Below are positions 1 to 64,000 of a stretch of 64,000 nt of DNA, piece by piece. Positions within the stretch are counted from its first letter, which is position 1. The number at the start of each line of letters is the position of its first letter. The position numbers and the translations under genes were made by a program. The notes under the pieces were generated by a model. The model was not told the origin of the DNA. It did not search any database and saw nothing but the letters and a program-made list of their open reading frames with translations. The stretch is from NCBI RefSeq assembly GCF_052324685.1, contig NC_135212.1, positions 45,386,212 through 45,450,211 on the forward strand. Reading direction: 5' to 3'. Source of the DNA: Brachyhypopomus gauderio (Eukaryota; Chordata; Actinopteri; Gymnotiformes; Hypopomidae).

Positions 1-99
1 GAGTTTCCCGAAACGTTCTTAGCGCTAAGTACTTCTTAACCTCGTACGTTTCATACAAGGTTACAAAGTACTTAGCGCTACGAACGTTTCGGGAAACTC
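1..99. mobile_element. Palindromic MITE, Harbinger-like terminal repeats
   Basis: Nearly perfect inverted repeat: bases 1-34 (GAGTTTCCCGAAACG...) are the reverse complement of 66-99 with one visible mismatch, around a loop of about 30 bases. The same motif family (TTTCCCGAAAC, AAGTACTTCTTAACCTCGTAC) recurs at 22879-23040 and 27500-27625, next to a degraded Harbinger transposase, so this is probably a non-autonomous Harbinger-type copy. The left end touches the window edge, so the true terminus and any target duplication cannot be seen. Confidence 0.65.
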
Positions 100-2040
100 C
101 CCCCAGTAGATTTTTCATGTACTCAGTTTTAGGGTGTTGAACAGTACTGCAAATTTCAAACTGTGCTATGCTCAATTTTTAGTTATGGTTCCATAGTGAG
201 TTTCCTAAAAAGCATCTAAGTTGAAAAGTTATCACATTACTGAGTAGTGACTCACTTTTAACATTATTCCCAATATTTACATAATAATTCGTATACACTA
301 CTTTAATATTACTTACTTTACGTAATATGCCTTAAGTCCAACAGAAAAGAAGTACTTTTAAAAAGTTTAGTTTTTTAAAACATTTAATCAGAGTTTCATA
401 ATGCAGCTAGCATAAACGTACTGGACTCCAAGGAGTTTTCAGAAGTGCGTTTGTCCCTCTGCGTTAGCTGTCCCACATTCCCTCTCTCTATTGCCTTCCT
501 GGTTTCCTGGCATTGCCAAATACACCCATAAAAATGGCACATAGCACATGTGTTGTCCATCTTGTCCTCAGGGAACCCCAGCCACACCAGTCTGTCTTGT
601 TGCACTTTATCATGAGTCTGATTCAAATAATCAAGGGCTGCATGTAAAAACCTCCTAGCTTGGAGTAATTACAGACACTCTCCGTGGGGATGGATTTGAA
701 AACCTCTGTCAAATGTCCGCGCATGTGTAACATAATCAAACAGGAAGTCTGAGGAACAGGGAAAATATCATCACCGATTCAAAGTGTGAAAGCAGACAGG
801 TGCCATCCTCCTCTTCATCCAAGCCTTCGTCATGTTTCATGCCCATTGTTTCCAATGCTGTCACCATCTAAATATTGTTGATCTAATGCCAAATTGAACT
901 GATGTGTTAACAAATAGAAGCCTTATGAGAGTGAAGATATTTAGTAGACCAGAGAAGAGTTCCGTCAGCAGCTTTAACACTGACCCGTGTTCAACATTCA
1001 GTATTGTTCTTATTTGGACATGTAACACAGTAGACAGTGCAGTTTTGGCTTTAAAACTTTTCATTTTGAGTTTCCATCCATCTCGGAACAGGTTTGAAAT
1101 ATTGTTTGATGCAAGAAATGCTCAACATGACAATCTAGAATATACCATTACTTTATCCACAGATTGTTTTTGTGCTAATGTTATTGTATGATTTGAAGTT
1201 ATAATACGCCAACAGAACTGTGTCAGTATTTAGGGAAAGGACAAACAGTATCTGATAAGTTGCATTAACTGATGCCTAGAATTAGCCTAAACCAGTCCTA
1301 TATACATTTAATTAGTTCATCATTCCTAATTTTTCCACTCTATTTTGTGGTTAAGTCAATTGAATCATCAGTCAGCTCTGTTGTGAACTTGAATAGAGTC
1401 TTAAAATTTGTAATTGAATTCTAGATGAACGAATATGAATATGTTGATGAACAAATTTATTTATCTAAACTGTTGAATACAGTGCATAGAATGACATAAT
1501 CATGGTTTCATGGCAGATAAAAATGTTAAAATATTTCATAAATGTTGAATAAATCTTATATAGTTATTCCACACTATTATATCATTACTGATATGTAGAG
1601 TTCACTTGCATTGCCTTTTTCATGCACAGTAATGCAGGTTCTTGTTGTCAAATTATGAAATAAAACGTTGAATCGAAAATTTATGTAATGTGAAAAAGTT
1701 ATGTGAACGTTAAAGTTATGTGAACAGCTCCTGTACTTTTACAATATGCAACTGCGTGAAATCCACATGCCATAGTGTATTGTCTAGTAATTTTTATTCA
1801 GATATTTTAATACGCCATACGCAAAGCTTTTTCCTGAAAACATTTGATCACAATTAAGAACGTCTCGTGAATGTTACTCGAGAATGTTCTCGAGAATGTT
1901 ACCGCTCAGCTTTAACTGTCAATCAATCACTATATTTGTAAATATAAAGAAATCCACGTTCCTCGTGTTTTTGCGAATTGGTGGTCAGTGCAGTTAACAT
2001 TATGAATCGGAAGGGAAAAAATTGCTTATAAGAATGTTAA
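100..2040. other. AT-rich intergenic DNA, no gene seen
   Basis: Short open frames here show no recognisable domain and look like chance. One perfect Pbx-Meis/Prep decamer (CTGTCAATCA, reverse complement of TGATTGACAG) lies at 1917-1926, about 3.2 kb upstream of hoxb13a. A short imperfect repeat of GAATGTTCTCGAGAATGTT type lies just before it (about 1868-1901). Confidence 0.5.
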
Positions 2041-2322
<282 letters not shown>

Positions 2323-2332
2323 ATCTTCATGC

Positions 2333-2396
2333 TTAATGTCTTAGCCATTTAAATGTCGTCTGATAGTTCCACGATTCTGTTTAAGTGTTAAATGGC
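2333..2396 (+). repeat. Left arm of a 64-bp inverted repeat
   Basis: TTAATGTCTTAGCCATTT... is the reverse complement of 3858-3921 with about two differences over 64 bases. It begins 10 bases after the truncated SINE end. Confidence 0.85.
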
Positions 2397-3857
2397 AATA
2401 TTAAGAAACTAAATATTGTAATTAAAGCTACTGTAAATATACTTTTACATGTATTTTTAAATGAACACAATTATATCACTCTTGCGATTACTAAAAACAG
2501 ATGCAAATTCACTCTTAAATAGTGTATCTTGCATATTTAATCATCAGCCCACCGAGAATAGCATTTATAGCTGCAGAAGTTTTGTAGCGTATAGCAATGT
2601 AGCCTATAGCTATACGTCAGTCAGGATCACCTTGTGCATAACATTACAATAACATTCAGTATTAGTCATGTAGTCAAAAACAGGTAAAGGATTTGTGATG
2701 CAAATGTTGCACGTTTGTGTTTGCTTCTCCAATTTAAGTGTAAAAAGAGTACGTGCTAATTCTGCACAAAGGTTTACGTCGTAGCGTAATCATTTGGCTG
2801 CGCACCAAAGCTGTCCACGCCACTTACATAAACTTTACATAACGAGAAACGACTGCCTGAAACGACTACCTTAATAATAGATATCAAACTTACCTCGTTT
2901 TTTTCCTGACGAATGCTTAGTTTCAAAGTTGTTGGGTGCTTTATTTCAGTATAGAAAGTCTTGAAACACCAGTGATATATAACCTACTTAGCTTAAAATG
3001 GACTCAGTATGAAGCTTTACGAGTGGGCAGGACGTTTAGCAATAAGATCATTATAAGGCATTTCCTGGTACAGTAGCCGCCTTGCGCGAGCAACGCGTGC
3101 CTCGAGGCAGCTTAGTGTCCAGAACAGAAACATTCTTGTCCTTTCGCGATTGAATTGAAGTTAAACAATGAGATGTGCAATTACACAATTTTCGATTAAA
3201 ACGTTATTATGTTTATCATCTGCCAACTGAATTCGGTGGTCTAGTTTTCGCTGGTGTAGATCGTTTAAGGTGGTGGGAGTGGAGTGTGTTGGGGTGGGGT
3301 GTTTCTGTGACCATCAGGTTTCTGCCTTCACTTTGTATGCCTGTGGCATGCCAGGCACAGACCTGCGGCCTTGAACTTGGACAGTTTGCTTAAGGAGGGA
3401 CTACTGTCTATGGCTGCTTTCTGAACAAGGCCTTCAGTCACTTTAAACTTGGCCTTGACCTTGAAGGCCCCGCCTCACCTGTAAACAACGACCGTCTGGG
3501 TGTCTGGCAGTGCGCGCGAAGAGAGGGTTCCTGCTTAAGCCTTTGAGAATATTCCAGACTCACAAAAAAAAAAAAAAAAAAAAAAAAACAGGACTGTTTA
3601 AAAAGTTAGTTCAATTTAGATCAACATTTTGTCGTCAGTCAAACATGGCTGATCTAAAAATGCGTAGATTAATAAGCTCATTCGATTCAAAAGTCTATAG
3701 CCCACCGGTAATGATCATTAATGCCGCCGATCCTGTATCTTACACAAAATACCATCTAACACAAAAGGGCCATGCATGTATGCGTGTACAATAGGCCTGT
3801 GCATTTTCTTTGTTGTAGCCTACATATTAATGTGTAAAAGATCAGTAAAGATATAAT
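2397..3857. other. Unit enclosed by inverted repeats, no coding content recognised
   Basis: The 1.46 kb between the two 64-bp arms contains a 25-base A run (3564-3588) and short open frames without family resemblance. A CG-richer stretch near 3065-3530 (CTTGACCTTGAAGGCCCCGCC) might be regulatory. The arrangement could be a foldback transposon or an inverted duplication. Confidence 0.45.
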
Positions 3858-3921
3858 GCCATTTCACACTTAAACAGAATCGTGGAACTATCAGACGACA
3901 TTTTAATGGCTAAGACATTAA
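3858..3921 (-). repeat. Right arm of the 64-bp inverted repeat
   Basis: Reverse complement of 2333-2396; ends ...GACATTAA. No convincing target-site duplication is visible outside the arms. Confidence 0.85.
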
Positions 3922-6368
<2,447 letters not shown>

Positions 6369-9300
6369 TGCGGATCTGAGCAACCAGGCATTTTCTCCGA
6401 GACTTCAGATGGAAGACACATATCGACTTGATTTTTTAAAGATCCTGGGTTCTTTGTGCTCCGTGGATCTCGAGCGAATCGATGGATGGAATAAAATAAG
6501 ATAGGATGAAGGATTTTAAACGAGAACTATACGCCTGTAAATTTCCGTGCCTGCCTGTAACGTTGTATTCGATCGAAGTTGTGTTTTACATGGATTTTAT
6601 AGGCTAAATCTTGAACATGTTGGCATTGTTCATGCAGTAGTATTATTTACACTATGCCAATCAATATTCCCTATAACTATTATGTCGCTTGTAAGACAGA
6701 ATGAAATATATGAAATATAGAAATGCTTAAAACTAAACTCTCATTTATGGGCTTTAGGAATTGCTTGAGTAGATTTATCTTACTTTTTTACTTCAGGATT
6801 GCAAGTATGGTTAATATAAATACGTTACAATATGAATTATAACTGTCCCATCCACAGACCTCTCAGTCATATTAACCTAATACAGAGATAAATAAATAAA
6901 TTATGTTTTACATTTATGAGATTATGTTGAATACATTAAAATCATAGCAAACTTGTTTATCTTACAGTTCAGTTATCAAATATGATTTACTGTACTGACT
7001 AAAAACAATAAGTGTTGTCCTGTAAATGTAATATTTGCTTGCATGTTAATTGCAATCTAATTAGAATGCTATTAGTGCTTGAACCATCTTCATGATAAGT
7101 GGAATGAATTGGCCTCCCACGTCATTGCATTTTTAATATTTTGTAACTAAATTCTGACAATATTTGAAAAGGCACAGTTTTACTGTGTTTTACTGTGGCG
7201 CAGTTTTACTGTGTTTTTTCCACAGTTTTATCTTGCAATGTCTTCAACATATTTGGATGACATTTCAGTTATCAAAATGTTAATTGTGTATATGTATCCT
7301 GGCTGTTTTTTCAGAGCCATAAATAAAGATTTGAGCTCTAATATGCAAAACGCATGATCCGAAATGTTCCTCTACCCGGCTGGAGCGCGGGGGCTGAGCT
7401 CGGGGTGTTTTGGTGTGGGCTGGGGGGAAGAAGCTCACGACTTGTAGACAGACATACTAAATCAGCACATGACCTTGACCTTGAAAGTCAATTGCTCTTC
7501 AGATAAGAGGTGAGACGTCATTTTTACGAAACTACGAATATAAACTATTGCATTGCTCAAATATGGCAACGTAGTTTCCTCATGAGTGCATGACTTTTAC
7601 AGACCTTTTTTTCGCCAGCGGGGAGCATGTTGGGATGTGATTACTCTTCATTTTCCTTTCACGAAATGAAATGCTGATTATGTATTCTCGGCTTCTTACC
7701 TTGACGAACACTTTATAGTGTTTTAAACATTGAGTTGAAAGACATAAATATCTTCCTTTTGTGTATCTCATTCAAGTTAACAGATTTATGACCGATGATC
7801 TACTTTATAATTGCCCGCAGGCGTAAATTACGTTCCTGTCCGAGTCCAAAGCATTTAATTGGGTCATAGCAGTGACACGACGTGCCGCCATGCACGGGTC
7901 TGGATTAGAGCACGTCCAGTATTACTCACTATCTTCATATCATCACCGTAGCATCATCCTGCTTCAACTGGTCTGCTTACACTGAGAGCAGGTTCTCATG
8001 TTCCTGATAAATGTTCTTCACCTAAACCCGTGCAATTATGGACTTTGATAACATTAATTTGAACCCAAAGACAAATTCGGAAATTATGTGTAATAATCCA
8101 TGACGGTATTTTTCAAAAGTATCATGTTTCTAATGACTGTAAATATGTGTTGACATAAACAAATACAACCACGTAAACAATCATGTGCTGGAGTGCCATT
8201 GGTCTCTAAGATTCTCATAAATTACACAACATATTTATGGTGAGACTTAACTAGTCACCATAAACGTGGATAGTTTGTAGACATTTTAACTGACACTTCT
8301 CGCCTCCTTATTTAATATTTTATCCAACCACACTTACACACAGACTTTTAAAACAACATAAAATGTTTGAAATCACACAAAGCCTCTAAATCAAATGTCT
8401 GACTTTTTGTTAAGATAAATGTCCGTTTCACAGGGCCAGAAACACTATGTGAAAACATGAACCATTATCACAGCAATAATAAAATTGAATACTGAAATCG
8501 TGCGTGAATAGCCTACCTCATGAACATCAAAGTTTTTTTTTATATCCTTTATTTGCATTACACATACTTGTAACCTATCCCTAGCAACTCGTGGGGTATT
8601 GACCGCACAAAGGCACGAATGTAGACGTGAATTCACCCGTAGTCTGCCGACAGAATGGGCAATAAATTACTCAGACCCTTCCTTCCACTTCTAGTTAACA
8701 CTGAACTTGACAAAGGCATTCTAACGGCGTGTCTGCTTTGTGTTTGCACTGTAATTTAATATTGGTTCCATTGCTTCTTTAGCAAATTCACGATTCTCAG
8801 ACAAGCTACACAAGTCGATCATTATTTGCCACGAAAGCAAGACTAGTTTCTGCTACGCTACATTTTACAGACCCGTTGCTGCTTCTTACGTGCCAACACG
8901 TAGGAGTCTGGACTGATGAACTGATTTAGCCTACAGGAACGACTATAACAAATCTACTGTTGACGCTAGACGTCCTCTTTAGCTAATGATTGACCTGCTT
9001 TGTTTATGCCACATAGTGACTGCGGTGGCAACATACGTCTAACTAATGTTATTATTAGCCTACTGCTAAAGAAGATTCTAGATAGGATTATCAGTGTAGT
9101 GTTGGTGTAAACATATGATATAATAGCAATTTGTTTAGATAGACTAAGTAAGAATTATTCAGTTGGATAATACAATAACTCATTGTGCAGCAACAAATTC
9201 AAAACTTCATACACACAACCCAGTCTGGTTCGGACAGATGGATAGTTGATCACGTACATTCCCTACTAGTTTTCAATAACAGTAAATAAGCATTCTGGCG

Positions 9301-12173
9301 TTTGGTCAGTGCTATTAAATTATAAGCCTACAGTCCTGAAATAGTCTGCGTAGGGTACATATGCTAACTTTTAAAATGAAGAAAAGTACTATATTTGATT
9401 ACAAATATTCAGAAATGTGAGGCAGTCATGGTATTCACAGAAGTTGGCAGCCGAGAATGAGCCACTGCCCGCTTTAAGAAGGTCGGACACGTCTGTTTCA
9501 AGTTCACGTTCAGATCCCCTCCCCCAATACAAGCACCTCTACCCCACAGATTACCCACCCCGCAGTCTCGAGTGTGTGGGACAGGCTTTTGTTACGCAGC
9601 GGACTTTGCAGTTGAACTTGAGACATCCTGTAAACAATAAGCAGTCTGGCCCCTGTCTGGATAGAGGTGGTCAGTGGGTCCGCCAAGAAAAAACGGAAGA
9701 AGAGAAGAAATGACACTGGACGAAAGGCCCGATACGACGCGTGGAGAAATGTTTGCCAAAACTGACCCTGGCGGAAAATACTGCGCTGTCTGAATAGTAA
9801 CGTGTTGGGGACTATGTGGTGTTGAAACTAGCCTAGTCCTGACATTACCTATGAGTTCTTAAGATTCTTAAAACATTTTCAGCCTTTGTAAGCCGCGTGT
9901 GCTCTTCATTGCATTTAGATGGAATAGGCATATAAAAATAAGGTCGGTTTTTAAAGGCGATGATTATCGTCGTGCCACTCTGAAAGTACTGAAAAAGTGG
10001 GTCAGAATTTCTTAAAACATTCTCATGCCCTATAAGTATGCACTTACTTGTAGCTTAAGCCTTAAGTTAAGGCCATACAAAATATACGCTAGATCTACGT
10101 TTTCCTGTTTCATAAGACGTGAAGTATAAATATTTCTGAACTTGATGCCATTCCGAAAGGACAAAGTTCTCTTTTCAAGTGAAGGCACGTAGTTACTGCA
10201 ATTGAATGGTTCGGAAGAAAATGCGAAAATTGTAATGGAGATAATATTTATTGTCTACTCTACCCTTTTAATCCCATATTAAAATGAACAATATCATCAT
10301 TTATATTTTATCACAGTTCAAGCATGCCCCTTGTGCTTACACGAATGACTTAATAGTTAGCATTTACTTTCTGTGTATGTGTTTTAGAATAATGAAGACG
10401 ATGTTAAAATAATGTTATGAATATATTAACATGTTAAAAAATATGCAAAAATATGGTATTAGCCTATAGAAAGCTGTATTGCCACAACGCATGGAGTCTG
10501 GAAAGGACATTCCAGGTGAGTGACTGAGTACTTTAATAAGATACGAGATCTTAAACATCGCAGTGAAGTTCACAACGTTTTTAGAGAAGCAGGACGTTTC
10601 GGGCAGATGTGCATCGGTTGAGCAAGAAAAGTGCTTCACACTTTGTGAACTTCACCAATATTTTTAATCACACATATCCAAATACACTGAGGATATTGTG
10701 GGATTGTACGCTCAAATTGTATTGAATTAGATATTCTTAAGTCTGGTAATTATTAACTTATTCACACACGTCATTACAAAATGTTCTGTGTTGAATCTGT
10801 GGCGATGTAACCGCTAACTTGTCCATTAAGGGAATGTATCTAATTTTTCCCGTCTTGAAGTGATGTCAACAAAGAGCTATTTACAAGCCTCACTTTATAT
10901 TCTTTCTGCATTCATGTAACATGATGTACATTCAGTCAAATAAGGTTAAGAGCATCTTAAACATATTGCCTTAGAGCAGCTCCCTTTCAATTTAATTAAA
11001 CGGCATCTTTCCAATTAGGATAATTTTGGGTATTTGTGCTAAGTGCATTTGGATTATTGCTAAACTGCTGATTTTCCCAATATTTTGTAACAAAGCCAAA
11101 AAAGTGAATAGGTATAAAATATGGACTTGTTTTTTTTGTCGTTGTTTTTCCAGTTATTCATATTCGGGTGACACGAGCTAATTGTAAGTGATTTAGAATG
11201 TATGCAAATTAAAATATGCTGTATGTCTTCAGTTCTTCTAATTCCATAATACTTCTGAAGAATTAGACTCCCCAATTCTGAATTTAATTCGAAAAAGCAA
11301 ACATTTGCAAATATTTTAATAAAGGGTACGTTGTAAAATATATGGCAAATATGCACTAAAATCGTAACGAAATTAAAGCGATATGTATTACATTTCCCTC
11401 CAGACGTTTGTTTCTCTCAATGACTGTCGGTCAGTGCATTGTGAATTTACCAACCATATTATGGACCGCAAACTATTAGTTCTCAACTTTAGGCATCTGA
11501 ATTGCTTAGACTCGTTTATGATCCCTGTAACATGGCGAGTATCAAAAGCTGAACGTTAGTGTCAACACTTGTTTCATTCTCTTGTTAGAGTATGCAGTAT
11601 ATACACTAATGAATCAAACGTATTCAACACATTTAATGCCTTGGGTGCACAGAGGAACAACTTCAGGGTATCTAATAATGAGCGTTGTAGTTCGCCCGTG
11701 GGTGATGACATCACGCGCTGACCCATCTCGTCGCAGACTAAATACAAGCCTGCTTCAGACAAGATGAGATCAACATCTTTGAGGCAACAAGTCGAGGGCA
11801 ATGCAATAAAAACGACTGGCATGTGGGACACAAATTTTACAGGGCGCTACAATTATGCTGAACCTATTAAGTGAAGTTGTTTTTGGAATGAACTGGGGAT
11901 CTGTCTCTTGTCTTGATTCTCTATTTCCAGTGGGACTGAAATAACTTACCCGCTGAAATCAGTAGGGCCAACAACTGCTGGATGCGTGGTGTGGATGTGT
12001 TGTTTCACTGATATACATTTACTGTGGTAGGAGCGTGGCGATTTGAACCCCACAAGATGCTAATACTCGCTTGTTTTTCTATGTGAACTAAACTAATGAT
12101 TGGGCTGTTCACTGCAGCTGAATACAGTAACCAATGAAAGTTTTTTTTACTTTATAAGTGACCGTATGATACA
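6369..12173. other. hoxb13a 3' flank and repeat-poor intergenic DNA
   Basis: AT-rich throughout. AATAAA-type signals near 6489 and 6889 could end the hoxb13a transcript. A short duplication of CAGTTTTACTGTGTTTT lies at 7176-7215. Two more GC-rich patches (about 7375-7440 and 9450-9780) could be regulatory, but nothing in them can be identified. No open frame here resembles a known protein. Confidence 0.4.
10530..10640 (+). repeat. Dispersed repeat copy (AGAGAAGCAGGACGTTTCGG family)
   Basis: The stretch CACAACGTTTTTAGAGAAGC followed by AGGACGTTTCGGGCAGATGT aligns with 50986-51033 (CACAAGGTTTACAGAGAAGC followed by AGGTCGATTCGGACAGAGGT). It resembles dispersed repeats common in fish genomes. 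The element class is not determined. Confidence 0.45.
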
Positions 12174-12196
12174 TCATATCATATCATATCATATCA
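12174..12196. repeat. (ATATC)n short tandem repeat
   Basis: About four and a half copies of the pentamer CATAT. Confidence 0.85.
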
Positions 12197-12327
12197 GAAA
12201 AGATCGAAAAGGGCGCTGCAAAGGTTTAATCGCAGCTGCTCTAACCCACTAGCGTGTAGAGGACGTGGTCCAGATGTGCACAATACCCACGTGATAGCAC
12301 CTCGTGGCATATCGGGTTACGGAGATA

Positions 12328-12330
<3 letters not shown>

Positions 12331-12390
<60 letters not shown>

Positions 12391-12424
12391 ACTCACTCAC
12401 TCACACACACACACGCACACACTT
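12331..12424. repeat. Compound (TC)n(TCAC)n(AC)n microsatellite
   Basis: About 54 bases of pure TC pass into CTCACT and then CACA units. Confidence 0.95.
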
Positions 12425-12544
12425 TACACATCTCAAAATCATACACACAATACGCAATATGTATTATGAATAACATTTTCACTCATGTTTAGAATTTGTT
12501 CAAAAGACATACAATCTGATAAAAATGTCAACTCTTAACTCTTT

Positions 12545-12925
12545 TTATACTTCTAATACTGCTTCTACTGCTATTTCTTTTACTAACTGTTACCATTACT
12601 GCTACTAATACTACTACTCTTACTGCTAACACTCCTACAATTGCCTAATACTATAGTTCCTAGCACTGCAACCATTGATGTTATTGCCGTTAGTTTTACA
12701 TCTATTACTACTCCAGCTACTACTGGTGTCACTCCCACTACTGCTACGGATACTGTGGTTACTACAACTGCTGACATTACTCCAAATTCTAATGCTAATT
12801 CTGCTATTAATGCTGAAACTAGTACCGTTATTGCCAATTTCCACTACAATTACTGTGACTACTAGTTCTATATTGGCTACTTGTACTACTTTGCTACTGC
12901 TGCTTCTAATACTATTGTTAGTACT
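12545..12925. repeat. Degenerate (TAC/ACT)-type trinucleotide tract
   Basis: About 380 bases made of imperfect TACTGCT, ACTAAT and TACTACT units. It opens long frames on both strands with biased content (Thr/Ala/Ile, Leu/Val or Ser/Asn), the usual sign of a decayed triplet repeat and not of a gene. Confidence 0.7.
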
Positions 12926-13169
12926 ACCAGGGTTTTTATGGTTTTCCTATAGCACAACTTCTGTTTCTCAGAATTTTATCATAGGGCTTGACTGCCAGCT
13001 AAAACAGAGGTGGTGCAAAATTGCAGGGAACGGAATATTCCAGGGTAAAAAAAATCCACTGCTAGCTGAGTGGCTATCACCAGATCAAGTTTGAAATGCT
13101 CCTACTGTAACACTTTTTTCATAAACCCAAATTGAGCTTTAATGGGGTTGAAATGCTTATTTCACACAG

Positions 13170-14260
13170 AGAAAGTATACAAACTGCCCTGCAACCAGCA
13201 GGCTCAGGACAGCTAAGGATCCCAGTGCTTTGGAAGACATCTTGCATAGTCCCAGTATCAAAAACCAGGCACCTCAAAGAACTGAATGATTTCAGAACGG
13301 TAGTACTAACACCGCACTGCAAAAATAATTGGAGTGAATGAATGTTTCAATTTATAGCGCCTTGTCTAGATACCCAAGGTGCTTTACAATTGTTAACACA
13401 GCTACGTTACAGACAACCAATCACACACCGGCGAGAAGCGGCAGCCAATTGCGCACAGCGTACTCTCTACCGGGATCCACAGCCCCCTGGGGGACTGAAT
13501 GGGGTGCAGGAAGGGGAGAGAGGACAGACCCTAGTGGCAGAGCACCATCCACCACTGGGCACACAAGCACACACACATTCATGCACACACACTCAGACAA
13601 CAACTGAGTGGGTGGTTACCTCAGAGTTACCCGGGTTACCTCAGGACACACGTGGACATTAGATTAGATCCCCAACAGTTTGACTGGGGGGAGAGGGGAT
13701 GCCACGATCTACCTGCTCATCCTATTCACACCAGCGTGAGAGTCATGTTCTTTAACTTCTCTCATGATATCAGCACCACCACCCTGTCTGTTGAGGAACA
13801 GTTGTGTGCAGCAAACTGCCCTGTTATCCTAGTCATACGTGTGGTAAAGAACTCCGTGCCAGAGTGGCCCACAGCAGCACAGACACCTTCACCTTCAACA
13901 CCTGTGATTTTACATATGACCCTGAGACATGTCACCTACAGAATGTCTCCGATGACACTTATGGTTGGGTGTACAAGGGAAGAGAGAGAGGAGACGCACA
14001 GGAGTCTGGTGAGCATATTTTTGGACTAGCGTCAGCACAACCATTGCTAACTAAACACTAGGAAGAGAGAAGAGCTCAGGGTGAAAGGTCTGGAAAATTA
14101 GGTGTCTACCATCCAGGGTGAGAACAATGAGATGGTGAACATACAGCTGGATGTCTGTCTGTGTAATAAGCTTGGATGGGAAAGGAAAGCGGACAAACTG
14201 TACAAATAGGACCTGAGAAGGCTGAGGTCCTCTGGTGTGAGAGGCCAACTGCTGAGACTA
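13170..14260 (+). pseudogene. Degraded non-LTR retrotransposon (LINE) reverse transcriptase
   Basis: Broken reverse-transcriptase reading on the + strand. Segments in order: VLWKTSCIVPVSKTRHLKEL then NDFRTVVLTPH (13222-13314); LDPQQFDW (about 13664-13687); SVRVMFFNFS (about 13735-13765); CDFTYDPETCHLQNVSDDTY (about 13900-13963). The last contains the SDD form of the RT catalytic motif. The blocks match, in order, the RT of a LINE family abundant in fish (L2/Rex type; exact clade not settled). The frame is interrupted by stops, shifts and an inserted unrelated repeat at about 13333-13640. No upstream ORF or clear 3' tail could be delimited. Confidence 0.75.
13333..13640. mobile_element. Repeat inserted in the LINE
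   Basis: GC-rich block starting TTTATAGCGCCTTGTCTAGA and followed by TACCCAAGGTGCTTTACAA. It separates the RT segment ending LTPH from the one starting LDPQQF. Its opening resembles a dispersed fish repeat with GCGCCTT..CTAGA..CCAAGG..GCTTTACA. It ends in a CA-rich stretch. The class is unknown and no target duplication was confirmed. Confidence 0.5.
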
Positions 14261-14945
14261 TGAGCCTTGGGTATGTTGAAAGGCGCTTTATCAAGATCAT
14301 TATTGAAATGGTACAATAGAATCAGTCCATATATGCACTGGGAACATGAAGTGGCCAAACACTCCTAACATAGTACAGAAGAGTCTTCACTGTTCACTCT
14401 AATGATAGTCAAGCTATAGGTCATAGCTAACCTTGATCTTGTTGAATTGTTTTGGAATTATTGGAAAATTCAGAGAAAGTCAATCATACTGTTTGTATGC
14501 CCCTAGGATTAATACTTGGACTAATTACATTAACTCATTAGCGCTTTAAATAACAATGCTCCTGTATGGGTGTTATTACAGTATTCCTCACCACAAACTA
14601 ACCCAACCAAAGTAAAAAAGTCTCATATTTTTTAAGTACTTGGTGTAAACACACACTTATACTATATGTATAAGTAAAAATATAGATTATTTCATTGAAC
14701 TGTTTAACTTGCACCATTAGGCCTAAATTAATCACAACTATATGTAATAGCTTGATAGGCCAGAATGGTTTTCTTCTGCATTTAGTGCCAGCTAATTCAT
14801 GGCCTGCTCTTTAGATGTAGCTGCAGATGTTCAGGACAGGGGTGCTCCAGGGCCCCAAAATAACACTTGCACCATTGTACATTAGGAGAGATTCTACTGT
14901 TCACAAGTTGCCACTTTTTTGTCAATTGTGATTTTCACCCCAATC
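14261..14945. other. Intergenic, nothing recognised
   Basis: AT-rich sequence between the LINE and the second SINE. No domain-bearing frame or structured repeat seen. Confidence 0.5.
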
Positions 14946-14983
14946 AAAATTTGTCCTCTGTATTTACCCATCTGTGCAGTTAG

Positions 14984-15038
<55 letters not shown>

Positions 15039-15224
15039 GATTACTAGGGGGTTGTGGTGCACACATGCCCAGAGCGGTGGGCAGCCCAAGCCCGGCACTC
15101 AGGGAGCATTTGGGGTTAGGTGCCTTGCTCAAGGGGACCTCAGTCATGGCCTCAGGCCTGGGACTCAAACCCACAACCCTCCAGTCACAAGTCCAGTTCC
15201 CTAACCACCAGACCATGACTGCCC
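14946..15224 (-). mobile_element. tRNA-derived SINE, full head
   Basis: On the minus strand the element starts GGGGCAGTCATGGTC. It carries an A-box-like TGGTCTGGTGG (15205-15215) and a B box GGTTTGAGTCC (15161-15171), the two RNA polymerase III promoter boxes of a tRNA head. The body CATGACTGAGGTCCCCTTGA and CAAGGCACCTAACCCC follows, then a (GT)n stretch and the tail CAGATGGGTAAATACAGAGG. This matches the widespread fish tRNA-SINE layout and shares its body with 2041-2322. No clean target duplication could be identified. Confidence 0.85.
14985..15034. repeat. (CA)n microsatellite within SINE
   Basis: About 50 bases of AC dinucleotides at the same position in the SINE as the array at 2080-2194. 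Confidence 0.95.
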
Positions 15225-16749
15225 CTGAACTACTTTTAGGCAACTATGTGCTGATTTTGGTTATGTATTTCTTATCATTTTTACCATAATGTCAAAATAA
15301 TTCCACTGCCGTTCAGGAATGATAGCCTTTAGCTATCACCAGGGCAGGTTTGTGCATATTTTACACATTATAATTCTAATATAATTAACTGTGAATCGCT
15401 AAAGCACAGACAACTCGTACAACATCATAATTCTCTCCTGGAATTATGATGTTCTAAATTTTTCACACTTTATTTGAAGTAGTAGGAAAATTGTGGAAAT
15501 GTACCAATGTACCTTCAAGACATTTTTAAAACTTTAACAAAAATGTTGGCAAACGTTAACAAAAAAGAGTGCAAAAAATGGGCTTATTTCTGGAGTTTTA
15601 TGAGAGAAATATTTGGTAGGATTTTACATTCATTTCCTTTGTAGACATAGACTGCACATATTAGACTGAAGAAAAAAGTGGTTTACTGTGAGCCTCTGTA
15701 ATGAATCTCAGGTAGCTGTATTTGAGAATAGGAATGCAATACTCAAAAAGAAGTCTTCGGCACGCTGATTGGATGTTTTAATTGAACGGATCAAGGTCTT
15801 TTAAGATATCCTAAGTTGTCAGGTCTTATGGGTTTGAAATTGGTTCGTATTTTCTTATGACTTGCTTCATCTTTTAAGGCGCCATGGACAATATGTCCTT
15901 TTACAGTTGTTGTCTTTTTCCTGTGATATTTGCCATTGATCAGCAAATAAAATGCAGTCCAGATTTAATGCTTGGTGAGCTGGTACGTTTGTGCTTCAAT
16001 CTTTTGTGGACGGGGGAGATTAAAGTCTAATAAACACCGCTGACTCATGTACTGTGAATCACACTGCATGCTTTACATATGCTTCCCTGCATCACACAAA
16101 CCTCAGCCTGTGTGATCCAGGCCTGTGAGTAGTACATGCTATTATGACATTTAACACTCCTATGTTGTTATTTTTGACATTTAATGCTGCTTGTTCGCTA
16201 TCCAGTATGTAGCAAACAGTGTGGCATTATATGATATACTTTAAATAAGGACCTCATACTGAAATTTTGTGTGAGCTTGTTTCACTGTACCTTCACTGTG
16301 AGTTTTTGTATGATTACGGGAATAATGGGAAAACATTTTCAATTATACAGTCTAATGTGTGAATGTTGACAGTAAACATGAATTCAATCTGAATAAGTCT
16401 CAAAGTGGTCTGTAAGCATATCAACCTTTGCAAAAGCAGTACACCACTGACTCTGTGGCATAACTATTTTAATAAAGACACACATGTAATAATGCAGCAG
16501 ACTTCTCCTTTGAACTAATATTCTTTCTTTAAGCTTAGTGTGGTGTTTGTTCTTTAACATTAGCTCAATGAAACAATTTGTGCTTTCCTCAAAACCCATA
16601 ATTTACTTTCAAATCACATTATTGTCATGTCACATTAACACAGGTGTGAAAGGTAAGTGAAACACATAGCTTGATAGTCCCAACACAACAGCTATACTCG
16701 ATGCTATCTTGATTCACTTATATGTAATCCGTTTTGAAAGACCCTTGTC
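15225..16749. other. Intergenic; contains one perfect hairpin
   Basis: AT-rich, with no coding frame of interest. At 15421-15453 AACATCATAATTC and GAATTATGATGTT form a perfect 13-bp stem with a 7-base loop. Otherwise nothing recognised. Confidence 0.5.
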
Positions 16750-16903
16750 CATGGCCGGAGTGGGCCACTTTTTCAGCCCGGGAGTTTCATGCACAAATCC
16801 GGCCCAAATTATTTTTCCATCCCAATCGGCCCAAACTAGAGACTGACATGAGCCGGCCCATCGGGAATCCTCCCGAATCTCCCGATTAGCCACTCCGGCT
16901 CTG
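16750..16903. mobile_element. hAT-type MITE with 8-bp target duplication
   Basis: Short element with inverted termini CATGGCCGGAGTGG and CAGAGCCGGAGTGG (right end read in reverse), flanked on both sides by CCCTTGTC (16742-16749 and 16904-16911). An 8-bp duplication and CA..G ends fit the hAT superfamily. At 154 bp it cannot encode a transposase. The interior (CGGCCCAAA, CCCGATT) resembles GC-rich non-autonomous fish elements. Confidence 0.8.
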
Positions 16904-18832
16904 CCCTTGTCCTAGTTTGTATAACAAAGGCATTTGGGATGAAGAAGTGAATGCCACCCAAAACATGGTGACTAACCTTAGTACAGATTTAAAGTCCTTG
17001 AAGGACACATATGAGCTACATAACAGGCTAGAGGCTGGAACTAGAAGGATGCATCAAATATTTCACATGATGCTGTGCTTTCCATTAGGAAATTCAAGTA
17101 TCCTTAGAGTCATGTGACATGCTTATTAATTACTATCCTGTTTTCCAGTTTCCAAAGAATCATGGGTCAATAATTTGTTGCTAAACAAATTAGCTATAAA
17201 TAATTCATAGCTTAGCCTATTACATAGCTTATTTGTTACACACACACACACACAAGGAAACTGAGGTTGGAAACGTTTTTAAAAGTTTATGTGCAATACA
17301 CGTTAAACACTGCAGTTAGATACTTTGTATCAGTGTTTCCCAATATATGTTACACATCACATACATTGAAAGGTTGTCACCAGATTTGAATATATTGTAT
17401 GTATTGTATCCGTAAATGTTGCTGTTGTTATTAATAATAATGATAACAATAATAATAATAATAATACATTGATTTTATAGCCAATAACAATGACCTAAAG
17501 ACATTTAACAGTAATTATGTAACAACTCAAGCTTAACAGTAATGTACTGTAAAAAAGGAAAACTATGTGAGCACATACTCAACTATTTATTTAAAGTGCC
17601 GATTATAAAAGCAGCATAAAATACTTGCCTTACTTTTACAGGATTTCAGAAATCAAACTCAGCTTTTTTCTTTCATAAATAAGTAAGAGGTATTGAATAG
17701 TCCCACTCTTTTAGACAACAGACAATAGATCTTGAAAGCCAACAAGAACTTAGTCTAGACTAGACTAGTCTTTCTTCTTCCACAAAGTAAGCGCTTTCTT
17801 GACTGAACCTCGCCGAACAGGCACTGCTACACTCACTGATGGGAAACATCCAACGCCTCCTCAGTGACACGAGTGACCTCTGTCTCCCTCACCTGGGAGG
17901 AGAAATACACACAACAGTCAATCGCCTTTCAGTTACTTATGATTCTCCAAGATGAAACGGTTTACAATTGCATAATCTAAAAACTTCTTTGGTTGATGAA
18001 TCTAGATAATGGACAAGTCTGGTCTCATTTTTTAATATTTTAGTTAAATGCAATAACATTCATATTTATCAAAATCATCTTATCTTTGAAACATATTGAT
18101 ATGCTCTGTTAGCCTAAAAAGAAAGTGATTAGAAGTCCAAATATATTACTAATAGTAACCTCCCTGAAGTAATGTGAGTGGTGGCTTTCATTTGAACTGT
18201 CTATGAAGATCAAGATAATATACTAGTACTAAGTATAATAAATCCCACACCTTCTACACTTACTGATATTATTCTTAAAAATAGGAATATACTTCAAGTA
18301 CTATTTCAGCACCAGATGTTAGTGATTACTGCCCTGTGGTCTGTATTAGATGTACATAGATCAGGCTTTTCGTTTTTAATTGAACAGGCTTACTTGTGTG
18401 TTTTAAGTCACATAGGGGGTGTTTAAGTTTATTCCTGATCCTCAGTCTGCACCGATGGACAATGCGGGACTAGATCATTTCTGATGACTAAGTCATGCAT
18501 GGTGTTTAAAACTGCATGAGTGTTTTCTTTCACTTGGTCAAATCAATGAAATAAGACCACAAGGCCCAGTGCAGCACAAGACTGTGGAAGCAGCCCTGCA
18601 GGTGCAGACATTGATCTCTGTGTCAGCATATATTAACATTTGTTAACACAGGCACTAAACTTCACATAGACGACATCCAGGCAGCTTCGTAATGAACAAA
18701 AGAAACTAATATGTCCTCAGTTCTACCAGTGCACACACTTCTCACTGAGCTCTGGGGCTGTAGGAGAAAGCCCACACAATCAGAAATATATTTGCAAATA
18801 TAAAATTTACAGCAAGCTTTCACCACAAATAA

Positions 18833-18879
<47 letters not shown>

Positions 18880-18934
18880 CACATGCACACACACGCACAC
18901 ATGCACACACACGCACATACACACAAGTGCGTGC

Positions 18935-18972
<38 letters not shown>

Positions 18973-18983
18973 GCACACACACA
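18833..18983. repeat. Compound (CA)n/(CACG)n microsatellite
   Basis: About 150 bases of CA dinucleotides interspersed with CGCA and ATGC units, giving poly-VC frames on the minus strand that are not genes. Confidence 0.95.
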
Positions 18984-21518
18984 AAGAATAAAGAATACAC
19001 ATATGCTGGAAACTATAGCCTTGCTGTGCATTAACTGTTTTCAATAAGAATAGCCAATATAATCAGAGAATGATGACATACAGGCAGATTCATTATACTA
19101 TATATATACTGGTATATACTATATATATACTGGTACTTGGTATCCAATCAGAGGTTGTCTGTCCTTCAGTTATTTAGATCAGCACTGGTTTTCTGTTGAC
19201 ATTCAGAATTCTGCTGAATTATAAATGTTACTGTAAAATCTTTGAAGCAAAGGAGTCATGTTTAGTTCAGAATTATTTTATTTCCATATATTTTTCTTCT
19301 GTGAGAAAGCTACTAATAGCTGTGATGCTAATGAAACAGAAGAGCTTAGTGAGAATGTCAGCCATGACGAGTCCAGTACTGAATCTACAGCTATCAGAAG
19401 CTGTCCGTACATGACCTTTGAGGAGGAGGAGGAGGAAGAGGAGGAGGAGGAGGCAGGTCTACTGCCAATGAGCCTATTGTGATGATGAAGAACCACCAAG
19501 GTTCTGACCCCAGATACTTCAGAGTGCAGGAGTGACTGCCAGGCTGCCTTTACGTCAACATCTGGATAAAATAATAATATTGAAAATACAATAATGATGA
19601 AAATAATAATGAAATACTGTTGTTGACATTATAAAATGATATTTTGAACATCACAGTATTATGGTATTAGCTATGTTTTGGCTTTGTGCATAGTCTGTCC
19701 ATACACATTTTACATCAAATGTGTATGTGTGTGTGGAAGGTGTGGGCTCACAAGATCTTGACATAATCCATCCCTGAGATTGAAGTGTAGACACAGCATT
19801 TTGCTGCTCATATTTTACTATTTTAGTATATCTCTAGCTACTGATAAAGGAGTGTCCCCAACTCCTTAAAAAAGACATTGTTACTCTGTTCAACGTTAAT
19901 ATCACAAATGTTTTAATTACAGGCCAGTTTTTTGTCTTTTACTTAAATATTAACAGGTGAGATAAATAATTAGTTGTGATGTGATTTGTGCATTTCAGTT
20001 TCATTTTAAATAATCTGGTTATATATATGCTACAGATCTCATGATAAATACCATTATGTACATGAAAGGCTTATCAAAAGGCATTGATACAGAAGCTAAA
20101 CCTTTGCTTTGCTGGGTGTTATTTATTAGTGCTTGGTGGTGGGCACATGTGCATTCAGTTCTGATATCCGAGACTTTTATAACACAGTGCATAATCCATA
20201 GTGTTCTATTACTGGGAACATAATTCAGCCCTCACTGGTACACAGAAGTGGGCTGGTTACTGGCGACCATTAGAACACTGAGTGAATTTTCATTACAAAC
20301 TTTCTTGCTGAAGCTGCCACTTACAGTAAAAAAATGATAAAAAGAATATAAACAAGTCTGAGTGGGCTGCTCCCATATAAGTAAAACTTCATTAAACCCT
20401 TTCATGCAGTTGGGTGTGAAAACTGTGCAAGATCTACATGAGGGAAAACACTGGAATTCGTCTACTACCTACAGCTGATATAGCAGGTACAAAACCAATA
20501 CAGCAGATATAAAACTGATAGAGAAGATATAAAACTGGGATTATGGGAGTAGGATCTGGTCATCTGCCATCATCTGCTGTTTAAACACTGCTTTTCTTTC
20601 TGCCCTGGGCCTCATTTTTGTTTCGTTACCAAAATTCCAAAGACAATATTTACTTTATGAGGGATGTGATAATTATCAGATCAAACAAAGGACAAAAGGA
20701 ATATCTCTAAACTGTAGAGAGTTATGGCTCAGAAGGAAAGGACCTCAGCGGATGTAGACATGTGGGCTATTCCTATGAAAGGATATCTATACAGTCAATT
20801 GCTGAATATGAATTAAAACGAGTATATCACATATGTCCTGTTTATTAATAAGGTAAACAACGACTTGCCTTCAACTGAAACAAGTTATTAAATCAACACA
20901 ACAGGCTACTGCATTGAATATATTTATTTTCTGCCACCTTCTGACCAAACGGTGTCATTACAAGACTTCCGCAGAAGTCTCGATGGATTTTAGTTTTTTT
21001 TATTGAAGTGATCTTGTACTCTATTGAATTGAATGGTGCGCAGCGGTAAGAACGTAAGGTGTCAAAGCGACATTTATTTTGTTATCGTCCTTCACACAAA
21101 AGCATGATCACATTGGATTTCAATGTAAGCCTCTAATTTGAACACGACTAGGAATTTTACGATTCGGAAAAACAACGTTTACACTCGTTCAGTGACGACA
21201 CCGACTGGAGGTTTTACAGGACGTCTCTTTATTTAATTACTCTCGCTCTGATAGCGACCAGGACATTGTGCGTGTGTTCTTTGACTTAATTGTCTGTAAT
21301 GAGTCATACAAATACACAGTAAAATAATTCAGCCATGGATAGTGGTAAAAATTGACTGTACATTTCGCATAAAATGAAATACAAGATTTTAAGGTATTTT
21401 TAAAATTCGTTTTTCGTATTTAATTATTATTATTAACCTCGTCTAGTACTTTGGGCAGGAATCGAGAAAAAAATGTAAGACAGTGAAGTATTAATTAATG
21501 CTTAATTAATTAATGAAG

Positions 21519-21521
<3 letters not shown>

Positions 21522-21559
<38 letters not shown>
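21522..21559. repeat. (CA)n microsatellite
   Basis: About 38 bases of pure CA, following several TTAATTAATGC palindromic units (21490-21515). Confidence 0.95.
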
Positions 21560-21561
<2 letters not shown>

Positions 21562-23499
21562 TTAATACAACGTTAAACCACAGATTGTGCAATATCGCCA
21601 TCTTGTGGTGACTTTGCTGCACGACAGTTGAAAGATTGCACTTTTTAAATCAACAACAGATATTTCAGTGGCATCTGATGATATAACAGCTTTAAATGTA
21701 GCTGACGCGTTGAAGTCTTGTTTCATTGTTTAATTTCAGTAATAAAGTTCTCATTTTGCATCTTTTGTTGGCGAAAGACATTCACTGCTTCCTGGTACAT
21801 TTAAATACATTTATCTTGCATACAGTTATCTATCTTTATGTACACAGTAAATATGGAGTGTTCAAATTCCAGGTCTAAACACTTCCGAGTTGATTTCCAC
21901 TCTTAAAGTGTCTTAAATTGGGTTCGGACGGAGTGGCCGATATTTGACGGAGTTGATCAGATGAGTGTTATTTCATATTTCAGCTCGGACCTTTCACCTC
22001 TCTTCGGTTAGAAACAAGGAGATAATTCAACTCTAAATTTTCCTCTTATGAACTTATGAACAGTAGCTAAGTCAAATTAACTAAATGGACTTAAACAGTT
22101 ATACATTGATGTTCAGAAATACATTGTGCACAACGAAGTATATACGGTTAATATATGCTTTATAAAGCCATGTCTGTTGCGTGGACTGAACAGCAGGCGT
22201 GTTGAATTGATTAGCTAGCTAGCGGTAGACAGTATCTAAGCCTTGGTTATTGAAGCTATCTCAAATCTTCTCACTGAAGAGCTAACGCGAAAGCGTTGAA
22301 AAAACTGGCTGGTATGTTTTATACAGTGTGAAATCTTGTCTGACACTGGTCTAATGGTTGACGATTTTTTCTTCTTCATTGTGGTTGATCATCAAAGAAG
22401 CCACAGAAAACTGTAGATGGATATCACGTGTTGAGTTGTCTGTGTGGCCAGGACGCGGTTTTATTTTACTGTTCCCTACCCTTAAATGTTAAATTTATTT
22501 GACTAAATTTGTTCTTGCATGTCTCAGTAAAAATGCTGGTCCTGCTGAACTACACCCAACAGACGTAGCCCACCTATGTGAAACTGGCTGTGGTCGAAGG
22601 ACGGTTTGACTTTCCATTTCAATTCCATGAAAAAGGTTAGTTTCATTATTCTTAGCCTGGTTTAGGTTTAAAAACACACTCAAACACGTCTAAAACCTAA
22701 TCCTGCCAGCTCCTTAATGTTGAACATTTTTTATTTTGTTAGCTATATATCAGCAGACGTTTAATTAATCATCATCTTTATATTAGTAGGCTACTATTAG
22801 TAAGATACGTTTCCTTTCACTTCCTGTAGAGGTCATGAGTAAATGTTTTCACTGTCCTGTTATCATGCATCAAAGTTCAACGTTCGTAACTCCAAGTACT
22901 TCGTAACCTCGTACTTACGAATATTCTTAAATTTACGAGTGTTTCCCGAAACTCTTCGTAACTTACGTCGTTCTTATAGTCGTTCGTAAGTTAAGAATAT
23001 CCGGACCCATTCGTAACTCACTAAGTACTTCTTAACTCGAAGCTCACGTGCAGTTCTACCTCAAAAAGGATAGAGGCGCTAATTTCACTCGCGCTAGTTT
23101 TAAGCACAGCATTACAACATTTGCGTTTATGTGTATAATTAGCCTAGTATTTTCTTTTGAAGTAATTACATCGCATATACCACATTAAGTGTCAACAAAA
23201 CTCAAATGTACTACTTTGAATTATTTAGCATTAGTTGATATGTTTCCAATATTTAATGAAATCTCTCCGTTCATCACCGTGCAGTTAATAGCATTCCAGA
23301 CTTTCACAATTAATTTATTCTTTGCAAAGAAGTGACTACAAGTTGGCATATTAAGCTTGTTTTAACTTAACCAATAAAATTGATTAATCGGTAGCACATA
23401 TAAGTAACTTGGATTAAGGCTAGCAATTGTGCTTGTGTGATGAAGATGGCAGCTTTTCAAAGAGTATAGGCTTTGAATAGATGACATAATTTAAGACGA

Positions 23500-23870
23500 C
23501 GTAATCCATGAAGCCATGTAGTTCTCCAGAATGCAGAATTTTGCTCTTAGCCCTCCGATTTTATGCCACAGGTGGGTTTCTGCAGACTGTTGGTCATGCC
23601 CACAGACTAAGCAAAGCTGACCAATTCTGGAGTGTGTCAGATGGCTAGGGACGGTGCATTTGATAGTGGACATGTACTAGCTGACAGTGGGTATCCACTC
23701 TGAAGCTATATACTCCTGTATCAAATCCCCTGGTATCCCTTCAGTAGCTGTGGGGCCCAGTATCCACAGTGCCTTCTCCTCCTCAACAGTAAGGGCACTT
23801 GTGGACATTTGACCTCCACCAGTCTTATCCCTCTCCTTTATGAGTTCTGCCCCCTTATTTTGGCTTGACT
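23500..23870 (+). pseudogene. PIF/Harbinger transposase fragments
   Basis: Two conserved blocks of the HARBI1-type nuclease are readable on the + strand in different frames. LLALRFYATGGFLQTVGHAH followed by RLSK lies at 23541-23612; it matches the helix-turn-helix side block LALRFYATG.FL..VGD.HG.SK. LADSGYPL, a stop, then SYIL lies at about 23677-23715 and corresponds to the (G)DSGYPL..YL.TP catalytic block. The sequence between them is much shorter than in a full transposase, so an internal deletion plus frameshifts and a stop have destroyed it. Confidence 0.7.
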
Positions 23871-24890
23871 ACAGGAGTCGTGCCACACCTCATGCCTGAT
23901 TTCTTAATTCCACTACATGTACTAATATTCTTGGCAATATCGTCCCATTTTAATTTTTTTTTTCTGAATTTGAAGAAATTCCACGAGCTTTTGAAAACAG
24001 TCTACTTTTGTTTTTGGCTCAGTTCACTCCGCAGAAAGTTTCATTTTCTCTGCTTGTTTGCCATAGGCCCTTTTCACAACAAAACGGAAATACGTCACCG
24101 CCGGGTAAAACAAGTTCCGGTACTCGCAGAAGATAGTTGTTGTCAATTCACCTCAGCATGGAGCGTGTGTTTACTTCATCCCTGTCGTCGCTGCCGAGAC
24201 TGAATTTTAAATACGTTTCCAGTATCGTTGGAGAACATTCAACAACGAACGGTTCCAAGTTAAATAGAGGCTACAAATTGTTTGTAGAATAATTTATTCA
24301 CTTATACCAGGGTAAGCTAACACCAGCTAGCACTAGCTAGGTAACTAACTATTATTTAAGGTATAGCTGGTTCCATTAGTCATCCTACGGAGTAGGATTT
24401 TCAGCCGATTTTTCACTCGTGCGACTATTTTTGCGATCGGGCTGAGTTTCGGCTCAATCGCGTTTCGTGCATCGTATAGTTTACACAGGTAAACGAGGAG
24501 CGATTCACACCTCACGACCAACTCCCGATCAGAAATCTCAGCGTCGCAAGAATATCAAACATGTTTGAAATTCAAATCGCTCCTCGTGAGAGTATCGCAC
24601 TGTTGAAGCAGCTCCACGAGCCGACTCTCCCTGCGATTTAGTCGGAGTTTGAGCTGGAGCTGAGCAAATGATTTAAAATATCGTACAGTGTACGCCCAGC
24701 TTTAGCAAGCCAAGGGATGTCAGCTATTGATTGTTTGGTTTACATCAGTATCAATAAAGTTCATGACACACACCAAGTTATTACGTGTTATTGTTTATTC
24801 AGTGTCCAATGTAGTCGACAGCAAAGTGATGGTCAGAGCTGGATGCTACCGAGCAGAGCTGGATGCTAGCGGATCACAGCTAGTTTCAGA

Positions 24891-24940
24891 GCCGTTTCAG
24901 TGGAACAGTTGCTGTCCGCATTTGAAAGAGCAAACTCTCG
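24891..24940 (+). repeat. Left arm of 50-bp inverted repeat around the minisatellite
   Basis: GCCGTTTCAGTGGAACAGTT followed by GCTGTCCGC.. is an imperfect reverse complement of 25528-25577. In the right copy this sequence encodes the SVEQLLSAFER linker of the THAP frame, so the left arm is an inverted duplicate of that coding segment. A further small inverted copy (CGAGAGCTTGCTCTTTT, 24970-24986) follows. Confidence 0.8.
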
Positions 24941-24986
24941 ACTAGTAGATGTCGTGGTGTACTGCCAGCCGAGAGCTTGCTCTTTT

Positions 24987-25510
24987 CTAGCTAGATGCTA
25001 TCGGATCACGGCTAGAAGCTATCGGATCGGGGCTAGAAGCTATCGAACCGGGGCTAGAAGCTATCGGATCGGGGCTAGAAGCTATCGGATCGGGGCTAGA
25101 AGCTATCGGATCGGGGCTAGAAGCTAGCGAACCGGGGCTAGAAGCTAGCGGATCGGGGCTAGAAGCTATCGGATCGGGGCTAGAAGCTATCGGATCACGG
25201 CTAGAAGCTATCGGATCACGGCTAGAAGCTATCGGATCACGGCTAGAAGCTAGCGAACCGGGGCTAGATGCTATCGGATGACGGCTAGAAGCTAGCGAAC
25301 CGGGGCTAAAAGCTAGCGAACCGGAGCTAAAAGCTAGCGAACGGGAGCTAAAAGCTAGCGAACTGGAGCTAGATGCTATCGGACCGGGGCTAGATGCTAT
25401 CGGACCGGGGCTAGATGCTATCGGACCGGGGCTAGATGCTATCGGACCGGGGCTAGATGCTAGCGAACCGGGGCTAGATGCTAGCGGGTAACAGCTAGAT
25501 GCTAGCGGAC
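24987..25510. repeat. 21-bp minisatellite
   Basis: About 25 tandem copies of GGGGCTAGAAGCTATCGGATC and variants (GAAGCTAGCGAACC, GATGCTATCGGACC). Variant types cluster in blocks, which suggests local homogenisation. Units continue sparsely left of the inverted arm (24838-24884). Confidence 0.95.
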
Positions 25511-25856
25511 GTACGTGTACTCCCAGCCGAGAGCTTGATCTTTCAAACGCGGACAGCAACTGTTCCACTGAAACCGTCTGGGAACAGTAACAGTACTGGG
25601 AACAGTAACAGGGAAAAGCACCAACTCTTAGCCGCGATCTTCCTGCTATGTAGTCTGCAGCAGTGAAATGCTGGCTACACACAAAGATGCTCCGTATCAC
25701 AAAGTTTTCCCCTTCATCCCTCCTAATTGCACAAACCCATTTTCTTTTCTGCTCGTCGTCAGCCGGAAAACCGTAGAAACTGAGATACGACTGTTTTTGC
25801 TTCGAGATCGAGCACCCTGGTGCACTGCAAAAGCTCTTGTTATTGGACTCTGCCAT
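24987..25856 (-). CDS. THAP-domain protein fragment with heptapeptide repeat tail
   Basis: A 289-residue open frame. Residues about 11-90 form a THAP (C2CH) zinc-binding domain: CSAPGC supplies the first two Cys, KWVCAIRR the conserved Trp, CSQHF the third Cys and the His with a 44-residue spacer, and RLRVGAFP stands at the usual AVPTIF box. A short linker (SVEQLLSAFER) follows, then about 170 residues of near-perfect heptads of the type SSPGPIA or SSRDPIA, encoded by the 21-bp minisatellite. Because 21 is divisible by three the frame stays open. THAP domains bind DNA, often in transposases. No transposase catalytic region follows, so this is most likely an isolated 5' exon kept by a non-autonomous element. 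Whether it is expressed is unknown. Confidence 0.6.
   Translation of the reverse strand: MAESNNKSFCSAPGCSISKQKQSYLSFYGFPADDEQKRKWVCAIRRDEGENFVIRSIFVCSQHFTAADYIAGRSRLRVGAFPCYCSQYCYCSQTVSVEQLLSAFERSSSRLGVHVRPLASSCYPLASSPGSLASSPGPIASSPGPIASSPGPIASSPGPIASSSSSLAFSSRSLAFSSGSLAFSPGSLASSRHPIASSPGSLASSRDPIASSRDPIASSRDPIASSPDPIASSPDPLASSPGSLASSPDPIASSPDPIASSPDPIASSPGSIASSPDPIASSRDPIASS
25528..25577 (-). repeat. Right arm of inverted repeat around the minisatellite
   Basis: Imperfect reverse complement of 24891-24940 with about five differences; overlaps the THAP frame. Confidence 0.8.
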
Positions 25857-25996
25857 TGTTTAATGTGTAACGGAAGTAACTTTACCCTGCAACGAGAGCT
25901 TCCGGAAGAAAAAATGCGGAAGTGTGAAAAGGGCCTATGGTTTTGAATAACGTGTGAAAGGTTAATTGTGTGCCCTATTTAGCCTTGATAAAAGCC

Positions 25997-27302
25997 TACA
26001 CTGTAAAATGTGATAAGTTGATCTTACTTAAAAAAATTGAGGAAACCGGTTGCACTAAAAAAGTTAAGTAAATATAACTGTTATTTTCAAGTTCCATCCA
26101 TCCATCCATCCATTATCTACCGCTTATCCGGAGCCGGGTCGCGGAGGTAGCAGTCTGAGCAGGGAAACCCAAACCTCCCTCTCCCCAGACATTTTCAAGT
26201 TATGTTTACTTAATGTCTACTACTACTTAAATGTACCAAACAGTTGTATTTACTCAGTTTAATTGAGTTGTACAGACTAAATAGCATAGTAACGCTAACT
26301 TGTCATTTCTAAGTGGTGCTACTTATATTGCCAAAGTTTATGTAACTTTATTTTTAAAAAGTCCTGTTTAGGAAACCGATTGCCTTAGAAAAATAAAGTA
26401 AGCACAACTAAGAACTGTTAGTCCACAGTATTTCTTTTATTAATTTCTGATATAAAACCAGCATTAAAATGTTACATGCCGGTTTTATCAAAGCATTGTG
26501 CAACATTTTGTGAAGAAGCAAGACAAATTGCTTCTTTTATTGCAGCAACAATAACACCAGCTCAAACAAGCAGTGCATCAATATTGCACGAGATAAAAAC
26601 TTTTAACTCTTACGAACACCTACATATGGCACAACCTCACTCACCTCTAAATTCTAGCTACTAGACATGGTAACGGTGCCTTAGATTAACTCAAGTGGCA
26701 TTCTGGGTAAATGAATGCCCCGCCCCCTACTAAACAACAATAACTTCAGCAGCTAAACTACATAACTAAGACGTTAACACGGCGAAGCCTTTCCAACAAC
26801 ACACTTGAATCTAAAAAGTGCATTCAAATTATTATATCTACACTGTTAATACTTTAATGGTGACCATCCGTATTTCTGAATGTAAATTGCTAATCCCAGT
26901 TAGCATAAATTACTTTGCTAATACTTCTGCCAGGCAGGTTAATAACCAGAACTGGAAATTATTGTCTCAGTTAAGCTAATCGGTTGGTTCATTAACATGG
27001 CAGTCTCATCTCACATTTTAACATAACGTTTACTTAAAAAGTGAAACATGCCCGTTAAACGGTACGTTAAATCTCCGCTGCGCTCCGCTGAAAAACGTTT
27101 GACTTGCTGACGTCACTGCGCATGCGTGGATCCTGCAACTTGAAGGTTTGCGTTGAGTATACTCACCTGTATTTAGTTTCTGAGGTTTCATAAAAAAATG
27201 GGAATTTACTAAAATTATATGAGTTAAATCACTAGGTTATTATGAATTAAGTAAAGGTTACTAATGTTTTTTGATTAAGCAATGGTTATCTTTTACAGTG
27301 TA
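25997..27302. mobile_element. TIR element with TACACTGTAAAA ends
   Basis: Perfect 12-bp inverted ends, TACACTGTAAAA at 25997-26008 and TTTTACAGTGTA at 27291-27302, with internal degenerate duplications (GAGGAAACCGGTTGCACTA near 26039 and TAGGAAACCGATTGCCTTAG near 26371). Elements ending CACTGTAAAA are common non-autonomous DNA transposons in fish. No transposase frame seen. A LINE tail is inserted at 26094-26190. Confidence 0.6.
26094..26190 (-). mobile_element. LINE 3' tail with 11-bp target duplication
   Basis: The tail (CCAT)n..CCGCTTATCCGGAGCCGGGTCGCGGAGG reads on the minus strand as ..GACCCGGCTCCGGATAAGCGG..(ATGG)n, a 3' end very common in fish LINEs. It is flanked by a perfect direct repeat ATTTTCAAGTT (26083-26093 and 26191-26201), showing a target-primed insertion of a 97-bp, strongly 5'-truncated copy. 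Confidence 0.85.
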
Positions 27303-27625
27303 CCATCGGTCAGAATTGCAAAGGTAATAATTGTAGAGTTCTACTAATTTTTTTCTTATACTTGAAATTTCAACACTTGTTAGTTGTTAGTTTTTATGAT
27401 TGTCATTTTGATAATGATACTTTTGCGTCGTAATAATGAAAAAAAATTATGTAAATTGGTGGTTCGGTTTTCGACTAGCGGAGCTTTTCAAGTCTACAAA
27501 GAACTACTTAGAACTCGTTCGTAAATTGGGAGACAAAGAAGGCTTTTGGGAAACACTCGTAAATTTGGCGTTCTTAAAGTTGTTCGTAACTTTCTAAGAT
27601 CGTTTGTTATCAGGAAACCCACCCC

Positions 27626-28599
27626 AGTCTGTTTGCAGTATCTGGGTTCCATCATTTGGTTTTAGTTATCTGAGATTGTTTTGTCAGCCTGACCATGAAC
27701 CGTCATGGCCACCTTTGGTGCTGGAGATGCTGAGCATGTGGTAAATAAATATCAATAAATCGTCTTTATTTTCTGTGAAAGAGTAATATAAACTGTTTAT
27801 ATGAATTATGAACATTGTATTTCTATGCTCATGAAGAGATTGAAAGGTTGAAATGTTGTTTCAGATATTGAATAGAACATTTTAAGTGTATGTATCATCC
27901 AAGATATGTTGCCAGATTATGGTAAGAAAAAAAGCTAATGCAAAATATTGAGGGTGTGTGCATTTTGATTTTCAAATTGGAGTAGGGCCTCATACCTCAG
28001 TCCAACCCTCATTCACCCCTGAAGACCCCCATGTTCTCCAACACCCCCCAACCTGAAAGCACATTTTCCCTGTGTATTTCTCTGTTTATTGAGGAAATTC
28101 TAATTTAGAAATTTGCATGGACTTGGATTTGTATGGACTTGGTGTATTTAAATGCATGGCATATTATAAAAATAGAGGGGAATAAAAAATGTATAATTAA
28201 AATATGCATTAATTGTTAAGTTTATATGTATTTTTTAATACCTTAACAGGGCAACGTATCCTGGGAGATACAACTCATTAAAACACATTCCATATGCGTT
28301 ATTTAAGTCCACCTGAGGTAACTTTTTGTTTTCCAATCCTGCCTGTTTAAGGGTTAAGCAGCCATGGGTTTTGTGAGGGCAAATATGTTTTATATCTATT
28401 TAATTATTGATTATACAGCGATAGATGAATATGTTTAACATGTTTAACAGTGATTCAGTGTGAGGCAAGAAACAGTGCTAGCACATTCAGTTTCATCTCA
28501 CTATCTTTTCCAGTACTAGAGAGATTTTGCCTCCCACCTGATGCAAGTGTTATATACAAGGATGTAACAGGAACAGAAGTTGATGCATGTATTCAGTGA
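27626..28599. other. Intergenic, nothing recognised
   Basis: AT-rich sequence between the nested transposon complex and the next LINE. No gene or clear repeat unit seen. Confidence 0.5.
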
Positions 28600-29960
28600 T
28601 TGATCGATTACTTTATTAATCCCACAGGGAAATTCAGTTGCAGAAGCCCTGGTTACAGAGTGTGAAGGTGTGGAATGTAAACACGGTAGCATTAAGTCTA
28701 AAAATCTAACAAATTGCAATGTGAAAATATGCAAGACAGTATGATATATTAAACATTTGAGTAAAAATATGTGCAAAGTGCTGCAATAATATCAGTCCAC
28801 TGTATAACAGTATAAGAGTTCGGGTGATTGTGCATTGTAGTGGATGAAGACTGGTAGCAAAGTTCTTACAGTAGGTTTGAGTACAAAGCATCTGGAGTGA
28901 CTTAGTACTTGATAACATCCTGACACAGTGCAGATGAGTTGTGCAGTGTGATCGCAGTGCGTATAAACGATGGCTGGTAACTGTTACAACAGAGCTGTGT
29001 GAGTCTGTTAATCAATGCACTCAGCTGTCTGACCAGTAAATTATGGAGGGGAGGTGATGTCCAGAATAGCAGTGAGTTTATTCAGTGTCTTCCTTTCTAC
29101 CACCACCTCAAAACTGTCCAGAGAGCAGCCTAGGATTCACTCAGCCTTCCTGGTCAGTTTGTTGGGCATCTTTGTACCTTCTGACATCACTGGCAACAAC
29201 AGATTGATAGAAGACCATCATCACGTTCCTGCATACATAGAAAGACCCGAGCTTCCTCAGAAAGTAAAGTTTGTTCATCCCTTTCCTGTACACAGCCTAT
29301 GAATTGGTCTTCCAGTCCAGTTTGTTGTCCAAGATGACACCCAGGTACTTTTAGATGTCATCCAACTCAACATGCTTACCCATAAAGGTCGCGGATGCGG
29401 TCGTGGTCCTCTTCTTCTATAGTCCACCACCATCTCCTTGGTCTTATCCACATTGAGAAGCAGATTGTTCCTCTCGCACCATTCAACGAAGATGTTTATG
29501 ATGTGAAGATGGCATGAGTCTTATCTGTACTGGAAGTCGGTGGTGTACAGGGTGTTGAGAAATGCGGAGAGTACAGCTCCCTGAGGTGCTCCAGTGCTAC
29601 TGACCAAGACTTCAGACCGGTGTGCTCCAGGCTGCACAAACTGTGGTCTGTCAGACAGATTCAACAGCGACCCAGGTGATCATTCAACTTGTCCGCTTGC
29701 ATTCTATCCATCTTCTCTCTCAGTCTGAGGAGTTCAGCGGTGTTGAGTGCTCTTGAGGAAATGAAAGCAAGTGATTCTCACTGTGGTGTTGTTCTGGTTC
29801 TGATTGGCATGCACCTTCTGCAGTATGTAGATCACAGCATCATCCATGTCATCCTGCTGCCGGTGAGTCCACAGGCAGTGGCTGTGGGCTGGGACGAGGT
29901 GACGTAGTGGGGGAGATCCCTCTGCAGCTATGGGGAGAGGGTGTTGTGCTGAACCTGTTG
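28600..29960 (-). pseudogene. Degraded LINE, reverse transcriptase fragment and 3' end
   Basis: On the minus strand the RT block APQGAVLSAFLNTLYTTDFQ is encoded at about 29532-29591. It is followed within a few residues by FVEWCERNNLLLNVDKTKEM (29428-29487) and VVDYRRR. In related elements the FSDD catalytic motif lies between these two blocks; here it is missing, so an internal deletion removed it. The 3' end carries GAATTTCCCTGTGGGATTAA then TAAAG (near 28617-28636), a typical fish LINE end. Many stops and shifts: a dead copy of the same general family as 13170-14260, in the opposite orientation. Confidence 0.75.
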
Positions 29961-32900
29961 AAAAACATATTCAGTTTACTGGCTCTGTACAGACTGGGTA
30001 GCAGTGACTCACCTTCACAGTCCTGGGTTACACTATCTGTTGTTACACGTCAGTGAGACACCTCCACCTTCTGTGTGTCTCTGTATGCCCTCACCAACTG
30101 AAAGCTGGCAATGAAAACGTTTGAGTGCGGGATATCAGCGTGCCTCCATGTCCCAATCAGAATGCCCAGGCCATCCACCTTATTTCCAAGAGACCACCAC
30201 ACATTCCCCATGATAACAGATGGAATGAAGGGCTCTAAGATCTCCACACGTATGGTTTTGCTGCAATATGGGAACCATTGATAAATGATGTGAGAACTGG
30301 AAAGCCAAGGGCTAAGGCTTCCATTTTCTGATGGACAGGTATATGGTACAGTCCCACAGATTACTGGATCTGTAATCTAGGGGTGCACATAATTCATGGT
30401 TTTAGTTAATCATTTAGTAGCCATTCTGTCGACTTTATTTGATTGAGAATGATTCTCAAATGATATACAGTGAGGATGATCCTTCATGGAAAAGATATAT
30501 TTGAAATGCATTGCCAGCCTCTCCAGGAAAATTCACAACATAAGTCAATGTATGGTTTGAAAAAAAATTCTGTTCTCAATTCATTGATGTATTTCCATGT
30601 GTGTCATTTCATATAATGCATGATGTCCTTGAGGGTGTGGCTCAGTATCAGGCCAGATTGCTTCTTGGCTATCTAACAAAACATTTCATATCAGATCAGA
30701 GCTTATTTTCCAAGATGTATGGTTGTGATTATATTTTTTAAAACAAAAAAACATGTTAACATGTTCCACAAAGATTCTTTAAGACGCACTGGCAAAGGAA
30801 TTGGTTTGAACTCTATCCAGATATTGTGTTTTGTGAAAAACAGCCTACTTTTGTTTGGTGACATTATTCCTGAAGGAAACAAAAACTGGAATTTGTTGCT
30901 TTTGTTGCTTCAGATAATTTTGGCCCTGTATTAAATGTGTAGAGTATGAGATTTGAAGCCAAACATTATTTTAAATGTCAAAAACATAACCAAATCGCTT
31001 GCTAGAGAGCATCAGATGACTGACTTCTGGGAAATCTTCACCCTCAAACAAAATGAATATGGGCCAATTAATTTTTCATCAGGCATAAAAATGTAGTAGA
31101 CAATGAAATGGTATTGTCAAAGATGCTCTAGTTGTGTCAAATATGTGATATACTTTCAGTTGAGGATCACATTTATTTATTGACAAGCTATTCATTCACA
31201 GTATTCCAAAGGGAAGAAAAGAGTAATAAAAATGTCTGACCTTAAATTTCATAAACCGTTTGATATTCAAAGCATGTATGATGACGCACATGAACATTTG
31301 CACATTATATCTTCATGTTTTCATTCAAAATCAAGAATGACTGCATGGCAGAAAGGGCAAAAAATAAATGTTATTTAAAAAAAAATTGTTTATTGAAATT
31401 AATTTTCACTTTTTCAGTGTATTGTCTTAGGGAGTGAAACTAACACTATTCAAATAGTAAGAAATGCAGTGTTAAATAGTGCAGTGTTACTTTCTAAACT
31501 CTAAGAGATACTTTAACTGTATTTTGCACATTGAGAATGATCTCTGGTGTAAAGCTGAACTGGTTTCCATCCACAGCTGATGAAGGACCTCTGCTTCTGG
31601 AGAATGACTGAGCTAAGATGGAGACTACCAAATACAGACTGACAAAATGGTAATGGATAACCAACCCGACATAGTAGGAAAGACAAACAGCTGGACATCT
31701 CTGCTTTACTTCAGTTATTCTTTATGTCTTAAATGAAACACTCATAATAAATATTGTTTGTTTTGTTTAAACCCAATGCTCCAAACCCAGGTCGATCCAA
31801 GTATCACGAGTTGACGAGCATAGATATTTATAACATTCCACAATAGATAATTAATAAAATGTTAACAATCAAACTCTTATTAAATGTTACGAGTTTAGGT
31901 TAGGATTAGTGTGAGGTTTTTCCTGCAGCTTAATTGGAGAATACTAATTTACTTACATTTTGGTCAGATCACATTCACTGAACTAAACTTAATGCTATTT
32001 TAACATAACATGTATGAGTTGTATTGCCCTCTAGCCCACTACTATGCGCTATATCCTAAAACTTCAGCAGTCGACCAAAGCGCCTGTTTTCATGGTCATA
32101 TACCAAGTGTCCGCTCGACTAATACAGCCATTTTTTTTTCAATCAGGAATCATCTTTAAAAGCATTCGCTTGCGGGGATAGTTTTGGGAATCGTTACTGA
32201 GCGCAAGTGCATATACCAATTTTAATTGGCAATGTTGACTACTTAATACATTTTAAATATACTAACTTTCTCGTCCATAGATTGCACCCTTTTATAAAGT
32301 AAATCATCTTCAATTGGGATTTGTAACCCTGTTTTGGACATACACGCCTACTTTGTTAATCCTGTAAATACATATTTGATAGGCGTTTTCCTTGACTGAC
32401 CAGTACTTTTGGGTCGCTCTGTCTTGATATCTGAACATTATTCACGTGGGCCTGATGTGTAATTCAAACGAGGATAATTAGTTGCGGTGTCTATTTGATG
32501 ATAAGCTGCCAAGATGTCATTGCGTGCGTGTGATTATCCTGCAGTCCCATAAACGAGCACACTTTGACCTAATAAGCCCCATCAAATTCACGGGGCTGCT
32601 GTTCTGTGCGAACACAACACAAAATCCCTTCGAAGATGACGTGTCCTTTCCAAAGGAACCGAGCTCACGGGGCTCAAGTGGGGAAAACCAGAAACGCAGC
32701 CTAAATAACATTGATCTCGTCTCCTGTGCACACCAGGCATATGTCGTTTAGTGTCTGGCTGTAAAACTTTATAGCAAATGGAGGGTTAAGTTGTCATGGC
32801 TACAGGTAGCCTGTATGAGTTTGGCTGTAAGACTGTCTCGCCATTTGGCTGGGTCTTGAGGTTGTGATAGTGATTAAGAATTAGAATGCAAAAACAGGGC

Positions 32901-34500
32901 TCTAGTTTTATGTGTTTTGCTTTCTTTCTATATAAAATTCAAGGTGTCGAAGATTCGACGTAGGTCGCCCTCTTTGGCTAGGTTTACTGCAGCTGGCCAG
33001 ACCAAAAGCTAAACACTAACTGTGCAACGTCTTGGCGTTGTCAACGTCAAAGGTTTTCTTTGGGCTGGGACCTACAATAGTCTGGTTGTGTCTGACTTTT
33101 ACAGTGACAGCAGTTTGATTTAAACATAGAAATACCAGGATACGTTATTATAGCCCATGTATAGCCCATGTAGACCGTGCTTTTTTAGCCCATGTATCGG
33201 TTTCAGTAATTTGTTGCACAGGCATGCATTCCATAACCTTTAATTATTTTAGATTTGTCTGAATTTTAGGCGAAGTTTAACTAATGATTTGCATGCATTT
33301 TAAGTATGCATATGTTATGTTAGTAAATACGTGTTACTGAGTCATAAACTGACCTTTAAGAACTGGCCTTGTCTAAGAATGTTATCATACAGAGAAAATC
33401 TTCAAGTTAACTACTTAATAAACCATCAATATTAATATCAATATCTGTTTTTCAGTGACTGACACAGAGGCACTGAATAATTTAATACACTGTTAATGTT
33501 TTGCGTGCTATTGATAAAAATAAACAGTCGCTGTGGTTTCAGTATGGATTTAAATTGGATAGCGACCTCTGGAGGTAGCGATGTATGCCATCGAGCACCC
33601 ACAAAACGATTTTTATCTTAACATTTAATGATTTTAATGTCAGGTAATCCTAGTCATGAAATCATACAAGCGAAATACAATTTTACACAAGAAACCACTC
33701 ACAGTCTACACCATCCAAGACTTGGCATTTATCTCAACAAACTATATATTTAAACATGTTGAGATAATGAAATAAATTGTGTTTTCTAATTAGAAATTCA
33801 GCGAACAATAGATAATAGTACTGATAATATTGATAATACTGGCGGATAATACAGATAAATACATTGACGATGAGAATTTTTATTTATTTATTTATAGTTT
33901 TTAAGATTTAGGGACATAGGCTCGGTGTGTATAGACTGATGTTATATTTATCAATTAATTAAAAAAACTCTTTAATTATCAGATACTTTGAGCACTCTAG
34001 TAGGCCTACTACTACTACTACCACCACTACTACTACTACTACCACTACTACTACTACTACTAATTACCTACTACTACTACTAATAATAATAATAATAATA
34101 ATAATAACAGTAGGCTAGTAATCATCTGTACTATAAGTTGTTAAGAAAATCTTTAACTCGTTAACCACGTCCAAAAATCGTACTGTATCCTTATCTAACA
34201 CGTTATTTTGGGGTGGACAATGATGGTTGGGCAATATTGGTTGTAGATTTCATAGACATTCTCACAGAATTGTGGTAAATGTATTTTGATTTGGCAACTT
34301 GTGTAAGGCCAATTTTGTGTATGCCTATGTTTATCTGAGCTATTATTATTATTTTTATAAACTATTGAGGTTTAGAATTTGAAAACTCATTTAAAGGTTA
34401 GGGACAATACTGTACAACCTATACAACCTTTAAAACCCCTTAAAAATCTAAGAACATGTAACTGTATGAACGTCAATTAAAGTTCAACATGGATGGTGAA
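29961..34500. other. Intergenic DNA between LINE and hoxb10 locus
   Basis: AT-rich with a few structured patches. At 31440-31610 lies part of the repeat family also at 50961-51062 (ATAGTAAGAA.TGCAGTGTTAA direct, and GCTGATGAAGGACCTCTGCTTCT inverted). At 32480-32750 is a more GC-rich block (CACTTTGACCTAATAAGCCC, CAAATTCACGGGGCTGC) that could be a conserved enhancer. At 34008-34107 is a (CTA)n/(AAT)n array. No gene recognised. Confidence 0.4.
34008..34107. repeat. (CTA)n followed by (AAT)n microsatellite
   Basis: Interrupted ACT triplets (34008-34080) running into ATA triplets (to 34107). Confidence 0.9.
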
Positions 34501-35400
34501 GCCATCAAGGAGAGGAGGAGCTCGCCCGTGAACCACAGTCGCTTTTACGCTTAGCGCAGGAGGAAACTTCTGGGCGCAACAACTGAAGAACGAACCGGGT
34601 GCGACCCTTGCACCTTTTACAAAAAAAAAAAATAGAAAGAAGCAGCGTAGCAACGTCGCGCTCTGAAAGGTCCGTTTTCGCGCCCAACGTGGTTAACTCT
34701 TTCGTTAACCAAAACCCTTTAACGTGGCACAAGAATCCTGTCCTGATACGGACTGTCAAATGCAGAATAATTGGACCATCGTGTCAGGGAGTCCAGACAA
34801 TAAACCAGTATCATCCGTCAGCAATATTAGGAAGCCAAGCCTCTTTGGCGGAACCGAACTAACCATGGAGGTAGCTGGGAAGAGTCGCATTTGAGCTCAC
34901 ATCGGGTTCCACAAGTCAGCGCGTATCTCTTTAGCGCATTAGGTGGACAAAACGACAACACCTATCTTACCCTGGATTCGCGTAGACGCACTTTTCTTTC
35001 CTTCGGCCGTTCCAGACGTCCCAGATTTCAGTCGACTCCTGAAAGATTGACTCCGTGAAGTGCACGGTTCCGTTTCTGGCTCTATGCTCGCGGAGCCTTC
35101 CTGTTACCCCGGACACAAACTCCTGGCGACGCACAGCACCGCCGAAGCTCAGCTGTGCGTATCGCCACCACACTCCCACCAGCTGTAGCCTACAACCTGA
35201 ACCTCCCCCGGCTTCCTTGTCCGGAGTCTGGAAGCAAGCTTATTAGCCATTCATTTACATTAGACTGCACAGAATGTCCAACTCAGCGGAGTGAAAACAG
35301 TAGCAATAGAAGCACCATCATCACAACTATGTTACATGTCATTCAAAGCAACGCAGACGGTACAGAGCCGCTTTGTTAATCGCAAGACAAACCTTTTACA
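34500..35400. other. GC-richer block upstream of hoxb10 remnant
   Basis: This 0.9-kb block stands out from AT-rich surroundings and lies 1.5 kb 5' of the hoxb10 homeobox exon, where exon 1 or the promoter of hoxb10 would be expected. No reading frame gives a convincing Hox10 N-terminus. The best visible hint, a possible remnant of the PVPGYF segment near 35055-35085, is too weak to call. Confidence 0.3.
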
Positions 35401-35580
35401 GAATTTCCAGTGGACGAAAAATACTCCTTGAGACAAGACGCGAGGTGGGTAAGCAACATTGAAAGCGATCTAATCCTGAATAAAATCTTTCCTGTTTAAT
35501 ACATAAGATTTTGAATTCATCTGAAAGTAACAGTTGCGATAGCAACGGAGAAACTGCAGGAAAAATGTAGCATAGGCTAC

Positions 35581-35699
35581 TGCATGAGATAATCCCAGAC
35601 AGACTAAACTGCACGAGTTATTCCCAGAGAGACTAAACTGCATGAGATAATCCCAAACAGACTAATCTGCATGAGATAATAGCAGACAGACTAAACTGC
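35581..35699. repeat. 29-bp tandem repeat, about four copies
   Basis: Imperfect copies of GCATGAGATAATCCCAGACA followed by GACTAAACT. Confidence 0.85.
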
Positions 35700-36200
35700 C
35701 CTATTATATAATGCTTCTGAGAACAGAAAACAGCGGAAGTCTCCATTGTGAACTGGGAGTGGAGGGGGCCAGGTGTGTTATTGTTTTAGGGCAGGAGAAC
35801 GTGAAGACTAATCTACCCAAGATAGATTAGAAACATGAGCTATTCTGGATTTATTTAATAATTTTCATGTCAAGTAACTACTGCGCCTAATTTAAGCGAT
35901 CAATTTACCACCAAACTAAAAACATTATCAAATGACGTTAGATAAATGTATTTTTAGAACTGCTGAGTGAATAAAAAATGGATGTCGTTGAGGAGAAACC
36001 CATCTCATTTCATTTAAATTTAGTTACACACTTTAACGGCATATTTTTGTTGTTTTCTGTGTTCACATTTGAACCTTGTCCCAACATACGCGTTGTTAAT
36101 GTTAAAAATACGCCTACGTCTTTGTTTTCATTTAGTTAATCTATCTCGCATGTTTGTTAGATTATTTTACTGTTTCAAAATCTTTGTTACTCTTCGAGCT

Positions 36201-36298
36201 TACTGTAGCTTCAAATATAATGATAGTTAATGAAGGCCCATGTTATAGCTAACTGTAGCTTCAAATACAACGATAAATATTCAAGGTTCGTGTTATGT
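36201..36298. repeat. Tandem duplication of about 50 bp
   Basis: CTGTAGCTTCAAATATAATG and what follows is repeated imperfectly as CTGTAGCTTCAAATACAACG within the presumed hoxb10 intron remnant. Confidence 0.6.
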
Positions 36299-36890
36299 TC
36301 TTCTTTCTCTTATGGTGCAAAATATTTATTACAATATAGTCAGGTTGCAAAATATAGTTATTTCAGTGTACTATTTTGAAACCAAACCACGCTATTTAAA
36401 TGCATAAATAAATACTTACATTTACATGTTTTGTAAGTGTATCTGTGTATTTAGTTTTCAAGTCTGCGGTGTTATTTAAATCGGGTACACTGTTGAAAAT
36501 ATTAAATTGCTCTTTTCGAGAGTTTTGAGACTAAGACGTTTTAATGCCGTAATACAACACAATATTTATATCACAACATATTGCCTATTCGAGTTCATGT
36601 ATAGTTCATATAGATTGTCAAGACTCTTTGATTACATTTTAATTCAAGACACCTTTAACGAACCTTTAATTGTCTGCACAGTCCTTCTGTACTCAAACTT
36701 TTTTCTCATAAAAAAAATCATTCTAGCATCATGAGAGTCCCTGATTCACACACATATAAGTTCAGTAGTGAGAGGCTAATGAAATTATTCTCCTGTCATA
36801 AAATGTCTGTCACAGCCAGATATCCTTCCGGTGCATATAGAAGACTACGTCTTGAAAGTAAAACAAAAACCTTTTTTTCTCGTGTTTCAG

Positions 36891-37120
36891 CAAAAGACGT
36901 GACCACTGAGGACGCTAAAGGGACCTGTTGTTGGCAAAGACAGGGAGCAAGAAACGATTCACTCACTTCAAACAGCAAATCCTGGAACTTTTATCTTTTC
37001 AACATGTACCTGACTCGAGAGCGCCGCCTGGCAGATACGCCGCGTTGACGGTCTTGGTGACCGCCAAGTTAAAATCTGATTTCAGAATCAAAGGATGAAA
37101 CTAACGGAAATGATTCGAGG
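36891..37120 (+). pseudogene. hoxb10a: hoxb10a pseudogene, exon 2 (homeobox) remnant
   Basis: A homeobox relic in the slot where hoxb10 lies between hoxb13 and hoxb9. A splice acceptor (TTTCAG, 36885-36890) precedes it. Readable pieces, in shifting frames: KTGSKKRFTHFKQQILEL (about 36938-36991), [12 protein letters not shown] (about 36995-37030), DRQVKI, stop, FQNQRMKL (about 37060-37103). They align in order with the Hox10 homeodomain, whose [18 protein letters not shown] and RRMKLKKM signatures separate group 10 from group 9. Lesions: the residues EKEF are deleted with a frameshift, the next segment is shifted again after ERRL, the invariant helix-3 Trp codon is TGA, and the following Arg is Gln. 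DNA contact cannot be made, so the gene is dead. Exon 1 was not found with confidence. Zebrafish keeps an intact hoxb10a, so this looks like a lineage-specific loss. Confidence 0.88.
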
Positions 37121-39014
37121 CCACAGGAACGAGTTTCTCCCTTTGATTTGTTGAAGAAGGTGATTGGATACGCTACTGAGATTGTACCCAATACTGCAAC
37201 GCCTCTGATGGAATATTGTTAACACTTGTTTGATTATCTTAGACACGACGGATAAATTGTAATGCAGATATATGACACGAACATTAGAGGTTTTCCATGG
37301 TAGGCTATGTTCAACAGAATGCTTGGCCATAATTGTTTGATATCGTCTTTCAGGGGACCCACAAAGTTCACTTTACTAGTTACACTTTTTCTTCTTCCAA
37401 AATTATTTATTTTAATATCCTCAGCCAGAATTGTTTACAGTTTGTGAATGTAGAACAAGAGAAACAAAAATAATCCAAACTGTATTAATTATGTATAGCA
37501 AAAACAAATAGATCAGCACAGGGAGAAACAGTAGCACAATAACTTAAACACTTTTGTAAGAAATGCGAAGTTATGCTCAAATAGACACGTTTAAGAAATC
37601 TGAAATACCGTTATGGTCAGTTTCTATTCGTCAAATGGCACGCATGTTGTGGTTAAGCGTAACTGGATGTATATTATTGTTGGTGGTTGACAATTTGATT
37701 TGAGTTTGATACAAAAATAAAACGTTGTGTACGTGATCGTAGTGGAAATAGTATCCGTTGTCGGCCATTTTGATAGATATGACTTTACAAGTGTTTTGAG
37801 TTTTGTGTTGACATATTTCATGGGATGTATGTCGATGTAACTCACATAGAGAAACTGGTTCTGTCGTTCAGTTTTCTACTTTTCTAGTTCACCCAAGTGC
37901 ACTTTTTAATTATTCAATGTGCATTCCGTTATCGGGTTTTGAAAGGACATTTCATATTTATATTTTACACGCCTGTTCGTTTTTGCACTTATACGTTCTT
38001 TAGGAATTTGATCTACACTATAGACAGGAGATTGATCTACACTATAAAGACGACAGATTAAACAGGCTCAAACTCAAAGGACGTTTCTGTATTTAAATTA
38101 TGATCCAGTGCTGTTGAGATCATAACGTGTTTGGCATAAGTATGTCGAAATTTAAAAGTGAAGTTGCAAACAACATGATGTTTACGGGTCCAGTAATTCT
38201 GCCTGTAGAACACAGAGCAATATGCTATATGCCTTGATGAATAGCCTACCTGTGAAAGTACCGACTAACAGAAACGTTATGTTGTGCATTACCCTTTTTT
38301 ATCTTAGAGAGGATGAAGAGATTTATCTTGTTCTGCATTTCGAATTGAAGCTATTAGATTTCCACAGTTTGAGGTTGTACAATATCACTCCGAGTTATTG
38401 TCGTAATCATTCTTCTATTGTTATACGTTAGGTTGCTTTCTGAAGCAAAGACAAAATGTTTTCTGTTATTATGCATGTTTTTTTTTCATTTTTGCCTGTG
38501 CTGTGGAGTTAGAATTTTAATGTCTCGAGTGTTAAGAAGAAATAATTCAAAACATGTGCGGATACTACGCACAAAATACAGCTGCTGCCCTTTTGTCTGA
38601 GTGAGAGTCTACGTCGTCTGTGCTTTTGGTAACCGCCATGTTTAGAGCCCATAATTCCCAACGTCATTGGCTAGGCAAACCTCCCTGTTTTAACTAGGGG
38701 CAATAGAGTCGCTTTTTATTACCTAGCTAGGCGCTTGTAGTCAAACGACAGGATGTGCTTGTGAACTTAAATTACTTTATACCGGTTACCTGCTTTGAAC
38801 AATAGTCCGAAATTTAGGCGTCGTAAATTAATTAAACAATGCACGCCTTTTAACAAATCCCTTATAGAATCAATTTTCTGTATAATTCATTTGTGGTAGT
38901 TTTACTCTGCACTAACACACGATTCTCTACACTGAAATCCGAGTATGCAGCTCACTGTCTCCGCGCCTACTGGCGCGCGGCCAGGGCTTCGCCTTTGAAC
39001 GCGCAGAAGGTCAA
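37121..39014. other. hoxb10 remnant to mir-196 interval
   Basis: AT-rich. It includes a short direct duplication GATCTACACTATA (38009-38045) and a GC-richer block just before the hairpin (38930-39010), which may belong to the miRNA primary transcript or its promoter. No gene recognised. Confidence 0.4.
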
Positions 39015-39015
39015 G

Positions 39016-39101
39016 CTGCTCTGTGATTTAGGTAGTTTCACGTTGTTGGGGCTCGACGTTTAATAACACAGGAACCTGAAACTGCCTGAATTACTCCAGT
39101 T
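39016..39101 (+). ncRNA. mir196: miR-196 precursor hairpin
   Basis: The mature 5p sequence at 39029-39050 begins TAGGTAGTTTCACGTTGTTG and ends GG; its seed AGGTAGT is that of miR-196. The 3' arm GAACCTGAAACTGCCTGAAT (from 39072) pairs with it to form a long hairpin with outer stem CTCTGTGAT / TTACTCCAG. The location, between hoxb10 and hoxb9, is the conserved mir-196 position. Position 13 is C, whereas canonical miR-196a has U there. miR-196 represses posterior Hox mRNAs, above all Hox8 genes, after transcription. The site downstream of hoxb8a (55226-55246) is its obvious local target. Confidence 0.95.
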
Positions 39102-42100
39102 GATACACATCAATGCTCTGGCATAACGAATTGCATTTACAACGACGATTTTCTCTACTGATGGACTTTAGCCAACGGATGCAAAATTGTTCCAAAGCCA
39201 TCTTCTTCTATATAGCTAACCTGTTGCGCACAAAGGCCTGAGTTGACTTCTCCAGTACTTTACTTTGCGAACAGCAATTAATTTGCCACTAAAATATGAA
39301 CCAGGAGCTTTTCATCGTGCATGTGCTGTAAATCTTCATACGTAAACATGACATTGGACTTTTTTTCATACTTACGCAGGGTTACTTTTACTCCTCGCGG
39401 GGGTGTTGGTGAAAATATGTCGAGCGCAAGTTCAGCAACTTCAATAAACTTAGCAGCTTCAAAAATCTGTTAGAATATATTTACAGCTATAACATCATTA
39501 ATTGTCAGTTTAAAATGCCCACATAGTTAAATATACATTTTATACATTATACACTTTTATGCAATTCTGTGTACTTTAACAAAATAAAATCTAATAAATA
39601 AAAAACATTAAATTTCAATCACTGAATCCTGTCCGTTATTGGTAAGGTACGACCTAATCCTTCTTGACTTGATCTTCATCTGTAGAACACGTTCATCAGC
39701 GTCTTTGTCTATCCACGTACTAATGTGAATGAGTACCTGTTTTCACCGACTCTTATAGATGAGCAGCCGTCGCGTCACAGTTGAACTGATCATGTGCGAT
39801 GTGTCTCTTAGATCTAGTTTTTATTTTATGTAAACGTGAATGTAAAATGTAAAATCCAATAGGCACTCTGGAATAACTTGTCCGTCAGAGAAGCTGACTG
39901 AGTGTCTCCCTTCCCAAATCAATCGACGTGTTCACATTCCACAGTTCATTATTAGAATTAGTGCCTGCACCGCAGTATTGTTGTTTTATTAAGTAGCTAT
40001 CTCGCTGTGCTTCCACAGAAGACGTGAAAGGGGATGATAAACACAGCACACATTTGTGGCGACTAAATTCTAACTACAGTCACAATGTTGCACTATGATT
40101 AATAATTCACGCTACTTCTTGGTAATGTGGCGTGTAGTAGCTTGTAGCAATAGCAACGCTTAAACATGCAATCCCTTTGTTAACTACATTTGCCTTTACA
40201 GGTAGGGACAGAGGACACGTTTGATAATAAAATAAACATATTCGGCCTGTTAATATTACCGTTGTCCCAGACGTGATGAAAACAAATAGCAGGTAGCAAA
40301 GTACAACGAACGAGCAAATAAGCAAATAAATAAACTAGTCTTGCTGACTTTACTGTAGTGCAGTGAGAACCCCTGTAATGAGTCGTACAAAAAAACGTTA
40401 TATTGACACCCTTTCCGATCGTTGACAGCTGCCCAGCGAAGCAGGGGTATGACATTCTCATAGTAGTAGAGGCTTTATGGAAGTTAACACATTCCAGGAA
40501 ATGGCCCACGGACGCAGCGCATTCTAACATGGATGAGAGGTACAGGCCGCTCCGGAGGAAGATGTGTTCAGGAAGATGTACCTTACAATAAAACGTACAA
40601 GTCTAACCTATACGTCACCGTTACTGCACTAGGCTTTAAACCTGCTATTCAAGGGAAATCCCCCGCAACGCGCTAAAACGCAACTTTATGTCAGGGCGCA
40701 TGAAATAGCCTACCTTTAGCTTCAAGAGTCACGAGCTCTTATATAAGTTCTACGAAGGTATTTGATTGGGAGACATTTTTTAAATGTTACAAGGGCTCAA
40801 GAAATCATCAAACTATTCTATTATGCGGACATTTTAACACGACATTAAATCTGCATTTAACTAAGAATGTAAATCTTGCATTATTATGCATTTGACTAAT
40901 TTTATAATTTTTTCATATATTACAAATGACCACCAATATATTGATTATTATTAACTATCACAAACGCTTTCATTATTTAGGATGCCTTATGTTCTTATAA
41001 CTTTAGGACACAGGTGCAGATGACTGGATTAAGCGCTTTAAGATTAGTTTGTAAAATAAATGCACATTAAAGAAGGCGAGGTATTCATTTGGCCTTAGGG
41101 ACTTAGGTACTTATATACGCATGTTTTTGGTTTTCCTAACTTGTTCAAAACTCATAGCACAAATGTCTCTCATTATATAGCCACAATTGTGGGTGGTTAC
41201 AGTAGGTGCATAAAATGAGCTCTCCTCCACTTGCAAAATTATTCTAAAATTATATTCCTAGTTTTCTAATATAAATGACTCGACCACTGTTATCAAATTA
41301 TTTGCTTAGCTTTATTGTGTTATGCCTTGCCGAAGTATTTAGAAAATGGAAACACCTGATTAAAGCTTCAAGTGTGGTAATAATGTTTATATGCTCGGCG
41401 TCGTTGACGAAAACGGTGGAGGCCAAAACATTACTCTGATAACACAAGTAATGCAGAAAACGTTTGGTTATATATTTGACTTCAGTGTTTTATAATTCGC
41501 TGTACGACGATCGCAATTACTTTAAATGTATAAATTCTTTATAAAGTGAGTCTAAACCCTGTTTACGTTTTCTCGCGAGCGCGTGCATGGAATGCTACGG
41601 CAGACTCGTTTACGGTCCTCGCCACAGGCAGTATATCAGGTCTATAAAAATCAAAGCTTCCTGATGTAGTATTTTATTATGGTATTAAACGACCAAAAAG
41701 TTCAAGTAGTTTCTTCCATAAATACAAGAGGATTGTCGCTTGGCACTGTTTAACACACTCGTTAAGAAAAAATACTGTTAATTTTCCAATAAAACTCGGT
41801 ATTATCTCTACACGCCCTGAATTTGCCTACGCCCTTTAACTAGTTTAGTGTACGACTATAAAATGTTTCTAAAACTGTTATAACCGATAAAGTTCTTGTT
41901 AAAGGTGCATGAACTTGAGAAACTGGTTGTTTTGTCTTCGCTTACACTCTTTAATGCCTTTTTGCCTCTTAAACAATTTTCTGTATGGAAGTTATGTTGC
42001 GATTAATATTATAAAACTTATATTCAGCATTAGGAATGCTCTTGGACATAAAAAAACATGCATCCTTTCATAAAGAAAAAAGATAAGCACATTTTTCCTC

Positions 42101-42515
42101 TTCTTTGTGGCCTATTACTTCACGTATTATACATTTTTATTCATATTGTCAAAACGTTGCATAATTTAAGTGGGTATTTCCCCGACAGATGGTAGATATC
42201 TTAGGATATATGGACACACTCCCATTTTGCATATTACATAAACAAGACAGTTTATTTAGAGTGGAAAATATGGATAGCGCAAGAGGAGGAGAGCTCCGCG
42301 CAGCCCCTTGGCGGATTGATTTACGCCCCATTGACTCTTTATCAGCCTCGCGAAAAAAGACTGACCAATCATTTCGCTCGAAGCGCACAACATAGCAGCC
42401 CGGCTCTACTTTGTTGGCGAACGCGTAGAGACAGCGTCGTGGAAAGGGGGGGAAAGCCCAGTTCTTTGGTACATGTTTTCCCTTCAATGAACCGTACGTT
42501 GTATAATGTCCGAGA
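39102..42515 (+). promoter_or_regulatory. mir-196 to hoxb9a interval and hoxb9a promoter
   Basis: AT-rich, with no gene seen until about 42280. The last 240 bases become GC-richer and contain a Pbx-Hox-like TTGATTTAC (about 42317), an inverted CCAAT (CCATTGAC), and CCAATCA (42364), consistent with the hoxb9a promoter and 5' UTR. The promoter is inferred from position and motifs. Confidence 0.4.
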
Positions 42516-45500
42516 ATGTCCATTTCTGGAGCTCTAAGCAACTACTATGTCGATTCCATCATAAGTCATGAGGCGGAAGATCCTAGCGCTGCCCGATTTT
42601 CCAATGTACAATACTCCAACTCTCGGCAGCCGGGAACCGGGGAGCATCCCGAATTCCCATCGTGTAGCTTTCAACCCAAGCCTCCCGTGTTTAGTTCATC
42701 ATGGAGTCCTTTCAGCCCCCACGCGCCCAACGGCTTACCAGCGGTCTACCACCCCTATATTCCAACGCAGCCCGTGCCTTCATCGGACACCCGGTACCTC
42801 CGTACATGGCTGGACTGTGCTCCGCGAGCAGAACCTCTACCAGGCCAGAACCAGGTCAAGATGGAGCCTCTTCTGGGACACCTCGGGGAGCCCCCTAAAC
42901 TCGGAGGACAACATGAATATGTTTTGGAATCCTCTTCTGCTCGGGAGATGAATTCCGGCCACGGCTCGGGATTTGAAGACAGTAAGGACATTTGCGAAGG
43001 TAGCGAGGACAAAGAAGCACCAGATCAAAGTAAGTTATAAAACGAGGAAGTGAAGCGTCTGTAAACCTTTTAATGCTGTCATAAAAAGGCGAACAAAGCA
43101 AGCGAGACTCACTGCCTCTCCACGCAGCCAAGTTTGCTCATGTGGCAAGCAGCGATCGACAGACAGTGTATTGGCGTGTATGCTACGTTGATATCAGATT
43201 GTGCATTTTTTTTGCTTGCCATTGGTTTTAAAACCCGAAGCTATCTACTGGCACCGTTTGTTTTTTTGTTACTAATTTACTTTCTTCTTTCTCACCCTTG
43301 GGTTTGGATATGTGTGTATATGAATGTGTGTGTTTGTGTGTGACAACGCCTGTAATTCGCGCTTGAGCACACGTCAGCTTTAAGCAGCCTATATTCACCA
43401 ATATATTTATTTTCTTTCAGATTCTCTAGTCCAGGTTTATACGTTTATTATAACTTAAAGTAATATTACAACTCATATATGCTGCTTTTTAATTTTCGTG
43501 AACGTTAAAAGCACATCGTTCACCCGCAGCCTCCGTGGAGTGTGGCTGGTAGTCAGTGCAAGTCCACAGTCATACGAGTATAGTGATGAGGACGACGGCG
43601 TAGCGTAGACATTTATATTCTTCACAGTATATCTCGAACATGGCTTTTTCCTCAAGATGAGTCTTACTGACACTTATTTATAGTTGCTCTCCCACCGGAG
43701 GGACAGCCTCCTGCTCCACTGATATCCCACACGCCTAAAATGTACTTTAATTTGTAACCGAGAGGGGAATGTATCTTGACAAACGGTTGTTTTAGATTTA
43801 GGAGGACTGACGTGGAACGAACATTGATTCTAATTCATGAAGTAGGCTCGATCAACACAAACACTAATGGAACGGTGTGCAACAGAAATCCCTATTGTGC
43901 TACCCTGGGCGGCGTTCCAGTATAAACTGTAGGAAAAGGCAATGAAGTTGCGAATTACATGCCCCACTTTGTGCTCGCAGCTGCCACGAGAGGCAAAGAA
44001 AGTTATTGCCCCCAAGTTTATTAAGTTACAAGAAGAGTCAACATATCCATTAATTGTTGTGTGTGGCCTCTCTGGGACACATGGTGCAAAAAGGTCTAGA
44101 TGAAATACGATGCAATCAAAACGCAAGGGAATGTAATATCACGCTTCCTAATGTGAAAACCCCATTTTCTACTAAAACACTGCGATGATATTGTCAGGAG
44201 GTATTGCTATAAATGAGGCTGTCAACTTTCAGCGTGTTGTTTTTTTTTTCTAATGGACGTCGTGCACCTTAATGTTTATTGTTTGAGATTATGTTTCTCC
44301 TAAATAAGAATGTGGTGGCTTACACACCTAACGCATGCTTCTCTCGAGGCCGCGAGGCCTAGCTGATTGACACATGAATTAATCATTCCTGATAGGGGAA
44401 TCTTTCTTTTCTTCTGGTGAAATAAACAGAATTGCGCCACGTGAGTTAGAATATTCAAGACAGCTTATGCAGTACAAGGTTGTGCGTTTGGAAGTGTGAG
44501 AAGTGTGAGAATTTACATGCGTATAAGAACAATGGCTGAATCCATGGAAGCTTAGGTGTCCATGTTATGCTAGTTTGTCACGCGAAGACAAGAAGTTCTC
44601 TGATTATGCGGTAAGGATAGCAGGAAAGAATCCAGGGCTTGGGAAGAATGTGAATCTCTTCATATCGCCCTTTAACCTCGGTGGTCCCAGTTTCGCTTAC
44701 ACCAATTCCCAGGTCGTATCAATATCCAATGTTTGAAACCCAGATAACAGGGAAAATCTGTAGCACGAAAAGCAGTCTCCAAATATATATTCCCAAAGGC
44801 AATTTAGTGGAAACATTTTTGAACTCCCATCTGCATTCTCGAGAAAGCCACAAAGGGACAAGTCGTCTAGTTAGAGAAACTCGTCCTTCCTAATTCTCTC
44901 CACATTTCTCCCTAAAAGGAGATACAATCTATGAATCAAACGCGACAGCGGTTTGGAACGCATTGCAGTATGGTTAAAGTGTTATGGGGCGAGGCGAGAG
45001 GGTGGCTAAGCCATAATTGGATCGTCGAGGCAGAGCTGAAATTCAAAGATTGTATCTTATGTGATGCTGTATTCAGTGTCATTGCACAGGTTCCGGACAC
45101 CAATGGTTTTCTTGGAGCCGTCAAGTCCAACCCGACATGACCTGACACCCTGCCTTCTGATTAACGCGACATGTGTAGACTCCTATAAGAGAGCATGCAG
45201 CTATCTGTAACCTATTACGAATCGTTAGTAAACAAGAAAAGGTTCTAGGCCCTCTGTGGAATCGCATGTGTGCCTATAATGTAGACTATAATAATACATG
45301 TATATTATCCAGCCTTTTTACCGGGTGGGAGGGGGCGTATTTTAGTTATGCTGGCTGTCTGTGAACTCCAAGGTAAATCTAAACTGAAAGTGTTATCGTA
45401 TTCTCTCCGTTAGCAGAATATTTTGATTTTAAACACTGATTGTGTTGTCATTTGCAGACGATCCATCGGCCAACTGGTTACATGCTCGCTCGTCCCGCAA

Positions 45501-45693
45501 GAAGCGATGCCCTTACACTAAATATCAAACCCTGGAGCTCGAAAAGGAATTTCTCTTCAATATGTACCTCACCCGGGACCGGCGACACGAGGTAGCGCGT
45601 TTGCTGAACTTGACGGAGCGGCAAGTGAAAATTTGGTTCCAAAACCGAAGGATGAAAATGAAGAAAATGAATAAGGACCAGTCCAAGGAATAA
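42516..45693 (+). CDS. hoxb9a: Homeobox protein Hoxb9a
   Basis: Two exons: 42516-43029 (donor AAA|GTAAGT) and 45458-45693 (acceptor TTTGCAG, stop TAA 45691-45693), phase 1, 249 residues. The N-terminus [19 protein letters not shown] is diagnostic of Hox9 proteins. The exon-1 segments [20 protein letters not shown] and CSFQPK, and the acidic [11 protein letters not shown] before the junction, fit Hoxb9. The junction gives [20 protein letters not shown]; the Trp of ANWLHA serves as the Pbx-contact residue in place of YPWM. The homeodomain is at about 184-243, with [20 protein letters not shown] and [10 protein letters not shown] typical of group 9. Role by family: nuclear transcription factor of thoracic/posterior trunk identity. 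The intron (2.4 kb) contains a Pbx-Meis-like TGATTGACAC site. The 'a' suffix is inferred from cluster content. Confidence 0.96.
44330..44400 (+). promoter_or_regulatory. Candidate Pbx/Meis-Hox element in the hoxb9a intron
   Basis: TGATTGACAC (44364-44373), 9 of 10 to the Pbx-Meis/Prep decamer, is followed at once by the AT-rich homeodomain-type sequence ATGAATTAATCATT (44374-44387). The closeness of the two sites suggests a Hox-responsive enhancer. Not proven without conservation data. Confidence 0.4.
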
Positions 45694-47408
45694 AGGCTCG
45701 AAAGGCCGAGCGAAAGGCTCGGTTCCCTGTCTTTTAACCCCGTGATAGCGAAACCGTGCTTACCTGTGGAGGGTGACTAAAAAGTGTTTGTAGCTTATGT
45801 TTAACTTTGTATTACAAATAACTCATTTCGGGGATGCAGAGAATCAGTACTTAAACATAAGTATTCTTACTGTGCTACATATCGCATGGCAACAACGCTA
45901 GACATTAACTGATTATAAAAATGAATTAATGTAACACATACCCTCTCATTTTTCCTTTGTTTTGAATTTTATTTCCACCATTCCCCATTAATGGAAGAAT
46001 TTTCAAGCTACTTATACGGATTGTTAAAAGAAATTCAGAGTATAGGTATTATTGTTATGATGAGAGTTTTTTTTTCGCCACTAGGCGCATACAGCTGACA
46101 GAAATAGGTAGCTATTATTATTATTATTATGATTATTATTACTATTATTATTAGCAACATCAAAACTAATTGTAGTTTTATTCTTAAGAATTGCACAATT
46201 TCCTCTGTGCGATTTTTGAAGAAACATTCAGGTAGTCAATCATCATAAGGATATATCGAGTTTACTTTTTACTTTTGAACCTTTTTATGGTCTTAATACT
46301 GGAAAAAGTAAGTCATGTCCTCCTTAGCATTACTTTGATTATGTTTAAATCCATAGGGCAATCTCTTATTTGGTCAATGCACTAATAACATTTCTGTCCA
46401 CTCACACAGAATGTTTTATGTAATTCTCCTGAGTTCAAGTTTGATATTCCTCTTCCTGCGCAGCTTTACCTCCTGAGTTTGACGTGGATATAAAACACAC
46501 CCTGAAGGATGTTAGGCCAAACTGTGCTGCACATCCTGCATAGAAGTACTCGTACTCTGCATGACAGTTATAACCCAGACCTTCAGCTTTCTAGTCCTCC
46601 AGTAAAACGTTTTGTAAAAGCAGGATGCCAAACGTTTACGTATAGCCGTACAGCCACTTAGTCCAGTATTTTCAATGTTGCCCCAGTTAAGAAGTGAAGG
46701 AACGAATTAACTTATAGACTATATTTGCTGGATGTGTGTAAATGTGTAGTTAGCTTGTCAGTAACAGAATAATCCGTCCATAAATAAATGGAACATAACC
46801 TCAGCTGAATACAAATTCAGTCGCGTTTATGTGTATAAATGTTTACATACATTAACGCATGCATTGTATAGATTTAGTTATTCTCTTATGTGATTTTTAA
46901 AATTAGAAAGTAGAATTCAAAGTTCTTTTATGTGTGAATTTGGATTACAGTTATAATTTATTGTAAATACATTAATAGATTTCTTTTCAATGGAATGCCC
47001 TTTACATTGTATGAAAAGAGGCTTTGAAGAGATCTCATACTTGAAAATGCAGGCTGACGTTCTATGTAATTTCAGATATTGTTTACATGTTGTTGTTCAT
47101 AATGCGTTGGGATTTGTGTTGTCAAAGGTAACTATTACGTTATAATGTATTTGTTTGCTTGACATTGTATTGCTTTGCTTGTGCTGAAAATTCATGAGTA
47201 GAACTTTCAAGTTTGCCTTTTCCTACTTTTTAATCAACTAAATTCTTGGGGTTTTCTGGAATATCGTGTGCGACTGTCTGCAGCGTTCAAGACTCATTCC
47301 AGTGCACATCATTTTGTCCTATTCCAAATTATATGACAGTGACTAACAGACAGACAGACAGACACACAAATAGACTCGCCCAGATGGACGCGTGCGCACA
47401 CAACGCAA

Positions 47409-47500
<92 letters not shown>

Positions 47501-49160
47501 ATTTTGGCATGCTCTAATTATTCTTTATTCCCTTGATGAATTTGATGATCTTTAATTTAACATAATTCCTTCAATTCTGGAACACTGAATCACTATTTTA
47601 AACACGTAAACCGAAAAAGTAATTTTGTACAAATGCTTCTTTTTTCCTGCGTGTAACATGTACGTCAGATGCTGGACACGCATTAAAAGTTTACAGAGAA
47701 CAGAGTCCGTCTTATTATTGTATATTTATAACTAGTGCATAATAGTAAAAAAATAAATAAACTAATGCCCATAACTATAAACTGGTAAACGCTCACATGT
47801 TCTTTCCCTAACATTGCACTGAATGTTACAGCTATCGACAGATTAACTAAAGATCTGATCCAACTAAAGTCCAAAATACAAGTTTAAGTTTCTGAGCCAT
47901 ATTTATGTATTTTACCTGAACATATGCTTTGTTCCTCCAAAATGGGTACAGTTAATGGCTTGACATACAACAACGTGCTTATAAACACAAACCTCTATAT
48001 ACAATGTAGATGTGAAGCCAGTGTGAATGTGTTATGGCCCTTATCCTCAGCTGACCTCTTCCGCTGTAAGTCAAGAAAAATGCTCTGTAGTTTTCAGTAC
48101 CACATTTATTTTGTGCTGTAATGAGGGGCACGTGTTGGAAATATGCTAGCGTGCGTCGGAACATTTGTCTCGCATTGCACTGAGGAAACGTGCGAATCAT
48201 ATGTGGACAGCTGAAAGGATCTTCAATAAGTTCATCCTGACTTTCGCTTAACGGCTTCATTTAATACCGTTGTCCAACTCTAAACGGTGGTGTTTGAGAC
48301 ATTTGTTGCGAATAAGTAATTCATAGTATATTAACCGATATATTAACACCATTAGCACAAAAGCCCAATCTTCAATGTTTTACTTGAGTACAGTTATATC
48401 TAGTCACATTACACGTCACACTAACAGACAAGCTTATTTTACTATGTTTCCTGAACAATAATACTTTATTCTTGTATTCGAAATCAGTGGTAATAGACTA
48501 AATGTCAAATGTTCACATTTATACATTTGTGAATATAATTTTGAACAAAACAGAGTTAAACAAAACAAAGTGTTGTTTTTTTCTGTCTGTATAGCCTACA
48601 GGGTACTTCAGACGTTATCAAAAACAAAAGCATCAAATGAAGGTCTTACCAATGGGCTGTACGCCACAACATACTGTTATAATTACACATTTCTTTGAAG
48701 ACAGAGGCAGTAGTTTTTGCCAACACGTGTTTCTGGTTCAATATTTTTTTTAATCAATTTACTTACTATATTACGGCCATACGTTTTTACTATCGCAAAT
48801 CGATATTCTGATATTCGGGCGCCCAATCTGAGTATTTTCAAAGGAAACAAACTGCTAGAAAGGATGTGCGCTCGCGCTTTGGAAGAGGGAATAGGACGTC
48901 GACCGTCATAAAGAAAAAGAAAGAAAATTCAATTCAGTGTGCCGCAATAAAAGAATATGACTGCAATAAAACTTTATAGGGTATACATTTCTGAAGGTTA
49001 AGAACTAAATGGCTGTAAAGCAAACACTGCGCGGGAAAACGGAAAAAAAGCTTTCGAATTCCCAGTAATGGTTTGGCAGAGCAATTCGAAAAAGGCATGG
49101 GCTGTGGACAGGGAAGCCCGTTGCTTGTTTTACTTTTACCCTTTCTTACATTTGTCGTTT
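45694..49160. other. hoxb9a 3' flank and hoxb9a-hoxb8a spacer, first part
   Basis: Contains the hoxb9a 3' UTR (boundary not fixed), an ATT microsatellite (46112-46153), and the compound CGCA/CA array at 47397-47496. A moderately complex block near 46440-46660 may be part of the UTR. No open frame with a domain. Confidence 0.4.
47397..47496. repeat. (CGCA)n(CA)n compound microsatellite
   Basis: About eight CGCA units followed by about 58 bases of CA. Confidence 0.95.
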
Positions 49161-49189
49161 TATTGTTTGCAGCGTTTGTTGTTTAGGCC

Positions 49190-49480
49190 TCTAGATTCCT
49201 CGCGGAGTAGGGGGGCCTCGAGCTGTGGGATCTGGACTTCCAGATGAGAGTTCAGTCCAGCTCTCTCGACGCCCTGTCTTTGTTCCATTTCCGAGCGCGC
49301 CAGAGCCGCCTTATACTGGGGGCCATAAAATGACACAAAAAGGATTTCTGGCGAGACGTCTGGGATGACCAGCTTTAATTTGTTTACAGCCCTTGCGACC
49401 AAGCAGGGCTCCTCCATTTTGGTGCCTCACATCCGATTGTGTCATGGTGGGACCTGATACAATGGCCGGTTGCTAAAGAA
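49190..49480. promoter_or_regulatory. Candidate conserved element between hoxb9a and hoxb8a
   Basis: A 290-base block of higher complexity and GC than its surroundings, containing GGGGGCCATAAAATGACAC (CCATAAA is a Cdx-type site in reverse) and a stretch ending AATGGCCGGTTG. It is neither repeat-like nor coding. Such blocks inside Hox clusters are often enhancers; here this is inference only. Confidence 0.35.
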
Positions 49481-49632
49481 CAGCCTTTCTCTCTCTCAAA
49501 ATGCGCGTCTTATCCAGCTCATTCCGCCGTTGCATTCCTTGTATAAACCGAAAGGGCAGCTTTGTTTTCAATAGTTTTCAGAGACAAAACTTTTTGTGCG
49601 AAATATTAAATTGCCGCTGTATAATATATATA

Positions 49633-49633
<1 letters not shown>

Positions 49634-49663
<30 letters not shown>

Positions 49664-49676
49664 CATACACACACAT
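49634..49676. repeat. (CATA)n microsatellite
   Basis: About nine ATAC units followed by CACA. Confidence 0.9.
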
Positions 49677-50843
49677 ACTCCAACATATAGGCTTATATAT
49701 TTTATATAAATAATTCATAATAATATTCTAAACTATTTTGACCAAGTCGCATGTATAAAGGATTTGTTGTTAATTTATTTAGATTAATATTGAAACATTT
49801 TCAGATTTTCAGATTTGAATTCTGGCAATTAGAAAACATATCAGTATTAAAGATCAGTTGTTCAAGTGATTTAATTTTATTAAAACGTATCGTAAAAAGT
49901 TATCCATAACGGCAGTTGTCAATAGCTGTCGTAGACCTATAACAAGGGATACGGCCTACTTTCGTGCATTATTTAAAAGTAAAGTCCTGTGTAAAAACAA
50001 ATACAGTGATGGATAGTGCATTTATTTTCCACAGGTAGCCTAACTGTAACTAGCCACTGTGGCCAGATAGAGCTACTTTTGCAAATAAAATGCATTCAAT
50101 ATAAAATGTTCTAGGTTATACAATAGCAACAGCTTTATCTGCCATCTTTGCTTAGTAGGGTGTTAAATAGATACCGACATAAAAGATTTTGTTGGGCTGC
50201 TTTTGGATAAAAGTTATTGTAAATATAACATATGAAAAGTCCAGATTGTACAGTTCACAGATTAAACTGTTTCAATATATATATAGATATATTTAGGGTC
50301 TGATTCTTTCATTGACTAGCATGTCTAATTGTTTTAACAGGACCCAGGAAAGATAACCTACAGTTTATATCGAATTCCTTGTTATGGAGAATTAAAAATA
50401 ATTACTCAGCCCGCTTACATCACTGAATTTGCACTTATGGAGCTGTTAATACGCTCATTTCGGGTTTATGCTTGTTGTTTATAGAACCATTAGGTCTTAC
50501 ACTTCCGTCCCACAGAGGCTACGTTTCCTCTTGGTATAACGCGTAACGGCCACATGATGGCAATGTTGTTCTATCAAAAAGAGCAGAAAGCTTTCTCCCC
50601 CCCACAACAGGAATTCATTGAGGCCTTAGAAAGTGTGTTTTACACTTGACTAAAATTAGAGCCACCGCAAGACGAATGTCTTTCAACCCCCCCTTTTTTA
50701 TTTTTTCATTTGGAGTAGAAATATGTAGGCTACGTGGGGCAAAAGTGCAATTTATGTGAAGCACTGCGAAATTAAGTATGTAGGCTAAGGGATGTTGCTA
50801 CAAATATGGTATGTGGATGTGGTAATTAGGTCTTATTTTATTT

Positions 50844-50845
<2 letters not shown>

Positions 50846-50898
<53 letters not shown>

Positions 50899-50904
50899 TA
50901 TATA
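50846..50904. repeat. (AT)n microsatellite
   Basis: About 45 bases of AT, then an AAAATATATATATA tail. Confidence 0.95.
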
Positions 50905-50960
50905 AGCCTACAGTATATTATAAAATTTCAGAAAATAATGAAATATTAACTTGGGTAAAG

Positions 50961-51062
50961 ATATACAGATAGTAAGAATTGCAGTGTTAATCACAAGGTT
51001 TACAGAGAAGCAGGTCGATTCGGACAGAGGTCCTTCATCAGCTGTGCACTTCAATAATAGCA
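50961..51062 (+). repeat. Dispersed repeat copy (same family as 10530-10640)
   Basis: ATAGTAAGAATTGCAGTGTTAA is shared with 31455-31477, and CACAAGGTTTACAGAGAAGC with 10530-10640. GAGGTCCTTCATCAGCTGTG is the reverse complement of a stretch near 31572-31592. Confidence 0.5.
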
Positions 51063-53212
51063 GTGATAACGGGAAAGATTAGGCCAAAAACACTGAAACA
51101 AGAAACATTTCATATTTCATTGTTTTATTGATGAAATGCTATCTACCGTTCATTGTACAGCAAGTCAATAAAACAAATCAATAAAGCATATAAATATTCT
51201 CTACTAATAAATATTCTCTCAAAAGACCTTAAAAATATTCAATGTTCCGTCTTCGTGAAATTACTGAAAATAGTCGTGAAATAAATGAAAATGAGTCTTC
51301 CGATTAAGCTTTGGCTTTTAACATGCTGTAACCAACAATAGATTATGGTCGTTATACATCCAGATGATATTAATACCAAGTTTCAGCCACACAGATTATT
51401 CTGATTTTAAAGAAGAGCACTGTAAGAAAAAAACATCACGAGTTTTTACTGGACATATGATCATATTTGAAAATTGAAGCTATTTTCTTTGTGATATAAA
51501 ATATTTTGTCACGTCGAATCGTTAACATCAGACTACTCCCTGCACATTAAAACATACACGATGCAGGCTACACGGGGCTTACACAACAGTGACGCTGAGA
51601 TATTGAAGAGATTCTTCATTTTTTTCTCTTTTGTCTTTTTTCATTTCTTACTTTTAATGGGCATTTATATTTTTAATATTTCAGAAATTATGAACATAAA
51701 TAGCAACATAAAACCATTCAGTCTGATAAAGTTTTAATCCGAAACTAACGTTAACCTTTCATCTTTTTTGACGGATAGCTCATTACAAATTACTTTAAAA
51801 GAAAAAAAAGCGCAATCATTCTATTTTTGCTCGTGCATACAGAATGAATCCAGGCGTTAACTCAAAATCCGAATGAATCAATCAACATCTGGCAGGGACT
51901 GTATTTTCAGTTTTTTTTTTCCTTTATAGGTCATCAGCATGTAAACCAGTCCAAACTTACGTTATCATCCAGCAGTTTTCTTCAGTACAACCCTGCGACT
52001 AAATTTAAGGGTTTCTATTGCTAGTCATAGCTTGAGCGTATGGATCTCGGAGCAAAAACGACAATTAAAACCTTTAACATTTCTGCTCTCGTGAAATTAC
52101 ACCGAGCGAAGCATTTACTGCCCTGGTCGTGGGACCTCATAAAACCCTAACAGCTTTTTTGATGCACGACGTAAACAATAAACAGGCGATGCGTTTATTG
52201 CGTTGTATAGTTTGTCCAACCATTTACAGACACATTCTCGATTACGCATCCTGTGCATTTCATTCTTGCCGTCTTAACACGTTTATGTTTTTTTTATATA
52301 TAAAGGCTTAAAACAATGTTATCAAAATATTTCACATGACTTCCTCGTTTATTTTCGAAACGCGCGTCGGCTGTCGAAGATGCTTTGGCTAGATATTTAA
52401 GAAAGCAGTGCTTGTTCAAACCAATACCAATTAAATAGTGTACTTCTATTCGCTGCGGCGACCCTGACATTTTCAAAGGAAGGGACACTACCTCGTTAGA
52501 GTCTTGGGTATTAATGATTAAATTTGTAGCCCTCCAGGTTGTCTGTGATCAGCATCCAAAAATCAATCTTTCAATCGGAGCTTTAGAGTGGCTCAGTTGG
52601 GCAGGGGAGGGGTGAACGCTATGTATTTGATCTGATGCAAAGCGGCAGATTTCTCATTAACTTACCCGCTTGAATATATTAATGGGCATATTCTCCCCTC
52701 CTCTCCCACAGCCCCCCCTTCTCTCTCCCCTGCTCGCTCTCTCCCCACCGTACCCTTTCTCTTTTACTCTCTTTTTCATTCTCTCACTCCCTCCATATCA
52801 GAAGCTCGCAGAGCTGTGATCGTGTAGGGACGCAAGAAGCCAATGGGATGAGGACTCGATAATAGATGCAAATTATCATGAAAGGACGCAGCAAAATATG
52901 AAACAACTTATTTGGAGCGGAGTAAATCACAGTAAACTGTTTGGGAACTGGCACCCTGTACCGGAATTGTGATGCTGGATCTCCTGAACGGCGCGTATCA
53001 GTGGAAGCTGAATAGCTGTGGCTTTAAACGGGCTGTTTAAGGTATACAAACACAAGTCAACCACTGCTGGAAATCAGCGTCTGTCGTGGCATTTGTTTCT
53101 TTTTGATTCAAAATCATCGGCTCTGACAAGTCTGTCCCTGGCTAACAACACGTTGACACAATACAATCAAAAACAGCCCCCACATCAAAAACAGCATCGA
53201 CTGCAGCAAAAG

Positions 53213-54781
53213 ATGAGCTCATATTTTGTCAACTCACTCTTCTCCAAATACAAAAGTGGAGACTCGTTACGTCCTAATTATTATGAGTGCGGTTTTGCGC
53301 AGGACTTGGGGACTAGACCCACCGTCGTATACGGTCCAGGCACCGGGGCAACTTTCCAACATGCCCCACAGATTCAGGAGTTTTACCACCACGGTGCGTC
53401 CACGCTCTCTGCCGCTCCTTACCAGCAAAGTCCATGTGCCGTAACATGTCACGGCGAGCCAGGCAATTTCTATGGTTACGATGCACTCCAAAGGCAAACT
53501 CTCTTCGGTGCGCAGGACGCCGACTTGGTCCAGTATAGCGACTGCAAACTCGCCGCGGGAGGCATCGGCGACGAGACGGACAACACGGAGCAGAGTCCGT
53601 CCCCTACGCAGCTGTTTCCCTGGATGCGACCGCAAGGTGAGCCTCGGTAGACAGACAGCTCTGCCAACTCTCTCATAGCTTGTGTGTTTGTGTTGGTGGG
53701 AGTGGGATAAAACTTAGTAAGCAGCTCGAAAAATCTCCGGGCAATTTAGTCTGAGAGCCACATTTCCTGTGTACGCGCGAGAGAGGAACAATAGCGGGTT
53801 TTTTATTGTTTTATGGTGTCCAAAACTTGTGAATCACTTTACAGTTTATTGACCCTGCTATAGAAAGAGGAGAGAAGGAGAGAAGGAGAGAAGGAGAGAA
53901 TGAGAGAGAGAGAGAGAGTGAGTAAGCGAGAGAGCGAGAGACAGTGAGAGGAAAGTACTATTATTTTCCTTCTGTCCTTATGTGTGAGACTGGCCCATAG
54001 CTGATCCGTCAGTTCTCACCCCAGTCAAAGTTTTACTGCAGCTTTTTTACGACTTACAGTGATGTTGGGTCTTATTTCGCATCGGGGTGGCCATTTCGCA
54101 CAGGTTCTGTCTTTTATGGCACTGCACATATGAAAGGACGTTAGCTGTCTTTTGACAGTTCCGGAACCGCTTCTGATGTGCATATTAGTGAATATTCGTG
54201 TGTACTTGTGTATTTCTTTGTGATTCTTTGTGCAGTGGTCATTTCATAACTGTTTTGGAGAGGTATCCGGGGTACATCCTACCCATAAACGGACAGTGTG
54301 CTTGTACTAGTAGCTAGATTAGCAAAGCATTTGAATAAGGTTTAATATCAAACAAGCTTATTATAAACAATCAAGTGACTATTTCCTATTTTTCAAATGT
54401 GCAGGTTTACTGAACCATTTTGAACTGTTTCTAATTTCTAATGTGTTTGACCTTGTTTTGCCAGTAGCTGCCGGACGCAGGCGAGGACGCCAGACCTACA
54501 GCCGCTACCAGACACTCGAGCTGGAGAAGGAGTTTCTCTTCAACCCCTACCTGACGCGCAAGCGGCGCATAGAGGTGTCGCACGCCTTGGGACTGACCGA
54601 ACGGCAGGTCAAAATCTGGTTTCAAAATCGGCGTATGAAATGGAAAAAGGAAAACAACAAGGACAAGTTTCCCAGCAGTAAGTCAGAACAGGAAGCGATC
54701 GAAAAGGAGAAGCGTGAGAAAGAACAGGCGGCCGGATCACAGTCGGCAAGTGAGGACTGCCAGAAAGCGAAACAAATATAG
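53213..54781 (+). CDS. hoxb8a: Homeobox protein Hoxb8a
   Basis: Two exons: 53213-53636 (donor G|GTGAGC) and 54465-54781 (acceptor GCCAG, stop TAG 54779-54781), phase 1, 246 residues. The start [20 protein letters not shown] is the Hox8 N-terminus. The in-frame open sequence back to 53018 has no Hox similarity and is taken as 5' UTR. Exon 1 holds [50 protein letters not shown] and SEC-type [11 protein letters not shown] blocks, all Hoxb8-like, ending with the Pbx-contact hexapeptide LFPWMRP. The homeodomain at about 145-205 ([12 protein letters not shown] to [20 protein letters not shown]) is intact. The tail is a Lys/Glu-rich stretch. Role by family: nuclear transcription factor of trunk and neural patterning. 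The 3' flank carries a near-complete miR-196 site. The intron (828 bp) holds a GAGA-rich tract. Confidence 0.97.
53863..53950. repeat. GAGA-rich tract in the hoxb8a intron
   Basis: Purine-only repeat of GAGAAGGA and (GA)n units. It could be neutral or act as a GAGA-factor-type accessible site. Confidence 0.8.
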
Positions 54782-56690
54782 AGGGCAGACAGCAATCAGG
54801 AACGCGAAAGTTAAATATATATATACATATATAAAAAGGACGTCGAGACGGCGGAGAGAACGTAGCGTGAAAGGTTTGTCGAATAGACTTTTCAGTCTAC
54901 GACGGGTCAATGCTTATCTCAGTCGATGGGGAAAATAGATGAGCGATGGTGGCAAAAAGGACTCTAAATCAATGTATGACCACCGAACTTTATGATGACG
55001 AACGAAATGAAGCATTTTTACTTTTCCCTAATGTTCAGAGAGTAGGCCAAGTAGCGTCTAAACTAGCCTCCTTTCTTCGTGGAATAATTATTGTGAAAAC
55101 TCGGTTTCTATTGTTAGGATTTTGACATTAACAATTACCTTGGCAGCTGTATAGTTCTTAAGTTAAATGGTGCACTTTTAACTGTTCTCACTTATATGTT
55201 ATGATGAAGTAGCGATTAATGACTTCCAACAACATGAAACTGCCTATTTATGCCGTAGAATGTCTTTTTACACCTCTTTAGTTTTTCTCAAATTGATGGT
55301 ATTTTGTTGTCTTCCTTTATTGGGTTAAGCATGCACACAGTGGATAAAATAAATAAAAATACATTTAAAAGGATGTCATGTGACCCATCGTTTACTGTGA
55401 AACAGATTTTTGTACTGTATTCGTGAATTAGTTCTTGGAAACTTGACGATATGCTTTCATTGTTCATCATCACTTTGTTCTATTGTCTAAACCTGGAAGA
55501 GGACGAAAAACTGGGCACAATAAAGTTTACAAGCGAGAATTCCTGTCAACATTGATGTTCTCTGCTTCATTTACCTTTAAGGTGTACACATTAGGGACCC
55601 TATCACGAACATTAAACTGTACCTTTAGGCCGCGAAATATTTTATTGTATCACTTCAAAACACATGAAATACTAAGAACTGGGCTACAAAGTTACATTAG
55701 TGTTATAGTTACAATAGTGTTAACGATAACGAACAAGTGTGTCATGGACGTCACAAAATGTGAGGTTACAGCACTATTTGTGTAGGGGTGAAATGGCATG
55801 TTAAACCACAAATCAAACGTCTGACGACTATTTTGACATACTAATAATGTAACTCGATAACGCTACCAACTGGAATCAGATACTTCTCTTCACTATCTGG
55901 AATCTACATCTGGTCACCAACATTAACCCAGTTTTGCAGAGAAATGAGTGAGCTTGTGTTTCTTGAAGACATGCTGCCCTGTGTCAGGTGAACTGGTCTC
56001 TCCAGCGTTTATAAACGCGCTGCGAGCACTTCACTTATTTACACAGACGCAGGCAGACAGACAACAAAAGACACCCTCCTCCCCCGTACACAAACACTAT
56101 TTTGAAGCTGAGGTAAAGGTGTGAGTTGTGGAAAAAAAGGCTACTTGCAATGCCCTGAGCCAATATGTCGCCGAGGAAATGGCTGGTTGGTGGTGATAGC
56201 TCCTGCTATAGGGATGCTTTGAAGCAGAAATATCCTTCAAGTAAGGGCCTGAACCATTGTGCCTTATGGGGGTTCTGGAACAGACACACCCGAATGTACA
56301 CACACAGCACAGGTTTCAATGATGACGTTCGGGGATTCGCTGAGAAACTGCGGGGAATATCTACAGTGTCTAAAATCGATGCTGAAATAAATAGGTTTTT
56401 TGTTATTTGTGTGGTGTCCACCGAGACACGGGGAACAGTCCTAAATCTGAGGAGCGAAATGCCATATATTTATGCAGTTCAAGGTGGTTTATCGCTACAC
56501 ATAGCGGCAGGCGATCACAGAAACCTAGGATACTACGTAGTCCATCGATTTTTATGTTATACACTGCCTTTCTGTTGACTGTGGTTATCCTTGTCCGTAA
56601 GTGAATAATTTAACGTACTTTACGTGGATGGTCAGTGGTGTACAGTTTTTTTCACCGTGAAACGGAGCTGTGGGAAGTCTGGAGTTCATT
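54782..56690 (+). other. hoxb8a 3' UTR and hoxb8a-hoxb7a spacer
   Basis: The first part is likely hoxb8a 3' UTR: it contains the miR-196 site at 55226-55246, and AATAAA signals lie near 55347-55356. The rest is the short spacer to hoxb7a. The open frame at 56165-56578 shows no recognisable domain and is probably chance. Confidence 0.5.
55226..55246 (+). promoter_or_regulatory. miR-196 target site downstream of hoxb8a
   Basis: CCAACAACATGAAACTGCCT plus a final A is complementary to miR-196 along almost its whole length. There is one G:U pair at miRNA position 5. Against the local miR-196 copy there is also an A:C mismatch at position 13, which canonical miR-196a (U13) would not have. Near-complete complementarity between Hoxb8 3' UTR and miR-196, leading to cleavage, is established for vertebrates. 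It lies 445 bases after the stop codon. Confidence 0.9.
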
Positions 56691-56822
56691 GGATGATTCG
56701 TCATCACGTGTCAACCATCACGTGGTCGTTTTGGAAAAAGGGGTGATTTTTGGTGTAAATCTAAACTGTAATTCCATAATATATCATTGGACCTCGTAAA
56801 ACAGACACTAACCCCCCAAATT
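56691..56822 (+). promoter_or_regulatory. hoxb7a proximal promoter
   Basis: Two close E-box-like CACGTG motifs (TCATCACGTGTCAACCATCA then CGTGG, 56701-56725) and an ATTGGACC motif near 56786 stand directly upstream of the hoxb7a start. Call based on position and motif pairing. Confidence 0.4.
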
Positions 56823-60967
<4,145 letters not shown>

Positions 60968-63020
60968 CGCAAGAAGATTCCAGACGGAGGAAATTCCAGA
61001 CTCCGAAATACACAAAGAAGCTGCGCAGTCTTCTTAACCTCGTGATACACTGAGTAAAATAAACTACCTACAATTTTAACGCGCTTTAAATGGAAAGACC
61101 ATACCTACCTGTGTATTATTTTAGACTCCTAAAAGCACTAAACAAGTATGCATTTGTTCTTTAAATGATGCCTGATTTCGTTGGTTACAGTATAAATGAA
61201 TGGGCAAGCTGTTATTACTTAAAAAGGGAGACTTTGGACAGCATTTTGATTTTGCATTGTTTATTATAATATCTACTTATTGTGTTTTAAGCGTATCTTC
61301 TTATTTGCAGCATATATGCATTTTGAAATGTTTTGTAGTGCACATTACTTGTACAGTGGACCATAAGATATATGAATTTTCGTGTCACGAGAATAATGTC
61401 AATAAAGATGAAAATATGAATATTTCAGTTCCATTTATTGCACTCTGCTCTGTTTTTTTTCAATTAAATTATTTCACATTTCACTTTTTCAGTTATTTTT
61501 TCGTACACGTCTTCACAAATGTATCATAAATAACAACAGCAACAATAATAATACTAATACTAGCTTTTGATATGTGCTTTGTTCAGCACAGGTTAAAAGA
61601 CGATAGTATGATTGCAAAGCATGTTACAAAGCATGTTACGAAATTAAAAGTGTTTAAACATCGCCTTCTCTCAGAATAAAAACGTATCGTTGTCTACTAA
61701 CTGTGAAATAGTTTACCTTGAATCTAGAACATGTCATTTTGGTTTTTATTTTTTTACTCTAGACTCTCCTTATGTCAGGCCCGGAAGTAACATGTTTGCC
61801 ACTCCGTGAGACCAAAAGACTGTAGTAGCAGGGGCTGTAAACTAATGTGTTTAGTGCATCAATAAACAGGCCGGAAAACGCCATAAAAAGAACAAAAAGG
61901 AGACAACAGAATGGGAAATAGGTCCTGCTTTTCTGGGGTCAGTCCGTATGGCAGCACTGGATGTTTAATTAACAATAAAATAAAGTTTTCGTTTTTTATT
62001 TTAAATTCAGGCTTGTTAACCAGACGAACTTTGGACTTTGGGACTAAAATCTAACCACGGTCTATATGGTTGAATGACCATTATAATATATTTTGTTCCT
62101 TAACAATGCAATAACAATTTTGTTGTAGGTCTATGGCGAGATAAAAACTAATTATGTTAACTAGCGTTTATTAATTTATTTCATTGTAATGAATGAAAAA
62201 AAATCTTATTGTTATTCTTATTGTATATTTTATTATTGGTCACATGAATATTGAAAACATAATCTATTCATCTTTATTTTTATTTTGGAATTTCGCTGTT
62301 AACCTAGTGTAGGACCTAGGACTAGTGTGGTTCAGGTTTCATTCGTCGGTAAGGATATGTGTACCGAAACGGATGAACCTGCTTGAATATTTTGAAGATT
62401 AAATCCTACATGTGTGTGTGGTTTCTTGCTATATGATGCCATGACATTTTTTCTCTTCCACCAATTTATTATTAAGTGTAGAACAGTAAAACAAAGCGGC
62501 CTAGTAGGCTATTAGCTGACCACAAACAATATAGCCTATCAGCTTATAAAGTTACGTACCAGTCATTTATAGTGTACTTGCATTCATTACGTTAAACTGT
62601 AGGACTAGGCTAATTTTGTATTGGTGTTAATTGCTTTACGACATTTGCGTAGCCTAAACATTATTGGATGATAAGCAACCACTCTGCCAATTCGAAATTT
62701 CTGAAATCGGAAGAAAATGTATATGCTCACATACCGTTTGCATTTAAGCAATGCTGAACATTTTATGGACATACCACAGTAGAAACACGATTCACTTTTA
62801 ATCAGTCCACGAACAAATATCTAATTACTGCAAAGCGTTGTTTGGGAAATTAACCCCAAAATGGCCTACTTTATATTTCAAGCTTTTGTAAAAGAAAAAA
62901 AGATGGCGACTGCAAAAGCACGGCTGCTAAAGCAGTCACGAAGAAATGCAATAAATTCCTTGTTGTTTTATGAAAATTTACAACTTTGTGATAGAACTTT
63001 ATGAGTGCCTGGGTCCTGGG
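60968..63020. other. hoxb7a 3' flank
   Basis: hoxb7a 3' UTR followed by AT-rich DNA towards the expected hoxb6a. The open frame 61200-61529 is hydrophobic but shows no recognisable family and is probably chance in AT-rich UTR sequence. Confidence 0.4.
61063..61070 (+). promoter_or_regulatory. miR-196 8-mer seed site, hoxb7a 3' UTR
   Basis: ACTACCTA is a perfect 8-mer match to the miR-196 seed (complement of positions 2-8, plus A opposite position 1), 96 bases after the hoxb7a stop codon. Hox7 3' UTRs are known miR-196 targets in mammals. An AATAAA lies just before it (61058-61063); if that were used as the polyadenylation signal, the site would sit at the very end of the transcript. Confidence 0.6.
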
Positions 63021-63540
63021 ATTGGCCGAGGATGGTCATGTGGATGGGTAACCGTGAACATGAACTTTTTATGATTTCCCAAGTGGTTATATTGCAGCAT
63101 TCTTTTGGCCGCTGCATCTTATGAAGCTTCTCTGTGTCCTTTAAGGGCTCGTGCTCTACTTAATAGCATGTTTTAGCAAAAATACTATATGCGTTTAAGC
63201 TGGCGACTCTGTCTGCCGGTACAAAACATGGAGACCAGCCTCCTTTACGCTCCGCTATGCTAATGTGGTCGCCTGTGATTGGGATTTCCGCAACGATGAA
63301 GAGTCTGACTGAGATCAGGACACGCAGTAGGGTCTCATCTAATTTTTCATACGGGGATCCGACTCCCGTTGACAAATGTGCTCGAAACGGATTGAAGCGA
63401 TGGCGCTGCTGTCATCGTCCGGGCTTAGCACACACGGTGGGACCGAGCTGGGCACCGAGGCTTCCCAGCGCGAACAACGACGGAGGGCTCTCCTTACGGT
63501 CCGGCTCTGGCTGACCAATTATCAACAAAGGTAGGGCATG
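63020..63540 (+). promoter_or_regulatory. Candidate conserved/CpG-rich element between hoxb7a and hoxb6
   Basis: The stretch 63020-63170 (GGATTGGCCGAGGATGGTCA; ACTTTTTATGATTTCCCAAG) contains an inverted CCAAT and a Cdx-like TTTATGA. It is followed by a GC- and CG-richer block to 63532 that ends CAACAAAG|GTAGGG, a possible splice donor. In other vertebrates non-coding upstream exons of Hox5/Hox6 or long HoxB transcripts start in this area. The assignment here is inference. Confidence 0.35.
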
Positions 63541-64000
63541 CTGTCATTCCCATAGAGTCGGTCTATTTTTGTTTTAGATAAAAACTAATTTATCTAATAG
63601 GTAGGCACCGGTGAGACGCGCACGTTAGCTATATATTAAAATGAAACAAAAGAAAACACAACTAGACTGTAGCGGACGCGTGGCTTATGCACCAAATCTT
63701 TAAATCTATTTTTTTTTTTCATTCAAGGTGCATCAGTCGTGTTTTGGACGTATTTACCCGTGTTTGAAGCCTTTCTCTGATTTTTAAGCATTACAGAAAT
63801 AAAACACGCTTGTATTTATCTCGTATATACAATTTTTATAGTGGAGAGAGAGCGAGTGGTCGGTGATACCGTGAGAGGGGTTTGATGGACTAGCCTTTTT
63901 GCCAATCATGTCATAGCTCTGTTTTCCCGTGTCACTTACTACGTGGAATGCTTAATCAAGGCGATGCACGAGACAATGCGACATTCCTTTACGCACTAGT
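63541..64000. other. Intergenic to window end
   Basis: AT-rich, nothing recognised. The next cluster gene expected downstream is hoxb6. Confidence 0.5.

Follow-up and report, generated by a model that had tools for sequence, protein, structure and literature searches.

Remains of a broken hoxb10a homeobox exon, almost certainly a unitary pseudogene, in the HoxBa cluster of a fish

The HoxBa cluster of this fish carries the decayed remains of a homeobox exon which, compared with the Hox genes of the same genome, is almost certainly what is left of hoxb10a, that is, a unitary (unprocessed, in-place) pseudogene of that gene. The relic occupies positions 36891-37127 on the plus strand of the window, by which is meant the whole stretch of 64,000 nucleotides that was analysed (contig C2, 45386212-45450211, of an assembly of 796.5 Mb in 840 contigs), and it is split over three reading frames.

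The window covers the 5′ part of the HoxBa cluster, and its Hox genes all lie on the plus strand. The gene hoxb13a is represented by exon 1, within an open frame at 4918-5814 (Pfam PF12284, E 4.3e-46), and by its homeobox exon 2, within an open frame at 6054-6368 (Pfam PF00046, E 4.5e-19), which has a Hox13-type sequence. The mir-196 precursor is found at 39020-39097, also on the plus strand, between the relic and hoxb9a, and matches Rfam RF00256 at 70.9 bits, above the gathering threshold of 55.4. It is followed by exon 1 of hoxb9a, within an open frame at 42507-43040 (Pfam PF04617, Hox9_act, E 1.1e-55), and by the homeobox exon 2 of the same gene at 45457-45693, recognised by sequence, tblastn and Pfam. 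Further along are the homeobox exon 2 of hoxb8a, within an open frame at 54335-54781 (sequence and Pfam), and another homeobox exon 2 within an open frame at 60605-60967 (sequence, Pfam and position), which its sequence and place mark as that of hoxb7a. Some 7 kb beyond the left end of the window there is an Evx-like homeodomain, in two pieces on the minus strand. Between hoxb13a and the relic there is also a minisatellite (24990-25487), in which a 21-base unit is repeated about 24 times; it sits inside a stop-to-stop frame of 290 residues on the minus strand (24987-25859).

Open Hox10 homeoboxes, among the matches listed, belong to hoxa10a, hoxa10b, hoxc10a and hoxd10a, located on contigs C6, C13, C21 and C4, which correspond to the HoxAa, HoxAb, HoxCa and HoxDa clusters. 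The exon-2 proteins of these four intact genes were used as tblastn queries against the window and nine further stretches of the same genome, and they match the relic in three consecutive pieces, each in a different frame and each resembling the Hox10 homeodomain, with a joint E of 1.1e-9 to 4.7e-9 over the four queries. The first piece (36928-36990, plus strand), LLAKTGSKKRFTHFKQQILEL, covers the final residues before the homeodomain, the N-terminal arm and the start of helix 1, and is 57% identical to Hox10 across 21 residues. The second (36992-37030, plus strand) has 12 of its 13 residues as in Hox10 and includes 29 bases identical to hoxd10a. The third (37032-37127, plus strand), which reads QIRRVDGLGDRQVKI, then a stop, then FQNQRMKLTEMIRGHR, covers helices 2 and 3 and the residues after the homeodomain. 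Ahead of the pieces, a pyrimidine-rich tract ending in CAG (36870-36890, plus strand) resembles a splice acceptor and corresponds in place to the exon-2 acceptors of the four intact paralogues.

The original prediction had placed the homeobox exon at 36891-37120, between hoxb13a and mir-196/hoxb9a, and had listed a deletion over the EKEF segment, further frame changes and the conversion of the invariant tryptophan codon of helix 3 into TGA. The neighbourhood is borne out by Pfam, Rfam and tblastn, with all its members on one strand; the start is indeed the first base after the acceptor-like AG (36889-36890), and homology to Hox10 stops near 37127, slightly beyond the end first given. All the lesions are also present. 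The residues EKE are absent between pieces 1 and 2, where one base is left over, for a net loss of 8 bases; one base has been gained after RRL, between pieces 2 and 3 and before 37032; and the tryptophan codon is TGA at 37077-37079. In addition, the distance from the acceptor to the leucine codon of NWL, counted in the sequence, is 37 bases in the relic, whereas the paralogues have 32 or 35, and this points to one more frame offset upstream.

Chance resemblance to Hox10 is excluded, since the relic scores 156.5 with a frameshift-aware profile while 150 shuffled versions reach at most 39.0, and since other parts of the region stay at a similarly low level. Among 309 tiles of the plus strand (6401 to about 45200), the next two scores, 80.0 and 76.5, belong to tiles that overlap the relic, and the best tile that does not overlap it scores 41.2; the top score of 255 tiles of the minus strand is 42.0. 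Pfam gave no match in the relic pieces submitted, and the PDB gave none for piece 1. In a collection of viral contigs, 0 of 16 candidate stretches were confirmed as relatives, and in a collection of genome contigs 1 of 101 was, an uninformative homeobox of 39% identity from a bacterial assembly.

The constraint on the protein is gone. The four intact Hox10 genes agree with one another at 115 first and second codon positions, and the relic departs from them at 24 of these, a Jukes-Cantor distance of 0.245; if the worst-aligned stretch (37035-37058) is left out, 17 of 103 positions are changed and the distance is 0.186. The relic keeps 41 of the 59 residues that are common to all four intact genes. 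When each intact gene is held against the other three in the same way, only 1/116, 0/115, 4/119 and 4/119 positions are changed. The Hox10 paralogues are products of old vertebrate duplications and of the teleost duplication, and the change that the relic has built up since its loss therefore exceeds that of the working genes over a far longer time. A broken frame and lost constraint, as expected of a unitary pseudogene, are found together, in the form of the three frames, the TGA and the 24 changed positions of 115.

Neutral rates lie at 1-4e-9 per site per year, and at such rates the 0.186-0.245 substitutions per site would put the loss at roughly 45-250 million years ago. The loss is old, but it need not reach back to the teleost duplication, which the available part of one study dates to about 350 million years ago (PMC4166920). 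The idea that this locus catches the loss of a Hox gene while the residue is still legible holds in so far as the homeobox can still be read, but a fresh loss is too strong a reading, as about 0.19-0.25 substitutions per site mark an old one.

The legibility of the relic could itself have a cause, namely that the DNA or RNA still has a job, as an enhancer or as an exon of a non-coding transcript, and that the core (36992-37030), together with the acceptor, would have outlasted the protein because the stretch took on regulatory work in the HoxBa cluster or a function as non-coding RNA there. The acceptor is still present, and at 36996-37029 there is a run of 22 consecutive invariant sites that are unchanged; within it, third positions match those of hoxc10a in 10 of 12 cases, against 17 of 54 elsewhere in the relic. 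The run, however, was chosen after being seen, and its permutation P is 0.077. Moreover, the intact hoxc10a and hoxd10a agree with each other in much the same way, at 10/12 third positions in this stretch and 25/54 elsewhere, so the likeness of the core was probably there before the loss and adds to the case for the Hox10 identity of the relic. Such a retained role is improbable, and plain decay of a hoxb10a exon remains the preferred reading.

The profile scores, the diagnostic residues and the trees all make a Hox10 origin the best-supported assignment of the sequence. With the frameshift-aware profiles, Hox10 scores 156.5, Hox9 135.8, Hox11 117.6 and Hox8 110.8, and the other Hox groups are also below Hox10; as sources of the relic, all of these groups other than Hox10 were set aside on this score. 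Ten alignment columns are diagnostic in that no residue is common to the six Hox9 and the four Hox10 genes of this genome, and in these the relic has the Hox10 state six times (G, E, L, I, D, L), the Hox9 state once and neither state three times. In a maximum-likelihood tree of 29 rows (Hox8-13), the relic joins Hox10 with support of 94/87, outside the four intact paralogues, and in one of 15 rows (Hox8-10) with more columns it joins Hox10 with support of 87/86. Because the relic forms a long branch, its identity is not settled by tree placement alone. A DNA search of the genome with 256 bases listed as matches the relic itself and hoxc10a (E 5.4e-8).

It is very improbable that hoxb9a was instead duplicated in tandem and that the relic is what remains of exon 2 of the extra copy, although several results lean that way. 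In a plain DNA alignment with 39 homeoboxes, hoxb9a comes second with 371, after hoxa10b with 405.5 and ahead of the other three Hox10 genes (hoxa10a 363, hoxd10a 352.5, hoxc10a 349; hoxc9b has 350), so pairwise DNA scores leave some overlap between the groups. A Hox9 placement also survives the AU test (p 0.093 for the 29-row set and 0.204 for the 15-row set), and there is the one diagnostic residue in the Hox9 state, which falls in the worst-aligned stretch. Against these stand a Hox10 profile score higher by 20.7, the six Hox10-state residues out of ten, and the exact match of 29 bases, which is to hoxd10a. The relic also lies upstream of mir-196, which is where the ancestral order places Hox10, and it is this place, in the series hoxb13a, relic, mir-196 and hoxb9a on one strand, that identifies the gene as hoxb10a. 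The predicted hoxb10 identity is therefore upheld, with the group given by score, residues and tree and the gene by position, and no better match to hoxb9, hoxb11 or another paralogue was found, although hoxb9a ranks second in the DNA alignment.

That assembly or sequencing errors have broken a working gene is unlikely in the extreme, even though a single assembly was seen, because otherwise invariant sites are substituted in addition to the frame changes and because the 56 of the best 60 homeodomain matches that lie on seven Hox contigs are all without a stop (150 of 205 candidates were scored).

Most likely, one of originally five Hox10 genes was simply lost. The gene hoxb10a would have stood between hoxb13a and mir-196/hoxb9a, and its function would have been lost in the ancestry of this fish. 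It would then have decayed neutrally, with no selection on the protein, and gathered the net deletion of 8 bases, the insertion of one base, the further frame offset and the nonsense change at the helix-3 tryptophan. As its sequence reads, the relic cannot now make a homeodomain. Redundancy with hoxa10a, hoxa10b, hoxc10a and hoxd10a may have allowed the loss, since with these four homeoboxes still open hoxb10a could be dispensable. Among the matches listed in the homeodomain and DNA searches, there is no intact copy of hoxb10a elsewhere in the genome. With tblastn, no Hox10 match was found in the 30 kb upstream of hoxb8b (contig C3), nor a convincing Hox10 relic in the hoxc10b region (contig C1).

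The first exon of hoxb10a was sought in the window at 6400-36880 and not found, the best E being 0.10, in a search whose power to detect it is low according to simulations. The queries were the Hox10 exon-1 proteins of hoxa10b, hoxc10a and hoxd10a and, in one search, also the odd frame upstream of the hoxa10a homeobox. With an assumed indel rate of 0.015, a simulated decayed exon 1 was detected in 15/20, 3/20 and 15/20 trials at d 0.17 and in 9/20, 0/20 and 9/20 trials at d 0.21, so deletion of exon 1 is not claimed.

The loss of hoxb10a in this fish is probably separate from that in other groups, as judged from Hox gene content. The genome keeps the HoxCb cluster, hoxd13a and hoxb8b, which percomorphs are described as being without (PMC5168715, available part). 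The available part of another study (PMC6173838) assigns the loss of hoxa2a, hoxa10a and hoxc8b to the ancestor of zebrafish and catfish and that of hoxa5a and hoxa11a to the catfish line, and this genome keeps all five. This fish is thus not a percomorph, and by gene content it is not near zebrafish or striped catfish. The original prediction of an independent loss event is therefore likely to be right, but gene content falls short of proof.

According to the parts of the sources that are available, striped catfish (PMC6173838) and percomorphs (PMC5168715, PMC7057633) are without hoxb10a, and zebrafish keeps it. As in this fish, the gene is gone from the HoxBa cluster of striped catfish and percomorphs, whose Hox gene content differs from that found here; in those groups its absence is reported and remains are not described in the same available text, whereas here the homeobox is legible. 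Pantodon, likewise a non-percomorph teleost without hoxb10, has lost both copies and has only five Hox clusters (PMC4166920, available part), in contrast to Hox genes on seven contigs here. The loss may nevertheless be one that this fish has in common with bony-tongues such as Pantodon. In tetrapods, the same ancestral gene, hoxb10, was lost in a far separate lineage, while coelacanth and lungfishes keep it; the available parts of the sources do not describe tetrapod remains.

Broken Hox genes are known from other fishes, and the relic is a new example of this known kind. The parts available of the relevant studies name pseudogenes of hoxa2a, hoxa7a and hoxa10a in zebrafish (PMC6173838), a hoxa7a pseudogene in Gulf pipefish, which retains part of exon 1 and no trace of the homeobox exon (PMC5168715), and fragments of hoxd2 and hoxa13 in Pantodon (PMC4166920). 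These are likewise remains of single genes after the teleost duplication, although of different genes, and the pipefish case is the reverse of the present one, in which the homeobox was found and exon 1 was not. No account of hoxb10a remains was found in the open-access literature, in so far as its text was available, and absence from print is not claimed. Where there would otherwise be only a missing gene, the relic offers positive evidence, in the form of a broken homeobox whose lesions can be identified. These can be traced through related species in order to date the loss and to count hoxb10a losses in teleosts, and repeated loss would become testable by shared lesions. The view of how Hox genes work is unaffected by the relic.

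By gene order and sequence, the seven Hox contigs of this genome are assigned to the clusters Aa, Ab, Ba, Bb, Ca, Cb and Da. The HoxCb cluster (contig C1, 8441477-8509387) is rather full, with at least 8 homeoboxes, of which hoxc13b, hoxc12b, hoxc11b, hoxc9b, hoxc8b and hoxc5b were named by sequence and order, and hoxc6b and hoxc4b by order alone. In the HoxAa cluster, the homeobox of hoxa10a is open, and a frame upstream of it resembles only the later part of a Hox10 exon 1, with 25% identity to that of hoxd10a (E 2e-8). A start of the Hox10 type (FLVDSL-like) was not picked up by a simple motif search of 7.5 kb at this locus (contig C6, 19291500-19299000), and the sequence hints that exon 1 of hoxa10a may be truncated or fast-evolving. 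Outside the Hox contigs, the matches listed include four Hox-like homeodomains, on contig C9 (11486283-11491365) and contig C7 (33633059 and 10623976), which are 59-63% identical to hoxb9a and may represent ParaHox genes or what is left of a HoxDb cluster.
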